The position numbers were made by a program, and so were the translations under genes. DNA of 64,000 nt from the NCBI RefSeq assembly GCF_021390425.1, contig NZ_JAJUWY010000009.1, forward strand, positions 1 through 64,000, written 5' to 3'. The stretch comes from Lysobacter sp. GX 14042 (lineage in GTDB: Bacteria; Pseudomonadota; Gammaproteobacteria; Xanthomonadales; Xanthomonadaceae). Of the stretch, positions 1 to 64,000 are shown piece by piece (position 1 is the first letter of the stretch; the number at the start of each line of letters is the position of its first letter). Under the pieces are notes generated by a model. The model searched no databases and was not told where the DNA came from. It worked only from the letters and a program-made list of their open reading frames with translations.

Positions 1-1
1 C

Positions 2-241
2 CACCTGCGCCAGGACAGCGTCGCGGTCGAGGCCGGCCAGCAGGTCGCCGCCGGCGACGAGCTCGGCCGCTGCGGCAACAGCGGCAACACCAGCGAGCCG
101 CACCTGCATTTCCACCTGCAGGACAGCCCGGTGTTCGGCGAGGGCCTGGGCCTGCCGGCGTTCTTCAACGACTACACCGCCGACGGTGAGGCAGTCGAGC
201 GCGGTGAGCCGGTGCAGGGCCAGGTGGTGCGGGCGGAATAA
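2..241 (+). CDS. M23 (LytM-type) peptidase, C-terminal end, partial
   Basis: The gene enters from the left edge, so only about 79 C-terminal codons are visible. The stretch holds the end of a LytM/M23 domain: a glycine-rich turn (CGNSGNT) followed by the zinc-ligand motif HLHFH. M23 metallopeptidases cleave peptide cross-links in peptidoglycan and act in the periplasm or outside the cell. The tail after the motif, ending in VVRAE, is short, as is usual for single-domain members. The family call is secure from the motif; the substrate and the N-terminal domains cannot be judged from what is present. The next gene on the same strand begins about 63 bp downstream. Confidence 0.85.
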   Translation, partial: HLRQDSVAVEAGQQVAAGDELGRCGNSGNTSEPHLHFHLQDSPVFGEGLGLPAFFNDYTADGEAVERGEPVQGQVVRAE

Positions 242-304
242 CGTGGCCTCCCTCTTAACCCGCGGAATGCAAGGGTGGTCGCTCCGCCCCACCGGAGCCA
301 CTCC

Positions 305-919
305 ATGCCCTTGTCCGCCTTCGGCCTCAACTGCACGCTGACCGCCTCGCCTGCCGAGTCCTCCACCCAGCTTCTGCTCGACCAGGTCCTCGCGGAGCTG
401 GCGAAGCACGACGTCGCCACCGACAGCACCCGCATCGTCGACCACGACATCAAGCCCGGCGTGCGCGCCGATGAAGGCAATGGGGACGAGTGGCCGGGCA
501 TCCGCCAGCGCATCCTCGACGCCGACCTGCTGGTGGTCGCCACGCCGATCTGGCTGGGCCAGCCCAGCAGCATCGCCAAGCGCGTGCTGGAACGGCTCAA
601 TGCCTTCCTCGGCGAGATCGACGACAACGGCTGCTTCCCCACCCATGGCCGCGTCGCCACGGTGGCGGTGGTCGGCAACGAGGACGGCGCCCACCACGTC
701 ACCGCCGAGCTGTACCAGGGCCTGGCGGACGTCGGCTTCACCATCCCCGCGAACGCGGCGAGCTACTGGGTCGGCGAGGCGATGCAGAAGACCGACTACA
801 AGGACCTGCCGGAGACGCCGGAGAAGACCGCCTCGACCACCACAACCCTGGCCAGCAACGCGGTGCACCTGGCCCGGCTGCTGCAGGCGAACCCCTACCC
901 GCCACCCAATCCCGGGTAA
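305..919 (+). CDS. Flavodoxin-fold NAD(P)H-dependent FMN reductase-like protein
   Basis: A protein of 204 residues in the flavodoxin / NADPH-dependent FMN reductase superfamily. It shows an N-terminal segment with the S(X)nT-type phosphate-binding loop (near TASPAESSTQ), a central VVATPIWLGQPSS segment typical of the flavin-contacting loop, and VAVVGNEDGAHH, which matches the third flavin loop. A cytoplasmic oxidoreductase role is likely but the substrate is unknown. I chose the ATG at 305 because homologues begin just before the first beta strand; an in-frame start at 275 would add ten unlikely residues. It is followed closely by dbpA on the same strand. Confidence 0.8.
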   Translation: MPLSAFGLNCTLTASPAESSTQLLLDQVLAELAKHDVATDSTRIVDHDIKPGVRADEGNGDEWPGIRQRILDADLLVVATPIWLGQPSSIAKRVLERLNAFLGEIDDNGCFPTHGRVATVAVVGNEDGAHHVTAELYQGLADVGFTIPANAASYWVGEAMQKTDYKDLPETPEKTASTTTTLASNAVHLARLLQANPYPPPNPG

Positions 920-953
920 GGCACGCGCGCGCCGCAACCTGCGATCATGGCGG

Positions 954-2333
954 ATGGCCACGCCCCCGACCTTCGCCTCCCTGCCCCTGTCCCCCGCCCT
1001 GCTGCCGGGCCTGGACGCGCTGGGCTACTCCAGCATGACCCCGGTCCAGGCCCAGGCGCTCCCGGCCATCCTGGAGCGCCGCGACGTCATCGCCCAGGCG
1101 CCCACCGGCAGCGGCAAGACGGCGGCCTTCGGCCTGGGCGTGCTGCAGGCGCTGGACCCGGAGGCGGTACGTACCCAGGCCCTGGTCCTGTGCCCCACCC
1201 GTGAGCTTGCCGACCAGGTCGGCAAGCAACTGCGCAGGCTCGCCACCGGCATCGCCAACCTGAAGCTGTCGGTGCTGTGTGGCGGCATCCCGCTCGGCCC
1301 GCAACTGGCCTCGCTGGGCCATGCCCCGCACGTGGTGGTGGGCACGCCTGGCCGGATCCAGGAGCTGGTGCGCAAGAAGGCGCTACGACTGGACGGCGTC
1401 CGCGTGCTAGTGCTGGACGAGGCCGACCGGATGCTCGACATGGGCTTCGAGGCACAGATCCGCGACATCGTGAAGCGACTGCCGAAGGACCGGCAGGCGC
1501 TGCTGTTCTCCGCCACCTTCCCGGAACCGATCCGGCTGCTGGCCAGCGAGATGCTGCGCGATCCCGTCGAGGTGAGCGTCGACAGCGCCGCGCCGGTGGC
1601 CATCGAACAGCGATTCTTCGAAGCCGAACACACGCGCAAGGCCCCGGTGCTGGCGGCGCTGCTGCTGCGCCACCGGCCGGAATCCTGCGTGGTGTTCTGC
1701 AACACCCGCCGCGACGTGGGGGAACTGGTCGGCTCCCTCGGGCACTACGGCTTCACCGCCCTGGGCCTGCACGGCGAGCTCGACCAGCGCGACCGCGAGG
1801 AAGTCCTGGTGCGGTTCGCCAACCGCAGCTGCAGCGTGCTCGTGGCCAGCGACGTCGCGGCACGGGGGCTCGACGTGGAGGGCATCGACGCGGTGGTGAA
1901 CCACGAGCTGCCGACCGACGTGGAAACCTACCTGCACCGCATCGGCCGCACCGGCCGCGCGGGCCGCGCCGGGCTGGCCCTCAGCTTGTGCACGCCACGG
2001 GAGATGCCGCGCGCCCTGGCGATCGAGCAGCAACAGGGAGCACCACTGCGCTGGGAGCGGGTGGAACCCCTGTCCGGGAAACCGGCCCGGGTCCCGCAGG
2101 CGCCGATGGCCACCCTGCGCATCGACGCCGGCCGCGGCGACAAGCTGCGTCCGGGCGACATCGTCGGCGCCCTGACCGGCGAGGCCGGGCTGCACAAGGA
2201 CTCGATCGGGAAGATCGACGTGTATGACACGCGCAGTTACGTGGCCATCGCGCGGGCCCAGGCAGTGCAGGCGCAGGCGCGGCTGCGCGCGGGGAAAATC
2301 AAGGGCCGCCGGTTCCGGGTGAATGCACTCTAG
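954..2333 (+). CDS. dbpA: ATP-dependent RNA helicase DbpA (DEAD-box)
   Basis: A DEAD-box RNA helicase of 459 residues, nearly the same length as E. coli DbpA (457), which remodels helix 92 of 23S rRNA during 50S assembly. Visible motifs in order: motif I APTGSGKT (about residues 48-55), PTRELADQV, TPGR, DEAD (about 155), SAT (about 186), DVAARGLD and HRIGRTGR (about 328-335). After residue 380 comes the DbpA-type RNA-binding domain, with RGDKLRPGDIVGAL and IGKIDVYD, which is what separates DbpA from other DEAD-box proteins. The frame is open far upstream; the ATG at 954 gives the expected N-terminus (MATPPTFASL). Expected to be cytoplasmic and constitutive. Confidence 0.95.
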   Translation: MATPPTFASLPLSPALLPGLDALGYSSMTPVQAQALPAILERRDVIAQAPTGSGKTAAFGLGVLQALDPEAVRTQALVLCPTRELADQVGKQLRRLATGIANLKLSVLCGGIPLGPQLASLGHAPHVVVGTPGRIQELVRKKALRLDGVRVLVLDEADRMLDMGFEAQIRDIVKRLPKDRQALLFSATFPEPIRLLASEMLRDPVEVSVDSAAPVAIEQRFFEAEHTRKAPVLAALLLRHRPESCVVFCNTRRDVGELVGSLGHYGFTALGLHGELDQRDREEVLVRFANRSCSVLVASDVAARGLDVEGIDAVVNHELPTDVETYLHRIGRTGRAGRAGLALSLCTPREMPRALAIEQQQGAPLRWERVEPLSGKPARVPQAPMATLRIDAGRGDKLRPGDIVGALTGEAGLHKDSIGKIDVYDTRSYVAIARAQAVQAQARLRAGKIKGRRFRVNAL

Positions 2334-2652
2334 GCTTCGGTCTGCATGCCTCCCACGCCAGCGCTCCGCGAACGCGCGGCACCTCGATCACTGTCAAGTC
2401 TCCACTCCTTGTCGAACGCAGGCAGAAATGCCGACTGTAGATGCGTTTTCCGAGTCGGAATCGGCGAACCGATCTACCGATATCGCAGTCAGCACCGGCG
2501 GTGTGCGCCGGGCTTCGTCGCTGTCGGCAACTGCAAAGCACAATCGGGAATCGACGACGCGAACCTGCGCCTGCTGGTACATCCCGGCCGGCTGGGTGCA
2601 ACCGCCGGTGGCGGGCAGGGCGGCAAGTCGGTCTCCCCTATCCCTTGGCGTC
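2334..2652. other. Intergenic stretch, no gene recognised
   Basis: About 320 bp between the end of dbpA and the end of the relE-type toxin gene, which converge here. Short open frames exist on both strands, but none has a recognisable protein or a convincing ribosome binding site. The first half (roughly 2420-2560) looks less GC-rich than its surroundings, which would fit old inserted or decayed DNA, but I see no repeats or gene remnant that prove it. Confidence 0.5.
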
Positions 2653-2940
2653 TTATCCGCTTCGTGTCCGCGCACGGGCATACACCCCAGCCCCCTCCCG
2701 CTTGCCCACGGCAATCACCGTGACAACGAGCACCCCATCGTCCACCTGGTAGACGAGCCGGTAACCGACGGCACGGAGCTTGATCTTGTAGCAATCCCGC
2801 AGTCCGTGCAGCCGCGCGGACGGCACGTGCGGGTTCTCCAGACGCTCACCCAAGCGTGCCTTGAACTGCTCGCGGATCGGCGGCGCGAGCTTGCGCCATT
2901 CCTTCAGTGCCGACGTTACGAATTCCAGTTCATAGCTCAT
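2653..2940 (-). CDS. RelE/ParE-family mRNA interferase toxin
   Basis: A basic 95-residue protein of the RelE type. It starts MSYELEFVTSALKEWRKL, the usual RelE N-terminus, and carries the core LRDCYKIKLRAVGYRLVYQV and the strand VVTVIAVGKRE that closes the fold. RelE toxins cleave mRNA in the ribosomal A site; the conserved basic and aromatic positions (K, R and Y in the KIKLR/YRLVYQV segment) are present, so it looks active. Its ATG lies inside the last codons of the antitoxin gene (ATGAGCTATGA overlap of 11 nt), typical of translational coupling. An in-frame TTG just upstream is less likely as the start. Confidence 0.9.
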   Translation of the reverse strand: MSYELEFVTSALKEWRKLAPPIREQFKARLGERLENPHVPSARLHGLRDCYKIKLRAVGYRLVYQVDDGVLVVTVIAVGKREGAGVYARARTRSG

Positions 2941-3175
2941 CAAGCGTGACCTTTACCCGACGTTCCTTCGCACGGGCTCGGACAAGTTCAGCCAGCTCGA
3001 GGTCTTCCAGACGCTCCATGAGCCGTTCATAGGTCGCTGCGGGCACCAGGTATGCAGAAGGCCTGTTGTGTACCAGCACCGCAACGGAGGCCCCCTCCGC
3101 CGCGTCGATGATCGCGCTCGGGTTCCTCTTCAGTTCGGTGATGCTGACACTGGCGTCGGCAAGAATACGCTGCAT
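2930..3175 (-). CDS. RelB/Phd-type antitoxin
   Basis: An 81-residue antitoxin read just ahead of the RelE-type toxin. The N-terminal half (ASVSITELKRNPSAII, then VLVHNRPSAYLVPAATYERL) is the Phd/YefM DNA-binding fold; the acidic and basic C-terminal helix (LEDLELAELVRARAKERR) would wrap the toxin. Despite the RelE partner, the antitoxin is therefore YefM/Phd-like. I chose the ATG at 3175 because GAGAGG lies eight bases upstream; an in-frame GTG at 3184 is an alternative. Both starts fall within a perfect palindrome that is the likely operator, so the pair is expected to repress its own expression. Confidence 0.88.
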   Translation of the reverse strand: MQRILADASVSITELKRNPSAIIDAAEGASVAVLVHNRPSAYLVPAATYERLMERLEDLELAELVRARAKERRVKVTLDEL

Positions 3176-3204
3176 ATTTGGCACCTCTCAAGGTGCCAAA
3201 TATG
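3173..3204. promoter_or_regulatory. Perfect 14-bp inverted repeat over the antitoxin start (TA operator)
   Basis: Arms 3173-3186 (CATATTTGGCACCT) and 3191-3204 are exact reverse complements with a 4-base spacer. The left arm contains the antitoxin start codon and the Shine-Dalgarno sequence reaches into the spacer. Toxin-antitoxin pairs usually bind such palindromes to repress their promoter. Because it also covers the start site, it could instead, or additionally, fold in the mRNA and hide the start. Confidence 0.75.
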
Positions 3205-3252
3205 GCCCTTTCAAGGAATCCCGTCAATCCGGGGGCGCGGGGAGGACGGCAA

Positions 3253-3930
3253 TCATGCCGGCTTCCCGATGGAGGCCGCGACCTGCCGCAGGGCCTGCTC
3301 GAACACCTCCACCGGCTGGCCGCCGGAAACCAGGTGCTTGCGCTCGAGGATGACCGCCGGCACCGAGCGGATGCCATGGGACTGGAAGAAGCGCTCGCCG
3401 ATGCGGACCTCTTCGGCCCAGGCGCCGGACTCCAGCACCTCGCGCGCACCCTCCTCCGGCAGCCCGACCGAGGCCGCGATCGCGGCCAGCGTGTCGTGGT
3501 CGGACACGTCGCGCCCCTCGGTGAAATAGCCGCGCAGCAGCGCGTGCTTGAGCTCGCGCTGGCGGCCCTCCGCCTCGGCCCAGTGCAGCAGCCGGTGGGC
3601 GTCGAAGGTGTTGTAGATGCGCTGGCGCTTGTCCATGTCGAAGGTGAAGCCCACTGCGGCGCCGCGCTCGACGATCGCCTGCTGGTTGGCCTCGGCCTGT
3701 GCCGCCGGCATGCCGTACTTGCGTTGCAGGTGCCCGGCGGCGTCCTCGCCTTCGGCCGGCATGTCGGGATTGAGCTCGAAGGGCTGGAAGTGGATGTCGG
3801 CCTCGACTTCACCGCGGGTGCGCTCCAGCGCCTGCTCCAGGGAAGCCAGGCCGACCGCGCACCAGGGACAGACGACATCGGAGACGAAATCGATGCGCAG
3901 GCGCACCGGGGAAGGGGGTGGCTCGGCCAT
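3253..3930 (-). CDS. DsbA-family oxidoreductase, FrnE-like
   Basis: A 225-residue thioredoxin-fold protein of the DsbA/2-hydroxychromene-2-carboxylate isomerase superfamily, FrnE branch. After a short beta strand (RLRIDFVSDVV) comes the active-site pair CPWC at residues 21-24. The helical insert and the C-terminal segment SHGIRSVPAVIL, containing the cis-proline, complete the fold. There is no signal peptide, so it should be cytoplasmic, as for FrnE proteins, which act as disulphide isomerases or polyketide-tailoring enzymes. The start at 3930 puts AGGAG about 12 bases upstream; the frame is open further upstream, but that extension does not resemble the family. It is divergent from the DUF3348 gene. 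Confidence 0.88.
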   Translation of the reverse strand: MAEPPPSPVRLRIDFVSDVVCPWCAVGLASLEQALERTRGEVEADIHFQPFELNPDMPAEGEDAAGHLQRKYGMPAAQAEANQQAIVERGAAVGFTFDMDKRQRIYNTFDAHRLLHWAEAEGRQRELKHALLRGYFTEGRDVSDHDTLAAIAASVGLPEEGAREVLESGAWAEEVRIGERFFQSHGIRSVPAVILERKHLVSGGQPVEVFEQALRQVAASIGKPA

Positions 3931-4076
3931 GGCTCGCGTGCTCCTGTTTCGGTACCGGTCCAGACTACCCCGCCGCGAGGCGCGGGCATGCCGCTGAATG
4001 CCGTTGCCGGGCGCCACCCTGGCAGGCGGGGCATGCCGCGGCAGGGTGTAAAATTGCCGGTTTTCCGCGGCGAACC

Positions 4077-4790
4077 ATGGCGAAGGCATCACAAAGGGAG
4101 GCGGTTCCGGCTCCGGCGTTCATACGCCTGCTTGCGCGCCTGGCCGACGTGGACCTGCGCGCGCCGGGCCACGCGCTGGTGGACCGGCTGGGCGAGTGGA
4201 TCGACTGGACCCGGGCCGTCGCCCTGTCCAGTGCGCTGGACGGCCGGCTGCCGGCGGCCCACCGCGCCCCGGAGGGTGACGGCGATGCGCAGCAGGAGTG
4301 CGCGCGCGTTCGCGCCGCGCTGGTGGCCGCCATCGGCGCCGACCCCGAAACCGCGGCCCCCAGGTGGCGGGGCAAGCAGCCCGGTCCGGACGGCTACGCG
4401 GTCTTCCGCGAGCGTTACCTGGACCTGCAGCGGATGATGCAGGCCGAGGTCGGGCGCCTGCGCGGCCAGCTGCGTGACCGGCTCGGCCAGGCCTCGGCGG
4501 AGCTGGCCCGGCTTGCCAAGGTGGATGCGGTCATGGATGCGACGCTGAGCCCGCGCGAACACGTGCTGCTGGCGACCGCCCCCGCCCTGCTGGGCCATCA
4601 CTTCGAACGCCTGCGCGCCGATGCCCTGGTTCCGCAGGCGCACCTGGAGTTCCCGCCAGACCCCGGGACGACCGGCACCGGCGCATGGCTGGATGTGTTC
4701 CGCCAGGACATGCGCAACGTGCTGCTCGCCGAACTCGACGTCCGCTTCCACCCCGTTGAAGGGCTGCTTGCAGCGCTTCGCACCGAATAG
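4077..4790 (+). CDS. DUF3348 protein, first gene of ZorAB-like motor operon
   Basis: A 237-residue, mainly helical protein that I assign to DUF3348. There is no signal peptide or membrane segment. The middle (LDLQRMMQAEVGRLRGQL and onward, about residues 118-160) is a likely coiled coil, and the C-terminal third ends in a helix-rich segment with WLDVFRQDMRNVLLAEL. It is the first of four co-directional genes, with only 10 bp before the next. Nothing in the sequence suggests an enzyme. As far as I recall, a DUF3348/DUF2894 pair flanking a ZorA/ZorB-like pair has been proposed as a third type of the Zorya anti-phage family; I cannot check that here. The TAAAAT about 25 bp upstream may be its -10 box. 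Confidence 0.75.
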   Translation: MAKASQREAVPAPAFIRLLARLADVDLRAPGHALVDRLGEWIDWTRAVALSSALDGRLPAAHRAPEGDGDAQQECARVRAALVAAIGADPETAAPRWRGKQPGPDGYAVFRERYLDLQRMMQAEVGRLRGQLRDRLGQASAELARLAKVDAVMDATLSPREHVLLATAPALLGHHFERLRADALVPQAHLEFPPDPGTTGTGAWLDVFRQDMRNVLLAELDVRFHPVEGLLAALRTE

Positions 4791-4800
4791 CCCGAACCCC

Positions 4801-6789
4801 ATGCTCAGAAACCTGCTTCACCTTCTTGTGTTCCTGGCCGGCCTGGCCGCCGTGTGCTGGATCGGCGCCGGTTATCTCGGCTCCAACCTGCCAGCAGCCA
4901 CCATCACCGCGGTGATCGGCGCCTGCTACGTCGCCGGCGCACTGGAGCTGCACCGCTACCGCCAGGCCACTGCCACGCTGGCCCGGGTGGTCGCCGAGGC
5001 GGACGCGGCCACGTCCGGGCTCGGTGACTGGCTCGCCCGGCTGCACCCAAGCCTGCGCAACGCGGTGCGCTTGCGGGTGGAAGGTGAGCGCGTCGCCCTG
5101 CCGGCGCCCGCGCTCACGCCGTACCTGGTCGGACTGCTGGTGCTGCTGGGCATGCTCGGCACCCTGCTGGGCATGATGGCCACCCTGCGCGGCACCGGCC
5201 TGGCACTGGAGAGCGCCAGCGACCTGGACGCGATCCGCGGTTCGCTGGGCGCCCCGGTCAGGGGCCTGGCGTTCGCCTTCGGCACTTCGATTGCCGGCGT
5301 GGCCAGTTCGGCCATGCTCGGCCTGCTGGCCGCCCTGTGCCGGCGCGAGCGGCTCCACGCCGTGCACCTGCTCGACGTGCAGATCGCCACCACCCTGCGC
5401 CCGCACTCGCAGGCCTGGCAGCGCGAGGAGGCATTCCGCCTGCTGCAGCAGCAGGCCGGGCTGATGCCCACGCTGGTCGAGCGCCTGGACGCCATGACGG
5501 CTGCACTGGAGCAGCAGAACCGGGTGGCCGCGGAACAGTTGTCCGCACGCCAGGACGACTTCCACGCCCGCACCGAGGCGGCCTACACGCGTTTGGCCAT
5601 GTCCGTCGAGCAGTCGCTGAAAACCGGCGTGGCCGAGAGCGCCCGCGCCGTCGGCACCGCGCTGCAACCGGTGATGGAGGCCACGATGGCCGGCCTCGCC
5701 CGCGAGACCGCGTCGATGCAGGCCGCCGTCACCGGCGCGGTGCAGCAGCAGCTCGACGGCCTGGCGGCCGGCATGGAAACCGCAAACACGACCGCGGCTG
5801 CCCACTGGGCGGGCGCCGTGGCGGAGCAGCAGCGCGCGAACGCCACGCTGGTGGAGGGCCTGCGTGAATCGCTGGCCCGGTTTACCGACAACTTTGAACA
5901 GCGCTCGACGGGGTGGCTGGAGTCCGTCTCGACCCGGATCGATGCGGCCACTGCCGCCACGGCGGACGCCTGGAGCAGCACACTGGCCCGCCAGGAGGCG
6001 GTCAACGAAGCACTTGCCGCGCGCAACGAGCAAGCGCTCGCCCACGCGGCGACCACGTTCCAGGAACGCGCCAGCGGCCTGGCCGGCGTGATGCAGCACT
6101 CGCATGCGGAGTTCCAGGAAGCCCTGGAGTCGCGCGACCAGCAGCGCCTCGAGCGCTGGACCGAAGCGTTCGGCGCGATGACGGCCCAGGCCCAGGCACA
6201 GGCCCGCGACACCATCGCCGAGATCTCCCGCCTCGTGGACGCCGCATCGGAAGCCCCCAGGGCCGCGGCCGAGGTGGTCGCCGAGCTGCGGCAGAAGCTG
6301 TCCGACAGCATGGTCCGCGACACCGCCCTGCTCGAGGAGCGCACCCGGTTGCTGGGCACGCTGGAAACGCTGCTCGACGCGGTCAATCATGCCTCTACCG
6401 AGCAGCGCACTGCCGTGGATGCCCTGGTCGGCACCTCGGCCGACCTGCTGGAGCGGGTCGGCACCCGCTTCACCGACCACGTCGAGGCCGAGACCGGCAG
6501 ACTCGGCACCGCCGCCGCGCAGGTCACCCACGGCGCGGCCGAAGTGGCGGGACTGGGCGAGGCCTTCAGCGCCGCGGTGCGGCAGTTCGGCGACTCGGCC
6601 ACGGCCCTGGGCGGGCAACTGCAGCAGATCGAGGCGGCGCTGGAAAAATCGCTGGTCCGCAGCGACGAGCAGCTGGCCTATTACGTTGCCCAGGCCCGCG
6701 AGGTCGTCGACCTCAGCACGCTGTCGCAGAAACAGATCATCGGCGAGTTGCAGCAGCTCGCCGGCTCGCGCAGCCCGGGCGGAGCCTGA
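4801..6789 (+). CDS. DUF802 protein: MotA/ExbB/ZorA-like motor subunit with long coiled-coil tail
   Basis: A 662-residue protein. Residues 5-45 hold two membrane helices; residues 106-127 (LVGLLVLLGMLGTLLGMM) and 150-180 (APVRGLAFAFGTSIAGVASS) hold two more, and this second pair matches the conserved core of the MotA/TolQ/ExbB proton channel. From about residue 200 to the end it is an Ala/Gln/Glu-rich helical tail without membrane segments, including the DUF802 repeat region near residues 475-545 (DTIAEISRLVDAASEAPRAA and following). Four membrane helices followed by a long cytoplasmic tail is the architecture of ZorA. The next gene encodes a MotB/ZorB-like partner. Function is inferred from architecture, not from a characterised homologue. 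Confidence 0.8.
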   Translation: MLRNLLHLLVFLAGLAAVCWIGAGYLGSNLPAATITAVIGACYVAGALELHRYRQATATLARVVAEADAATSGLGDWLARLHPSLRNAVRLRVEGERVALPAPALTPYLVGLLVLLGMLGTLLGMMATLRGTGLALESASDLDAIRGSLGAPVRGLAFAFGTSIAGVASSAMLGLLAALCRRERLHAVHLLDVQIATTLRPHSQAWQREEAFRLLQQQAGLMPTLVERLDAMTAALEQQNRVAAEQLSARQDDFHARTEAAYTRLAMSVEQSLKTGVAESARAVGTALQPVMEATMAGLARETASMQAAVTGAVQQQLDGLAAGMETANTTAAAHWAGAVAEQQRANATLVEGLRESLARFTDNFEQRSTGWLESVSTRIDAATAATADAWSSTLARQEAVNEALAARNEQALAHAATTFQERASGLAGVMQHSHAEFQEALESRDQQRLERWTEAFGAMTAQAQAQARDTIAEISRLVDAASEAPRAAAEVVAELRQKLSDSMVRDTALLEERTRLLGTLETLLDAVNHASTEQRTAVDALVGTSADLLERVGTRFTDHVEAETGRLGTAAAQVTHGAAEVAGLGEAFSAAVRQFGDSATALGGQLQQIEAALEKSLVRSDEQLAYYVAQAREVVDLSTLSQKQIIGELQQLAGSRSPGGA

Positions 6790-6794
6790 ACCGC

Positions 6795-7430
6795 ATGAGC
6801 GACGAGATCGAGTTCGAAGGCGAGTCCACCGCGACGACCTGGACCGCGTTCGGCGACCTGATGTCGGTGCTTCTGGGCGCGTTCGTGCTGATCCTGGCGG
6901 GCGTCATCGGCATGCAGCTGCAGCTCTCGGACCGGCTTGATGAGGCCGTCAGCGAGGCGCAGCGCCTGAGGACGCTGGAGCAGGCGCTCGCCGCGCCCCT
7001 GGCCGAGGGCCGGATCACCGTGATCGACGGCCGCATCGGCATCAGCGGCAGCGTGCTGTTCGCGCTCAACTCCGACCAGTTGCAGCCGGAAGGCCACGAG
7101 TTGCTGCAAAGCCTGGCGATGCCGCTGTCGGGCTATCTGCAGTCGCGCGAGGAGATCCTGATGGTGAGCGGCTTCACCGATGACCGGCCGGTACTGGACA
7201 GCAACCGCCGCTTTGCCGACAACCTGGAACTGTCCGCCGCCCGTGCACTTACCGTCACCCGCGCCCTGGTCGCCAACGGCGTGCCGGCCGGACAGGTGTT
7301 CGCCGCCGCCTTCGGTGACCAGCAACCGGTTGCCTCCAACGCCGACGAGCAAGGACGGGCGAAGAACCGGCGGGTGGAAATCGCGCCGGTTCCAAGGCCG
7401 GGGACAGGGAGCACGTCGGATGCGGGCTGA
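6795..7430 (+). CDS. MotB/OmpA-like peptidoglycan-binding motor partner (ZorB-like)
   Basis: A 211-residue protein with one N-terminal membrane helix (about residues 19-38) and a periplasmic OmpA/MotB domain (about 70-205). The helix begins TAFGDLMSVLLGAF; Asp21 sits where MotB and ZorB carry the proton-binding aspartate, so this should be a stator-type subunit paired with the upstream DUF802 protein. OmpA-domain features are GFTDDRP, NLELSAARA and a final NRRVEI, which bind peptidoglycan. It starts 5 bp after the DUF802 stop and overlaps the next gene by 11 bp, so the genes are probably translationally coupled. It is shorter than OmpA porins and has no beta-barrel. Confidence 0.85.
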   Translation: MSDEIEFEGESTATTWTAFGDLMSVLLGAFVLILAGVIGMQLQLSDRLDEAVSEAQRLRTLEQALAAPLAEGRITVIDGRIGISGSVLFALNSDQLQPEGHELLQSLAMPLSGYLQSREEILMVSGFTDDRPVLDSNRRFADNLELSAARALTVTRALVANGVPAGQVFAAAFGDQQPVASNADEQGRAKNRRVEIAPVPRPGTGSTSDAG

Positions 7431-7782
7431 CCGCGCCAGCCGCAAGCCGGGGCCGCTGCGGGCGTTGCTCGACCACATCGAGGCATCGGCGGGCGCGCTC
7501 GAGCGCCCCACGCTGGAGGAATTCCAGGAGCTCTGGGGTCGCATCCGCAACGACAGCCAGGTGCGGCAATCACTGGCGGCGGTCCCCGAGGGCGCCGGGC
7601 CGCTCCACTCCAGTACCCTGCTCCACCGCGCGATGGGCCTGATGCGCGACGCCTCGCCGGGCTACCTGGAACACTTCATCGCCTACGCCGATGCGCTGTC
7701 GTGGATGGAGCAACTGCAGGACGGGGACTGCGACGGGAGCGGCAATCCCGCGAAGACGCGCGCACGCAAGCGCGGCACGTAA
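7420..7782 (+). CDS. DUF2894 protein, last gene of motor operon
   Basis: A 120-residue soluble protein that I assign to DUF2894. It opens with a basic region (RASRKPGPLRALLDHIE), has a helical core (FQELWGRIRNDSQVRQSL; LHRAMGLMRDASPGYLEHF) and ends in a lysine/arginine-rich tail (KTRARKRGT). No enzyme motif is visible. The ATG lies within the end of the ZorB-like gene, an 11-bp overlap that suggests coupled translation and a shared function. It could bind the long cytoplasmic tail of the motor or nucleic acid through its basic ends; this is a guess from charge alone. Confidence 0.75.
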   Translation: MRADRASRKPGPLRALLDHIEASAGALERPTLEEFQELWGRIRNDSQVRQSLAAVPEGAGPLHSSTLLHRAMGLMRDASPGYLEHFIAYADALSWMEQLQDGDCDGSGNPAKTRARKRGT

Positions 7783-7855
7783 GTCGAGCCGGCCCATCGC
7801 GCGCCACGTGCCGCGGCAGGACTATCCTGCCCGGACCTTTCCCGTTCCGGCGCCA

Positions 7856-7975
7856 ATGAACCTGCCCGCCCCGCACTTCTACGACCGCGAAGACTTCGCC
7901 CGGAGCCGCCATGCCAGGGGAGACGACGGGCAGGCTGCGGTGCTGGAGATCGACCTGCGCCTGGCAGGGGGCTGA
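7856..7975 (+). CDS. Possible small protein, 39 residues, unrecognised
   Basis: A short open frame reading MNLPAPHFYDREDFARSR and ending in RLAGG, located between the DUF2894 gene and the YiiX-like gene, 15 bp before the latter. There is no clear Shine-Dalgarno sequence and I recognise no family. It could be a real micropeptide, the decayed end of a longer gene, or chance. It is listed because it fills most of a 207-bp gap. Confidence 0.2.
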   Translation: MNLPAPHFYDREDFARSRHARGDDGQAAVLEIDLRLAGG

Positions 7976-7989
7976 GGGAGCGGGGCGGC

Positions 7990-8748
7990 ATGTCCGTGCG
8001 GCACCGCCTCGGCCAGCGGCTCGCCCGCTACCTCGCCCGGCCACGCGCCGGACACAGCTCGCTGCCGGCCACCACGCCGGAGGACCTGGGCGCGGTCCTG
8101 CAGGTGGGCGACGTGCTGCTGGTGGAAGGCACCAGCCGGCTGTCGACGGTGATCAAGTACCTGACCCAGTCCACCTGGTCGCACGCGGCGCTGTATGTCG
8201 GCGACCGCCTCGGCGGCGCCGCGATGCTGGTGGAGGCCGACGTGGCCGAGGGCGTCCGGCGGGTGCCGTTGTCGCTGTACTCGGACCTGCACACGCGGAT
8301 CTGCCGACCGGTGGGGCTTGGACCGGCGGATGTGGATGCGCTTCTGGATTTCGTGCGCACCCGGCTGGGCAACGCCTACGACCTGCGCAACGTGTTCGAC
8401 CTGCTGCGCTACCTGGTACGGGTGCCGGTGCCGACCCCGATGAAGCGGCGGATGATCGCACTGGGCAGCGGCGACCCGACGCGGGCGATCTGCTCGACCC
8501 TGCTGGCGCAGGCGTTCGAATCGATCCGCTATCCGATCCTGCCGCAGGTCGAGTCGATCCCACCGGCACACCCCGGCGCGGCGCGGGTCCGCCGGGAGAT
8601 CCTGCACATCCGTAACTACTCGCTGTTCGTGCCGCGCGACTTCGACGTCTCGCCGTACTTCCGCATCGTCAAGCCGCGGCTGGACGAGGACTTCGATTAC
8701 CGCCGGCTGAGCTGGGGCGATACGGGACCGGCCGCGGGGGACGGGTGA
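7990..8748 (+). CDS. YiiX/YebB-like permuted NlpC/P60 cysteine hydrolase
   Basis: A 252-residue protein of the YiiX-like group, a circularly permuted NlpC/P60 papain-fold family. Motifs in order: VGDVLLVEG, STWSHAALYVGD with the likely catalytic histidine, MLVEADVAEGV, and then TRAICSTLLAQAF with the nucleophilic cysteine, which follows the histidine as expected for the permuted order. Members are thought to cleave amide or ester bonds of lipids or peptides. There is no clear signal peptide; the N-terminus is arginine-rich (RHRLGQRLARYLARPR). Convergent with the DUF1176 gene, whose end is 34 bp away. Confidence 0.8.
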   Translation: MSVRHRLGQRLARYLARPRAGHSSLPATTPEDLGAVLQVGDVLLVEGTSRLSTVIKYLTQSTWSHAALYVGDRLGGAAMLVEADVAEGVRRVPLSLYSDLHTRICRPVGLGPADVDALLDFVRTRLGNAYDLRNVFDLLRYLVRVPVPTPMKRRMIALGSGDPTRAICSTLLAQAFESIRYPILPQVESIPPAHPGAARVRREILHIRNYSLFVPRDFDVSPYFRIVKPRLDEDFDYRRLSWGDTGPAAGDG

Positions 8749-8782
8749 GCGGCCCGCCCTTTCGATTCCTTCTTCCGGTGGC

Positions 8783-9853
8783 TCAGCGGGTCACGTTCCG
8801 CACGAGCCGGGGCAGGTGCCACGCCCCGCCGGGAGCCACAAGCCGGCAAAATCCGCTGCTGCTGTCGGCGGTCTGCACGAACCGCTCGCCATCCCAGGTC
8901 CAGCTCGCGTGCCAGAAGCAATCGCCGAGGCCGCGGCCCTTCTGCATCGCCTGGATCTCCCCGCCCTCATGCCTGCTGGCCGATGTGGTCACCAACTCCG
9001 GATCGTAGGGCGCCTCATCGTTCACGACCCAGTAGCCGATGCCCTCGTTGTAGGCACCCGTCCAGCAACGGGTCGACACCAGCAGCTTCTCCGCGTCGAG
9101 CCGCATGGCCTCAAGGGGCGTGGACCGCTCCTCGTCATTGAGATCCCGGCACTCTTCGGGATCCGGAAGGCTTTTCACCACGGCGGAACGCAGACCCGGA
9201 AGATGGGCCAGGCGATCATCGGCAGGTTGTGCCGCGACAGGCGCCACGGCGCGCACGACGGGTGCGGCGACTGGTGGCGGCACGGCGTCCTCGCTGCGCG
9301 TACCGCGCCGTACCAGTGCACCGGGCGTGCCCAGTCGCCCCTGGAATTCATCCATTTTCAGCAATACCGCAGTCGCGCCCTGGTCGGAGAGCACCCAAGG
9401 GCTGTCGGTGCCCTCTCCGTGGAAGACGATCGTGCTGTCGCGCTTCAGGGCGTGGATCAGCGCCTTGAGCTGCCCGGAAGACAGCTCGCCGGTGCCCTCC
9501 ACACGGTTGAAGTCGACGCGCCCCAGATGCTGGTCATTGATCCGCAACTCCAGCGCGGCAGGCATCGCCGTTTCCTCGTACTGGCCCAGCATCACCCGGG
9601 CCTCGACCGGGGCGCCCGCGCCGGCGCGCCTTGTCAGCAACACCGAGACGGGAGAACCGGGGCCGGATTCCTTGCCGTAGCCCGCGGCACGACAGGTCCG
9701 CGTGTTGTCGCAGACCAGCAGCCAGTCGTGGTGCTGGAACTCCAGTCCTACCGCTTCGCCCGCCGTTGCCGTGGGCACCACGAGCAACAGCAGGCCGGCA
9801 GCCGCCAGGAGCGGGAGCCCGGATGCACGCCAGGGTCTTTCCAAATGCATCAT
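8783..9853 (-). CDS. DUF1176 secreted protein
   Basis: A 356-residue protein starting MMHLERPWRASG with a clear signal peptide (LPLLAAAGLLLLVVPTATAG). It belongs to the DUF1176 family of exported proteins of unknown role. Visible features are an N-terminal domain with a paired-cysteine strand (WLLVCDNTRTCRAAGY) and a C-terminal domain with further cysteines (STRCWTGAYNEGIGYW, GDCFWHASWTWDGERF), probably disulphide-bonded in the periplasm. It is preceded by GAGGGGA and lies 10 bp after a lipoprotein gene on the same strand, so the two are likely co-transcribed with the broken M15 gene upstream. Confidence 0.8.
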   Translation of the reverse strand: MMHLERPWRASGLPLLAAAGLLLLVVPTATAGEAVGLEFQHHDWLLVCDNTRTCRAAGYGKESGPGSPVSVLLTRRAGAGAPVEARVMLGQYEETAMPAALELRINDQHLGRVDFNRVEGTGELSSGQLKALIHALKRDSTIVFHGEGTDSPWVLSDQGATAVLLKMDEFQGRLGTPGALVRRGTRSEDAVPPPVAAPVVRAVAPVAAQPADDRLAHLPGLRSAVVKSLPDPEECRDLNDEERSTPLEAMRLDAEKLLVSTRCWTGAYNEGIGYWVVNDEAPYDPELVTTSASRHEGGEIQAMQKGRGLGDCFWHASWTWDGERFVQTADSSSGFCRLVAPGGAWHLPRLVRNVTR

Positions 9854-9863
9854 CGGCTTCCCC

Positions 9864-10409
9864 TCAGTCGGTGTCCGGGCAGTCGGCTTCGACGTCATAC
9901 CCGAGATAGTAGTAACCGCTCCAGAGGATCCCGCCCGCACCCGGAGCGCCCGAACGTACGCGAAAGCGGACCCCTTCGCCGGTAGCGCAGTGCTCGAAAA
10001 CATCGCGCCGGCCATCGCGATCGACATCCAATGCATCATCCGGCGCCGCAACCTGCTCCGGCACCAGCACCCCGATTGCCAGCCCATCGGAAGCGTCGGG
10101 CTCGATGAGGTAGAACGACAGGCCGTCTGCCACGTTCACTTCGCGTCGATCGTCGTCCAGCGCGGGACAGGCATCACCCGGACCGGCACGTCGACCGACC
10201 TTCGCGCGCACCGCCTGCTGCGGCCCATCCAGCATCACCACCACAGCTCCGGTACCGGGGGCGACATCGGCTTCGGCCAGCGCAATGCAAGGGCCGTGCA
10301 CCCAGCCGATCGGCGGCGGCCCACCGGCATCCCGCTTCACCACCGATGCGCAGGCCGACAACAGCAGGCAGGCCAGAACGGAAGCTCCCATGCGACAACG
10401 ATGGGTCAT
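9864..10409 (-). CDS. Lipoprotein, unrecognised family
   Basis: A 181-residue protein starting MTHRCRMGASV with a lipoprotein signal ending in the lipobox LLSAC (acylated Cys at about residue 20). The mature part contains two short acidic segments (PALDDDRREVN; DDALDVDRDGRRDVFEHC) that resemble calcium-binding or dockerin/FG-GAP-like loops, and a tyrosine-rich C-terminus (SGYYYLGYDVEADC). I do not recognise the family. It begins 4 bp after the M15 peptidase stop and ends 10 bp before the DUF1176 start, so the three form one transcription unit of envelope genes. Confidence 0.65.
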   Translation of the reverse strand: MTHRCRMGASVLACLLLSACASVVKRDAGGPPPIGWVHGPCIALAEADVAPGTGAVVVMLDGPQQAVRAKVGRRAGPGDACPALDDDRREVNVADGLSFYLIEPDASDGLAIGVLVPEQVAAPDDALDVDRDGRRDVFEHCATGEGVRFRVRSGAPGAGGILWSGYYYLGYDVEADCPDTD

Positions 10410-10413
10410 GCGC

Positions 10414-10985
10414 CTATCTCCCGTTGAAAGACCAGTGGGGTGCATCGGAGCGCAGCTTGCGCACGCCGTAGGATGCGCCGACATCGTGCAGACCGAGGTT
10501 CGAATTGACGTTTGGCGTCCAGGTTACGGTCACCGCCGATCCATCCTTGCGCGGCAGCTCGATCACCCCGCTCCAGCGGATCGTCATGTCGATCGCTCGC
10601 CCCGAAATGTGATTGCTGGTCAACGCCGGCGGATGGATGCTGCGTGGCGGCATGGCCAAGCCGAACCCCCGGACCATTTGCAGCGCGCCAGTCCTGCTCG
10701 CGGCCTCGTCGTGATGGTCCCAACGGATACCCACCCCTGGCATGGAGATGGCCTCAGCGGCCATGCACTTGCCGTTCGCAATTTTCCATGACCAATGGAA
10801 CAGGTACGCACGCTTGGGATTCCGACGCGTCGCGGAAACCTCGACGGTCGCTCCTGCATCCGCCAGTACGGCGAGGAAGGCCTCGACATCACGACGGAGC
10901 TTGCCTCAAGGTCTTCGATCCGTCGGCTGTTCCTGGCATGGGTGTTCGCCCACGCCACCCAGTGCGCGCCGCTTCTGGCGTCCAT
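10414..10985 (-). pseudogene. M15 (D-Ala-D-Ala carboxypeptidase-like) peptidase, frameshifted
   Basis: Reading from the ATG at 10985, which has a strong AAGGAGG seven bases upstream, the protein begins MDARSGAHWVAWANTHARN and loses frame within 10901-10907. In the next frame it continues KLRRDVEAFLAVLADAGATV, then RAYLFHWSWKIANG, and reaches the M15 zinc motif SNHISGRAID near 10590-10620 and a normal end at 10414. One base appears to be missing. Joined, the product would be about 190 residues, close to single-domain M15 peptidases that trim peptidoglycan stems. No signal peptide is seen. It is either a recent pseudogene or a sequencing error; the downstream frame lacks its own good start. Confidence 0.8.
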
Positions 10986-11068
10986 ATTCTCCTCCTTGAG
11001 TCGGGTTCATCCTTGGTCGGCCGAGCAATCCGTGCGGCTGATGGCAGCCTACTGCAACTTGGGTGCCG

Positions 11069-12733
<1,665 letters not shown>

Positions 12734-12807
12734 GGCGGCTCCTTGGACAGCGAACGGGCGATTATCGCAGGGCCGCCAAGCCGGATGCCTCCCCTCCGGT
12801 ACACGAA

Positions 12808-12829
12808 GAGCCCGGCCGGAGCCGGGCTC
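12808..12829 (-). terminator. Rho-independent terminator after the small secreted protein
   Basis: A 9-bp perfect stem (GAGCCCGGC / GCCGGGCTC) with a 4-base loop, read on the minus strand about 43 bp after the stop at 12872 and followed by a short U-containing tract (TTCGTGT). It also separates that gene from hutU. Confidence 0.6.
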
Positions 12830-12871
12830 CTGGATCGTGCGCCCCGGGGATCGGACGCGGCGCCGGAAACC

Positions 12872-13186
12872 TCAGCGGATCGCCGGATCGAGCCTGCGCA
12901 GGGCATCGGCGATATCGGTGGCCCCGGTGCTTTCCAGGTCGCGCCGGCTGTAGACCCGGCCGTTGGCCGCCACGCATCCGTCGCGGTCCAGCGATCCGAC
13001 CTCGCCGCGCTCGACTGCGCGGTCGTCGCGGTCGCGCAGGTGGGTGCCGGTGTAGCGCAGGCAGTCACGGTCGGCGTCGACCCGGGCCTGCCTGCCGGCT
13101 TCGCGTTCCTGCGGCGGCGGCTCCGTGGCCTGGGCAAACGCGGCGACGGGGAGCGAGATCGCGATCAACATCAGCAGCTTCTTCAT
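12872..13186 (-). CDS. Small secreted protein, unrecognised
   Basis: A 104-residue protein starting MKKLLMLIAISLPVAAFAQA, a clean signal peptide with cleavage after AFA. The mature part is short, charged and carries two cysteines (DRDCLRYTGT and DRDGCVAANGRVYS) that could form one disulphide. Similar small exported proteins with a CLRxTG-type motif are common in xanthomonads, but I know no function. The start at 13186 is supported by GGAGG upstream; the longer open frame ahead of it is not needed. It has its own terminator at 12808-12829. Confidence 0.7.
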   Translation of the reverse strand: MKKLLMLIAISLPVAAFAQATEPPPQEREAGRQARVDADRDCLRYTGTHLRDRDDRAVERGEVGSLDRDGCVAANGRVYSRRDLESTGATDIADALRRLDPAIR

Positions 13187-13333
13187 CGTCAGCCTCCTCG
13201 GATATGGGCCGGATGGCCATCTCGACCATACGCCGGCACCGGGCGGCATGCAGCCGACGACCGGCAACCATTCACCGGCACCCGTGACCAACGGGCCGCG
13301 GGACTGCAACACCGGCCCGATATCATTCGCCGG

Positions 13334-14602
13334 ATGAGCATGTTCCGCACCGCGGCACTGGCCGCCTCACTCCTCCTCGCCGCCTGCGGCACCACCCCCG
13401 GCCCGGAGACCGCCCCCCAAGGCCCCGCGCAGGCCGCGGCAGAGCTCCGCCCGAGCGTGCTGCTGGTGTCCATCGACGGCTTCCGTGCCGACTACCTGGA
13501 TCTCGGCCTCACCCCCAACCTGCAGCGCCTGGCCGACGGCGGCGTGCGCGCACAATGGATGACGCCCTCCTATCCCAGCCTGACTTTCCCCAACCACTAC
13601 ACCCTGGTCACCGGACTGCGTCCGGACCACCACGGGGTGATCCACAACACGATGCGTGATCCGGTGCTGGGCAAGTTCCGGATCAATGATCGCGAGGCCG
13701 TCGGCAGTGGCGCCTGGTGGGGCGGCGAGCCGATCTGGGTGGCCGCGGAAAAGGCCGGCCTGCCGACCGCGGCGATGTTCTGGGTCGGGTCCGAAGCCCC
13801 GGTCGCGGGCGTGCGGCCGACCCGCTGGTCGCGGTTCGATGCCGGCGTCGGCGTGGACGAGCGCATCGACCGGGTGCTGGGCTGGCTTGCCGAACCGGAG
13901 GAGACCCGGCCGCGCCTGGCGACGCTGTATTTCGAACACCTGGACAGCGCCGGCCACCGCAACGGCCCGCGCGCCCCGGAAACCCTGCAGGCACTGCGGG
14001 AAATGGACGCGGCGATCGGCCGTCTGGTGGAAGGCCTGGCCGCCCGCGGACTGCAGGACCGCGTCGACCTGGTGGTGGTGTCCGACCACGGCATGGCCGA
14101 GGTCCCGCCGGGCCACGTCGTCGTCGTGGAGGACATGGTCGAACCGGCCGACGTCGAACTGGTCAGCGCCGGACAGTCGGTCGGCTTCCAGCCGGTGGCC
14201 GGCCGCACGGCCGCCGCCGAGGCCCGACTGCTCGGGCGGCACGACCACTACGAATGCTGGCGGCGCGGCGAGCTGCCGCAGCGCTGGCACTTCGGCACCC
14301 ATCCGCGGGTCCCGGCGATCGTCTGCCAGATGGACGAGGGCTGGGATGCCCGGCCCCGCGAATATGCCGCGCGCGGCGGCGACCGGCCCCGGGGGTCACA
14401 CGGCTACGATCCGGCGCTGCCGTCGATGCGGGCGATCTTCATCGCCGACGGGCCGTCGTTCGTCGACGGGCTCGAGCTGCCGCCGATCGACAATGTCGAT
14501 GTGTACCCGCTGCTGGCGGAACTGCTCGGGATCGAGCCGGCCGCCCACGACGGGGACCCGGCGGCGCTGCGCCCGGCATTGGACAGCGCCGGCGCTCGCT
14601 AG
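13334..14602 (+). CDS. Nucleotide pyrophosphatase/phosphodiesterase (NPP family) lipoprotein
   Basis: A 422-residue alkaline-phosphatase-superfamily enzyme of the NPP type, like the structurally known Xanthomonas NPP. It has a lipoprotein signal (SLLLAACGTT). Zinc and nucleophile motifs are SIDGFRADYL, the threonine nucleophile in SYPSLTFPNHYTLVTG, EHLDSAGHRNGP and VVSDHGMAEV. Such enzymes cleave phosphodiester or pyrophosphate bonds of nucleotides outside the cytoplasmic membrane. The ATG at 13334 precedes the signal peptide exactly. Its TAG stop overlaps the stop of the convergent beta-lactamase-fold gene within one CTAG. Confidence 0.92.
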   Translation: MSMFRTAALAASLLLAACGTTPGPETAPQGPAQAAAELRPSVLLVSIDGFRADYLDLGLTPNLQRLADGGVRAQWMTPSYPSLTFPNHYTLVTGLRPDHHGVIHNTMRDPVLGKFRINDREAVGSGAWWGGEPIWVAAEKAGLPTAAMFWVGSEAPVAGVRPTRWSRFDAGVGVDERIDRVLGWLAEPEETRPRLATLYFEHLDSAGHRNGPRAPETLQALREMDAAIGRLVEGLAARGLQDRVDLVVVSDHGMAEVPPGHVVVVEDMVEPADVELVSAGQSVGFQPVAGRTAAAEARLLGRHDHYECWRRGELPQRWHFGTHPRVPAIVCQMDEGWDARPREYAARGGDRPRGSHGYDPALPSMRAIFIADGPSFVDGLELPPIDNVDVYPLLAELLGIEPAAHDGDPAALRPALDSAGAR

Positions 14603-15996
14603 CGCTGCGGCGTAGTGGGGGTACCGGCACCGCCGTTGGTGACGCGGCTCGCCGGTACCGCCCCGCCGCCCTGGTGCCAGGTGAAGGTGTAACGGCCATC
14701 GGCATGGCGCTGCGGACGCAGTACGGCGTCGAACTGCAGTGGATAGAAGTCACCGGCGCTGTCGTAGCCCATCTGGAACACCGGCTGGCCCGCCGGCTCG
14801 ATTTCCAGCCCGTCGCCGCTTCGCCGCAGTTGCACCCGCATCAGGCCGTCCAGCTGCCAGGTGCCTTCCAGGGCCTGGAGCAGTTCCGCCGGTGGCGTGG
14901 CGACCGTGCGCGGCCCGCCCAGCGGCACGCTGTCGTCGAGCAGGTGAAGGGCCAGGCTGCCCAGTCCCCCAAGCGAGTGCAGGGCGGTATCCGACAGCAC
15001 CACCACCGCGCGCCCCTGCTCCCGGTCGAAGCCCACGAAGGAAGAGAAGCCGCCGGTGCCGCCCTCATGGGCGTGGATCGTGCGCCCGTTGAGCGGAGCC
15101 AGCATCCAGTTCATTCCGGTCGCCGGTCCACCGCCGTGGGCGACCGGTTGCCGGGTCATCTCCAGCGCGGCATATACCGGTGCCGTACCAGCGCCGAGCT
15201 GTCCCTGCACGTAGGCCAGCATGTCGCCGAGGGTGGCGTGGACCCCACCGACGCCGGCCAGGTCGGTGTGGAAGCTCCAGGCCGGGGTCGGCTGTCCGTT
15301 CGGCAGGTGGCCGGTGGCCACCCGCACGCCATCGGGCCGCTCGTTGACGTAGGCGTGGTCCATCCCCAGCGGGCTGAACAGGCGCTCATCGAGCAGGCGC
15401 TCAAAACCCATGCCCGCCCGGCGCGCGACCGCGTACGACAGCAGCATCGAGGCGTAGTTCGAATACTCGAACCGCGTGCCCGGCGCGCGCGTGAGCGAAA
15501 TCCGCCCAAGCGCCTCCAGCAGGTCGTCCGGCGCCATCGCCGCGTACGGATCGGCCGGATCGGGGATCGGCACGCCCGGCGGCAGTGCCGGCAATCCACT
15601 GGTGTGGGTGACCACGTGGCGCAGCCTGATCGGCTCCCCTTCGAAGGCCGGCACCGCGGTAGCTTCCGGCAGCCAGTCCGCCAGCGGGTCCTCGAGCGAA
15701 CCCTCGCCCCGCGCGATGAGCCCGGCCAGCAGCGTGGCGGTCATCGTCTTGGATACCGAGCCGATCTCGAAAGCGCTGTCGGGGCCGATGCGCCCGTCAT
15801 CGGCGGGATCGGCGCAGGCGTAGGCGCGGCTGACGTTCCCGGAGTCGACCACCGCGGCCGCGAAGCACGCACCGGTACGGTCGCCGTGCAGTCGTTGCCC
15901 GACCAGTCCGGCAAGCTGGCCGTCGGTCATGGCGTGGGCCGCGCCGCTGGCAAGCAGGACGGCAAGCACCGCAGGGGCAAGGTTCATCGGCTTCAT
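14599..15996 (-). CDS. Beta-lactamase/class C-fold serine hydrolase, exported
   Basis: A 465-residue member of the serine beta-lactamase-like (class C / EstB / DD-peptidase) superfamily. A signal peptide (MKPMNLAPAVLAVLLASGAA) precedes the catalytic domain: SVSK tetrad with the nucleophile serine (GSVSKTMTATLLAG), YSN triad (FEYSNYASMLLSY), and HEGGTGG in place of the KTG box. The last 90 residues form a small beta-rich domain common in esterase-like members. True lactam resistance cannot be inferred; peptidase or esterase roles are as likely. The ATG at 15996 starts the signal peptide. Convergent with the NPP gene and 20 bp after hutF in the same direction. Confidence 0.88.
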   Translation of the reverse strand: MKPMNLAPAVLAVLLASGAAHAMTDGQLAGLVGQRLHGDRTGACFAAAVVDSGNVSRAYACADPADDGRIGPDSAFEIGSVSKTMTATLLAGLIARGEGSLEDPLADWLPEATAVPAFEGEPIRLRHVVTHTSGLPALPPGVPIPDPADPYAAMAPDDLLEALGRISLTRAPGTRFEYSNYASMLLSYAVARRAGMGFERLLDERLFSPLGMDHAYVNERPDGVRVATGHLPNGQPTPAWSFHTDLAGVGGVHATLGDMLAYVQGQLGAGTAPVYAALEMTRQPVAHGGGPATGMNWMLAPLNGRTIHAHEGGTGGFSSFVGFDREQGRAVVVLSDTALHSLGGLGSLALHLLDDSVPLGGPRTVATPPAELLQALEGTWQLDGLMRVQLRRSGDGLEIEPAGQPVFQMGYDSAGDFYPLQFDAVLRPQRHADGRYTFTWHQGGGAVPASRVTNGGAGTPTTPQR

Positions 15997-16016
15997 GGCG
16001 GTTCCCGTGTTGGAGG

Positions 16017-17363
16017 CTACTGCGCGGCCAGCATCCGCTCCACGGCGGTACGGTAATCGGCGGCGATGGAGTCCGCCCGCAGGTGCCGTCCGTTCTCGGC
16101 CAGGCACCGGCCACCCACCCAGGTCTCGCGGACCAGGTTGCGGTTGCCGCTGAATACCCAGCGGTCGATCGCATCGTCGTCGCTGGCGCCGGCGAACTGT
16201 GGCGCGCGCACGTCGAGCACCAGCGCGTCGGCGAAGCGGCCGGGTTGCAGCAGGCCGATGTCGTGTCCACTGGAGTCACCCGCACTGGCCGCGACCGCCC
16301 GCAGCAGGGTGTGGCCGACGCTCGGGCTGTCGCTGCCGACGGCGATGTTGCGGCGCCGGGTCACCAGCCGCTGGCCGTACTCGAGCCAGCGCAGCTCTTC
16401 CACCGGGGAAACCGAGATGTGCGAATCCGAGCCGATCCCCAGGCGCCCGCCGGCATCGAGGTACTGGCGCAGCGGGAACAGGCCATCGCCCAGGTTGGCC
16501 TCGGTGGTCGGGCAGACCGCCACCGTCGCCCCGCTGCGTGCCAGGTCCGCGACTTCCGCGTCATCCAGGTGGGTGGCGTGGACCAGGGTCCAGCGCGGGT
16601 CGGGACCGGCATTGTCCAGCAGCCACTGCACCGGCCGCGCGCCGCGGTGCTCGAGGCACTGCTCGACCTCGGCCAGCTGCTCGGCAATGTGGATGTGGAT
16701 CCGGCTGTCGTCCGGCAGTCCTGCCAGCAGCTCGCGCATCGCCGCCTCCGGCACCGCGCGCAGGCTGTGCAGCGCGCAGCCGATCCGGACCGTGTCGCCC
16801 TGTTCCGCGCGCAGGCCGTCCAGCAGCCGCAGATAGCCGTCGACGTCGTGGCCGAAGCGCTGCTGGCGCGCGTCCAGTGCGCGGCCGTCGAAGCCGCCGG
16901 CCATGTAGAGCACCGGCAGCAGCGTCAACCGGATGCCGGTGTCGTGGGCGGCGGCGATCAGCGCCCGCGACATCGCCGCCGGGTCGTCGTACGGGCGGCC
17001 GTCGGGTGCGTGGTGCAGGTAGTGGAACTCGCAGACGGTGGTGTAACCGGCCTCCAGCATCTCCGCATACAGCTGCGCCGCGACCGCGCGCATGGCGTCG
17101 GGATCGAGCTGCTGGGCAAACCGGTACATCGCCTCGCGCCAGCTCCAGAACGAATCATCGGCACGCAGCTGGCGTTCGGCCATGCCGGCCATCGCGCGCT
17201 GGAAGGCGTGCGAGTGCAGGTTGGCGATCCCCGGCACCACGCGCTGGCCGATGGTGCCGCCGCGGACCGCCTCGCGGATGCGTCCGTACAGGTCGAGCCC
17301 GAACTTGAGGCCGTCCTGCCAGCCATCGGGCTGCCAGATACGGGCATTGGGAATGGTCGTCAT
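16017..17363 (-). CDS. hutF: Formimidoylglutamate deiminase (HutF)
   Basis: A 448-residue amidohydrolase that turns N-formimino-L-glutamate into N-formyl-L-glutamate and ammonia, the HutF branch of histidine breakdown. Metal-binding and catalytic signatures are NLHSHAFQRAMAG, the HxH-type site early in the barrel, HIHIAEQLAEVEQC, TLVHATHLDD, and GSDSHISVSPVEEL near the end. The product requires HutG (N-formylglutamate deformylase), which is not in the window. It is divergent from hutI with 95 bp between them. The start at 17363 (MTTIPNARIWQPDGW) fits the family; an upstream extension of the frame does not. Confidence 0.93.
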   Translation of the reverse strand: MTTIPNARIWQPDGWQDGLKFGLDLYGRIREAVRGGTIGQRVVPGIANLHSHAFQRAMAGMAERQLRADDSFWSWREAMYRFAQQLDPDAMRAVAAQLYAEMLEAGYTTVCEFHYLHHAPDGRPYDDPAAMSRALIAAAHDTGIRLTLLPVLYMAGGFDGRALDARQQRFGHDVDGYLRLLDGLRAEQGDTVRIGCALHSLRAVPEAAMRELLAGLPDDSRIHIHIAEQLAEVEQCLEHRGARPVQWLLDNAGPDPRWTLVHATHLDDAEVADLARSGATVAVCPTTEANLGDGLFPLRQYLDAGGRLGIGSDSHISVSPVEELRWLEYGQRLVTRRRNIAVGSDSPSVGHTLLRAVAASAGDSSGHDIGLLQPGRFADALVLDVRAPQFAGASDDDAIDRWVFSGNRNLVRETWVGGRCLAENGRHLRADSIAADYRTAVERMLAAQ

Positions 17364-17411
17364 GGTGTTGATTCTCGCCCGCCCGGCGCCAACTGGCGAG
17401 GGCACGCCGCC

Positions 17412-17417
17412 TACAAT
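17412..17417 (+). promoter_or_regulatory. Possible -10 box of hutI
   Basis: TACAAT lies 42 bp before the hutI start in the hutF/hutI divergent region. It stands out in very GC-rich DNA and matches the consensus at five of six positions. No good -35 box is visible, and I saw no clear HutC-type palindrome in the 95-bp spacer. Confidence 0.35.
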
Positions 17418-17458
17418 GGCCGGCCACGCGAACCGGGCCACTGCCCACGGAGCCTCCG

Positions 17459-18754
17459 ATGACCGACGCCACCGCCATGCCGCCCCGACCCTGGGACGGG
17501 GTGATGCTGGGGGTTTCGCTGGCGACCATGGACGGCGGGGGCACCGGCCTGGCTGTCCCGGGCGAAGCCGTGGGCCGTGCCAGGGCGACCGGCTATGGAG
17601 AGGTGCGGGACGGGGCACTGGGGTGGCGGGACGGGGTGCTGACCTATGCCGGGCCGCGGGACGGGCTGCCGGGGGCACCGGAGGAACTGGCCGCCGAGGT
17701 GGTCGAGGCGACCGGCTGGATCACCCCGGGGCTGGTCGATTGCCATACCCATCTGGTGTTTGCCGGCGACCGCGCGCGCGAGTTCGAGATGCGCCTGGAG
17801 GGCGCCAGCTACGAGGAGATCGCCCGCGCCGGTGGCGGCATCCTCTCCACCGTGCGTGCGTTGCGCCGGGCCGGAGAGGATGAGCTGCTTCGCCAGTCGC
17901 TGCCGCGGGCCCGTGCCCTGGTGGCCGACGGCGCGACCACGATCGAGATCAAGTCCGGCTACGGCCTGGACCTGGAGAACGAGCGCAAGATGCTGCGGGT
18001 CGCGCGCCGGATCGGCGAGGCACTCGGCATCACCGTGCGGACCACCTGCCTGGCCGCCCACGCGCTGCCACCGGAGTACGCCGGCCGGCCGGACGAGTAC
18101 ATCGACGCGGTGCTCGGGTGGCTGCCGCAACTGCACGGCGAGGGGCTGGTCGACGCCGTCGATGCCTTCTGCGAGGGGATCGGCTTCAGCCCCGGCCAGA
18201 CCCGCCGCGTCTTCGAGGGCGCGCGAGCCCTCGGCATGCCGGTGAAGCTGCACGCCGACCAGCTCAGCGACCTGGGCGGCGCCGGACTGGTGGCGGAGTT
18301 CGATGGCCTGTCGGCCGACCACGTCGAACACAGCAGCGTGGACGGGGTCCGTGCCATGGCCGCAGCCGGCTCGGTGGCGGTCCTGTTGCCCGGGGCGTTC
18401 CACGTGCTGCGCGAGACCCGGCTCCCGCCGCTGGCGGCATTGCGCGAACACGGTGTCGCGATGGCGGTGGCGACCGACTGCAATCCGGGGACCTCGCCGC
18501 TGCAGTCGCTGCGCCAGGCGATGCAGCTGGCCTGCACCCACTTCCGCCTGACTCCGGAGGAAGCACTGCGCGGTGCGACCGTGCACGCCGCCCGGGCGCT
18601 CGGCCTGGACGATCGCGGCAGGCTGCGCCCGGGCATGCGTGCCGATTTCGTGCTCTGGGACATCAACCATCCCGCCGAACTGGGCTACTGGCTCGGCGGG
18701 CAACTCGCGAAGGCAGTGTATGCCGGCGGCCGCGAGTTGCCGGTCCGCGACTGA
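17459..18754 (+). CDS. hutI: Imidazolonepropionase
   Basis: A 431-residue amidohydrolase that opens 4-imidazolone-5-propionate to N-formimino-L-glutamate, the step between HutU and HutF. Typical segments are [19 protein letters not shown] (metal-binding HxH and substrate arginine), [53 protein letters not shown] and [14 protein letters not shown] with the metal-binding aspartate. It is slightly longer than many homologues because of a glycine-rich N-terminal extension of about 25 residues. Convergent with the THX gene; a terminator at 18802-18824 lies between. Confidence 0.95.
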
Positions 18755-18801
18755 TACCCGCCAGCGGAACGCAGACCGGGCCACCCGCCGCCACAAACAA
18801 A

Positions 18802-18824
18802 AACCCCGCCGGACAGGCGGGGTT
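18802..18824 (-). terminator. Rho-independent terminator of the THX gene
   Basis: A 9-bp stem (AACCCCGCC / GGCGGGGTT) with a 5-base loop. On the minus strand it is followed by GGTTTTTGTTTG, a good U-tract, and it lies about 25 bp after the THX stop. On the plus strand it may also help end the hutI transcript. Confidence 0.8.
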
Positions 18825-18848
18825 CCTTGAGACAGCGGGCGCCGGCTC

Positions 18849-19025
18849 TTACTCCTTCGCCAGGGTCTTCTTGGCGACGACCTTCTTCGAGGCGGTCTTG
18901 GCGGTCTTCTTCGCCACCGGCGCGTTGGCGGTACCGGCCGAGGCGGTCACCGCCCGGCTGCGGGCATTGCCGTAGCTGGAGTTGTAGCGCTTGCCCTTGG
19001 CGGTCTTGCGGTCGCCCTTGCCCAT
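18849..19025 (-). CDS. Small ribosomal subunit protein bTHX-like
   Basis: A 58-residue very basic protein that starts MGKGDRKTAKGKRYNSSYGN, the THX signature. The tail is a run of KK/AK motifs (VAKKTAKTASKKVVAKK) like a histone-H1-type or ribosomal extension. In Thermus, THX sits at the top of the 30S head; xanthomonads carry a longer homologue with this alanine/lysine tail. It has its own promoter-like element and terminator, so it is a single-gene unit. Confidence 0.8.
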   Translation of the reverse strand: MGKGDRKTAKGKRYNSSYGNARSRAVTASAGTANAPVAKKTAKTASKKVVAKKTLAKE

Positions 19026-19117
19026 GGTGTTGCTCCCGGATGCTGTTCTTGATGATCGGAATGCCGCCGGCGGCCGCCTGCAACGCAGGGCCGCGATCCA
19101 GCGGGAAAGCGGCGTAG

Positions 19118-19123
19118 ATTATC
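19118..19123 (-). promoter_or_regulatory. Extended -10 promoter element of the THX gene
   Basis: On the minus strand the sequence reads TGTGATAATC, an extended -10 (TGn plus GATAAT) about 93 bp upstream of the THX start. It is one of few AT-rich spots in the 118-bp gap between the MerC-like and THX genes. No -35 box is needed for extended -10 promoters. Confidence 0.4.
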
Positions 19124-19143
19124 ACACCGCCCGCGCTCGCCAG

Positions 19144-19551
19144 CTAGTGGGCGCAGCCGTGATGCCGGCAACTGCGCAGGTGCTGCATCCGCAGGTTTGC
19201 CAGATGGGCCAGGCCTACCAGCACGCCACCGGCCGTCATCGCCAGCGCGTGCGGCCACGTGCTCAGGTGCAGCGGCGCATACAGGACCGCCATCCACAAC
19301 AGGCCCAGGCCGGGCAGCAGCAGCCCCAGTGCCCTCGCCTGCCCGTGGCGCCGGTAACCCCACACCAGGCTGAACAGCCCCAAGGCGGTGGCGAAGAGCA
19401 CGAACCCGAACTCGACGCGCTCGTCCGCCAGCAGCGCAATGCCCAGTGACGGCAACAGCGCCAGCAGGGCGGGGAGCAGCGCGCAATGGATCGCGCACAA
19501 CAGCGAGCCCCAGGCTCCAAGGCGATCCAGCAGATGGTGGGTTTGCGGCAT
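19144..19551 (-). CDS. MerC-like membrane protein
   Basis: A 135-residue membrane protein with four predicted helices. The first helix carries LLCAIHCALLPAL, the paired-cysteine motif followed by proline that is characteristic of MerC mercury transporters. The C-terminus (RSCRHHGCAH) is rich in cysteine and histidine. There are no other mer genes nearby; instead it is divergent from a TonB receptor with a histidine-rich loop and lies near a Zur-like regulator, so a role with zinc or another soft metal is more likely than mercury resistance. The ATG at 19551 gives MPQTHHLLDRLGAWGS, the family N-terminus. Confidence 0.8.
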   Translation of the reverse strand: MPQTHHLLDRLGAWGSLLCAIHCALLPALLALLPSLGIALLADERVEFGFVLFATALGLFSLVWGYRRHGQARALGLLLPGLGLLWMAVLYAPLHLSTWPHALAMTAGGVLVGLAHLANLRMQHLRSCRHHGCAH

Positions 19552-19584
19552 GTGGCGGCCCGGTTTCAGGGGTGGACTCGATGG

Positions 19585-19606
19585 TGGAACAATATAACAT
19601 TCCGAT
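19585..19606. promoter_or_regulatory. AT-rich site between merC-like and TonB receptor genes, possible Zur box
   Basis: The 74-bp divergent region contains GGAACAATATAACATTCC (about 19586-19603). The right half (ATATAACATT) matches half of the gammaproteobacterial Zur consensus TATAACATT; the left half does not, so the palindrome is imperfect. The same bases can serve as a -10 box for the receptor gene. The assignment rests on position next to zinc-type genes and on half a motif. Confidence 0.4.
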
Positions 19607-19625
19607 TCCCCGATCCACACCAAAC

Positions 19626-21824
19626 ATGCACATGACCCGACAATTCAATCGCCTTCCGCTGTTCCTTGCCTTGGCCGCCCTCCTGCCGCTGCCCGCGCTG
19701 GCGCAGGAACCCGCACACGACGACCACCTCCACGACCTGGTCGACCTGGATGGCATCCAGGTGCGCGCCACGCCGATCCGCAGCACCGCCGACCAGCTCA
19801 CCCGCCCAGTGGAGGTGCTGGCCGGCGAACGCCTGGACGCGGTCAAGTCCGCGACTTTGGGCGAGACCGTTTCGCGGCTGCCCGGCGTGCAGTCGTCGTG
19901 GTTCGGCCCCGGCGTTGGTCGCCCGGTGATCCGCGGCTTCGACTCCGCACGCGTCCAGGTCCTCAGCGACGGGCTGGGCAGCGGCGACGTCTCGACTGTC
20001 AGCGTCGACCACGCGGTGTCGATCGAACCGTTCCTGGCCGACCAGATCGAGGTGCTGAAAGGCCCGTCCACCCTGCTCTATGGCTCCGGCGCGATCGGCG
20101 GCGCGGTCAACGTGGTCGACGGCCGCGTGCCCGAGCGCGCGACCTACGAGCCCCTGGAAGGCCGCGCCGAGCTGCGCGCCGGCACGGTCAACGACGAACG
20201 CACCGGAATGCTGCGGCTGGACGGCACCTCCGCGGGCGGCTCGCTGGTCTTCCACGCGGATGCGCTGCACCGGGAAACCGGTGACCACGACATCCCCGGC
20301 TTTGCCGAGGTCCCCGGCCTGCCCGGCGATCACGCGGACGACCACGAGATGGCCAGGGACGTGTTGCCCAACAGCGCCCTGCGCACCGACAGCGCGGCGC
20401 TGGGGCTGTCGTGGATCGGCTCGCGCGGCTTCATCGGTGGCGCTGCATCCATGTACAGCAGCCGCTACGGCGTGCCGGGCCATTTCCACCCCGAGGGCGA
20501 CGGCCACGGGCACGACGACCACGACCATGATCACGACCACGACCATGGCGATCACGACCATGACCACGGGGACGAAGCGGTCCAGATCGTGATGGACCAG
20601 CGGCGCACCGAACTGCGCGGCGGCCTGGACGACCTGGGGGTGTTCCGTTCACTGCGGGCCAGTGCCGCCCACACCCGCTACACCCATACCGAATTCGAGG
20701 GCGATGCCGTCGGCACGGTGTTCGACAGCGACAGCGTCGAGGCGCGGGTCGAACTGGTGCACCAGCCGCTGGCGGGATGGGAGGGCGCCCTGGGGGCGCA
20801 ATGGTCGCAGCGCGATTTCCGCGCCGTGGGGCTCGAGGCCTTCGTGCCGGACTCCACCGGCCGCGACCTCGGGCTGTTCTGGCTGGGCGAGCGCGGCTTC
20901 GGTCCGCTGCGGCTGGAGGCCGGGGTCCGCCACGACCACATCGAGCTCGACCTGGACACCGCCACCCGCGCGGCGCCGTCGCGCCGCTTCGACAACACCA
21001 GCGCCTCGGTCGCGCTGCGCTGGGACGTCACCGACGGCACCCACCTGATGCTGGGGATGGACCGGGCGCAGCGTGCTCCGACCGCCGAGGAGCTCCATTC
21101 CTCCGGCTACCACGTGGCGACCGGCTCGGTGGAGATCGGCGACCCCACCCTGGACAGCGAGACCGCGCGGCGGGTGGAGCTGGGGCTGCACTGGCACCGT
21201 GGGCCACTGGCGCTGCAGCTGGCGGCCTTCCACGTGCGCTACGACGACTTCATCCACCTGGCGGCGACCGGCGTGGACGACGGCGGCCCGGTCCATGTGT
21301 GGAACCAGGCCGACGCCCGCTTCAACGGCGGCGAGGCCAGCCTGGACTGGACGATCGCGGACAACCACACCGGTGCCTGGAACCTGCGCCTGTTCGGCGA
21401 CGTGGTCCGCGCCAGGCTGGCGGGCGGACCGGACCGCGTGGTCGACATCGCCGTCCCGCATGGCGACCACGCCCACCAGCACCAGGTCACCCTGCCCGGC
21501 CAGGGCAACCTGCCGCGCATCGCGCCGCGGCGCGCCGGCGCCGAGCTGGGCTGGATACAGGGTCCGTGGCGCGCCTCGCTGGGCGCGATCCGCTACGACG
21601 CACAGGACAGGGTGGCGCTGTACGAGACCACCACCGACGGCTACACGCTGGTCAACGCCAGCCTGGCCTGGCACCTGGACAGCGCGGCGGGGAGCGGGCT
21701 GGAGCTGTTCGTGGAGGGCAGCAACCTGCTCGACGAGGAGGCCCGCGTGCACACCTCGCCGCTCAAGGACCTGGCGCCGATGCCCGGTCGCGGGATCTCC
21801 TTCGGCGTCCGCGCGTTCTTCTGA
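19626..21824 (+). CDS. TonB-dependent outer-membrane receptor with histidine-rich loop (ZnuD-like)
   Basis: A 732-residue outer-membrane receptor with signal peptide (LPLFLALAALLPLPALAQ), plug domain (about residues 45-165; ETVSRLPGVQSSWFGPG, VLKGPSTLLYGSGAIGGAVN) and a 22-strand barrel ending in phenylalanine. Two metal-binding looking segments stand out: HDDHLHDLVDLD at the mature N-terminus and a loop of Asp-His repeats at about residues 287-317 (nt 20488-20575). This pattern is known in ZnuD zinc receptors. No good Shine-Dalgarno is visible before ATG 19626 or the alternative at 19632. The Zur-like gene ends 7 bp from its stop, in the opposite direction. Confidence 0.88.
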   Translation: MHMTRQFNRLPLFLALAALLPLPALAQEPAHDDHLHDLVDLDGIQVRATPIRSTADQLTRPVEVLAGERLDAVKSATLGETVSRLPGVQSSWFGPGVGRPVIRGFDSARVQVLSDGLGSGDVSTVSVDHAVSIEPFLADQIEVLKGPSTLLYGSGAIGGAVNVVDGRVPERATYEPLEGRAELRAGTVNDERTGMLRLDGTSAGGSLVFHADALHRETGDHDIPGFAEVPGLPGDHADDHEMARDVLPNSALRTDSAALGLSWIGSRGFIGGAASMYSSRYGVPGHFHPEGDGHGHDDHDHDHDHDHGDHDHDHGDEAVQIVMDQRRTELRGGLDDLGVFRSLRASAAHTRYTHTEFEGDAVGTVFDSDSVEARVELVHQPLAGWEGALGAQWSQRDFRAVGLEAFVPDSTGRDLGLFWLGERGFGPLRLEAGVRHDHIELDLDTATRAAPSRRFDNTSASVALRWDVTDGTHLMLGMDRAQRAPTAEELHSSGYHVATGSVEIGDPTLDSETARRVELGLHWHRGPLALQLAAFHVRYDDFIHLAATGVDDGGPVHVWNQADARFNGGEASLDWTIADNHTGAWNLRLFGDVVRARLAGGPDRVVDIAVPHGDHAHQHQVTLPGQGNLPRIAPRRAGAELGWIQGPWRASLGAIRYDAQDRVALYETTTDGYTLVNASLAWHLDSAAGSGLELFVEGSNLLDEEARVHTSPLKDLAPMPGRGISFGVRAFF

Positions 21825-21830
21825 CCGCGC

Positions 21831-22322
21831 CTACGGGGTGCCCGGCCCGCTGGCGCAGGTGGCGCACAGGCCGTGCACCTCGAGCGTCTGCGCCCGCGGG
21901 ATGAACCCGTGGGCGCGGGCGCGTGACTCCAGCGTGGCGACCACGTCCTGGTCCTCCAGTTCCACGGCGCGCTGGCACCGGTCGCAGATCAGGAACGGCA
22001 CCGCGTGGGCCTCCGCCCCGGGGTGATGGCAGGCGACGAAGGAATTGATCGAGGCGAGCTTGTGGATGAAGCCGTTCTCGAACAGGAATTCCAGCGCGCG
22101 GTAGACGGTCGGCGGCGCGGCCGACTCATGGGTCTGCTTCATCCGGTCCAGCAGCTCGTAGGCCTTCACCGGGCCGCCGGCATCGGCGATCAGGCGCAGG
22201 GCCTGGGCGCGGATCGGCGTCAGGCGCAGGCCACGGGCGCGGCAGGCGCGCTCGACCTCATGGACGTAGGCGTCGGCGTCCTCGACGTGGTGGTGCGGAT
22301 CGGTGCAGGGATGACTGGCCAC
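21831..22322 (-). CDS. zur: Fur-family regulator, Zur-like
   Basis: A 163-residue Fur-family repressor. The winged helix contains LRLTPIRAQALRLIADAG and SAAPPTVYRALEFLFENGFI; the dimer domain carries two CxxC pairs (ICDRC and LCATC) for structural zinc and a histidine cluster near the start (HPCTDPHHHVEDADAYVHEVE). Zur rather than Fur is suggested by the TPIRAQ motif, the sequence SFVACHHPGAEAHAVPFLIC, and its place beside the ZnuD-like receptor. It would sense zinc and repress uptake genes; the divergent receptor/merC-like region at 19.6 kb is the obvious candidate target. Confidence 0.85.
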   Translation of the reverse strand: MASHPCTDPHHHVEDADAYVHEVERACRARGLRLTPIRAQALRLIADAGGPVKAYELLDRMKQTHESAAPPTVYRALEFLFENGFIHKLASINSFVACHHPGAEAHAVPFLICDRCQRAVELEDQDVVATLESRARAHGFIPRAQTLEVHGLCATCASGPGTP

Positions 22323-22377
22323 GGGACAACTCTAGCGCCGGTTGCGGCGGGCGGCGAGCCGTCGCGGCCAAAACCGC

Positions 22378-23784
22378 CTACTCCTCCTGCGGGCACATCG
22401 CGATGGCGGCCTGGATGCGCGCCAGTGCCTCCTCGCGCCCCGCGAGGTACACGGTGTGGCCGATGTCCGGGCTGACCTGGCTGCCGGTGATCGCCACCCG
22501 CAGTGGCTGGGCGACCTTGCCCATGCCCAGCTCCAGCGCCGCCGCGGTCTCGGCCAGGGCGGCATTGATCGCCTCCGGGGTCCAGGCTGGCAGCGCCGCC
22601 AGGCGATCCCGCGCATCCTCCAGCGGCGCGCGGGCAGCGCCTTTCAGGTGCTTGGCCACCGCCTTGTCGTCATACGCCGTGATCGGCCCGAACCAGACTG
22701 CGGCGCGCTCGGCCATCTCGGCCAGGGTCTGGACCCGGTCGCGCAGCGCGACGACCACGTCGGCCGCCGCGGGGCCCTTTTCCAGGTCGTGGCCGGCCTG
22801 GCGCAGCTGCCACTCCAAGTGGCGGGCGACCTGGGCCGGCGCGTCGCTCTTGAGGTACTGCTGGTTGAGCCAGCCGAGCTTGGCCGAGTCCAGCCGCGCC
22901 GCCTTGGCGTTGACGTCCTTGAGGTCGAACAGCTGCTGCATCTCGGCGATCGAGAAGATCTCCTGGTCGCCATGCGACCAGCCCAGCCGGACCAGGTAGT
23001 TGAGCAACGCATGCGGCAGGTAGCCGGCATCGCGGTACTGCATGACGTCGGCGGCGCCGGTACGCTTGGACAGCTTGGCGCCCTGCTCGTCGAGGATCAT
23101 CGGCAGGTGGGCGAAGGCCGGCACCGGTGCGCCCAGCGCCTGGTAGAGGTTGATCTGGCGCGGGGTGTTGTTGATGTGGTCGTCGCCGCGCACCACGTCG
23201 GTGATGCGCATGTCGAGGTCGTCGACCACCACCGCGAAGTTGTAGGTGGGATAGCCGTCGGGGCGGAAGATCACCAGGTCGTCGAGCTCGCTGTTGGCGA
23301 TCTCGATCCGGCCCTTGACCTTGTCGTCCCAGGCCACGACGCCGTCCAGCGGGTTCTTGAAGCGGATCACCCGGTTCGGGTCGTCACGGTACGGCAGGCC
23401 GGCCTCGCGCGCGGCGCCGTCGTAGCGCGGCTTGCCGCCGGCGGCCATCGCCGCCTCGCGCATCTTCTCCAGTTCGTCCTTGCTCTCGTAGGCGTAGTAC
23501 GCGTGCCCGGAAGCCAGCAGCTGCTCCGCTACCTCGCGGTACCGCTCCAGGCGCTGTGTCTGGTAGAACGGGCCTTCGTCGTAGTCCAGCCCGAGCCAGT
23601 CCATTGCCTCCAGGATCGCGTCGATCGCGGCCTGGGTGCTGCGCTCGCGGTCGGTGTCCTCCACCCGCAGGATGAACTGCCCGCCGCGCCGGCGCGCCTC
23701 CAGCCAGCAGTACAGCGCGGTGCGCGCGCCGCCGATGTGCAGGTAGCCGGTGGGACTGGGCGCGAAGCGGGTGCGGCAGGTCAT
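22378..23784 (-). CDS. gltX: Glutamyl-tRNA synthetase
   Basis: A 468-residue class I aminoacyl-tRNA synthetase that charges tRNA-Glu. The HIGH-type signature is present as [18 protein letters not shown] near the N-terminus, and the KMSKS-type loop as [13 protein letters not shown] at about residue 240. Length and order match discriminating bacterial GluRS. The start at 23784 ([13 protein letters not shown]) fits homologues; the open frame continues upstream into the divergent lpxH, which is not coding on this strand. It is essential and cytoplasmic. The gene ends 55 bp from zur on the same strand. Confidence 0.97.
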
Positions 23785-23857
23785 GCGCGGGTGCTCGGTG
23801 AACGGGGCGCGCCATTCTAGCCCGGGCACCGCAAGGCCCGCGCCATACAATGGCGCG

Positions 23858-24592
23858 ATGACGACGCTCTTCATCGCCGACCTGCACCTGGACGCCGAGC
23901 GCCCGCAGATCACCGAACTGCTCGGCCGTTTCCTGCGCGAGGAGGCCCGCGGGGCCGACGCGCTGTACATCCTCGGCGACCTGTTCGAGGCCTGGGTCGG
24001 GGACGACGATCCGTCGGAAACCGGGGCGTTCGTGGCCGCCGCGCTGCGCCAGGTCGCCGATGCCGGCACGCCGGTGGGGTTCATCCACGGCAACCGCGAC
24101 TTCCTGCTGGGCCGCGGCTACGCCGCCCGCGCCGGCATGTCGCTGCTGGCCGAGCCCAGCGTGGTGATGCTGTACGGCCGTCCCGCGCTGCTCTCGCACG
24201 GCGACACCCTGTGCACCGGCGATGTCGCCTACCAGCAGTTCCGCGCCCAGACCCGCGACCCGGCCTGGCAGGCACAGTTCCTCGCCCAGCCGCTGCAGGC
24301 GCGGCTGGCCTTCGCCCGCCAGGCGCGCCAGGCCAGCCGGGCGCACCAGTCCGGCCTGGCCGATGCGGGCACGATGGAAACCATCACCGATGTCGCGCCC
24401 GCCGCGGTGGCGGCGACCTTCGCGCTGTACGGCGTGGACCTGATGATCCACGGCCATACCCACCGCCCGGCGGTACACGAACTGGAGGTGGACGGCCGCC
24501 CGCGGCAGCGGATCGTGCTCGGCGACTGGTACGAACAGGGCTCGGTGCTGCGGGTGGACCGCGGCGGGTCGAGGCTGGAAGCGCTGGCCTGA
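23858..24592 (+). CDS. lpxH: UDP-2,3-diacylglucosamine diphosphatase
   Basis: A 244-residue metallophosphoesterase of lipid A synthesis; it removes UMP from UDP-2,3-diacylglucosamine to give lipid X at the inner membrane face. The metal-binding motifs are all there: [43 protein letters not shown] and [14 protein letters not shown]. Length is normal. TACAAT at 23846-23851 lies only 6 bp before the ATG, so if used as the -10 box the transcript would start at or next to the start codon. Divergent from gltX. Confidence 0.95.
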
Positions 24593-24619
24593 TCCGCGCT
24601 GCCGGCCCGGCTGGCCGCG

Positions 24620-25093
24620 TCAGGACTCCGGCGGCAGTTCGCCGACCGGATCGGACCCGCGCCGCGCGCAGCCGGCCAGGACCCGCCCGCCCCACGCGAA
24701 CCGGGAGCGGAAGTCGTGCATCCAGCCCGACATCGAGTCCTGGCACGGCTCCTGGTGCAGTTCCAGCACGAACGGCGCCCCGTCCGCCTCGCCGCTGAAA
24801 CGCAGGACCCCGCCGGACTCCTCGCGCGTGGCCTGCAGCACCTGGCCGTCGAGGTCGTCCGGCGTGCTGTAGACCAGGGTCCCGCCGCTGGCGCGGACCG
24901 ACCAGAACGGCTCGTTTCCGGTGGCGACGTAGTCGGCGGCGCCGGCGTCCACCCCGTCCTGCGACGGCTCGCCAGCCGGAGCCGCCGTCGCCGGGCCGCG
25001 TTGTTGCTGCCCGGCCCGGGAGGCGTCGTCGGCGGCACAGCCGGCAAGCAGGGCCGCGCACACCAGCGCGGGGGCAAGGCTGGAGAACTGCAT
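24620..25093 (-). CDS. Lipoprotein with COG3650-like GNEPFWSV domain
   Basis: A 157-residue lipoprotein (signal ending ALLAGCAAD) with a low-complexity linker rich in Gln, Pro and Ala, and a C-terminal domain that contains VATGNEPFWSVRASGGTLVY and LELHQEPCQDSMSGW. The GNEPFWSV motif marks a widespread family of small envelope proteins (COG3650-like, often beside or fused to META/HslJ domains); function unknown. Two cysteines in the domain (EPCQDS and AGCARRG) could pair. Convergent with lpxH. Confidence 0.75.
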   Translation of the reverse strand: MQFSSLAPALVCAALLAGCAADDASRAGQQQRGPATAAPAGEPSQDGVDAGAADYVATGNEPFWSVRASGGTLVYSTPDDLDGQVLQATREESGGVLRFSGEADGAPFVLELHQEPCQDSMSGWMHDFRSRFAWGGRVLAGCARRGSDPVGELPPES

Positions 25094-25141
25094 GGCTTTC
25101 CCTTCGATGGACCTGTGAGCGCAGACCATAGCGGCCCGCGA

Positions 25142-25957
25142 TCAGTCCGTCGTGAGCAGGCTTTCTTCCAGCATCCGCAACTCGTCCGCGCTGAAGCCGG
25201 CGCGGCTGCGCGCCTCGTGGTTGAACGGGCCGTACAGCACGGCGCGCGCGTACTCGGCCAGCAGGCGGCGGAAGGTCGGAAGCGGCGCCACCCCGGCGCG
25301 CTCGCAGTACCAGCGGAACCAGCGCGAACCGGCGGCCACGTGCGCCACTTCCTCGCGCAGGATCACCTCCAGGATCTCCACCGTGGCGGTGTCGCCCACG
25401 TCCTGCAGGCGCCGGATCATCCCCGGGGTGACGTCGAGGCCGCGGGCCTCCAGCACCCGCGGCACCAGCGCCATGCGTGCCAGTCCGTCGTGGGCGGTCT
25501 TCTCGGCCATTTCCCACAGCCCGTTGTGGGCATCGAAATCGCCGTATGCGTGGCCCATCGTGCGCAAGCGCGCCTGCAGCATGGCGAAGTGCCGCGCCTC
25601 GTCCCGGGCGCAGGACACCCAGTCGGCGTAGTACTGCGCCGGCATGCCGCGGAAGCGGTAGACCGCGTCCCAGGCCAGGTCGATGGCATTGAACTCGATG
25701 TGGGCGATGGCGTGGATGAAGGCGGCGCGGCCCTGCACGCTGCCCAGCCCGCGCCGCGGCAGCCCGCGGGGGTGGACCAGCTGCGGGCGCGCGGGCCGGC
25801 CGGGCATGCGGACCGGCTCCGGTGCCGGCGCATCGTCGGGCACCACCAGTTCGCCGCGGCCGAAGGCGGCCGTCGCCGCGAACGTGGCATCGAGCTTGGC
25901 CGCGACGCTGGCGGCGTCAAGGCAGGCGCGTGCGGCTTCGAACAGGGAACCGGGCAT
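25142..25957 (-). CDS. DUF455 ferritin-like protein
   Basis: A 271-residue protein of the DUF455 family, a ferritin-like four-helix bundle. Metal-ligand pattern is visible: HAIAHIEFNAIDLAWD, SCARDEARHFAMLQ and VILREEVAHVAAGSRWF give the E and ExxH residues expected for a di-iron site. Members are thought to be oxygenases or oxidoreductases, but none has a firm role known to me. It is the last gene of the folC-dedD-cvpA-purF unit, starting 41 bp after purF; that position does not by itself suggest a purine role. Start at 25957 gives MPGSLFEAARACLDA. Confidence 0.82.
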   Translation of the reverse strand: MPGSLFEAARACLDAASVAAKLDATFAATAAFGRGELVVPDDAPAPEPVRMPGRPARPQLVHPRGLPRRGLGSVQGRAAFIHAIAHIEFNAIDLAWDAVYRFRGMPAQYYADWVSCARDEARHFAMLQARLRTMGHAYGDFDAHNGLWEMAEKTAHDGLARMALVPRVLEARGLDVTPGMIRRLQDVGDTATVEILEVILREEVAHVAAGSRWFRWYCERAGVAPLPTFRRLLAEYARAVLYGPFNHEARSRAGFSADELRMLEESLLTTD

Positions 25958-25998
25958 GTCCTGGCGATCGCGGCCATGGCCGCTCCTCGCCGCTCCTC

Positions 25999-27471
25999 CT
26001 ACAGGGGCTGGCGGCGGGTGGTCTTGGCGGCGTCCGAGCGCAGCTGGCGGATGCGCTCGAAGTAGTCCTCGCCCGGGCCGGTGACGTACTCGCCATTGAA
26101 GCAGGAGCAGTCGAACCGGGTCGGCCCGCCCTTCGGGCTGGCGACCGAGTCCTCCAGGTCGGCCAGGTCCTGGTAGACCAGCCAGTCCACGCCGAGCAGC
26201 GCCTCGATCTCCCGCTCGCTGCGGCCGTGGGCGATGAACTCCTCGGCCGCCGGCATGTCGATGCCGTAGATGTTCGGGTAGCGCACCGGCGGTGCCGCCG
26301 AGGCCAGGTAGACCTTGCGCGCGCCCACGTCGCGGACCATCTGCACGATCTGCCGCGAGGTGGTGCCGCGCACGATCGAGTCGTCGACCAGCAGCACCAC
26401 CCGGTTGCGGAACTCCAGCGGGATCGGGTTGAGCTTGCGCCGCACCGACTTCGTGCGCTGCTCCTGGCCGGGCATGATGAAGGTCCGGCCGACGTAGCGG
26501 TTCTTGACGAAGCCCTCGCGGTACTTGACCCCCAGCACGTTGGCGACTTCGAGCGCGGCATCGCGCGAGGAGTCGGGGATCGGGATCACCGTGTCGATGT
26601 CGTGGCCGGGCCGCAGGCGCAGGATCTTCTCGCCCAGCTTCTGGCCCATGCGCATGCGCGCCTTGTGCACCGAGACCTCGTCGATCATCGAGTCCGGCCG
26701 GGCCAGGTAGACGTACTCGAAGATGCACGGGGTGTGCTCGCCGGGCTCGGTGCACATGCGCGAGTGCAGCCGGCCGTCCGCGGTGATCACGATGCCCTCG
26801 CCCGGGGCCACGTCGCGCACCCGCTCGAAGCCGATCAGGTCGAAGGCGACCGACTCGGAGGCCACCGCCCATTCGTCGCCGGCCGGCCCGCTGCGCCGGC
26901 CCAGCACCAGCGGCCGGATGCCGTTGCGGTCGCGGAACGCCACCAGGCCCAGGCCCAGCACCATGGTCACCGCGGCGAACCCTCCGGTGCAGCGCCGGTA
27001 GACGTTCTCCAGCGCGCGCAGGGCCGCCTCGGGCGAAAGCTCGCGCTGCTTGTCGAGCTCATGGGCGAAGACGTTCAGCAACACTTCCGAGTCGGACTCG
27101 GTATTGACGTTGCGCCGGTCCTGGGCGAACACCTCCGCGCGCAGCGCCTCGGTGTTGACCAGGTTGCCGTTGTGGGCGAGCGCGATGCCGTATGGCGAGT
27201 TGACGTAGAACGGCTGCGCCTCCTCGTGGCCCTCGCTGCCCGCGGTCGGGTAGCGGCAGTGGCCGACCCCGATGTGGCCGACCAGCTTGCGCATGGCGGC
27301 CGCGTCGAACACGTCGCTGACCAGGCCGTTGCCCTTGTGCACCAGCAGCCGGTGGCCATGTGCGGTGGCGATGCCGGCGGCATCCTGGCCGCGGTGCTGC
27401 AGCACCATCAGTCCGTCGTAGAGCTGCGCCGCGACGTCGTGTTGGCCGACGATTCCGATGATGCCGCACAT
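25999..27471 (-). CDS. purF: Amidophosphoribosyltransferase
   Basis: A 490-residue enzyme that makes 5-phosphoribosylamine from PRPP and glutamine, the first committed step of purine synthesis. The N-terminus MCGIIGIVGQ begins with the Cys nucleophile of the class II glutaminase after removal of Met; LMVLQHRGQDAAGIAT and VGHCRYPTAGS follow. The phosphoribosyltransferase motif VVLLVDDSIVRGTTSRQ lies at about residue 357. Length is close to proteobacterial PurF (505). The cvpA-purF spacing of 36 bp matches the conserved operon. Confidence 0.97.
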   Translation of the reverse strand: MCGIIGIVGQHDVAAQLYDGLMVLQHRGQDAAGIATAHGHRLLVHKGNGLVSDVFDAAAMRKLVGHIGVGHCRYPTAGSEGHEEAQPFYVNSPYGIALAHNGNLVNTEALRAEVFAQDRRNVNTESDSEVLLNVFAHELDKQRELSPEAALRALENVYRRCTGGFAAVTMVLGLGLVAFRDRNGIRPLVLGRRSGPAGDEWAVASESVAFDLIGFERVRDVAPGEGIVITADGRLHSRMCTEPGEHTPCIFEYVYLARPDSMIDEVSVHKARMRMGQKLGEKILRLRPGHDIDTVIPIPDSSRDAALEVANVLGVKYREGFVKNRYVGRTFIMPGQEQRTKSVRRKLNPIPLEFRNRVVLLVDDSIVRGTTSRQIVQMVRDVGARKVYLASAAPPVRYPNIYGIDMPAAEEFIAHGRSEREIEALLGVDWLVYQDLADLEDSVASPKGGPTRFDCSCFNGEYVTGPGEDYFERIRQLRSDAAKTTRRQPL

Positions 27472-27507
27472 GGTCGTATGTCCTGCTGTATTGCGGAAAG
27501 AAGAAGC

Positions 27508-28053
27508 TCAGGCGCCCTCGGGCGCCGGGAGCGGGGCGATCAGCGCGGGACCGCTGCGCTCGCCGCGCAGGTCCAGCTCGGCCGCGACCCAGCCGGGCAA
27601 CAGGCCTGCCAGCCACGACGCGCCGGGAAGGAAAACCGGCAGCAAGCGCGACTGCTGCCAGGCCGGCTCCCGGGGCAGCTCGCTCAGGCCCAGCAGCAGC
27701 ACCAGCACGCAGGCGATCAGCACGCCACGTGCCAGGCCGAGCAGCAGGCCGAGGAAGCGGTCCATCGCCGACAGACCGATGCCGTGCACCAGCTTGCGCA
27801 GCAGCCAGCCGGCGATGCCGACCACCAGCAGCACGCCGATGAAGGCCAGCGCATAGCCGCCAAACAGCTGGGCCGTCCCCGGGACACCATCGGGCTCCAG
27901 CATCCGCGCCACTTCGGCGCCGAAACGGAAGGCGCCCCAGCCGGCGAGGATCCAGGCGGCCAGCGAGGCCAGCACCCCGATCAGGCCGCGGAAGGCGCCG
28001 AAGACCGTGGACACGGCGACGATCGCCAGCAACACCAGATCGATGGCGGTCAT
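27508..28053 (-). CDS. cvpA: CvpA family membrane protein
   Basis: A 181-residue inner-membrane protein with four predicted helices (IDLVLLAIVAVSTVFG; LASLAAWILAGWGAF; LAFIGVLLVVGIAGWLL; LARGVLIACVLVLLL) and the conserved RGLIG and DRFLGLLLGLARG segments of the CvpA family. In E. coli it is needed for colicin V production and for tolerance of envelope stress; the molecular role is not settled. It lies between dedD and purF as in most gammaproteobacteria. Confidence 0.93.
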   Translation of the reverse strand: MTAIDLVLLAIVAVSTVFGAFRGLIGVLASLAAWILAGWGAFRFGAEVARMLEPDGVPGTAQLFGGYALAFIGVLLVVGIAGWLLRKLVHGIGLSAMDRFLGLLLGLARGVLIACVLVLLLGLSELPREPAWQQSRLLPVFLPGASWLAGLLPGWVAAELDLRGERSGPALIAPLPAPEGA

Positions 28054-28068
28054 CCTGGGCCCCGCCGG

Positions 28069-29094
28069 TCAGGGATGGGAGTGGACCAGGCCGTCGATCT
28101 GCAGCCGCGCCTTGGCCTGCACCCTGAGCTGTTCGGCGGCGGCGCGGTCGGCCACCGGGCCGACCTGCACCCGGTGCACGCGACCCTTGTCGGTCTGCAC
28201 CGCCTCCACGAACGCGCTCAGCCCCTGGCTGCGGGCACGGTCGCGCAGGGCGTTGGCCGAGGCCTCGCTGCTGAACGAGCCCAGCTGGACGGCGAAGCCG
28301 GTGCCGACGGCGGCGGCCGGCGGCGTGGTGGCCGGCGGCGTAGCGGCCGTCGGCTTTGGCGCTGCAGGGGCGGCCGGCGCATCGGGCTCCGGCTGCCGGG
28401 CCACGGCCGGCTGGCGTTCGGAGCCCGACCCGGTCTGGCGCGCGGGCTGCGGGTCCGGTTTGCGGACCGGCCGCTCCTGCGGCGCATCGGCCAGCTCGGC
28501 GGCATCCGGATGACGGGCCGCATCGAGCACCACCACCTGCGAGCCCACGTCGTCGCGCACATGGGCCGCGCGCAGGCGCGCGACCTCGGCGGTGGCACGC
28601 GAGTCGAACGGGCCGATGCGCACCCGGTGCAGGGTCCGGCCGTCACGCTGCTCCGGCTCCTGGTAGCCGGCCAGTTGCGAGGCCAGCAATGCCGCGACCA
28701 CGCGCTGGGCGTCGGCCGGGTTGGCATAACTGCCAAAGCTCACCGCGAATCCGCCCCCGGCGGTCGCCGGCGGCATCATTTCCGACTCTGCTTCGGCCTG
28801 CTCCGCCGAGGCGGCCTGGGCGCGTTCCCCGGCGGTGTCGACGGTCGGCAGCCCGCCACCCGCGACGAGTCCTTCTTCGTCTTCCCCGCCTTGCGCCGGT
28901 GCCGGCGTGCGCGGCGGCAGCAGTGGCAGCTCGCGGGTCTCGAACTCGCCCGCGGGCTCCGGCGGCACGTCCAGCGGGATATCGCCCACGCCGCTCTCCG
29001 GCGCAGGCCCCTTGATCAGCATCGGCAGGAAGATGACAGCCAGCGCCACCAGCACGGCGGCACCGACCAGGCGCTGTTTCAGGGCAGGTTCCAT
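28069..29094 (-). CDS. dedD: SPOR-domain protein DedD-like, with two SPOR repeats
   Basis: A 341-residue bitopic protein: short cytoplasmic start, one membrane helix (RLVGAAVLVALAVIFLPMLI), a proline/alanine linker, and two SPOR domains. The first (GGFAVSFGSYANPADAQRVV to VRIGPFDSRATAEV) spans about residues 118-185; the second (GFAVQLGSFSSEASANAL to VQVGPVADRAAAEQ) about 260-330. SPOR domains bind denuded glycan at the division septum. E. coli DedD (220 residues) has one, so this is a longer two-SPOR version. It sits between folC and cvpA, the usual place. Confidence 0.88.
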   Translation of the reverse strand: MEPALKQRLVGAAVLVALAVIFLPMLIKGPAPESGVGDIPLDVPPEPAGEFETRELPLLPPRTPAPAQGGEDEEGLVAGGGLPTVDTAGERAQAASAEQAEAESEMMPPATAGGGFAVSFGSYANPADAQRVVAALLASQLAGYQEPEQRDGRTLHRVRIGPFDSRATAEVARLRAAHVRDDVGSQVVVLDAARHPDAAELADAPQERPVRKPDPQPARQTGSGSERQPAVARQPEPDAPAAPAAPKPTAATPPATTPPAAAVGTGFAVQLGSFSSEASANALRDRARSQGLSAFVEAVQTDKGRVHRVQVGPVADRAAAEQLRVQAKARLQIDGLVHSHP

Positions 29095-29170
29095 CTGGGC
29101 TCGATGCAGGGGAATGCCCGGCGATTATAGCCGTGCCGCCCGCCCTGCCCGGGCCGCCGCGTACCGGCGT

Positions 29171-30475
29171 TCATCCCGGCGCAGCCTGCAGCAGGCGCAA
29201 CGCGGCCGCAGCGGTGTGGAATGAGCCGAACACCAGGACCCGGTCACCCGGGATCGACGCGGCGAGCGCGGCCTCCAGCGCACCGGCGACATCGGCGTGC
29301 ACGCTGCCCGACGCCGCGTCGGTCCCGGCCAGGCGCGAGCGCAGGCCGGCGCCGTCACAGGAGCGCGCGCCCTCGCCTTCCAGCCCCGCCAGGTGCCAGT
29401 GGGCGATCCGGCCGGCCAGTTCGGCGACTACCCCCGCCGCGTCCTTGTCGGCCAGCGCGGCGTAGACCGCACGGGTGGCGCCGGTGGCCGGGTGGTCGAC
29501 CAGCCATTGCGCCAGCGCGGCCGCGGCCTGCGGGTTGTGGCCGACGTCGACCAGCACTTCGATCCCGTCGCGCTGGAAACGCTGCAGCCGCCCGACCAGC
29601 CGCGCCGCCACCAGGCCCTCCCGGATCGCCCGCTCCGCCGGCGGCTGCTCCAGCGCGCGCAGGGCGGCGATGGCGACCGCGGCGTTGCGCAGTTGCACCG
29701 GGGCGGCCAGCGCGGGCCGCGGCAGGTCGAACCGGCAGCCGACCTCGCGCCAGCGCCACAGGCCCGGCTCCGCGTCCGCCGGTGACGGCTCGAAGAAAAA
29801 GTCGCAGCCCACCCGCAGTGCGCTGGCGCCGATCGCATAGGCGCGCTCGAGCACGCTGGAGGGCGGGTCGTCATCCCCCAGCACCAGCGGCTTCCAGGCC
29901 CGGGCGATGCCGGCCTTCTCGCGGCCGATGCTCTCGCGATCCGGGCCCAGCCAGTCGGCATGGTCGATGTCGACGGTGGTGATCACCGCCACGTCCGGCT
30001 CGACGATGTTGGTCGCATCCAGCCGCCCGCCCAGGCCGACCTCCAGCAATGCCAGGTCCAGCCCGGCGCGCCCGAACAGCCACAGCGCCGCCAAGGTGCC
30101 CATCTCGAAGTAGGTCAGCGCGACGGCCCCGCCACCCCGTGGCGCCCGGGCCGCCTCCACCGCCTCGAAGGCCTCGACCAGCGCGGCATCGTCCACCGGC
30201 TCGCCATCGATCCGCACCCGCTCGTTGTAGGCCAGCAGGTGCGGCGAGGTGTAGCTGCCGACCCGGCGCCCGTCGGCACGGGCGATCGCCTCCATGAAAG
30301 CGACGGTCGAACCCTTTCCGTTGGTCCCGGCGACCAGTACCACCTCGGCCGCCGGCCGGCCGAGGCCCATGCGGGTGGCGACCCCGCGCACCCGGTCCAG
30401 GCCCAGCGCGATCCCGGCCGGGTGCAGCTGCCCGATGCGTTCGAGCCACCCGGCAAGGTCGAGGCGCTCAGCCAT
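29171..30475 (-). CDS. folC: Bifunctional dihydrofolate synthase/folylpolyglutamate synthase
   Basis: A 434-residue Mur-ligase-fold enzyme that adds glutamate to dihydropteroate and to folates. Features are the P-loop VAGTNGKGSTVAFMEAI, YTSPHLLAYNERVRIDGE (folate-binding loop), ITTVDIDHADWLGPDRESIG with the metal-binding histidine, and the carboxylated-lysine region GREKAGIARAWKPLV. It opens the folC-dedD-cvpA-purF transcription unit. In many relatives accD lies just upstream; here an S46 peptidase gene does, ending 10 bp before folC on the same strand, so read-through is possible. Confidence 0.95.
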   Translation of the reverse strand: MAERLDLAGWLERIGQLHPAGIALGLDRVRGVATRMGLGRPAAEVVLVAGTNGKGSTVAFMEAIARADGRRVGSYTSPHLLAYNERVRIDGEPVDDAALVEAFEAVEAARAPRGGGAVALTYFEMGTLAALWLFGRAGLDLALLEVGLGGRLDATNIVEPDVAVITTVDIDHADWLGPDRESIGREKAGIARAWKPLVLGDDDPPSSVLERAYAIGASALRVGCDFFFEPSPADAEPGLWRWREVGCRFDLPRPALAAPVQLRNAAVAIAALRALEQPPAERAIREGLVAARLVGRLQRFQRDGIEVLVDVGHNPQAAAALAQWLVDHPATGATRAVYAALADKDAAGVVAELAGRIAHWHLAGLEGEGARSCDGAGLRSRLAGTDAASGSVHADVAGALEAALAASIPGDRVLVFGSFHTAAAALRLLQAAPG

Positions 30476-30484
30476 GGCCGGGAA

Positions 30485-32638
30485 TCAGTCGGCCAGCCCC
30501 ATCTCGCGCAGCACTTCCGGCGCGGGATAGACCTCTTCCATGATCCAGCGCATGTAGCGCCCATCCACGGCGATGACGCGGGTCAGCTCCGGGTTGAACA
30601 CCCAGTTGGAGGCGACCGACTCCCAGTTCATGTCGAACACCAGGCCGACCAGCTCGCCGCGGGCGTCCAGCACCGGGGAGCCGGAGTTGCCGCCGGTGAT
30701 GTCCAGGTCGGCGGTGAAGTTGACCGGGACGGTACCCAGCTCCTCGCTGGCCAGGCCGGCGTACTCGCCGGCGGCGATCTTCTCCAGCTGCACCTGCGGG
30801 GCGTTGAACGGATCCTCGCCGGTGTGCTTGGCAGGGATCTGCTCCAGTGTGGTGAACGGCGGCAGCTCGACGCCGTCGGGACGGGTGTAGCCCTGGACGT
30901 TGCCGAAGGTGATGCGCAGCGAGGAGTTGGCGTCCGGGTAGACATGCCCGCCCTGGCTGCGGCGGTAGTCGGCCGCGGCCTGCAGCCAGGTCGGCCGTGC
31001 CAGCAGCTCCACGCCCTCGCGGTCCTTCCGGGCCTGTTCCTGGGCAGTGAAGTACGGGGCCATCGCCACGGCCAGTTCGATCGCCGGATCCCCGCTCGCT
31101 TCCAGCGTGGCCTGGTCGGATTCCAGCAGCGCCAGCCGGGTGTCCAGCCCGCCCAGCGCGGTGCCGGCCAGGCGGTCCAGCGCCGCCTGCACGGCTGCCT
31201 CGCCGTCACCGCCGAGCCACTGGTCCAGGGCCGGGACGCGCTGGTCCTGCGGCAGGGCGACGTACTGGCGCAGCCAATATTCCTGCAGCTGGCGGTCCAT
31301 GTCCGGGTGATAGCGGCGGTCCATCTGCCGCATCGCGCCCTCGATGCCCGGCAGGTCGCGCTGCTGGTAGCCCGCTTCGCGCTCGGCATCGGGCCTGGCA
31401 CGCTCGATCGACAGCCGGTGCAGGGTGCGCGCGGTTCCCAGGGCACCGGTGCGGAACAGCTGCGGGACCACCAGGTCGCGCTCGCGGGTGGCGTTGCCCT
31501 GCTCCAGCAACTCGACCAGGGTGGCGTGCGCGTCCAGCGCCGCCTGCCCTTCGGCACCCTGGCCGCGCAGCCAGTCGAGCACGGCCTGCTCGTCGCGGTG
31601 CTTGATCGCGCTGGCGCCCATGCGCTCGAAGCCCTCGAGCTGGCCGCCGTAGTTCTTCATCACGTTGTGCCAGCCCCGCACGGTGCTGGCGTACTTGACC
31701 TCGATGTCCTTGTCGGCCGCGCCGGCGGCTTCGACCAGCCCGACCAGGTCCTGGTAATGATCCCGGGTGGTCGGGTAGCTCCAGCCGGTGGTGGCATCGA
31801 ACTCGTCGGCCAGTGCCCAGCGGAAGGTGCGCCCCGGGTAACCGGCGACCATGACGAAGTCACCGGCCTCCAGCGGCTGGCTGGCGACCTTCAGCCAGTG
31901 CTTCGGCTGGTAGGGCACGTTGTCTTCGCTGTACGGCGCGGGCTTGCCATCGGGTCCGACGTAGGCGCGGTAGAAGCTGAAGTCGCCGGTGTGGCGCGGC
32001 CACATCCAGTTGTCGATGTCGCCGCCGTAGCTGCCGACGCTGTTGGGCGGGGCGTGGACCAGGCGGACGTCGCGGATCTCCAGGTTGCGGAACAGCCGGT
32101 AGTCGTTGCCGCCCAGGAAGCTGTACAGGTGGCAGCGGTAGCCCGGCTCGGTCTCGCAGTCGGCGACCAGCTGCTTTTCCAGGGCGTCCAGCGCGTGGGT
32201 GCGGGCACGGCCGTCGCCGGCCGCCTCCAGCGTTGCGCGGACCTGCGCGGTGACGTCGGTGATCCCATCGAGGACGTAGATGCGGGCGTTCGGCCCGGCG
32301 GAGAGCTCGCCTTCCTTCGTCCCGGCATTGAAGCCCAGTTCGATGAGGTTGTTCTCGGCGGTGGAGTTGAGCTGGATCGCGCCATAGGCGCAGTGATGGT
32401 TGGTGACCACCAGGCCCTGCGGGGAGACGAAGCTGGCGGTGCACCCGCCAAGCGAGACCACCGCGCCCATCGGGTCGCCGGTCAGGTCGGCGAGCTGCTC
32501 CGGCGCCAGCTCCAGGCCGGCCTGTTTCAGCGGGCCGGCGATGTCGGGCAGCTGCTGGGGCACCCACATGCCCTCTCCGGCCATGGCGGTACCGGTGCCC
32601 GCCAGCGCGATGGCGACGGCCAGGATGGAATGACGCAT
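30485..32638 (-). CDS. S46 family dipeptidyl-peptidase, paralogue 1 (Met at the S1 determinant)
   Basis: A 717-residue exported S46 peptidase (signal MRHSILAVAIALAGTGTAMA, mature GEGMWVP). The chymotrypsin-fold triad is intact: His in [10 protein letters not shown] (81-82), Asp in SYGGDIDNWMWPRHTGD, and Ser652 in TGGNSGSP. The Asn-Trp pair (DIDNWMWP) and the HNVMKNY asparagine that hold the substrate N-terminus are present. The residue 18 after the serine, glycine in DPP7 and arginine in DPP11, is methionine here (Met670, codon 30629-30631), so its preference is hard to guess. Start supported by GAGGAG 8 bases upstream. Last of three tandem paralogues. Confidence 0.92.
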   Translation of the reverse strand: MRHSILAVAIALAGTGTAMAGEGMWVPQQLPDIAGPLKQAGLELAPEQLADLTGDPMGAVVSLGGCTASFVSPQGLVVTNHHCAYGAIQLNSTAENNLIELGFNAGTKEGELSAGPNARIYVLDGITDVTAQVRATLEAAGDGRARTHALDALEKQLVADCETEPGYRCHLYSFLGGNDYRLFRNLEIRDVRLVHAPPNSVGSYGGDIDNWMWPRHTGDFSFYRAYVGPDGKPAPYSEDNVPYQPKHWLKVASQPLEAGDFVMVAGYPGRTFRWALADEFDATTGWSYPTTRDHYQDLVGLVEAAGAADKDIEVKYASTVRGWHNVMKNYGGQLEGFERMGASAIKHRDEQAVLDWLRGQGAEGQAALDAHATLVELLEQGNATRERDLVVPQLFRTGALGTARTLHRLSIERARPDAEREAGYQQRDLPGIEGAMRQMDRRYHPDMDRQLQEYWLRQYVALPQDQRVPALDQWLGGDGEAAVQAALDRLAGTALGGLDTRLALLESDQATLEASGDPAIELAVAMAPYFTAQEQARKDREGVELLARPTWLQAAADYRRSQGGHVYPDANSSLRITFGNVQGYTRPDGVELPPFTTLEQIPAKHTGEDPFNAPQVQLEKIAAGEYAGLASEELGTVPVNFTADLDITGGNSGSPVLDARGELVGLVFDMNWESVASNWVFNPELTRVIAVDGRYMRWIMEEVYPAPEVLREMGLAD

Positions 32639-32713
32639 GGGTACGCTCCTCGGGAATGGAAACCCGCCGAGTGTAGCCGTGCCGCGGCCGCGCCGGCAGG
32701 GTCGCCGGTCATG

Positions 32714-32738
32714 CCGCCGCCCCGGTGCGGGGCGGCGG
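32714..32738 (-). terminator. Stem-loop after S46 paralogue 2
   Basis: A perfect 10-bp GC stem (CCGCCGCCCC / GGGGCGGCGG) with a 5-base loop, 12 bp past the stop of paralogue 2. There is no U-tract on the minus strand, so it may protect the 3' end or attenuate rather than terminate strongly. Confidence 0.4.
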
Positions 32739-32749
32739 ACCAGGAGCCC

Positions 32750-34924
32750 TCAGTCGACCGGCAGGGCCATCTCGCCGAGCAGGTGGTGCGCCGGGTAGAC
32801 CTTGTCCATCAGCCAGCGCATGTAGCGCATGTCGACGTGGATCGCCCGCTTGTAGCGTGGGTCGTACATCCAGCTGGCGCTGACCGACTCCCAGTTGCTG
32901 TCGAAGTTCAGGCCGATGATCCGGCCTTCGGCGTCGAGCACCGGCGAGCCGGAGTTGCCGCCGGTGGTGTCCAGGTTGGTCATCAGGTTGACGGTCTGGG
33001 TGCCCAGCGCGGCATCGGCGGTGTTGCCGAAGTCGCCGGCGGCGATCGCCTCCAGCAGGCGCTCCGGGGCGTCGAACGGCGCCTGCCCGGTGTGCTTCTC
33101 GACGATCCCGGCCACCGTGGTCAGCGGCTGGTAGAGCACCCCGTCGCGTGGCCGCAGGGTGCTGACCCGGCCGTAGCTGACCCGCAGCGTCGAGTTGGCA
33201 TCCGGATACACCGCACGGTCCTGCGAGTGGCGGTACCCGACCAGCGTGCGCATGTAGGACGGCCGCAGGCGCAGCAGTTCGCCCTCGCGGGCCTTGGCCT
33301 CGTCCTCGATGCGCAGCAGCGCCGGCAGCAGGGTGGCGGCGGCCCGCAGCAGGGAATCGTCCGCGGCGGCGAGCGCGGCCGGGTCGGCCTGCAGCCAGTC
33401 CAGCCGCGCCTGCGCCTGGTCCAGCGTGGTGCCGGCGTAGAGCGCGTCGATGCGTTGGTCGAGCGCGGCCGGGTCGGTGCCGAACACCCGGTCGAACTCC
33501 GGCAGGTGCTGGTCGGCCGGCAGGGCCAGGTACTGACGCACCAGGCTGGCCAGCAGGGCCTTTTCCACCGGCTCGGCGTAGCGGCGCTGCACCCGCTCCA
33601 GGCCGGCGCGGATCAGCGGCTCGTCGCGCAGCTGGTAGCCGGACTCGCGCCGCGCGTCGGGCTTGCCGCGCTCCAGCGCCAGCCGCTGCAGGCGCAGGGC
33701 GGCGTCGAAGACCTCGGTGCGTCCCAAGGTGGCGACCAGCTGATCGCGCTCGCGGGTGGCACTGGCTTCGGCGAGCACCGCGCGCACGGCGTCGATATCG
33801 GCCAGGGTGGCCTCCGCATCGCCCCGCGAACGCAGCCAATCGAGCATCGCCGCCTCGTCGGCGGCGCGAACCTCGACCGCATCGCTGCGCTGCAGGCCCT
33901 CCAGCTCCCCCCGGGCGCGCTTGAGGTTGTTCTCCAGGCTGGCCACGGTCGCGGCGTAGCGCACCTTGAGCTCCGGCTGGCCTTCGGTGCGTTCGGCGAT
34001 GGTGTCGAGCAGCCCGCCGTACAGCGCCACCCGCGATGGCAGCTGCCAGCCCACCTGTTCGGCGAACTCGGAGGCCATGCGGTGGCGGAAGGTCCGCCCC
34101 GGGTAGCCGGCGAGCATGGCGAAATCGCCCTCCTCCACCGCCGCGGTGGACACCTGCAGGTGCGCCGGCGGGGTGTAGGGCACGTTGTCGGGGGAGAAGT
34201 CCGCCGGCCGCCCGTCGGGGCCGACGTAGGTGCGCAACAGGGTGAAATCGCCGCTGTGGCGGGGCCACATGAAATTGTCGATCTCCCCGCCGTAGCCGCC
34301 GATCGCGTCCGGCGGGGCGTAGGCCAGGCGGATGTCGCGCAGCTCCAGCTGGGTGACCAGGTAGAAGTCGGCGCCGTAGTGCACGTCGACCACGCTGCAG
34401 CGGTTGCCGGGCTCCTGCTCGCACTCGGCCACCAGTGCCTTGCGCGCGTCCTCGACGGCGTCGTGGTAGGCGCGGCCGGTCTTGCCGCGGGCGCCGGCGA
34501 GGACCCGGTCGGTGACGCGGTCGAAGCCGGTGGTCACCCGCACCCGGTAGTCCGGGTTGGCCGGCAGCTCGTCGTCCCGGGTGGCCGCGACATAGCCGTT
34601 TTCGATCAGGTCGCGATCGGGCGTGGAGTTGTACTGGATCACCCCGAAGGCCACATGGTGGTTGGTCAGCAGCAGGCCATCGGCGGAGACGAACGCACCG
34701 GTGCCGCCGCCCACCCGCACCACCGCATTGAGCGGCGGCCGGGTGAGGTCGGCCAGCGCGGCCGGCTCGCCCTGGAAGCCGGCTTCGCGCAGCTGGGCGG
34801 CGATCTCCGGCAGCTGCGCGGGCAGCCACATGCCCTCGTCGGCGTGGGCGGCCAGCGCGGTGCCGGCGGCAAGTGCGAGTGCGGCCAACCGGGGGCCGCG
34901 GCGGAGCGTGCGGTGGTCAGTCAT
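32750..34924 (-). CDS. S46 family dipeptidyl-peptidase, paralogue 2 (Ser at the S1 determinant)
   Basis: A 724-residue exported S46 peptidase with signal peptide (RLAALALAAGTALAAHA, mature DEGMWLP). Triad: His in LLTNHHVAFG, Asp in GYGGEIDNFMWPRHSGD, Ser658 in TGGNSGSP. Two differences from paralogue 1 are visible: Cys replaced by Val after NHH, and Phe in place of Trp in the substrate-clamping pair (DNF). The position 18 after the serine is Ser676, neither the glycine of DPP7 nor the arginine of DPP11. Its ATG overlaps the end of paralogue 3 (CATGACTGA), so the two are translationally coupled. Confidence 0.92.
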   Translation of the reverse strand: MTDHRTLRRGPRLAALALAAGTALAAHADEGMWLPAQLPEIAAQLREAGFQGEPAALADLTRPPLNAVVRVGGGTGAFVSADGLLLTNHHVAFGVIQYNSTPDRDLIENGYVAATRDDELPANPDYRVRVTTGFDRVTDRVLAGARGKTGRAYHDAVEDARKALVAECEQEPGNRCSVVDVHYGADFYLVTQLELRDIRLAYAPPDAIGGYGGEIDNFMWPRHSGDFTLLRTYVGPDGRPADFSPDNVPYTPPAHLQVSTAAVEEGDFAMLAGYPGRTFRHRMASEFAEQVGWQLPSRVALYGGLLDTIAERTEGQPELKVRYAATVASLENNLKRARGELEGLQRSDAVEVRAADEAAMLDWLRSRGDAEATLADIDAVRAVLAEASATRERDQLVATLGRTEVFDAALRLQRLALERGKPDARRESGYQLRDEPLIRAGLERVQRRYAEPVEKALLASLVRQYLALPADQHLPEFDRVFGTDPAALDQRIDALYAGTTLDQAQARLDWLQADPAALAAADDSLLRAAATLLPALLRIEDEAKAREGELLRLRPSYMRTLVGYRHSQDRAVYPDANSTLRVSYGRVSTLRPRDGVLYQPLTTVAGIVEKHTGQAPFDAPERLLEAIAAGDFGNTADAALGTQTVNLMTNLDTTGGNSGSPVLDAEGRIIGLNFDSNWESVSASWMYDPRYKRAIHVDMRYMRWLMDKVYPAHHLLGEMALPVD

Positions 34925-37106
34925 GGGGCAGTCCCATCTCCTCGAGCAGGTGCTCGGCGTGGTCGACCTCGTCCATCACCCAGCGCATGTAGCGGGTGTC
35001 GACGTGGATCGAGCGGGTGAGTTCCGGGTTGAAGATCCAGCCGGCGTTGAGGCTCTCGTAGTTGCCGTCGAACAGCAGTCCGACCAGCTCGCCGTCGGCG
35101 TTGAGGGTCGGCGAGCCGGAATTGCCACCGGTGGTGTCGACGTCGCTGAGGAAGTTCACCGGCACGTCGCCCAGCGACTCCATGCGGTACTGCGCGCCGC
35201 GCCCTTCGGCGATCGCGTCCAGCTGCGACTGCGGCGAGGCGAACGGCTCCTTGCCGGTGACCTTGGCCACCAGCCCGTCGAGGGTGGTGAACGGCACCAT
35301 CCGCACGCCATCACGCGGGGAATAGCCGCGCACGGTGCCGAAGGTGATCCGCAGCGAGGAGTTGGCGTCCGGGTAGACGGCACGCCCCTGGTCGGCGTTG
35401 AAATCGATCATCGCCTGCATGAACTGCGGGCGCAGCGCGGAGACCCGGCCGGCGCGGGCCTCTTCGAGCTCCTCGTCGGCCAGCAGCACCGGCATCAGGC
35501 CCACCGCGAACTGCAGCGCCGGGTCCGCGGAGGCCTCGATCGACGCGGCATCGGCCTGCAGCCAGCGCAGGCGCTCGGCCTGGTCGCCCAGCGCGGAGGC
35601 ATAGAGTGCGTCCAGCCGCGCATCCAGCTCCGGGATGGTGGTGTCGGCGGCGCCGATCCCCAGCCAGGCGTCCAGCTCCGGCACCCGCTGCGCGGCGGGA
35701 ACGCGTTCCGCATAGCGCTGCAGGCGCAGGGCCATCAGCGCACGGTCGACGGCCGGGTCGTAGCGCTTGTCGAAGGCCTCCAGCGCGCCCCGCAGCCGGG
35801 CCGCGTCGCGCTCCTGGTACCCGGTCTTGCGCTCGGCATCCGGCTTTGCCTGCTCCAGGGCGTTGCGATAGAGCTGCACCGCCACCCCGGCCAGTCCGCC
35901 GTTGACGTTGCCCAGCCACAGGTCGCGCTCGCGGGTGGTCCGCTCTTGCTCGAGCTCCCGGGCCAGTTCGTCGATCGCGGCGATCGTCTCGCGCCCCCGC
36001 GCGCCCCCGTCCGCCAGCCACGCGCGCAACGCGTTCTCGCGATCGCGCTTCATGCCGACCGGGTCTTCCATCCGGGCGAAGCCGTCCAGGTTGCCCTGGT
36101 AGAGCTTGAGCACGTTGTTGTAGCCGGCCACCGTGGAGGCGTACTTCAGCGCCGCGGCCCGGTCGCCGGCGGTGGTGCGCTCGATGGTCTCCAGCGAATC
36201 GCGCAGGTACTGCACCGTCACCGGATACTGCCAATCGATGACCTGCTCGACCTCGTCGGCCAGCCGGTAGCGGTTGGTCCGGCCCGGGTAGCCGGTGACC
36301 ATCACGTAGTCGCCCTCGACCAGCGGCTGCTGGGACACCGTCAGCCAGCTGGCCGGCTCGAACGGCACGTTGCCTTCCGAATACGGCGCCGGCTTGCCGT
36401 CCGGGCCCACGTAGGCGCGCAGGAAGGCCCAGTCGCCGGTATGGCGCGGCCACTCGAAGTTGTCCTCGTCGCCGCCGAACTTGCCGATCAGTTCCGAGGG
36501 GGCATAGACCAGGCGCACGTCCTGGATCTCCAGCTGGCGGATCAGCGAGAACTGCAGCCCGCCGTGGAAGTTGTAGACGTTGCAGCGCAGCCCGCCCGGC
36601 GCCTCGCACCCGGCCACCAGCGCCTTGCTGCGCGATTCGATGGCATCGAAGCGCTGCTTGCCGTCCATGCCCTCCAGCCCGTCGGTCACCTGCGCGGTGA
36701 CGTCACGGATGTCCTGGGTGACGTAGATGCGCGAGGTCGGCGCCGCCGGCAGCTCCTCGGCCAGGTCGCGGGCGACGAAGCCGTCGGCCAGCAGGTCGCG
36801 CTCCGGGGTCGAGTTGTACTGCAGGTTGCCGTAGGCGCAATGGTGGTTGGTCACCACCAGCCCCCGAGGGGACACAAAGCTGGCGGTGCACCCGCCGAGG
36901 CTGATCACCGCATCGAGCGGCTTGGCCGCCAGGTCGGAGAGTGCCTCCGGCTCCATCCGCAGGCCGAGCGCCTTGAGCCGTCCGGCGAGCTCGGGCATCT
37001 GCGAGGGCTGCCACATGCCTTCGTCGGCATGGGCGGCAGGGGCGTTGAGCAGGGCGGCGGGCAGCAGCGAGAGCGCCAGCGCGGCCGGGAGGATACGGAT
37101 CTTCAT
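34917..37106 (-). CDS. S46 family dipeptidyl-peptidase, paralogue 3 (Gly, DPP7-like)
   Basis: A 729-residue exported S46 peptidase, first of the tandem trio (signal [19 protein letters not shown], mature DEGMWQP). Triad: His in [10 protein letters not shown] (88-89), Asp in [17 protein letters not shown], Ser663 in TGGNSGSP. Eighteen residues on is Gly681, as in DPP7 and Pseudoxanthomonas DAP BII, which predicts removal of dipeptides with a hydrophobic or bulky second residue. The clamp pair reads Asn-Phe. Divergent from tdh, with 142 bp between; GGGGAA stands before the ATG. Periplasmic peptide use is the likely role. Confidence 0.93.
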
Positions 37107-37210
37107 GGGATTCCCCGATGGGTCGACCGGTGAAGATAGGCAGGCCCGTGCGTGCGCTGCAAGGCCCGGCAGTCACGCCCCGCGGGGTCCGGCATTCACC
37201 GCCGCGCCGG

Positions 37211-37216
37211 TACAAT
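37211..37216 (+). promoter_or_regulatory. Possible -10 box of tdh
   Basis: TACAAT lies 32 bp before the tdh ATG at 37249 in an otherwise GC-rich divergent region. No convincing -35 box was found. Confidence 0.35.
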
Positions 37217-37248
37217 CTGCGGTCACGTTTCCCCTGCAGGCCCATCCG

Positions 37249-38307
37249 ATGCCCCACGCCAATCCCGCCCCCGAGCTGCCCACCACCATGCGCGCGCTGG
37301 TCAAGCGCGAGGCCGCCCGGGGCATCTGGATGGAAGAGGTCCCGGTCCCCACGCCCGGCGCCAACGAGGTGCTGATCAAGGTCGAGAAGACCGCGATCTG
37401 CGGCACCGACCTGCACATCTACCTGTGGGACGAGTGGAGCCAGCGCACGATCGAGCCCGGGCTGGTGATCGGCCACGAGTTCGTCGGCCGCGTGGTCCGG
37501 GTCGGCCCCGGGGTCACCGGTTACCAGGTCGGCCAGCGGGTCTCGGCCGAAGGCCACATCGTCTGCGGCCACTGCCGCAACTGCCGCGGCGGGCGCCAGC
37601 ACCTGTGCCCCAATACCGTCGGCATCGGCGTCAACCGCGATGGTGCGTTCGCCGAGTACATCGTCATGCCGGCCACCAACCTGTGGCCGATCCCGGACCA
37701 GATCCCCTCCGAGCTGGCCGCCTTCTTCGACCCTTATGGCAATGCGGCGCATTGCGCGCTGGAGTTCGACGTGGTCGGCGAGGACGTGCTGATCACCGGC
37801 GCCGGCCCGATCGGCATCATCGCCGCCGGCATGTGCAAGCACATCGGTGCGCGCAACGTGGTGGTCACCGACGTCAACGACTACCGCCTGAAGCTGGCCG
37901 CCGACATGGGCGCCACCCGCGTGGTCAACGTCGCCAACACCTCGGTGAAGGACGTGATGGCCGAACTGCACATGGAAGGCTTCGACGTCGGCCTGGAGAT
38001 GAGCGGCAACCCGCGCGCCTTCAACGACATGCTCGACTGCATGTACCACGGCGGCAAGGTCGCCCTGCTGGGCATCCTGCCCAAGGGCGCCGGCATCGAC
38101 TGGGACCGGATCATCTTCAAGGGCCTGACCGTGCAGGGCATCTACGGCCGGAAGATGTACGAGACCTGGTACAAGATGACCCAGCTGGTGCTCGGCGGCT
38201 TCCCGCTGGGCAAGGTGCTGACCCACCAGCTGCCGGTGGATGAGTTCCAGCAGGGCTTCGACCTGATGGAATCCGGCAGGGCCGGGAAGGTCGTACTGGG
38301 CTGGTAA
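37249..38307 (+). CDS. tdh: L-threonine 3-dehydrogenase
   Basis: A zinc-dependent alcohol-dehydrogenase-family enzyme that oxidises threonine to 2-amino-3-ketobutyrate with NAD+, which Kbl then cleaves to glycine and acetyl-CoA. It aligns end to end with E. coli Tdh: [29 protein letters not shown], the structural-zinc loop [28 protein letters not shown], and EMSGNPRAF. From 37249 the product is 352 residues with AGG about 10 bases upstream; the ATG at 37288 would give 339, closer to E. coli (341), so the start is uncertain. Confidence 0.95.
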
Positions 38308-38317
38308 GGGCAGTACC

Positions 38318-38438
38318 CGTCATTCCCGCCCACGCGGGAATCCACGCCGGGCATGCGCCCGTATCCGGGTGGCTGGCGCCACGGGCCCATCCGGGCAAGA
38401 ACAACGTCCATGGGTCCCCGCGTTCGCGGGGATGACGG
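38318..38438. repeat. REPIN-like dispersed repeat: two inverted REP units
   Basis: Left unit 38319-38344 (GTCATTCCCGCCCACGCGGG and so on) and right unit 38411-38436 (ends CGCGGGGATGAC) are inverted, near-identical palindromic units flanking a GC-rich centre. Such paired REP units are spread by RAYT transposases. Translated, both give the AGMT/RERGD-like strings familiar from xanthomonad repeats. It occupies nearly the whole tdh-kbl spacer, ending 6 bp before the kbl ribosome binding site. Confidence 0.75.
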
Positions 38439-38458
38439 ACCGAATCAAGGAGTTTTCC

Positions 38459-39652
38459 ATGTCCCTGACCGAACGCTACGAACACACCCTCGACGAAATC
38501 CGCGGGCAGGGGCTGTTCAAGTCCGAGCGGATCATCACCGGCCCGCAGTCCGCGGAGGTCACGCTGGAGGACGGCCGCACGGTGCTGAACTTCTGCGCCA
38601 ACAACTACCTGGGCCTGGCCGACCATCCGGCGATGATCCAGGCCGCCCGCGAGGCGCTGGACACCCACGGCTTCGGCATGGCCTCGGTGCGCTTCATCTG
38701 CGGCACCCAGGACCTGCACAAGGAGCTGGAGAAGACCATCGCGGATTTCTTCGGCACCGAGGACACCATCCTCTACGCCGCCTGCTTCGACGCCAACGGC
38801 GGGTTGTTCGAGCCATTGCTGGGACCGGAGGACGCGATCATCTCCGACAGCCTCAACCACGCCTCGATCATCGATGGCGTGCGCCTGTGCAAGGCCAGGC
38901 GCTACCGCTACGCCAACTGCGACATGGCCGACCTGGAGAAGCAGCTCCGGCAGGCCCGCGAGGACGGCGCGAACACGATCATGATCACCAGCGATGGCGT
39001 GTTCTCGATGGACGGCTTCATCGCGCCGCTGGACGAGATCACCGCACTGGCCGAAAAGTACGACGCGCTGGTGCACATCGACGAGTGCCACGCCACCGGC
39101 TTCATCGGCGCCACCGGCCGCGGCTCGGCCGAGGTCAAGGGGGTGATGGAGAAGATCGACATCTTCACCGGCACCCTGGGCAAGGCCATGGGCGGCGCGG
39201 TGGGCGGCTTCACCACCGCGAAGGCCGAGGTGATCGAGATGCTGCGCCAGCGCTCGCGCCCCTATCTTTTCTCCAACTCGCTGCCGCCGCACGTGGTGGC
39301 CGCGGGCACCAAGGCCTTCCAGATGCTCGACCAGGCCGGCGAACTGCGCGAGCGGCTGGCGCAGAACACCGCCTGGTTCCGCGGGCGCATGGAGGCCGCC
39401 GGCTTCGACCTGAAGCCCGGCACGCATCCGATCGTGCCGGTGATGCTCTACGACGCCCCGCTGGCCCAGCGTTTCGCCGAGCGCCTGCTGGAGGAAGGCA
39501 TCTACGCGATCGGCTTCTTCTTCCCGGTGGTGCCGCAGGGGCAGGCCCGGATCCGCACCCAGGTATCGGCCGCACACACCCGCGAGCAGCTGGAGCGTGC
39601 GGTCGACGCGTTTACCCGCATCGGCCACGAGCTGGGCGTGCTCAAGGACTGA
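38459..39652 (+). CDS. kbl: Glycine C-acetyltransferase (2-amino-3-ketobutyrate CoA ligase)
   Basis: A 397-residue PLP enzyme of the alpha-oxoamine synthase family, almost exactly the E. coli Kbl length (398). It cleaves 2-amino-3-ketobutyrate with CoA to glycine and acetyl-CoA. Key segments are [51 protein letters not shown], and the PLP lysine in [20 protein letters not shown] lies seven bases upstream of the ATG. It follows tdh, its pathway partner, but a repeat element separates them, so co-transcription must pass through that hairpin. Confidence 0.96.
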
Positions 39653-39673
39653 CCCGCTCCGGCAGCGCAACGG

Positions 39674-39702
39674 AAAACGGCCGCGTTCAATGCGGCCGTT
39701 TT
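39674..39702. terminator. Bidirectional rho-independent terminator after kbl
   Basis: An 11-bp perfect stem (AAAACGGCCGC / GCGGCCGTTTT) with a 7-base loop. A/T ends on both sides let it serve both kbl (plus strand) and the convergent hypothetical gene ending at 39730. Confidence 0.85.
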
Positions 39703-39729
39703 CATTCGTGCGTACGACCGGCCAAGCGG

Positions 39730-40371
39730 TTATTCGACTTTGATCCCTTCCTCGGCGGCACCCTCCGGCGCCTGGGGCAGCAACTCCCCGGCGGCGGCAT
39801 CGCCCTCGACCGGCGTGCGACCCTTCGCCACCCGCACGCCCTTGGCCTCCATCCACGCGGCAAAGGCATCGGCGGTCATGCGCTCGCCGTTCTGGTTCAT
39901 GTTGAACCGCCACGGCGTATTGTCGAATTCGGTCCGCGGCTTGTAGGTCGCCGCATCGATGAGCTCCGGCGCAGGTGCCGCCGGAGTGGCGCTGGCGACC
40001 ATCGCCCCGGCGCCCGGTACGACCTCCAGCTCCGCGGGTGCCGCGTCCATCGGAGGCACGCCGGAAACCGACGGAACCTCCATCGCGCCACCCGATATCG
40101 GCTGCACGCTTGCGAGCTGCGCGCAACCCTCCAGCTGCTGGCGGTAAAGCACCTGCTCGGCGGACAAATCGCCGGTGAGCGACTGGTCGAGCACCCCGCC
40201 GGCAATGCCAAGCGGCTGCGCCGGCAATTCCAGTTCACCGGCAACCGGCGCGATGTCGGTGGCGGCGGGTGCCAGCTGGGGCGCGGCGAGTGCAGCGCAG
40301 TCGGCCGGCGCCTGCGCGTGTGCGAGGCTGGCGAGGGACATCAGTACGGCGGCCGCGATGACGCGTTCCAT
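39730..40371 (-). CDS. Secreted protein, unrecognised
   Basis: A 213-residue exported protein (signal MERVIAAAVLMSLASLAHAQ). The middle is proline/alanine-rich and of low complexity; the only ordered-looking part is the C-terminal segment PRTEFDNTPWRFNMNQNGER through ADAFAAWMEAKGVRVAKG (about 150-185). Two cysteines (ADCAALA, EGCAQLA) might pair. I do not recognise the family. The start at 40371 places the signal peptide at the N-terminus; the open frame continues upstream without a family reason. Confidence 0.6.
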   Translation of the reverse strand: MERVIAAAVLMSLASLAHAQAPADCAALAAPQLAPAATDIAPVAGELELPAQPLGIAGGVLDQSLTGDLSAEQVLYRQQLEGCAQLASVQPISGGAMEVPSVSGVPPMDAAPAELEVVPGAGAMVASATPAAPAPELIDAATYKPRTEFDNTPWRFNMNQNGERMTADAFAAWMEAKGVRVAKGRTPVEGDAAAGELLPQAPEGAAEEGIKVE

Positions 40372-40487
40372 GGGTGCTCTCCTGCATATGGACCGGCGGC
40401 CGTGCACCGCCCGTTCGACCGCGGCAGTGTAGGCCCGCACGGGCCGGAGCGACAACCATTCAGGGCACATTCGGTGAGCGCAAAAGA

Positions 40488-40514
40488 GGAAGCCCGGCAC
40501 AAGGCCGGGCTTCC
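40488..40514 (-). terminator. Rho-independent terminator of ompA-like gene 1
   Basis: An 11-bp perfect stem (GGAAGCCCGGC / GCCGGGCTTCC) with a 5-base loop, followed on the minus strand by TCTTTTG, about 36 bp past the stop at 40550. Confidence 0.85.
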
Positions 40515-40549
40515 TGGTACTGCTGGAGGAGATCCCCCGTGCAGCGGGC

Positions 40550-41107
40550 TCAGTTCTGGACGTTGAGCTCGGTGCGGCGGTTGGTCTCGCTCTTGCACTG
40601 CGGCAGGGTCTGCGGGGTGTTCTCGAGCGGACGGCTCTCGCCGAAGCCGTTCGGGCCCACCAGGCGCGAGGCGGCAATGCCGTTGCTGGTCAGGTAGTCG
40701 TACACCGCATTGGCGCGACGCTCCGACAGCGACTGGTTGTAGGCGTCGGCACCGCACAGGTCGGTGTGGCCGGCGACTTCAACGCGCAGGTCCGGGTAGC
40801 GCTGCAGGATCTGCACCGCCTCGCCCAGCACCGCCACCGCGTCCGGACGCAGGGTCGACTTGTCGAAGTCGAAGTTCACGCCGCGCAGGTCGATCGACAC
40901 CGGCACCGGGCAACCGTCCGGACCGATGGTCTGGCCGGGCTGCGAGTTCGGGCACTTGTCGTCGCAGTTGTTCACGCCGTCGCCGTCGTCGTCCAGGTCG
41001 GCACAGCTCGGGGCGGCAGGCGCCGGCGCCGGGGCAACCGGGGCGACCGGCTCCGGACCCAGCGGCACCACGACGCCGACCGAGGCCAGCAGGTCGCCGA
41101 ACCAGTC
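40550..41107. repeat. Near-identical 558-bp segment shared by the two ompA-like genes (copy A)
   Basis: This segment and 41802-42359 (offset 1252 bp) match base for base except at 40751 (A versus G at 42003) and 41092 (G versus C at 42344). It covers the hinge, calcium-repeat and OmpA domains of both genes; the barrel halves beyond it differ clearly. Confidence 0.95.
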
Positions 41108-41635
41108 CTCGTTCGGGGCATTGACGCTCTGGTCGTCGAAGTCGGCGCGGTAGGCCAGCTCGGTGCGGATCTTCACCCGACCGGCGTCGCCCTGGGCACC
41201 GAAGCCGACCTTGGCCGCCAGGTTGCCGTCTTCGCGCTCACCCGGGGAAACCGGGTTCGGGAACGCGTCGAACTCCTCTTCGGCGCGCTGGTAGCCCAGG
41301 CCCATCAGCAGGTACGGATTCCAGCCACGGCCCTCCACCACGAAGTGGCGGCGCAGGTCGAGCGAGATGCCGTACTGGCTCCAGTTCAGGTCGCGGTTGG
41401 CGTCCTTGTTGGGGTTCTGGTAGTTCAGCTCGGCGTCCAGCGACCAGTTCGGGTCGATGAACTTGCCCACGCCGATCGCCCCGAACGGGGTATCACGGGT
41501 ACCGCGATCGTTGTCCTGGATGTTCATGCCGGCCGAACCGGTGACATACCAGCGATCATCGAACTCCTGCGCGTTGGCCGTGGCGGTCAGCGCCAGGCCC
41601 GCGAGAAGCGCCGTGCCAAGCAGGCGAGTCTTCAT
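40550..41635 (-). CDS. OmpA-family porin, copy 1
   Basis: A 361-residue outer-membrane protein: signal peptide (MKTRLLGTALLAGLALTATA), an eight-strand OmpA-like barrel (from EFDDRWYVTGSAGMNIQDN to VGVVVPLGPE), a proline/alanine hinge, a thrombospondin type 3-like calcium segment (DLDDDGDGVNNCDDKCPNSQ), and a C-terminal peptidoglycan-binding OmpA domain (GVNFDFDKSTLRPDA, AGHTDLCGADAYNQSLSERR, ending NRRTELNVQN). It anchors the outer membrane to the wall. The 3' half is nearly identical at the DNA level to copy 2. It has its own terminator and lies behind the terminator of copy 2, so it needs its own promoter. Confidence 0.92.
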   Translation of the reverse strand: MKTRLLGTALLAGLALTATANAQEFDDRWYVTGSAGMNIQDNDRGTRDTPFGAIGVGKFIDPNWSLDAELNYQNPNKDANRDLNWSQYGISLDLRRHFVVEGRGWNPYLLMGLGYQRAEEEFDAFPNPVSPGEREDGNLAAKVGFGAQGDAGRVKIRTELAYRADFDDQSVNAPNEDWFGDLLASVGVVVPLGPEPVAPVAPAPAPAAPSCADLDDDGDGVNNCDDKCPNSQPGQTIGPDGCPVPVSIDLRGVNFDFDKSTLRPDAVAVLGEAVQILQRYPDLRVEVAGHTDLCGADAYNQSLSERRANAVYDYLTSNGIAASRLVGPNGFGESRPLENTPQTLPQCKSETNRRTELNVQN

Positions 41636-41734
41636 CAGTTGTGCTCCTTCGGGGGATGTGAAACGGGGTGAACGCGCCGAATCATACACATTCAGCAACC
41701 TGTCTACACGGCAGGACTGCATCCGCAACAAAGA

Positions 41735-41758
41735 CGAAGCCCGGCGAACCGGGCTTCG
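41735..41758 (-). terminator. Rho-independent terminator of ompA-like gene 2
   Basis: A 10-bp perfect stem (CGAAGCCCGG / CCGGGCTTCG) with loop CGAA, followed on the minus strand by TCTTTGTT, 43 bp past the stop at 41802. Confidence 0.85.
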
Positions 41759-41801
41759 CTCGAGGCGGTTTCACGCCTCTATCCGCGTGTGGACGCCGTG
41801 C

Positions 41802-42359
41802 TCAGTTCTGGACGTTGAGCTCGGTGCGGCGGTTGGTCTCGCTCTTGCACTGCGGCAGGGTCTGCGGGGTGTTCTCGAGCGGACGGCTCTCGCCGAAGCC
41901 GTTCGGGCCCACCAGGCGCGAGGCGGCAATGCCGTTGCTGGTCAGGTAGTCGTACACCGCATTGGCGCGACGCTCCGACAGCGACTGGTTGTAGGCGTCG
42001 GCGCCGCACAGGTCGGTGTGGCCGGCGACTTCAACGCGCAGGTCCGGGTAGCGCTGCAGGATCTGCACCGCCTCGCCCAGCACCGCCACCGCGTCCGGAC
42101 GCAGGGTCGACTTGTCGAAGTCGAAGTTCACGCCGCGCAGGTCGATCGACACCGGCACCGGGCAACCGTCCGGACCGATGGTCTGGCCGGGCTGCGAGTT
42201 CGGGCACTTGTCGTCGCAGTTGTTCACGCCGTCGCCGTCGTCGTCCAGGTCGGCACAGCTCGGGGCGGCAGGCGCCGGCGCCGGGGCAACCGGGGCGACC
42301 GGCTCCGGACCCAGCGGCACCACGACGCCGACCGAGGCCAGCACGTCGCCGAACCAGTC
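41802..42359. repeat. Near-identical 558-bp segment shared by the two ompA-like genes (copy B)
   Basis: Partner of 40550-41107 with two mismatches. The sharp loss of identity on the barrel side and at the stop codon on the other side marks the conversion tract ends. Confidence 0.95.
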
Positions 42360-42938
42360 GGCGCCATCGTCGCGCGGCACGTCGTCGTTGAGGAATGCGC
42401 CGATGCTGTCGTCGTCCGCATCGATGCGGTAGGCCAGCTCGGTACGGATCTTCACCCGGCCCACGTCACCCTGCGCACCAAAGCCGACCTTGCCGGCGAT
42501 GTTGCCTTCCTTGCGCTCGCTTGGCGCGCCATTGCGCTCGAAGCGCGCGGGCAGCAGCGGGTTGGAGGGATCGAACTCCTCCTCGGCGCGCTGGTAGCCC
42601 AGACCCATCACTACGTACGGATTCCAGTTACGGCCTTCGGCGATGAAGTGGCGGCGCACGTCGAACGAAATGCCGTACTGGCTCCAGTTGAGGTCCTGGT
42701 TACGGTCGGTGTTGGGGTTCTGGTAGTTCAGCTCGGCGTCGACCGACCAGTTCGGGTTGATGAACTTGCCCAAGCCGATCGCGCCGAACGGTGCATCGCG
42801 GGTACCACGCTCGTTGTCCTGGATATTCATGCCGGCCGAACCGGTGACGTACCAGCGATCGTCGAATTCCTGCGCACCGGCGGCACCGGCCACGCCCAAG
42901 CCACCGATGAGGGCGGCGCAGAGAAGTTTCTTGTTCAT
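41802..42938 (-). CDS. OmpA-family porin, copy 2
   Basis: A 378-residue OmpA-family outer-membrane protein with the same layout as copy 1: signal peptide (MNKKLLCAALIGGLGVAGAA), barrel (EFDDRWYVTGSAGMNIQDN onward), hinge, calcium-type DLDDDGDGVNN segment and peptidoglycan-binding domain. It is longer because barrel loops carry insertions (around FDPSNPLLPARFERNGAPS and AFLNDDVPRDDG), the parts exposed outside the cell. The 3' half is shared almost exactly with copy 1. The 458-bp region upstream should hold its promoter. Confidence 0.93.
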   Translation of the reverse strand: MNKKLLCAALIGGLGVAGAAGAQEFDDRWYVTGSAGMNIQDNERGTRDAPFGAIGLGKFINPNWSVDAELNYQNPNTDRNQDLNWSQYGISFDVRRHFIAEGRNWNPYVVMGLGYQRAEEEFDPSNPLLPARFERNGAPSERKEGNIAGKVGFGAQGDVGRVKIRTELAYRIDADDDSIGAFLNDDVPRDDGADWFGDVLASVGVVVPLGPEPVAPVAPAPAPAAPSCADLDDDGDGVNNCDDKCPNSQPGQTIGPDGCPVPVSIDLRGVNFDFDKSTLRPDAVAVLGEAVQILQRYPDLRVEVAGHTDLCGADAYNQSLSERRANAVYDYLTSNGIAASRLVGPNGFGESRPLENTPQTLPQCKSETNRRTELNVQN

Positions 42939-43396
42939 GTGTTTCTCCTTGAAGAGTCCAAAATCCGAAACCGGCTTGTGCGTGGTTCCCGAATTGCGTG
43001 GGGACGGCCGCCTAGTGACGCCATCGCGGCGCAGGTTAGGTTTGGCTCTGTGAAAGCAGTGTTAACGCGCATCTAACAACCCACGCCTGGCCAGCGGACG
43101 GCGATCAGCCGGCAAGGCCGGCAGTTGCCCGGTGCTTCTATCCCGCCGTGGACGGTCGGCACGTGAATCAACCGTTCACGCTGTGTTTATTTTGCGGCCG
43201 GTACCGTGCCGCGACTTTTCCGTCCGCCCAAGTCGGCGGCGGCACCCTCGCCCGACCCGCGTTGACCGCGGACCAGGCGCCGGGGCAAAGCGCGCCATCT
43301 AGAGCCGCAGCCCTCCCCAGTACGTCCGGCCATGCCCGCCTTCTTCCGTTGCAGTCCGGAAGCAGGCGGATGCGCCTACGGAGCAAGGAGACACCT
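42939..43396. other. 458-bp intergenic region between ompA copy 2 and the SleB-like gene
   Basis: No gene is recognised. It must hold divergent promoters. Notable are an AT-richer patch near 43055-43080 (GTTAACGCGCATCTAACAAC) on the ompA side, a CGTGAA/TTCACG inverted repeat near 43160-43177, and TGTTTATTTTGCGG at about 43182-43196 on the other side, the most AT-rich spot. None can be named as a known operator. Confidence 0.5.
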
Positions 43397-43855
43397 ATGA
43401 AACTGGCATGGATCCTGTGGCTGGCCTCCATCCTGCCGCCACAAACCGCAGATTCCCTGTGCCTGAGCACCACGCTTTACCTGGAGGCACGCAACCAGTC
43501 CATCCAGGGCCAGCAGGCCGTGGCCGAGGTCGCCCTGCGCCGCCGCGACAGCGGACTTTGGGGTGACAGCGTGTGCGAGGTGGTGACCGCGCGGAAGCAG
43601 TTCGCGCCGACCCTGGTCTCGCCGAACTACCGGCTGCACAACACCGAGGCGTGGGCACGTGCGGTGACCATCGCCCTTGACGCCCAGCGCAACTGGGAAC
43701 TGCCCCCCGGCGAGCGCCAGGAGCTCGTGCCCGGCGCGAGCCACTTCGCGGCGCTGGCGATCGCCAGCCCCAACTGGCAGAACGCATACCGGGTGGCGAC
43801 CATCGGCGACCACACCTTCCTGCGGGTACAGAACCTCGCCCCCGGCGGGACCTGA
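43397..43855 (+). CDS. SleB-like cell wall hydrolase (Hydrolase_2 family)
   Basis: A 152-residue protein of the SleB/CwlJ type (Hydrolase_2), a lysozyme-like transglycosylase fold. The catalytic-glutamate segment LSTTLYLEARNQSIQGQQAV is clear, as are VCEVVTARKQFAPT and PGASHFAA. The first 20 residues (MKLAWILWLASILPPQTADS) look like a weak signal peptide, so it probably works on peptidoglycan in the periplasm. In non-sporulating bacteria its role is cell-wall remodelling. AAGGAG before the ATG at 43397 fixes the start. Confidence 0.82.
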   Translation: MKLAWILWLASILPPQTADSLCLSTTLYLEARNQSIQGQQAVAEVALRRRDSGLWGDSVCEVVTARKQFAPTLVSPNYRLHNTEAWARAVTIALDAQRNWELPPGERQELVPGASHFAALAIASPNWQNAYRVATIGDHTFLRVQNLAPGGT

Positions 43856-43941
43856 GCGCGAGACAGCGTTTCAGCGCGAAAACACGGACATGACGGGCGG
43901 GTCGGCGAGAATGCCGGCCCGCTTTCCCTTCCGGAGTCCGC

Positions 43942-44553
43942 ATGAAGCTCTACACCAAGCCCGGCGCGTGCTCGACCGCCGACCACATCGCGCTGGAGTG
44001 GACAGGCACCGAGTACCAGGCCGAGGTGATGACCCCCGAGTCGCTGAAGTCGCCCGCCTACCTGCGGATCAATCCCTCGGGCGCGGTCCCGGCACTGGTC
44101 GATGGCGATTTCGTACTCACCCAGAACGCCGCGATCATGGGCTACATCGCCGATACCCATCCCGGAGCCGGCCTGGCCGGGAACGGGAGCGCACGACAGC
44201 GGGCCGAGGCCACCCGCTGGCTGGCCTTCGTCAACGCCGACCTGCACCCGGCCTTCCTGCCGCTGTTCGCCCCGGCCCTGTTCGCCGCGCCCGATGGCGC
44301 CCCGGACGCGCTGCGGCAGGCGACGCTCGGCCGGATCCGCCGACTGCTGGAAAGTGCCGACCGCCAGCTGCAGGGCAAGCAGTGGCTGGCGGGCTTCCGC
44401 AGCTTCGCCGATCCCTACTTCTACATGACGCTGCGCTGGGCCGGTGCCATGGGTGTCGACCTGGCCGGCCTGGACAATATCGAGGCGTTCAGGCGGCGCA
44501 TGGAAGCCGACCCGGGCGTGCAGGCGGTGCTGCGTGCCGAGGGCCTGGACTGA
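43942..44553 (+). CDS. Glutathione S-transferase, beta-class-like
   Basis: A 203-residue GST. The thioredoxin-like N-terminal domain begins MKLYTKPGACSTADHIALEW, with the cysteine at residue 10 that beta-class bacterial GSTs use, and has the cis-proline segment NPSGAVPALVDGDFVLTQNA. The helical C-terminal domain contains GKQWLAGFRSFADPYFYMTL. It is cytoplasmic; the substrate is unknown. It ends at a strong palindromic terminator shared with the convergent prpC. Confidence 0.9.
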   Translation: MKLYTKPGACSTADHIALEWTGTEYQAEVMTPESLKSPAYLRINPSGAVPALVDGDFVLTQNAAIMGYIADTHPGAGLAGNGSARQRAEATRWLAFVNADLHPAFLPLFAPALFAAPDGAPDALRQATLGRIRRLLESADRQLQGKQWLAGFRSFADPYFYMTLRWAGAMGVDLAGLDNIEAFRRRMEADPGVQAVLRAEGLD

Positions 44554-44584
44554 CTCCCGGGGGGAATCGCCCCACCCCGGAAAC

Positions 44585-44616
44585 GGAAAGGCCGCGCCCC
44601 GGGGCGCGGCCTTTCC
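44585..44616. terminator. Strong palindromic terminator between GST and prpC
   Basis: A perfect 16+16-bp palindrome (GGAAAGGCCGCGCCCC and its complement) with no separate loop; about four central bases would be unpaired. T-rich flanks on the plus side (CCTTTCCTTAT) suit the GST transcript; on the minus side it can end the prpBC transcript 45 bp past its stop. Confidence 0.85.
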
Positions 44617-44660
44617 TTATATATGCGTGTCCGTTTGCCGGATCCGCCGGTCCCGCCGGT

Positions 44661-45809
44661 TCAGCGCGATTCCAGCGGTGGATACTCGCGGTTCTCCGGA
44701 CCGGTGTAGTTCGCGCTGGGGCGGATGATCTTGCCGTCCTCGCGCTGCTCGATCACATGGGCGCTCCAGCCGGTGGTGCGCGCGATCACGAACAGCGGGG
44801 TGAACATGGGGGTCGGGATGCCCATCATGTGGTACGCGCTGGCGCTGTACCAGTCCAGGTTCGGGAACATCTTCTTGGTGTCCATCATCAGGTTCTCGAT
44901 GCGCTCGGACACGTCGAACAGCACCGGGTTGCCGCCCTCGGCACACAGGTCGCGGCTGATCTGCTTGATGACCGGGTTGCGCGGATCGCCGATGGTGTAG
45001 ACCGGGTGGCCGAAGCCGATGACGATCTCCTTGCGCTCCATGCGCGCGCGGATGTCGGCCTCGGCCTCGTCGGCCGAGCCATAGCGGCTGATGATGTCCA
45101 TCGCCACCTCGTTGGCACCGCCGTGCTTGGGCCCGCGCAGCGCGCCGATCGCGCCGGTGAGGCAGGAGTACAGGTCCGACCCGGTGCCGGCGATCACCCG
45201 CGCGGTGAAGGTGGAGGCGTTGAACTCGTGCTCGGCGTAGAGGATCAGCGACTTGTCCAGCGCATCGACGTGCAGCTGGCCCGGCGGCTCGCCGTGCAGC
45301 AGGTGCAGGAAGTGCCCGGCCACGGTGTCGTCGTCGGTCTCGGTGTCGATCCGGCGGCCGTTGCGGGTGAAGTGCCACCAGTACAGCAGCATCGAGCCGA
45401 AGCTGGCGATCAGCCGGTCGGCGATGTCGCGCGCCTCGGCCGCCGGGTGGCCCTCGCGCTCGGGCAGCACGGTGCCCAGCACCGAGCAACCGGTGCGCAG
45501 CACGTCCATCGGGTGGGCCGCGGCCGGCACCAGCTCCAGCGCTTCGGTGACGATTGCCGGGAGCCCGCGCAGGCGGCGCAGCTTGGTCCGGTAAGCCTTG
45601 AGCTGCCCGTGGGTCGGCAGGTCGCCGTGCACCAGCAGGTGGGCGACCTCCTCGAAGCTGGAGCGGGTCGCCAGGTCCTTGATGTCGTAGCCACGGTAAT
45701 GCAGGTCGTTGCCGCTGCGGCCGACGGTGCACAGCGCGGTGTTGCCGGCGGCGGTGCCCGACAGGGCAACGGACTTCTTGGGCTTGGGCAGGGTGGTGGT
45801 TTCGGTCAT
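44661..45809 (-). CDS. prpC: 2-methylcitrate synthase
   Basis: A 382-residue citrate-synthase-fold enzyme that condenses propionyl-CoA with oxaloacetate to 2-methylcitrate. The short single-domain length, the start [20 protein letters not shown], the active-site [10 protein letters not shown] and [15 protein letters not shown], and the C-terminal [12 protein letters not shown] are typical of PrpC rather than GltA (about 430 residues). It follows prpB on the same strand, 53 bp on, with a small hairpin repeat between. acnD/prpF and prpR were not seen in the window. Confidence 0.94.
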
Positions 45810-45832
45810 GTAATCGTTCCTCGTATCTTCAA

Positions 45833-45860
45833 TCCCTTCTCCCGCGGGCGGGAAAAGGGA
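45833..45860. repeat. Intercistronic hairpin repeat between prpB and prpC
   Basis: TCCCTTCTCCCGC pairs with GCGGGAAAAGGGA (one C:A mismatch) around a 2-base centre, filling half of the 53-bp spacer. CCCTTCTCCC-type inverted units occur as dispersed repeats in related genomes. It may act as an mRNA processing or stability element between the two cistrons. Confidence 0.6.
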
Positions 45861-45862
45861 GC

Positions 45863-46750
45863 TCAGTCCTTCGACGTGGCGAACAGCGCGTCGAGCTTGT
45901 CCTCGTACTCGTGGTAACCGAGGAAGTCGTAAAGCTCGGCGCGGGTCTGCAGCCGGTCGATGATGTTCTTCTGGGTACCTTCGCGGCGCACCGTCTCGTA
46001 GAAGCCCAGCGCCGCCTTGTTCATCGCCCGGTACGCGCCACAGCAGTACAGCGCGATGTCGACGCCGGCACCGCGCAACTCCCCGGTGGTGAAGAACGGG
46101 GTGGAGCCGAACTCGGTGAGGTTCGCCAGGATCGGCACCTTCACCGCGTCCTTGAACCTGCGGTAGTCCGCGAGCGTCTTCATCGCCTCGGGGAAGATCA
46201 TGTCGGCGCCGGCCTCGACATAGGCCACCGCGCGCTCGATCGCCGAATCGATGCCCTCGGCCGCGGCGGCGTCGGTGCGGGCCATGATCACGAAGCCGCC
46301 GTCATGGCGGGCGTCGACCGCGGCCTTGACCCGGTCGACCATCTCGCCCTTCGACACCACTTCCTTGCCCGGACGGTGGCCGCAGCGCTTCTGGCCGACC
46401 TGGTCCTCCATGTGCACCGCGGCCACGCCCACGCGCTCGAAGCTGCGGACGGTGCGGGCGATGTTGAACGCTCCGCCCCAGCCGGTGTCGATGTCCACCA
46501 GCAGCGGCAGCCCGGTGGCATCCACGATCCGGCGCGCGTCGGTGAGCACGTCCTCCATCGTCGATATCCCCAGGTCCGGCATGCCCAGGGAATTGGCCGC
46601 GACCCCGCCGCCGGACAGGTACAGGGCCTTGTAGCCCACCCGCCTGGCCATCAGGCCGGCGTAGGCGGTGATGGCGCCCATCACCTGCAGCGGGGATTCT
46701 TCGGCGACGGCCGCGCGGAAGCGCGCGCCTGCGGAGCGGGTCTGGGACAT
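45863..46750 (-). CDS. prpB: 2-methylisocitrate lyase
   Basis: A 295-residue enzyme of the isocitrate lyase/PEP mutase superfamily that splits 2-methylisocitrate to pyruvate and succinate, the last step of the methylcitrate cycle. The catalytic loop KRCGHRPGK is the PrpB signature; also seen are [34 protein letters not shown] and the substrate-binding [12 protein letters not shown]. Length matches E. coli PrpB (296). It is the first gene of prpB-prpC. The ATG at 46750 gives [15 protein letters not shown]. Confidence 0.95.
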
Positions 46751-46776
46751 GGCGGTCCTGGTGGGTGCGGGGCCGG

Positions 46777-49308
46777 TCATTCTACCTTCGCGGGCGCGGC
46801 CTCCCCTGCCCTGGGGCCGGCATCGCGCACGTAGCGGTCGAACCAGGCCAGCATCTCGGCCACGAAGTGCTCGTTCGACTCCCGCGCGGTGTACCAGTGC
46901 GGCTCGAAGGGCAGCATCACCAGGCGCGTGGTGCCGCCGGTGCCGCGGATGGCCTGGAACAGACGCGGCGATTGCAGGGCCTCGGTGCCGGGATTGGCAT
47001 CGTCGGCGCCGTGGACGATCAGCAGCGGCTCGTCGACCTTGTCGGCGTGGAAGAAGGTCGAGGCCTGGTCGTAGACCCCGGGCGCATCCCAGAACGAGCG
47101 GCGCTCGTTCTGGAAGCCGAAGGGCGTCAGGGTCTTGTTGTAGCCGCCACTGGACGCCACGCCGGCCCGGAACAGGTCGGTGTGCGCCAGCAGGTTGGCC
47201 GCCATCAGCGCGCCGTGGCTGTGGCCGGTGACCCCGATGCGGTCGGGATCGACCACGCCCAGTTCCACCGCCTTTTCCACCGCCGCCCCGGCGTTCGCCA
47301 CCAGCTGCTCGAGGTAGGTGTCGTAGGCATTGCGCGGGTCGCCGACGATCGGGAACGCCGCGTTGTCGATGATGGCGTACCCGGCCAGCAGCAGCAGGCG
47401 GTAACCGGCCAGCCGGGTGAAGGTCTGCTCCGAACCGCTGACCTGGCCGGCCGTGGACGGGTCGGCGTAGTCCATCGGATAGGCATAGAGGATCGCCGGG
47501 ACCCGCTCGCCTTCCCGGTAGCCGGGCGGCGTGTACAGGGTGAACGAGAGTTCCACGCCGTCGTCGCGGGTGTAGCTCACCAGGCGCTTGCGGACCCCGC
47601 GCACCAGCGGCGTCGGGTCGGGGAAGGCGGTGAGCCGGCGCGCGCTGGAGGCGACCGCGGCCTCGCCTTCGGCCGCGTCCGCCAACACGTCGCCGTATTC
47701 GCGCAGATGCAGGTTGGGCGGATCGGCCGGCGACTGGTGCCAGGTCAGCAGCCGCGAGGTGTCGCCGGCGACGAAGCCGACGAAGCTCTCGTAGGCGTCC
47801 GGGGCGCTGCGGAACAGCCGGGTGGTGGTGCCGCTGGCCAGCTCGAAGCGGTCCAGGAACGGCCGGTCGCCCTGCGGCGTCGCCCCGGCGCCGGACAGGA
47901 ACAGCGCGCCATCCTCCTCGTGCAGGACCGCGGCCCCATTGGCCAGGCGGCGGACCTCGGGGCTGCCCGGATCGGCGTAGCGTTCGTTGGCCGACAGGTC
48001 CCACAGTACGCGGTACGGCTGCGAGGGGTCATCGAGGTCCTGCAGGCGCGTGGTCACCCAGTTGCGGTTGGCATCGTATCCGTAGACCAGGGCGCGCCCG
48101 CCGTCGGCGAACCAAACGGTGCCGGCGTGGCGCTGCGGCAGGCGGGCAATCTCGCGCGGCGCCGCGGTGAACGGGGCCGCCAGGGTCAGCAGGCGGTCGC
48201 GCTCGGGCACGTCGTTCTTCCAGTCGCCGCCGTCCAGTGCTTCGGTCCAGACCAGGGTGGCCGGCTGGTTCGCGCGCCAGGCATGGCTGCGCGGACCGGT
48301 CGGCACGCCCCGCACCGGCACCCTGTCGGCCACCGGAAGTTCGGCCAGGACACGGGTGCGGCCGCTGTCGAGGTCCAGCACCACCACGTCGTGGGCGAAG
48401 CGGTTCCAGGCGGTGACATAGGAATACGGCCGCTTCAGCACGTGCATCAGCACGTGGCGTCCGTCCGGCGCGGCGCTGACCCGGCCGATGGCCGCGGACC
48501 CGCCGACCGGCACGACCTGGCCGCTGGCCACGTCCACCGTCGCCAGCCGCGCGGTGGCGTAATGCTCGAACAGGGCCTCGTCCGCGGGGCTGGACAGCGT
48601 GTCGCGCGCCTCGTAGGTGCTGCTTTCGCCGCCACTGCCGTCGGTGGCGTCGGTGATTTCGGGCCCGGACGGGACCTCCGCCTTCACCGGCGCCGGCCCC
48701 AGGTCCGCGGGCACCCGCTTCACCAGCAGGCGGTCGCTGCCGCCCAGCCACTGCAGCGCGTAGTCGAGGACCGGATTGAGCTGCACGTCCTCGATGCGTC
48801 GCGCCTCACCGGTGGCGGCATCGCCGACCCAGAGTTCGACGCCTTCGGCGGTGGTGTTGTCGAAGGCGAAGCGCCGCCCGTCCGGCGACCACGAGGCGAA
48901 GCCCGGACAGGCGCCCTCGGGCAGCGCCACGGCGGTCTCCTCGCCCGTGGCCAGTTCGAACAGGCTGAAGCCTTCCAGGCAGGTGCGGATGCCGTAGCCG
49001 CTGGAGCGGTCGTGGCGGCTGTGGTTTGCCGGCGTGATCCGCACCCCGGCCAGCCTCAGGTGCGGCTCGGCCACGCGCGCGATCGAGGGAAAGGGCGACT
49101 GCCGCACCAGCAGCGCGCGGCTGCCGGTGGGATCGATCGAGGGCGAGGGATTCAGCGGCGCGCGCATCACCCCGAGCAGGGGTTCGGGAGGCTGCAGGTA
49201 AGCACCCGGCGCAGGCGCTCCCGCGCCGTCGGCAGGTGCGGCAACGGCCGGAAGTGCCAACGCGCCCGCAAGCAGGCACGCACCCAGCGATCGAACGAGG
49301 CCTTCCAT
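46777..49308 (-). CDS. S9 family (prolyl oligopeptidase-type, S9D-like) exported peptidase
   Basis: An 843-residue exported serine peptidase. After a signal peptide ([19 protein letters not shown]) comes a long beta-propeller region (about residues 60-560) and a C-terminal alpha/beta-hydrolase domain. The catalytic triad is visible: nucleophile elbow [13 protein letters not shown], aspartate in [14 protein letters not shown], histidine in [13 protein letters not shown]. The pattern fits S9D glutamyl endopeptidase-like enzymes, although those usually read GHSYG and HESHGYAARES. GGAG stands before the ATG at 49308. It begins upstream of, and on the same strand as, prpB (26 bp gap) but need not be part of that operon. 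Confidence 0.9.
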
Positions 49309-49459
49309 GCTTTCTCCAGGCATCCACCAGTCAGGGGCCCGGAACGTAGCACGGTGAAAACCGGCCGGGATGGCCCGAAAGCCACCCCGCCGGGCCGGCC
49401 CCGACCGCCGCCCAGGGCAGGTTGGCGGTTAGACTCGCCCGCACCGGGGAGGGATCCGA

Positions 49460-50533
49460 ATGCCACAACGTCCGTCTTTCGCGTCCCTGCAGGCATTGCG
49501 CGCGATCGCGGCGCTGCTGGTGGTGCTGTTCCACCTGCGGATCGTCGAAGCCCGCTACGGCGACGGGGCGCCCCTCCTGCCCGGCGCGATGCGCTTCGCT
49601 GACGGGGGCGTGGACCTGTTCTTCGTCATATCCGGCTTCATCATGGCCACGATCACCGCGGGCGCGTTCCGGGGGCCGGCGGCCGCAGCGCGGTTCATGG
49701 GTCGCCGCGCGTGGCGGATCCTGCCGCCGTACTGGCTCTACACCACCCTGGTGGTGATCCTGCTGGCCGTGGCCCCCGGCATCGCCAACAGTTCCTACCA
49801 GGACCAGGGCACCCTCGCCTCCTACCTGCTTTGGCCGCAGGAGCAGCTTCCGCTGCTGACCGTGGGCTGGACCCTGATCCACGAGATGTACTTCTACCTG
49901 GTCATCGCCGCGTTGATCGCATCCGGCTGGCGGCGGCTCACCCCTGCCTTGCTCGCCTGGGCGGCGCTGGTCGTGCTTGCCAACATGAGCACCGTTGCCG
50001 GGGCGCCCTGGTACGCCCTGGTCACCAACGTGATGACGCTGGAGTTCATTGCCGGCGCATTGCTGGGCCTGTACTGGCGGCGGATTCCCGCGGCATTGGG
50101 CACGTCGCTGCTGGCCTGCGGAGCGCTGGGCTTCCTCGTGGCGCTTCCGCTGCTTGAGCTGCTGGGCGCCGAACAGGGGCCCGTGCTGCGTACGGCGGTG
50201 TTCGGCACGGCATCCACGCTTCTGGTGGCGGGCGCGGTGATGCTGGAAAGCCGCGGCGGGTTCAGGGTGCCCGCCCGGCTCCGGGCGGTGGGCGACAGTT
50301 CCTATTCGCTTTACCTGTCGCACGTGTTCGTGCTTTCCGCCACCGGACGGCTGTGGCACATGAGCGGACTGACCGGAACCTGGTGGCAGCACGCGGGTTT
50401 TATCGCCTGCGCACTGGCGCTGTCGGTACTGGCCGGCCTTGCTTCGTATCGCTGGCTGGAGCGCCCCCTGCATCGCGCCGGCAGCGACCTGCTCCGTCCA
50501 CCGGTGCGCACGGCGGCGACGCAATCCGCCTGA
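49460..50533 (+). CDS. Acyltransferase 3 family membrane protein
   Basis: A 357-residue integral membrane O-acyltransferase with about ten predicted helices. The N-terminal LQALRAIAALLVVLFHLRIV contains the conserved R and H (RxxAxxxVxxxH) that define acyltransferase 3; GGVDLFFVISGFIMA follows, the second hallmark, and SYSLYLSHVFVL is near the end. Such proteins move acetyl or other acyl groups to exported sugars, O-antigen or peptidoglycan. No sugar-assembly genes are nearby, so the acceptor is unknown. Closest in style to ExoZ/OafA membrane-only forms. It ends at a hairpin shared with mdh. Confidence 0.9.
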   Translation: MPQRPSFASLQALRAIAALLVVLFHLRIVEARYGDGAPLLPGAMRFADGGVDLFFVISGFIMATITAGAFRGPAAAARFMGRRAWRILPPYWLYTTLVVILLAVAPGIANSSYQDQGTLASYLLWPQEQLPLLTVGWTLIHEMYFYLVIAALIASGWRRLTPALLAWAALVVLANMSTVAGAPWYALVTNVMTLEFIAGALLGLYWRRIPAALGTSLLACGALGFLVALPLLELLGAEQGPVLRTAVFGTASTLLVAGAVMLESRGGFRVPARLRAVGDSSYSLYLSHVFVLSATGRLWHMSGLTGTWWQHAGFIACALALSVLAGLASYRWLERPLHRAGSDLLRPPVRTAATQSA

Positions 50534-50548
50534 CCGGGGCCTGCAACG

Positions 50549-50578
50549 CAAGAGGGCGCACCGCAGTGCGCCCTCTTG
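50549..50578. terminator. Bidirectional stem-loop between acyltransferase and mdh
   Basis: A 12-bp perfect stem (CAAGAGGGCGCA / TGCGCCCTCTTG) with a 6-base loop, placed 15 bp after the acyltransferase stop and 20 bp past the mdh stop. Flanks lack a long T-tract, so it is probably a moderate terminator. Confidence 0.65.
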
Positions 50579-50598
50579 CAGCAGCCGTCCCGCCGCGC

Positions 50599-51582
50599 TC
50601 AGAGCAGGTGGGCCACGCCCTCGCGCTCTTCCTCCAGCTCGGCCAAGGTCTTGTCCATGGCCGCACGGCTGAAGTCATCGATCTCCAGGCCTTCCACGCG
50701 GGTGTACTCGCCGTTTTCGGTGGTCACCGGCACGCCGTAGATGATCCCCTCGGGGATCCCATAGCTGCCGTCCGACGGCACGCCCATGGTCACCCACTCG
50801 CCGTCGCTGCCCAGCACCCAGTCACGGATGTGGTCGATCGCGGCGTTGGCCGCCGAGGCCGCCGAGGACAGGCCGCGGGCCTCGATGATGGCGGCACCGC
50901 GCTTTCCGACCTTCGGGATGAACTCGCTGGCATTCCAGTCGGCGTCGTTGACCTTGTCCTTCAGCGACTCGCCGTTGGCGGTCGCGAAGCGGTAGTCCGG
51001 GTACATGGTCGGGCTGTGGTTGCCCCACACCACCAGCTTGCGGATGTCGCCGACCGGCACGCCGGCCTTGCCCGCCAGCTGGCTCAGCGCGCGGTTGTGG
51101 TCCAGGCGCAGCATCGCGGTGAAGTTCTTCGCCGGCAGGTCCGGCGCCGACTTCATCGCGATGTACGCGTTGGTGTTGGCCGGGTTGCCGACCACCAGCA
51201 CCTTGACGTCGCGGCTGGCCACCTTGTTCAGCGCCGCGCCCTGCGCGGTGAAGATCTTGGCGTTCTCCAGCAGCAGGTCCTTGCGCTCCATGCCCGGTCC
51301 GCGCGGACGGGCACCGACCAGCATGGCGATGTCGGCGTCCTTGAACGCGACCTCGGCATCGTCGGTACCGACCATCCCGGCCAGCAGCGGGAAGGCGCAG
51401 TCCTCCAGCTCCATCATCACGCCCCTGAGGGCGGCCTGGGCCTTCTCCATGGGCAGCTCGAGCATCTGCAGGATCACCGGCTGGTCCTTGCCGAGCATCT
51501 CGCCGGAAGCGATGCGGAACAGCAGGGAATAACCGATCTGGCCGGCGGCGCCGGTCACCGCTACGCGGACGGGGGATTTCAT
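50599..51582 (-). CDS. mdh: Malate dehydrogenase
   Basis: A 327-residue NAD-dependent malate dehydrogenase of the longer, non-E. coli type found in xanthomonads and actinobacteria. Features are the Rossmann motif [19 protein letters not shown], the substrate-binding loop [38 protein letters not shown] with catalytic Asp and Arg, and the catalytic histidine in [12 protein letters not shown]. It runs in the TCA cycle, oxidising malate to oxaloacetate. It follows an aspartate-type aminotransferase (17-bp gap), so the two may share a transcript that links oxaloacetate and aspartate. Confidence 0.96.
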
Positions 51583-51598
51583 GTGGGGGATGCTCCTG

Positions 51599-52804
51599 TC
51601 AGCTCAGTTCGTTGAAGAATTCGCGGATGCGCTCCATGCCCGGCATCAGCTGCGGCGTCGGGCAGGTGTAGCTGATGCGCATGGAACGCGGCTCGCCGAA
51701 GGCCGAGCCGGGCACGCAGGCCACCGCCTTGGCCTCCAGCAGCACGCTGCAGAACTCCACGTCGTTGCCGATCGTCTTGCCGCTCGGCCCGTGGGTCCTG
51801 CCAAACGCGCAGCTGATGTCCGGGAACACGTAGAACGCGCCCTGCGGCCGCGGGCAGACCACGCCGTCGATGCCGGCCAGCACGTCCATGACCTGGTCAC
51901 GCTTGGCCTGGAACTCGGCGCACTTCTCGCGCGGGACGTCCTGCGGGCCGGCCAGCGCCGCGGCGGCGGCCGCGGTGGTGATCTCCGGCAGGCTGGTGAT
52001 GTGGTTGGAGTTGAGGGTGACGATCGCCTTGGCGACCTCCTCCGGACCGGCCATGAAGCCGACCCGCCACCCCGGCATGCCATAGGTCTTGGACAGCGAG
52101 TCCACGAAGATCACCCGGTCGCGCAGCTCCGGGCGGACGTGGACGAAGTTGTGGTAACCCACGCCGTCGAAGACCATCTTGTTGTAGATGTCGTCGGTGA
52201 TCACCCAGGTGTCCGGGTACTTCGCGATCACGTCGGCCAGGGCGCTGATCTCGTCCTTCGTGTAGACCATGCCGGTCGGGTTGGACGGGTTGTTGAACAG
52301 CAGCACCCGCGGCTTTTTCGCCAGCGCCTCGTCCAGCTGCGCGGGCGTCAGCTTGTAGTCCTGCTCCGGCGGGCACGGCAGCAGCATCACCTTGGCATCG
52401 ACGATCTCGGCGATGTCCAGGTAGCTGGTCCAGTACGGGGTCGGGAAGGCGATGGTGTCGCCGTCGTCCAGCAGGGCCTCGGCCAGGTTGAACAGCACCT
52501 GCTTGGCGCCGATGCCGGTGGCCAGGTTGGCCTTGGTGTAGCCGGTCAGGCCCAGCCCGTCCAGGTGCCCGAGGAACGCCTCGAGCATCGCGTCGCCGCC
52601 GCGGTTGCTGCCGTACTGGCCGCTGTCGTTGTCCAGCGCCTCGCGCGCGGCCTGGTAGACGTGCTCGCCGGGCAGGAAGTTCGGGACGCCGATCGAGAAG
52701 CTGATGACATCGCGGCCTTCGGCCTTCAGGCGCTTGGCCTTCTCGGCAATCTGCATGATTGCGCTGGGCTTGGCGCGGCCGATCCGGCGGGAAAGCTGGG
52801 GCAT
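51599..52804 (-). CDS. Pyridoxal-phosphate aminotransferase, aspartate type (class I)
   Basis: A 401-residue fold-type I aminotransferase. It has the I-beta subgroup pattern: [46 protein letters not shown], and the PLP lysine in [17 protein letters not shown] at about residue 240. Substrates in this subgroup include aspartate, prephenate and aromatic or branched-chain acids, so the exact reaction cannot be fixed from sequence. Lying 17 bp ahead of mdh, an aspartate-oxaloacetate role is the simplest guess. Normal length and complete motifs. Confidence 0.88.
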
Positions 52805-52898
52805 CTTGGACCTCGTGACGGGGGCAGGCGGACAGCCGGAACTCCGGCCGGAAAGACCGCAAATATTAACACGTCGCCCCTTCCCCCCATCCCGGCGG

Positions 52899-52940
52899 CG
52901 CAGGGCGCGACAGCCGCAAAGCGGCCCATGGCGCCCTGCG
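52899..52940 (-). terminator. Two-part hairpin after ppiB
   Basis: An outer 10-bp stem (CGCAGGGCGC / GCGCCCTGCG) encloses a second GCCGC-AAA-GCGGC stem. It lies 9 bp past the ppiB stop. On the minus strand no U-tract follows, so termination without Rho is doubtful; it may stabilise the 3' end. Confidence 0.5.
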
Positions 52941-52948
52941 CGTACAGG

Positions 52949-53446
<498 letters not shown>

Positions 53447-53524
53447 CGGGAGGCTCCGGTGGGGAATGTGACCGCGAAGCATAACGCAGCGCCACCGCTG
53501 TACCGGATGCAGGGGCCCGCCGGA

Positions 53525-53530
53525 TATACT
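53525..53530 (+). promoter_or_regulatory. Possible -10 box of typA
   Basis: TATACT lies 44 bp before the typA ATG in the ppiB/typA divergent region, giving a leader of about 38 bases. No clear -35 box is visible. Confidence 0.35.
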
Positions 53531-53574
53531 GGCTGACTTTCCTCAGAAAAGTGGCCCTGCGGCCACCCCTCCCC

Positions 53575-55434
<1,860 letters not shown>

Positions 55435-55471
55435 TCCCGCCTGCAGGGCGCATCAGGACCTGGTGCGCCCT

Positions 55472-56860
55472 CTACGCGTTCGTGGTGCCGGCGCCGTGCT
55501 TGCGCACCACCAGCATCGCCAGTTCCAGTGCCTGCTCGTAGTTGAGCCGCGGATCGACGCTGGAGCGGTAGGCACGCTCCAGGTCGCGTTCGGTCAGCTC
55601 CCGGGCGCCGCCCAGGCACTCGGTCACGTCTTCGCCGGTCAACTCCAGGTGCACGCCGCCCAGCCGGGTGCCGGCCGCGGCATGCAGGTCGGCGGCCTGC
55701 TCCAGCTCGGAGGCGATGTTGGCGAAGCGGCGGGTCTTGTAGCCGTTGGAGGTGCTCTCGGTATTGCCGTGCATCGGGTCGCAGACCCACAGCACGCGGC
55801 TGCCCTCGCGCCGCACCGCGTCCAGCAGCGGCGGCAGGCCCCCGGCGATCGCCCCGGCCCCCATCCGGTGTATGAGCGTCAGCCGGCCGGGCTCGTTGCC
55901 CGGGTTCAGTGCCTCCACCAGCCGCAGCAGCGCATCGGCCTTCATCGCCGGGCCGACCTTGACCGCGACCGGATTGCGGATGCCGCGGAAATACTCGACG
56001 TGCGCGCCGTCCAGCGCCGCGGTGCGCATCCCGATCCAGGGGAAGTGCGTGCTCAGGTTGAACCAGCCCCAGTGCCGCGGCACCTGCCGGGTCAGCGGTT
56101 CCTCGTAGGGCAGCAGCAGGGCTTCATGCGAGGTGTAGAAGTCCACCCGCCGCAGGTTGTGGACCGCCTGGCCCGAGAGGGTCTCCATGAAGCGGACCGA
56201 ATCCGCCACCGAATCGACCATCCGCCGGTACTCCCCGGCCAACGGCGAGTGGCCGACCCAGGCCAGGTTCCAGTACTCGGGGTGGTGCAGGTCGGCGAAA
56301 CCGCCGTCGATCAGCGCCCGGACGAAGTTCATGGTCAGCGCCGAACGCGCATGCGCCTTCACCATGCGGCGCGGGTCCGGGGTGCGCGCGGCGGCGGTGA
56401 ACTCCGGCGCGTTCACCATGTCGCCGCGGTAGCTGGGCAACGTCACCCCGTCGATGGTTTCGGTGTCGGCCGAGCGCGGCTTGGCGTATTGCCCGGCGAA
56501 GCGCCCGACCCGGACCACCGGCTTGCGCAGGCCGTGCACCAGCACCAGGCTCATCTGCAGCAGCACCTTGAGCCGGTTGGAGATCACCTCCGAGGTGCAG
56601 CCATCGAAGGCCTCGGCGCAGTCGCCGCCCTGCAGCAGGAAGCAACGCCCTTCCTGCGCGTCGGCGATGCGCTGGCGCAGCGCGAGGATCTCCCAGGAGG
56701 TCACCAGCGGCGGCAGCGTACGCAGCTCGGCTTCGGCGCGCGCCAGCTCCCCCGGGTCCGGGTAGCGTGGCATCTGCAACGCCGTGCGCGTCCGCCACGA
56801 GCCCGGTGCCCAGCCATCGGCGAGGTTCACGGGCTGCAGGTCGGGATCAGGGCTGGGCAT
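55472..56860 (-). CDS. Class II 3-deoxy-7-phosphoheptulonate (DAHP) synthase
   Basis: A 462-residue enzyme of the plant-like class II DAHP synthases, which condense PEP and erythrose-4-phosphate in the first step of the shikimate pathway. Recognisable segments are LQGGDCAEAFDGCTSEVI, containing the metal-binding cysteine, VGRFAGQYAKPRSA, YTSHEALLLPYEEPLTR, RNPVAVKVGPAMKADAL, CDPMHGNTESTSNGYKTR and HLELTGEDVTECLGG. Length and motifs are complete. The start at 56860 (MPSPDPDLQPVNLAD) matches homologues; the frame is open a little further upstream. dsbB lies behind it, on the same strand. Confidence 0.95.
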   Translation of the reverse strand: MPSPDPDLQPVNLADGWAPGSWRTRTALQMPRYPDPGELARAEAELRTLPPLVTSWEILALRQRIADAQEGRCFLLQGGDCAEAFDGCTSEVISNRLKVLLQMSLVLVHGLRKPVVRVGRFAGQYAKPRSADTETIDGVTLPSYRGDMVNAPEFTAAARTPDPRRMVKAHARSALTMNFVRALIDGGFADLHHPEYWNLAWVGHSPLAGEYRRMVDSVADSVRFMETLSGQAVHNLRRVDFYTSHEALLLPYEEPLTRQVPRHWGWFNLSTHFPWIGMRTAALDGAHVEYFRGIRNPVAVKVGPAMKADALLRLVEALNPGNEPGRLTLIHRMGAGAIAGGLPPLLDAVRREGSRVLWVCDPMHGNTESTSNGYKTRRFANIASELEQAADLHAAAGTRLGGVHLELTGEDVTECLGGARELTERDLERAYRSSVDPRLNYEQALELAMLVVRKHGAGTTNA

Positions 56861-56941
56861 CGGGCATGCTTCGGGACGCGGAAAGGAACCGACCATCATC
56901 CGCGTGTGGGCCGGGCGGCGCAATCACCCACGCGCGCGCGA

Positions 56942-57445
56942 TCAGCGGCGGCGGAACGCCGACCAGGCGGCCCAGCCGGCCAGCAGCAGGAACCACGCCA
57001 GGCTCCAGGCCGGCATCGAGAGGCCCAGGAACGACCAGTCCACGTCCGCGCACTCGCCCGAACCGGTCATCACCTTCTCGATGACCCCGGTGACCGGCAG
57101 CATCTCCATCATGTAGTCCAGCCCCGGGCCACAGGCGGGCACCTGGTCGGCGGGCAGCATCTGCAGCCGCACATGGTTGCCGGCCACCAGCACCCCGGCC
57201 AGGGCGGCAAGCAGCGCCAGCATGCCCCACACCGCCCGCCCGGGGGCGCCGCGCGGGCCGTGCAACCCGCCTGCCAGGAAGACCACGCCCAGCACCGCGA
57301 AGGCCACCCGCTGGAAGATGCACAACGGGCAGGGCTCCAGCCCCCACTGGAACTGGCTGAACACCGCGAAGCCGATCAGGCCGGCACAGGCGAGGAAACC
57401 CAGCAGGAAGCTGGCGCGGAAGGACGGTCGGCGGCTGGCATTCAT
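56942..57445 (-). CDS. dsbB: Disulfide bond formation protein DsbB
   Basis: A 167-residue inner-membrane protein with four helices that re-oxidises DsbA with ubiquinone. The first periplasmic cysteine pair is in WGLEPCPLCIFQRVAFAV (E. coli CVLC); the second pair is PACGPGLDYMMEMLP with GSGECADVDW. Helices include FLLGFLACAGLIGFAVF and SLAWFLLLAGWAAWS. Two starts are possible, 57445 (MNASRRPS) and 57457 (MLRPMNAS). No dsbA is adjacent. Confidence 0.94.
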   Translation of the reverse strand: MNASRRPSFRASFLLGFLACAGLIGFAVFSQFQWGLEPCPLCIFQRVAFAVLGVVFLAGGLHGPRGAPGRAVWGMLALLAALAGVLVAGNHVRLQMLPADQVPACGPGLDYMMEMLPVTGVIEKVMTGSGECADVDWSFLGLSMPAWSLAWFLLLAGWAAWSAFRRR

Positions 57446-57523
57446 GGGACGCAACATTAAGCGCTGGCGGCCCGCGTGCCTAGCACCGCCCCTGGCGGAA
57501 AACGACAGGCGCGACAAAGAAAA

Positions 57524-57543
57524 ACCCCGGCCTGGGCCGGGGT
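57524..57543 (-). terminator. Rho-independent terminator of the ribosomal alpha operon
   Basis: Stem ACCCCGGC / GCCGGGGT with a 4-base loop, followed on the minus strand by TTTTTCTTTGTC. It lies 38 bp past the rplQ stop and closes the operon. Confidence 0.88.
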
Positions 57544-57581
57544 CCTTCTTCAATCGCGATGGCGATCACCGGGCCGCGGAT

Positions 57582-57956
57582 TCACTCCGTGGCGGCATCC
57601 GGACGATCGACCAGCTCGACGTAGGCCATCGGCGCATTGTCCCCGGCGCGGAAACCGCACTTGAGGATGCGCAGGTAGCCGCCCGGACGCTGGGCGTAAC
57701 GCGGGCCGAGTTCGACGAACAGCGTGCCGACGGCTTCCTTGTCGCGCAGGCGCGAGAAGGCGAGCCGGCGGTTGGCGACGCCGTCGGCCTTGGCCATGGT
57801 GATCAGGGGCTCGGCAACGCGCCGGAGCTCCTTGGCCTTGGGCAGGGTGGTACGGATTGCTCCGTGCTTGATGAGGGACGCAGCCATGTTGCTGAACATC
57901 GCATCGCGATGGGCGCTGGTGCGGCTGAACTTCCGTCCGGCTTTCTGGTGGCGCAT
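57582..57956 (-). CDS. rplQ: 50S ribosomal protein L17
   Basis: A 124-residue L17, near the E. coli length (127). It begins [20 protein letters not shown], the conserved L17 start, and holds [20 protein letters not shown] and [20 protein letters not shown]. It surrounds the exit-tunnel region of the 50S subunit. Last gene of the alpha operon, 15 bp after rpoA. Confidence 0.98.
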
Positions 57957-57971
57957 GGTCGTGTTTCCTGG

Positions 57972-58970
57972 TTAGCCCATCATGCCGTGCGTGGCAATAC
58001 CGGCGGGCGGCCAATTCTCGAGCTTCATACCGAGGGACAGGCCGCGCTGGGCGAGCACTTCCTTGATCTCGGTGAGCGACTTCTTGCCGAGGTTCGGGGT
58101 CTTGAGCAGCTCGACCTCGGTCTTCTGGATCAGATCGCCGACGTAGTAGATGCTCTCGGCCTTGAGGCAGTTGGCCGAGCGCACCGTCAGTTCGAGGTCG
58201 TCGATCGGACGCAGCAGGATCGGGTCGATGCCCGCACTGGCCTGCTTGGCCGGACCGCGCTCGCGCTGGGTGAAGTCACCGAACACCGAAAGCTGGTCGG
58301 TGAGGATGTCGGCCGCGGTGCGCACGGCCTCTTCGACGTCGATCGTACCGTTGGTCTCGATGTCGAGGATCAGCTTGTCCAGGTCGGTGCGCTGCTCGAC
58401 ACGGGCGGCCTCGACCGAGTAGGCGACGCGGCGGATCGGGCTGAAGCTGGCATCCAGCATCAGCCGGCCGATCGCACGGGTCTCCTCGTCGGGACGGATG
58501 CGCGCGGCGGCAGGCTGGTAGCCGAAGCCCTGCTCCACCTTCATCCGCATCTCGAGCGAGGTGTCCTTGGTCAGGTGCGCGATCACGTGGTCGGGGTTCA
58601 GCACCTCGACGTTGTGGTCGGTCTTGATGTCACCGGCGGTGACCGTGCCCGGACCCTGCTTGTTGAGGCTCACGGTCGCGGATTCGCCGGTGTGCAGGCG
58701 AACGGCCACGTCCTTGAGGTTGAGCAGGACTTCCAGCACGTCCTCCTGCAGGCCTTCGACCGTGGTGTACTCGTGCAGCACGCCGTCGATCTCGACCTCG
58801 GTGATGGCGAAGCCCGGGATCGAGGACAGCAGCACCCGGCGCAGCGCGTTGCCGAGGGTGTGGCCATAACCGCGCTCCAGCGGCTCGATCACGACCTTGC
58901 CGCGGTTGCCGGTGAGGCGTTCGATCTGGGGACCGCGGGGACGCAGTACCTGGTTGGCGGTAACCGTCAT
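57972..58970 (-). CDS. rpoA: RNA polymerase alpha subunit
   Basis: A 332-residue alpha subunit. The N-terminal dimerisation domain shows [20 protein letters not shown] and [20 protein letters not shown]; the C-terminal DNA- and activator-binding domain shows [20 protein letters not shown] and [19 protein letters not shown]. Length matches E. coli (329). The ATG at 58970 gives [14 protein letters not shown]; the open frame upstream is not used. It lies between rpsD and rplQ as in all gammaproteobacteria. Confidence 0.98.
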
Positions 58971-59028
58971 GTTGGGGGGTCTCCTGTGGGACCGCGGCAT
59001 GGGGACCGCGGACCCGCGAACGGGTGGA

Positions 59029-59658
59029 TTACTTCGAGTACAGCTCGATGATCAACGCTTCGTTGATATCGGCCGGCAGGTCGGTCCGGTCGGGGACCGC
59101 CTTGAACACGCCGGCGAACTTCTTCGAGTCAACCTCAACCCAGGACGGCGACAGGTCCATCTGCTGCGCGACAGTGAGCGATTCCTGCACTCGCAGCTGC
59201 TTCTGGGCCTTCTCCGACAGCGCGATCGCATCGCCCGCCTTGACCTGGTAGGACGGCAGGTTGACCGGCTGGCCGTTGACGGTGACGCCACGGTGGCTGA
59301 CCAGCTGCCGGGCAGCCGGACGGGTCAGCGCGAAGCCCATGCGGTAGATGACGTTGTCCAGGCGGGTCTCCAGCAGCTGCAGGAGGATCTCGCCGGTGTT
59401 GCCGCGCTTGGCGGCCGCCTTCTTGTAGTAGTTGCGGAACTGGCGCTCCAGCAGGCCGTAGATGCGCTTGACCTTCTGCTTTTCACGCAGCTGGTTGGCG
59501 TAGTCGGACAGCTTGCCGCGACGCGCGGTGGGACCGTGCTGGCCGGGCTTCTGCTCCAGCTTGCACTTCGAGTCGAGCGCGCGCGCCGGCGACTTCAGGC
59601 CGAGGTCGGCACCTTCGCGGCGCGAGAGCTTGCACTTGGGACCAATGTAACGAGCCAT
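59029..59658 (-). CDS. rpsD: 30S ribosomal protein S4
   Basis: A 209-residue S4, an early 16S rRNA-binding protein. It begins [20 protein letters not shown] and has the S4 RNA-binding domain [20 protein letters not shown] with [18 protein letters not shown]. The zinc-type cysteines of some S4 proteins are absent (one cysteine, as in the C- form). In E. coli S4 represses translation of the alpha operon by binding the rpsM leader; the same could hold here. It is 15 bp after rpsK. Confidence 0.98.
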
Positions 59659-59672
59659 GGTTGTTCAGCTCC

Positions 59673-60065
59673 TCAGACGCGACGCTTTTTCGGCGGACGG
59701 CACCCGTTGTGCGGGATGGGCGTCACGTCGATGATGTTGGTGATCTTGTAGCCGACGTTGTTCAACGAACGCACGGCAGACTCACGACCCGGACCGGGAC
59801 CCTTGATGCGCACCTCCAGCGCCTTCACGCCGTAGTCGAGCGCGGCACGGCCGGCCTTCTCGGCGGCGACCTGGGCGGCGAACGGGGTCGACTTGCGCGA
59901 ACCGCGGAAGCCCGCGCCACCGGAGGTGGCCCAGCTCAGGGCGTTGCCCTGGCGGTCGGTGATCGTGATGATGGTGTTGTTGAACGAAGCGTGGACGTGG
60001 GCGATCCCGTCGGTGACGACGCGCTTGATCTTCTTCTTCGTCTTGGTGGCGGTTGGCTTGGCCAT
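59673..60065 (-). CDS. rpsK: 30S ribosomal protein S11
   Basis: A 130-residue S11 of the 30S platform. Segments are [40 protein letters not shown] and the ending [16 protein letters not shown]. The N-terminus ([15 protein letters not shown]) is lysine-rich as usual. It lies 12 bp after rpsM and 14 bp before rpsD. Confidence 0.98.
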
Positions 60066-60077
60066 TGATCTGCCCCC

Positions 60078-60434
60078 TTACTTTCTGATCGGCTTGCGCG
60101 GGCCCTTGCGGGTACGCGCGTTGGTCTTGGTCCGCTGGCCACGCAGCGGCAGGCCGCGACGGTGACGCAGACCCCGGTAGCAACCCAGGTCCATCAGGCG
60201 CTTGATCGACATGCCGATCTCGCGACGCAGGTCGCCCTCGACCACGTACTTGCCGATCTCGGCACGCAGGGCCTCGACTTCCGGCTCGGACAGGTCGCGG
60301 ATCTTGGTCTCCGAACCCACACCGGCGGCTTCGCAGATCTTCCTGGAACGGGTACGGCCAATGCCGTAAATGCTTTGCAGCCCAACCCAGACGTGCTTCT
60401 GGGCAGGCAGGTTGACGCCCGCAATACGCGCCAT
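60078..60434 (-). CDS. rpsM: 30S ribosomal protein S13
   Basis: A 118-residue S13 of the 30S head, contacting the 50S subunit and P-site tRNA. It starts [20 protein letters not shown] and ends [20 protein letters not shown]. It is the first gene of the alpha operon proper; a 335-bp spacer separates it from secY, much longer than the gaps in the rest of the cluster, so it probably has its own promoter. Confidence 0.98.
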
Positions 60435-60769
60435 AACGCGATCTCCAACTGGTTTGGCGTGCCGGGGCCTGACAACCCGGCGCAGATGACCACTCGAAAG
60501 AGTGAATCGACAATTGTAGCAAGGTCCCGGATTACATAGGAAGTCCAACCACTTACGCTGGCTGAACCCCGGCATGGGGAGTGTGCCCATGCTCCGGCGA
60601 CGGATTCCCGGCTGCCTGGGGCCGGAGTGGTGTCAGCCACTCCGGCTCCGGCGCCACGCGCTACTCTGACGCGCGGACCGGCCGTGGATCCACCCGCACG
60701 CGGAACGTCGTGCGGGTCGCCCCTTGTGGACCGCCGGCGCTGAGGGCCCGCGGTCCGGAAGACTGGTTG
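60435..60769. other. 335-bp secY-rpsM spacer without rpmJ
   Basis: No coding sequence for L36 (rpmJ), which often lies here, could be read on the minus strand. The spacer holds two perfect 9-bp hairpins, 60622-60645 (CCGGAGTGG / CCACTCCGG, 6-base loop) and 60692-60717 (ACCCGCACG / CGTGCGGGT, 8-base loop), and the promoter-like element nearer rpsM. The first hairpin may end or attenuate the secY transcript. Confidence 0.7.
60491..60518 (-). promoter_or_regulatory. Probable promoter and leader hairpin of rpsM
   Basis: On the minus strand TACAAT (60518 down to 60513) is a good -10 box, followed at 60504-60491 by a CACTC-TTTC-GAGTG hairpin that would form at the start of the leader, about 60 bp ahead of the rpsM ATG. 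This could be the internal promoter of the alpha operon and a candidate site for S4 feedback; the match to the E. coli pseudoknot was not tested. Confidence 0.45.
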
Positions 60770-62128
60770 TCAGCGGCGGCCGGAGCCACCCCGCGAACCC
60801 TTCAGGTTCGACTTCTTCAGCAGGCTTTCGTACTGGTGCGACATCAGGTGGGCCTGGATCTGGGCGATGAAGTCCATCACCACGACCACCGCGATGAGCA
60901 GCGAGGTGCCGCCGAAGTAGAACGAGGTGCCCATCTGGGCGCGCATGAACTCCGGCAACAGGCAGACCAGCACCAGGTAGGCCGCGCCCGCGGCGGTCAA
61001 GCGGGTCAGGACCCCGTCGATGTACTCGCCGGTCGCCTTGCCCGGACGGATCCCGGGGATCAGCGCGCCCGACTTCTTCAGGTTGTCGGCGGTTTCCTGC
61101 GAGTTGAACACCAGCGCGGTGTAGAAGAACGCGAAGCCCGCGATCATTCCGCCGTACAGCAGCATGTGCAGGGGCTCGCCGGGGTTCAGCCACTGGCTCA
61201 GCTGCAGCATGAAGCCCGAGGAACTGCCCTGGCCGAACCAGGCAGCCGCGGTCGCCGGGAACATGACGATCGAGGAGGCGAAGATCGGCGGGATCACGCC
61301 TGCCATGTTGAGCTTGAGCGGCAGGAACGAGGACTGGTTCATGTACGCGTTGCGGCCACCCTGGCGGCGCGCGTAGTTGACCGTGATCCGGCGCTGCCCG
61401 CGCTCGACGAACACCACGAAGTAGGTCACCGCGGCCACGATCACCACGATGCCGATGGCCATCAGGGTGCTCATCTCGCCGTTGCGGACCTGCTCGAACA
61501 TGCCCACGACCGCGGACGGCAGGCCAGCGACGATGCCGGCGAAGATGATCAGCGACACGCCGTTGCCGATGCCGCGCTCGGTGACCTGCTCGCCGAGCCA
61601 CATCAGGAACATGGTGCCGGCCGTCAGCGCGATCACGGCGGTCATCACGAACCCAGGACCCGGGTTGTAGACCACCGACAGCCCCTGGCTGGCGCCACCG
61701 GCCTGCAGCGCGGTGGCGATGCCCCAAGCCTGGAACACCGCCAGCGGGATCGCGCCCAGGCGCGACCACTGGTTGATCTTGCGCCGGCCGGACTCGCCCT
61801 CCTTCTGGATCGCCTTCAGGCTGGGCACGATCTGCACCAGCAGCTGCATGATGATCGACGCGGAGATGTACGGCATGACGTTCAGCGCGAACAGGCTGAA
61901 GCGCTGCAGCGCACCACCGGAGAACATGTTGAACATGTCCACGATGGTGCCCTGCTGGCTTTCCATCAGCCGCAGCATCGCATCCGGGTTCACCCCGGGA
62001 ACCGGGATGTAGCAACCGATCCGGTACACCAGGAGTGCACCGACCACGAACAGCAGGCGCTGGCGGAGCTCGGTGAATTTCCCGAGTCCGCCCGCCATGC
62101 CGGCCATCGCGTTGCCGCTTCGCGCCAT
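60770..62128 (-). CDS. secY: Protein translocase subunit SecY
   Basis: A 452-residue channel subunit of the Sec translocon with ten membrane helices. Signatures are [55 protein letters not shown] (SecY signature 1 region), [16 protein letters not shown] and the cytoplasmic loop [20 protein letters not shown]. It ends in a basic tail (SRGGSGRR). It lies 7 bp after rplO, in the usual spc order. Confidence 0.97.
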
Positions 62129-62135
62129 GCGTCTT

Positions 62136-62573
62136 TTACTCCGAGACCTTGCCGCCGGCCTTTTCGATGGCCGCCTTGGCGCCGGCCGTGGCCAGCAGAC
62201 CCTTCAGGGTGAAGGCCTTGGTCAGCTCGCCGGTGGCGACGATCTTGGCCCGCTTGGCGCCCGACGGCACCAGCCGCGCCGCGCGCAGGGCGGCGAAGTC
62301 GAGCTCGCCGGCCTCCAGGCGCTCGAGCTGGTACAGCATCACCTCGGCGGTGTCGCCGGCGGTGCGGCTGCGGAAGCCGACCTTAGGCAGGCGCATGTGC
62401 ATGGGCATCTGGCCGCCTTCGAAGCCGGCCTTGATCTTGCCCTTGCCCGAGCGGGCGAAGGAGCCCTTGTGGCCGCGGCCCGCGGTCTTGCCCAGGCCGG
62501 AACCGATGCCACGGCCGACGCGCTTGCGCTCGGTGCGGGCGCCGTCGGCGGGCTGCAGGGTATTCAGGCGCAT
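62136..62573 (-). CDS. rplO: 50S ribosomal protein L15
   Basis: A 145-residue L15 of the 50S central region. The N-terminus [20 protein letters not shown] and the glycine-rich [18 protein letters not shown] extension that enters rRNA are typical; [19 protein letters not shown] and [19 protein letters not shown] follow. Spc-operon order is kept: 5 bp after rpmD. Confidence 0.98.
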
Positions 62574-62578
62574 GATCT

Positions 62579-62773
62579 TTACTCCTCGACCCGGACCAGG
62601 TAGCCGACCTTGTTGATGAGGCCGCGGACCTGGGGGCTGTCCTTCAGTTCACGCGTGTCGTTGAGCCGGTTCAGGCCCAACGCACGCACCGAGAGCCGGT
62701 GCCTGGCCTGGCTGCCCGCCAGGCCCTTGACCAGCCGCACCTTCACGGTGCCGTTGTTTTCGGTCTTAGCCAT
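62579..62773 (-). CDS. rpmD: 50S ribosomal protein L30
   Basis: A 64-residue L30, slightly longer than E. coli (59). It reads [20 protein letters not shown], then [20 protein letters not shown] and ends [11 protein letters not shown], all typical. Its start overlaps the end of rpsE by 8 bp, so the two are translationally coupled. Confidence 0.98.
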
Positions 62774-63296
62774 GGATCAGTTCCTCGACCTTCTTGCCGC
62801 GCTTGGCCGCGATGCGGGCAGGCGAATGCATTTCCGTCAGGCCGCGCAGGGTGGCGCGCACCAGGTTGATCGGGTTGCGCGAGCCGACCGCCTTGGCCAG
62901 CACGTCGCGCACGCCGACCGCCTCGAGCACGGCGCGCATCGCGCCGCCGGCGATCACGCCGGTACCTTCGGACGCCGGCTGCATGTAGACGCGGGCCGCG
63001 CCATGGCCGGACTTCACCGAATGCCAGAGGGTGCCGCCGTTGAGCTCGACATTGCTCATGTTGCGGCGCGCCTGCTCCATCGACTTCTGGATCGCGACCG
63101 GCACTTCGCGTGCCTTGCCGTAACCGAAGCCGACCTTGCCGTTGCCGTCGCCAACCACGGTCAGCGCGGTGAAGGTGAACTGGCGACCGCCCTTGACGGT
63201 CTTGCTGACGCGGTTGACCGAGATCAGCTTCTCGATCATCCCGTCGTCGATTTCATCGCGGTTGCCGCGGCCCCGCGAATCGCGTTCGTTAGCCAT
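62766..63296 (-). CDS. rpsE: 30S ribosomal protein S5
   Basis: A 176-residue S5, which helps accuracy and mRNA unwinding at the 30S entry. The core shows [40 protein letters not shown] and [20 protein letters not shown]-type segments (here starting GVIAGGAM). An N-terminal extension rich in Arg/Gly/Asp ([12 protein letters not shown]) is longer than that of E. coli. A 71-bp gap to rplR is the largest in this part of the operon. Confidence 0.98.
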
Positions 63297-63367
63297 AGGA
63301 CTCTACCTTTACGGTTTCTTACGGCACTGGGCCGCTTATCGTTGTGTATTGGATCGGGACTGCTGGA

Positions 63368-63721
63368 TCAGAACTGCAGGCCACCCTCGCGGGCGGCATC
63401 GGCGAGCGCCTTGACGCGGCCGTGGTAACGGTAGCCGGAGCGGTCGAAAGCAACGCGCTCGACGCCGGCGGCCCTGGCCTTCTCGGCGATCGCCTTGCCC
63501 ACGCGGACAGCGGCCTCGACGTTGTTGCGGTTCTTCAGGCCTTCGGCCACCTCGCCCTGGGTGGTCGAGGCGGCGGCGAGGACCTTCGAGCCGTCGGCGG
63601 TGAAAACCTGGGCATACAGGTGCTGGCCGGTGCGCAGGACCGAAAGGCGCGGCACACCGAGCTCGCGGATGCGGGCACGGGTGGCCTTGGCGCGGCGCAG
63701 ACGGGCGATGTTCTTGTTCAT
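63368..63721 (-). CDS. rplR: 50S ribosomal protein L18
   Basis: A 117-residue L18, the same length as E. coli. It binds 5S rRNA. Segments are [40 protein letters not shown] and the C-terminal [20 protein letters not shown]. It follows rplF by 32 bp. Confidence 0.98.
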
Positions 63722-63753
63722 GGTCTTGTCGTCTCCAGAAGCCGAAGGCGCGG

Positions 63754-64000
63754 TTACGCCTTCTTTGCTTCCTTGCGGATGATGGTCTCGTCGGAATACT
63801 TCACGCCCTTGCCCTTGTAGGGCTCCGGCGGACGGAAACCACGGATCTTGGCCGCGACCTCGCCGACCACCTGCTTGTCGGCGCCCTGCACCACGATCTC
63901 GGTCTGGCTCGGGGTGGCGACGGTGATGCCCTCGGGCACCTGGAACAGGATCGGGTGGGAGTAGCCCAGCTGCAGGTTCAGGTCACGGCCCTGCATGGAG
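63754..64000 (-). CDS. rplF: 50S ribosomal protein L6, C-terminal half, partial
   Basis: About 82 codons of L6 are present; the gene runs off the right edge, so its start is not seen (a methionine near 63996 is internal). The visible part holds [40 protein letters not shown] and the signature [12 protein letters not shown] near the end. L6 contacts the sarcin-ricin loop region of the 50S subunit. Confidence 0.97.

What the first reader, a model, noticed from the sequence alone, without database searches (positions are those of the whole stretch)
4077..7782. Four-gene ZorAB-like proton-driven motor operon (DUF3348-DUF802-MotB/OmpA-DUF2894)
Seen: four co-directional genes with 10-bp and 5-bp gaps and one 11-bp overlap. 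The second product has four membrane helices, with an ExbB/MotA-like pair (residues 106-180), and a very long helical tail. The third has a single helix starting TAFGDLMSV, with an aspartate at residue 21 where MotB/ZorB keep the proton-binding residue, plus an OmpA domain. Known: this two-protein architecture is that of ZorA/ZorB in the Zorya anti-phage systems. Inferred: the DUF3348 and DUF2894 proteins are the effector or adaptor parts. I recall that a similar set has been proposed as a third Zorya type, but cannot confirm it. A housekeeping envelope role is the main alternative, since the genes share the local base composition.
Basis: partly seen in the sequence, partly recalled or inferred. 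Interest (0 to 1): 0.85.

Follow-up and report, generated by a model that had tools for sequence, protein, structure and literature searches.

The report
Known Zorya type III defence operon
Four neighbouring genes in this Lysobacter-like bacterium form a complete copy of an already described anti-phage system (Zorya type III), an ion-driven membrane motor with a long internal rod plus two helper proteins, whose last step is still not understood.

Summary
Window 4077-7782 holds DUF3348, ZorA (DUF802 tail), ZorB (Asp21 plus OmpA domain) and DUF2894 in one operon. PADLOC names all four as Zorya type III proteins (E 1e-37 to 0). The type was published in 2021, with phage protection shown for the Stenotrophomonas nitritireducens copy (PMC8565338). 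That locus is L157 here; its ZorB is 77% identical. So this is a new member of a known kind.

(2) Present in 34 of 34 species of a Xanthomonas genus group but 6 of 10 of the window's genus; 1 of 148 between-genus pairs share a flanking gene, against 129 for purA. (3) Part of the ZorA tail has an 11-residue pattern in 90 of 92 copies; this copy lacks 33 tail residues. (4) Helper models are all-helical, without a significant structural match. (5) DUF2894 here lacks its N-terminal domain. Function of this copy is untested.

The parts
4077..4790 (+). DUF3348 protein, 237 aa (ZorF in Payne 2021 text; ZorG3 in PADLOC-DB 2.0.0)
   Evidence: PF11828 1.2e-79; PADLOC ZorG3 9.5e-86; all-helical model, pLDDT 80
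4801..6789 (+). ZorA type III, 662 aa: four membrane helices, MotA/ExbB-like core, long DUF802 tail lacking 33 residues relative to Lysobacter concretionis (L057)
   Evidence: PADLOC ZorA3 E=0; PF05650 twice; membrane stretches; gap
6795..7430 (+). ZorB type III, 211 aa: one membrane helix, Asp21, OmpA-like peptidoglycan-binding domain 88-192
   Evidence: PADLOC ZorB3 2.2e-103; PF00691 7.5e-18; Asp21 in 92 of 92 distinct copies, window included
7420..7782 (+). DUF2894 protein, 120 aa (ZorG in Payne 2021 text; ZorF3 in PADLOC-DB 2.0.0), without the usual N-terminal domain
   Evidence: PF11445 1.5e-28, profile positions 107-184 of 185 only; PADLOC ZorF3 1e-37; lengths of relatives

Best explanation
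It is a complete Zorya type III anti-phage operon. Shown here by sequence: family membership of all four proteins, operon order, conserved residues of the presumed ion path, the long helical tail and the OmpA domain. Inferred from solved Zorya I/II motors: five ZorA and two ZorB make an inner-membrane motor; the ZorB OmpA domain grips peptidoglycan; phage entry triggers ion flow past ZorB Asp21 and a ZorA ring (Thr121, Thr162, Ser163), most likely protons; this turns or rearranges ZorA and its long cytoplasmic rod. Inferred with less support: DUF3348 and DUF2894 are soluble, non-enzymatic helical proteins that act with the rod in place of ZorC/ZorD/ZorE, coupling its motion to a block of the incoming phage genome or to a partner nuclease encoded elsewhere. 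I put membership at about 0.97, motor action at about 0.85, and the non-enzymatic adaptor role at about 0.5.
For: PADLOC profile matches for all four. Same four genes, order and strand in 78 of the 80 named loci kept of 368 found and in 20 of 20 unnamed loci, six of which repeat a named one in ZorB. The cloned and phage-tested S. nitritireducens locus (PMC8565338) is L157: DUF3348 55%, ZorA 47%, ZorB 77%, DUF2894 57% identical over the aligned part. Asp21 of ZorB and Thr121, Thr162, Ser163, Ser170, Asp141 of ZorA are in 92 of 92 distinct copies. In types I/II the ZorB Asp packs on a ZorA Ser/Thr ring, and the Asp, peptidoglycan binding and the ZorA tail are needed for defence (PMC11890865). 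Part of the tail has a 3.65-3.69-residue periodicity in 90 of 92. No Foldseek match at E<=0.001 for the DUF3348 or DUF2894 model; no PADLOC hit, so no ZorC/D/E, in seven neighbours.
Against: Phage protection by this copy is untested. This copy lacks 33 tail residues and the DUF2894 N-terminal domain, and the 11-residue signal of its tail is weaker and split (3.56 and 3.67) compared with four relatives (partial output). NCBIfam ZorA model NF033915 is hit at 30.8 bits, below its cut-off of 100. The His of ZorB I/II needed for peptidoglycan binding (PMC11890865) appears to be Phe127 here, Phe in 91 of 92 (the correspondence is my reading, not an alignment). In Burkholderia cenocepacia K56-2 the first one or two genes of a predicted Zorya III changed expression during infection, but none of the predicted defence systems altered fitness on knockdown with the one phage used (PMC12584637, passages). 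Helical models do not exclude enzymatic activity.
Confidence: 0.82

Rival explanations
1. A housekeeping or envelope-maintenance motor of the Tol/Exb kind, in which anti-phage effects are a by-product.
For: DUF3348 is in 34 of 34 species of one Xanthomonas genus group, one copy each; fixed surroundings within Xanthomonas and within the window's genus; genes share local base composition; no PADLOC hit in seven neighbours.
Against: Absent from 169 of 395 family genomes and 4 of 10 genus members; location differs between genera, 1 of 148 pairs share a flank gene against 129 (purA) and 61 (hutU); a relative protects E. coli from phages (PMC8565338).
Confidence: 0.1
2. A decaying or inactive copy: the tail deletion and the loss of the DUF2894 N-terminal domain have broken the system in this species.
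For: Tail 460 against 493 residues between anchors in the five other carriers of the genus; DUF2894 120 aa against 227-234 aa in those five; the two genomes nearest by frnE, G003 and G120, lack the operon; tail periodicity weaker than in relatives.
Against: All four frames open; the tail deletion is in frame; conserved ion-path residues kept; pN/pS against L. concretionis 0.52, 0.39, 0.29 and 0.47, though most of that divergence may predate the deletions; 5 of the other 91 distinct copies also have a short DUF2894 N-terminal part.
Confidence: 0.1
3. A motor system of the same build aimed mainly at plasmids or conjugation rather than phages.
For: Nothing direct; 27 of 72,556 plasmid records match DUF3348, all on replicons of 0.37-3.5 Mb.
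Against: Phage protection shown for L157 (PMC8565338); plasmid defence by it is not mentioned in the passages seen.
Confidence: 0.05

Closest known systems
Zorya type III of Stenotrophomonas nitritireducens DSM 12575 (L157, NZ_LDJG01000021.1)
   Same: Same four families, order and strand; ZorB 77% identical; the record named as the source of the cloned, protective system (PMC8565338)
   Different: ZorA 798 aa against 662; DUF2894 220 aa against 120, with the N-terminal domain present
Zorya types I and II
   Same: ZorA/ZorB motor with membrane Asp (D24 or D21), OmpA-like domain and long ZorA rod (PMC11890865); weaker profile hits to ZorA1, ZorA2, ZorB1, ZorB2
   Different: No PADLOC hit, hence no ZorC, ZorD or ZorE, in the seven neighbours scanned; DUF3348 and DUF2894 instead; Phe127 apparently in place of a His important in types I/II
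Flagellar MotAB / ExbBD / TolQR
   Same: Four-helix membrane protein plus one-helix Asp partner with OmpA-like domain
   Different: Of the 25 of 40 NCBIfam families shown for ZorB only PRK09040, named hypothetical protein, passes its cut-off (339 against 194 bits), no flagellar model does; very long DUF802 tail

Membership tests
Zorya type III | ZorA with MotA/ExbB/TolQ core of the type III profile | tested here: met
   PADLOC ZorA3 E=0, 1051.9 bits; NCBIfam NF033915 only 30.8 bits, below its cut-off of 100
Zorya type III | ZorB with one membrane helix, conserved Asp and OmpA domain | tested here: met
   ZorB3 2.2e-103, OmpA 7.5e-18, membrane stretch 22-40 and Asp21 in 92 of 92 distinct copies
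Zorya type III | DUF3348 protein next to zorAB | tested here: met
   PF11828 1.2e-79, 10 bases upstream of zorA
Zorya type III | DUF2894 protein next to zorAB | tested here: met
   PF11445 1.5e-28, overlapping zorB by 11 bases; N-terminal domain missing
Zorya type III | Anti-phage activity | not testable with these tools
   In print for the L157 system (PMC8565338); not for this copy
Zorya type III | ZorA5:ZorB2 complex | not tested
   Complex not modelled; 5:2 solved for types I and II (PMC11890865)
Zorya type I or II | ZorC and ZorD, or ZorE, beside zorAB | tested here: not met
   No PADLOC hit in seven neighbouring proteins
Flagellar MotAB | Match over the curated cut-off of a flagellar MotA/MotB model | tested here: not met
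   Flagellar models for ZorB all below cut-off among the 25 of 40 families shown; ZorA hits no MotA model at E<=0.01

The most novel reading that the evidence does not exclude
Zorya type III is a nuclease-free, purely mechanical member of the Zorya group: two non-enzymatic helical proteins work with an 11-residue-repeat rod whose length is fixed in steps, the DUF2894 N-terminal domain is dispensable, and in some genera the system has become a stably inherited core immunity.
Probability: 0.22. Interest if true: 0.65.

Novelty: new member of a known kind. Interest (0 to 1): 0.33.

Why it matters
Type I has a predicted helicase (ZorD) and type II an HNH nickase (ZorE) (PMC11890865); type III shows nothing of the kind here by profile, by model comparison or by eye in the invariant residues. 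A compact natural copy (662-aa ZorA, 120-aa DUF2894) points to parts that may be dispensable and makes the open question of the type III effector directly testable. Retention in every sampled species of one genus and loss in another also bears on whether a defence system can become part of a stable genome.

Tried and rejected
Recent insertion at this site: in sister genome G003 the stretches matching frnE and hutU lie about 0.2 kb apart where the window has about 7.1 kb with the operon, and I first read this as a gain. I dropped that because hutU lies 1.9-5.1 kb from the operon in all six carriers of the genus, so loss in G003 and G120 is likelier; gain and loss are not formally separated.

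Full stability within genera: rejected as a general statement. By the same gene-picking method 2 of 5 within-genus Zorya pairs share a flank gene, against 5 of 5 for purA and 5 of 5 for hutU; the two are L053 with the window and L053 with L057, while the pairs in g25 and g13 share none, and Stenotrophomonas loci show at least three different surroundings.

Defence island: no PADLOC hit in seven neighbours. In G120 the slot holds transport and other ordinary genes, with one PADLOC hit to an amino-acid transporter profile that I take as unspecific.

Tail length steps as multiples of 11: 3 of 16 distinct non-modal lengths, p=0.17, not significant. ZorA length against DUF2894 length: rho 0.09, n=92, no relation.

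Solved structures by sequence: no meaningful ZorA hit, best E 0.6; the 60 ZorB hits listed are OmpA-like-domain chains. Foldseek gave no E<=0.001 for either model; the DUF2894 model is of L157 because the window copy lacks the N-terminal domain. No phage record matched DUF3348 (0 of 50,697).

Method limits: flank comparisons use a crude GC-frame ORF picker that missed hutU itself in the window, so shared-flank counts may be low; the controls used the same method. The tree is the quick method on 78 of 92 rows after dropping near-copies. Named loci are the best 80 of 368 found.
Full report
What is there. Window 4077-7782 holds four + strand genes: DUF3348 (237 aa), ZorA with DUF802 tail (662 aa), ZorB with Asp21 and OmpA domain (211 aa) and DUF2894 (120 aa), spaced +10, +5 and -11 bases. 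Hydropathy gives four membrane stretches in ZorA and one in ZorB, none in the other two.

What it is. PADLOC matches all four to Zorya type III: DUF3348 9.5e-86, ZorA E=0, DUF2894 1e-37, ZorB 2.2e-103. Pfam agrees; NCBIfam's ZorA model is hit below its cut-off (30.8 of 100 bits). Zorya type III was described in 2021 from 6,401 loci, and the S. nitritireducens DSM 12575 system reduced plaquing of at least one tested phage in E. coli (PMC8565338, passages seen). That record, NZ_LDJG01000021.1, was returned as L157; its ZorB is 77% identical to the window's. [quoted passage not shown] Naming caution: the 2021 text calls DUF3348 ZorF and DUF2894 ZorG, while PADLOC-DB 2.0.0 labels them the other way round.

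A fixed four-gene unit. All four genes are found in the same order and strand in 20 of 20 unnamed loci and 78 of 80 named loci, the two misses being contig ends. The named loci are the best 80 of 368 found, and six of the unnamed repeat a named one in ZorB. In one named locus, L162, the ZorA frame is interrupted. ZorB of this type (over 330 bits) occurs in exactly the 6 of 10 genus members that have DUF3348.

Distribution. DUF3348 is in 226 of 395 family genomes and 17 of 46 genera, 91 of 249 in the order and 8 of 323 in the class, four of these outside the order. Plasmid records: 27 of 72,556, on large replicons. Phage records: 0 of 50,697.

Place and history. In the window's genus hutU lies 1.9-5.1 kb from the operon in six of six carriers. 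In the 15 loci sampled from other genera no hutU lies in the 4.6-8.5 kb of flank held on each side. Between genera 1 of 148 pairs share a flank gene, against 129 of 148 for purA and 61 of 148 for hutU in the same genomes. Within genera it is 2 of 5 pairs, against 5 of 5 for each control, so the place also differs within g25 and g13, while most Xanthomonas loci share recurrent surroundings. The gene tree groups rows by genus better than shuffles (27 changes against a mean of 51.5), although starred branches force three changes each for Xanthomonas, Stenotrophomonas and Dyella. It puts the window with Lysobacter/Novilysobacter rows (95, starred) and five Burkholderiaceae inside a starred group with Dyella, Rhodanobacter and Rudaea, which suggests transfer (quick method, midpoint root). 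So the operon is kept for long in some genera, changes place or host in others, and can be lost.

Local history. In sister genome G003 the stretches matching frnE and hutU lie about 0.2 kb apart where the window has about 7.1 kb with the operon; G120 has other genes there. These two are nearest by frnE, 90% and 83% identical. Since hutU neighbours the operon in all six carriers, loss in these relatives is likelier than recent gain here; this is inference.

Ion path and anchor. ZorB Asp21, and ZorA Thr121, Thr162, Ser163, Ser170 and Asp141, are kept in 92 of 92 distinct copies, window included. In Zorya I and II the matching Asp packs on a Ser/Thr ring of ZorA, and the Asp, peptidoglycan binding and the tail are needed for defence (PMC11890865). 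The solved type II Asp is also residue 21, with surroundings like proton motors. The position that appears to match the peptidoglycan-binding His of types I/II is Phe127 here, Phe in 91 of 92.

The rod. Residues 231-463 of ZorA show their strongest periodicity (grid 3.3-4.0) at 3.65-3.69 residues, an 11-residue (hendecad) pattern, in 90 of 92 copies: mean power 13.7 at 3.67, against 0.2 at 3.5 and at most 1.1 when shuffled. In the window the signal is weaker, and over the whole tail it splits into 3.56 and 3.67; beyond this stretch the signal was weak in the four copies examined before a script error, the window among them (partial). Tail length between anchors is exactly 493 in 36 of 92, although mean identity in the repeat part of these is 52% and the lowest 34%. 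For comparison, ZorB shows 3 distinct lengths, the tail 17 and DUF3348 29. The window tail is 460; against L. concretionis it has one gap of 33 residues, three times 11, lying just beyond the stretch measured for the pattern. Over all copies multiples of 11 are not enriched (3 of 16 lengths, p=0.17), so the fit of 33 may be chance. A search for ZorA with hendecad found no paper in the library, but the 2025 structure paper by Hu and colleagues is not held, so the pattern may be in print.

The two helper proteins. AlphaFold gives all-helical models: DUF3348 pLDDT 80, pTM 0.75; DUF2894 of L157 pLDDT 75, pTM 0.41, helices in two separated parts. No PDB match reaches E<=0.001, so no nuclease or helicase fold is detected, though such models match poorly in general. 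The window DUF2894 matches only profile positions 107-184 of 185; 6 of 92 copies, the window included, have this short N-terminal part.

Is this copy working? The frames are open, the deletion is in frame, conserved residues are kept, and pN/pS against L. concretionis is 0.52 (DUF3348), 0.39 (ZorA), 0.29 (ZorB) and 0.47 (DUF2894). That suggests constraint but does not prove present function. In B. cenocepacia K56-2 the first one or two genes of a predicted Zorya III changed expression on infection, but none of the predicted defence systems altered fitness on knockdown with the one phage used (PMC12584637, passages).

Verdict. A genuine, apparently intact Zorya type III operon: known in kind, with an unusually short rod and a shortened DUF2894. 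The open question is what DUF3348 and DUF2894 do.

Noticed in passing
window 2653-3184 (-): A Phd/YefM antitoxin and ParE toxin pair (PF02604, PF05016) between the RhlE-like gene and frnE; in sister G003 the matching stretches on either side lie about 54 bases apart against about 950 here, so the pair is absent there.
   Followed up: partly
window 7990-8748 (+): YaeF/YiiX-like permuted amidase (PF05708) directly downstream of the operon, found in 1 of 10 genus genomes.
   Followed up: partly
window 3934-11074 and L083/L084: The frnE-hutU interval is a variable slot: Zorya III, the amidase and DUF1176 in the window, about 0.2 kb in G003, transport and other genes in G120.
   Followed up: partly
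L162: In Pseudoxanthomonas sp. NC8 the ZorA reading frame is interrupted (107-aa ORF): a broken copy or a sequencing error; left as found.
   Followed up: no
L133, L137, L142, L143, L165: Other relatives (four Luteibacter, one Stenotrophomonas) whose DUF2894 also has a short N-terminal part.
   Followed up: no
L150: A contig titled Bacillus subtilis carries this operon and shares flank families with Stenotrophomonas loci L120/L141, so the record is probably mislabelled or contaminated.
   Followed up: no
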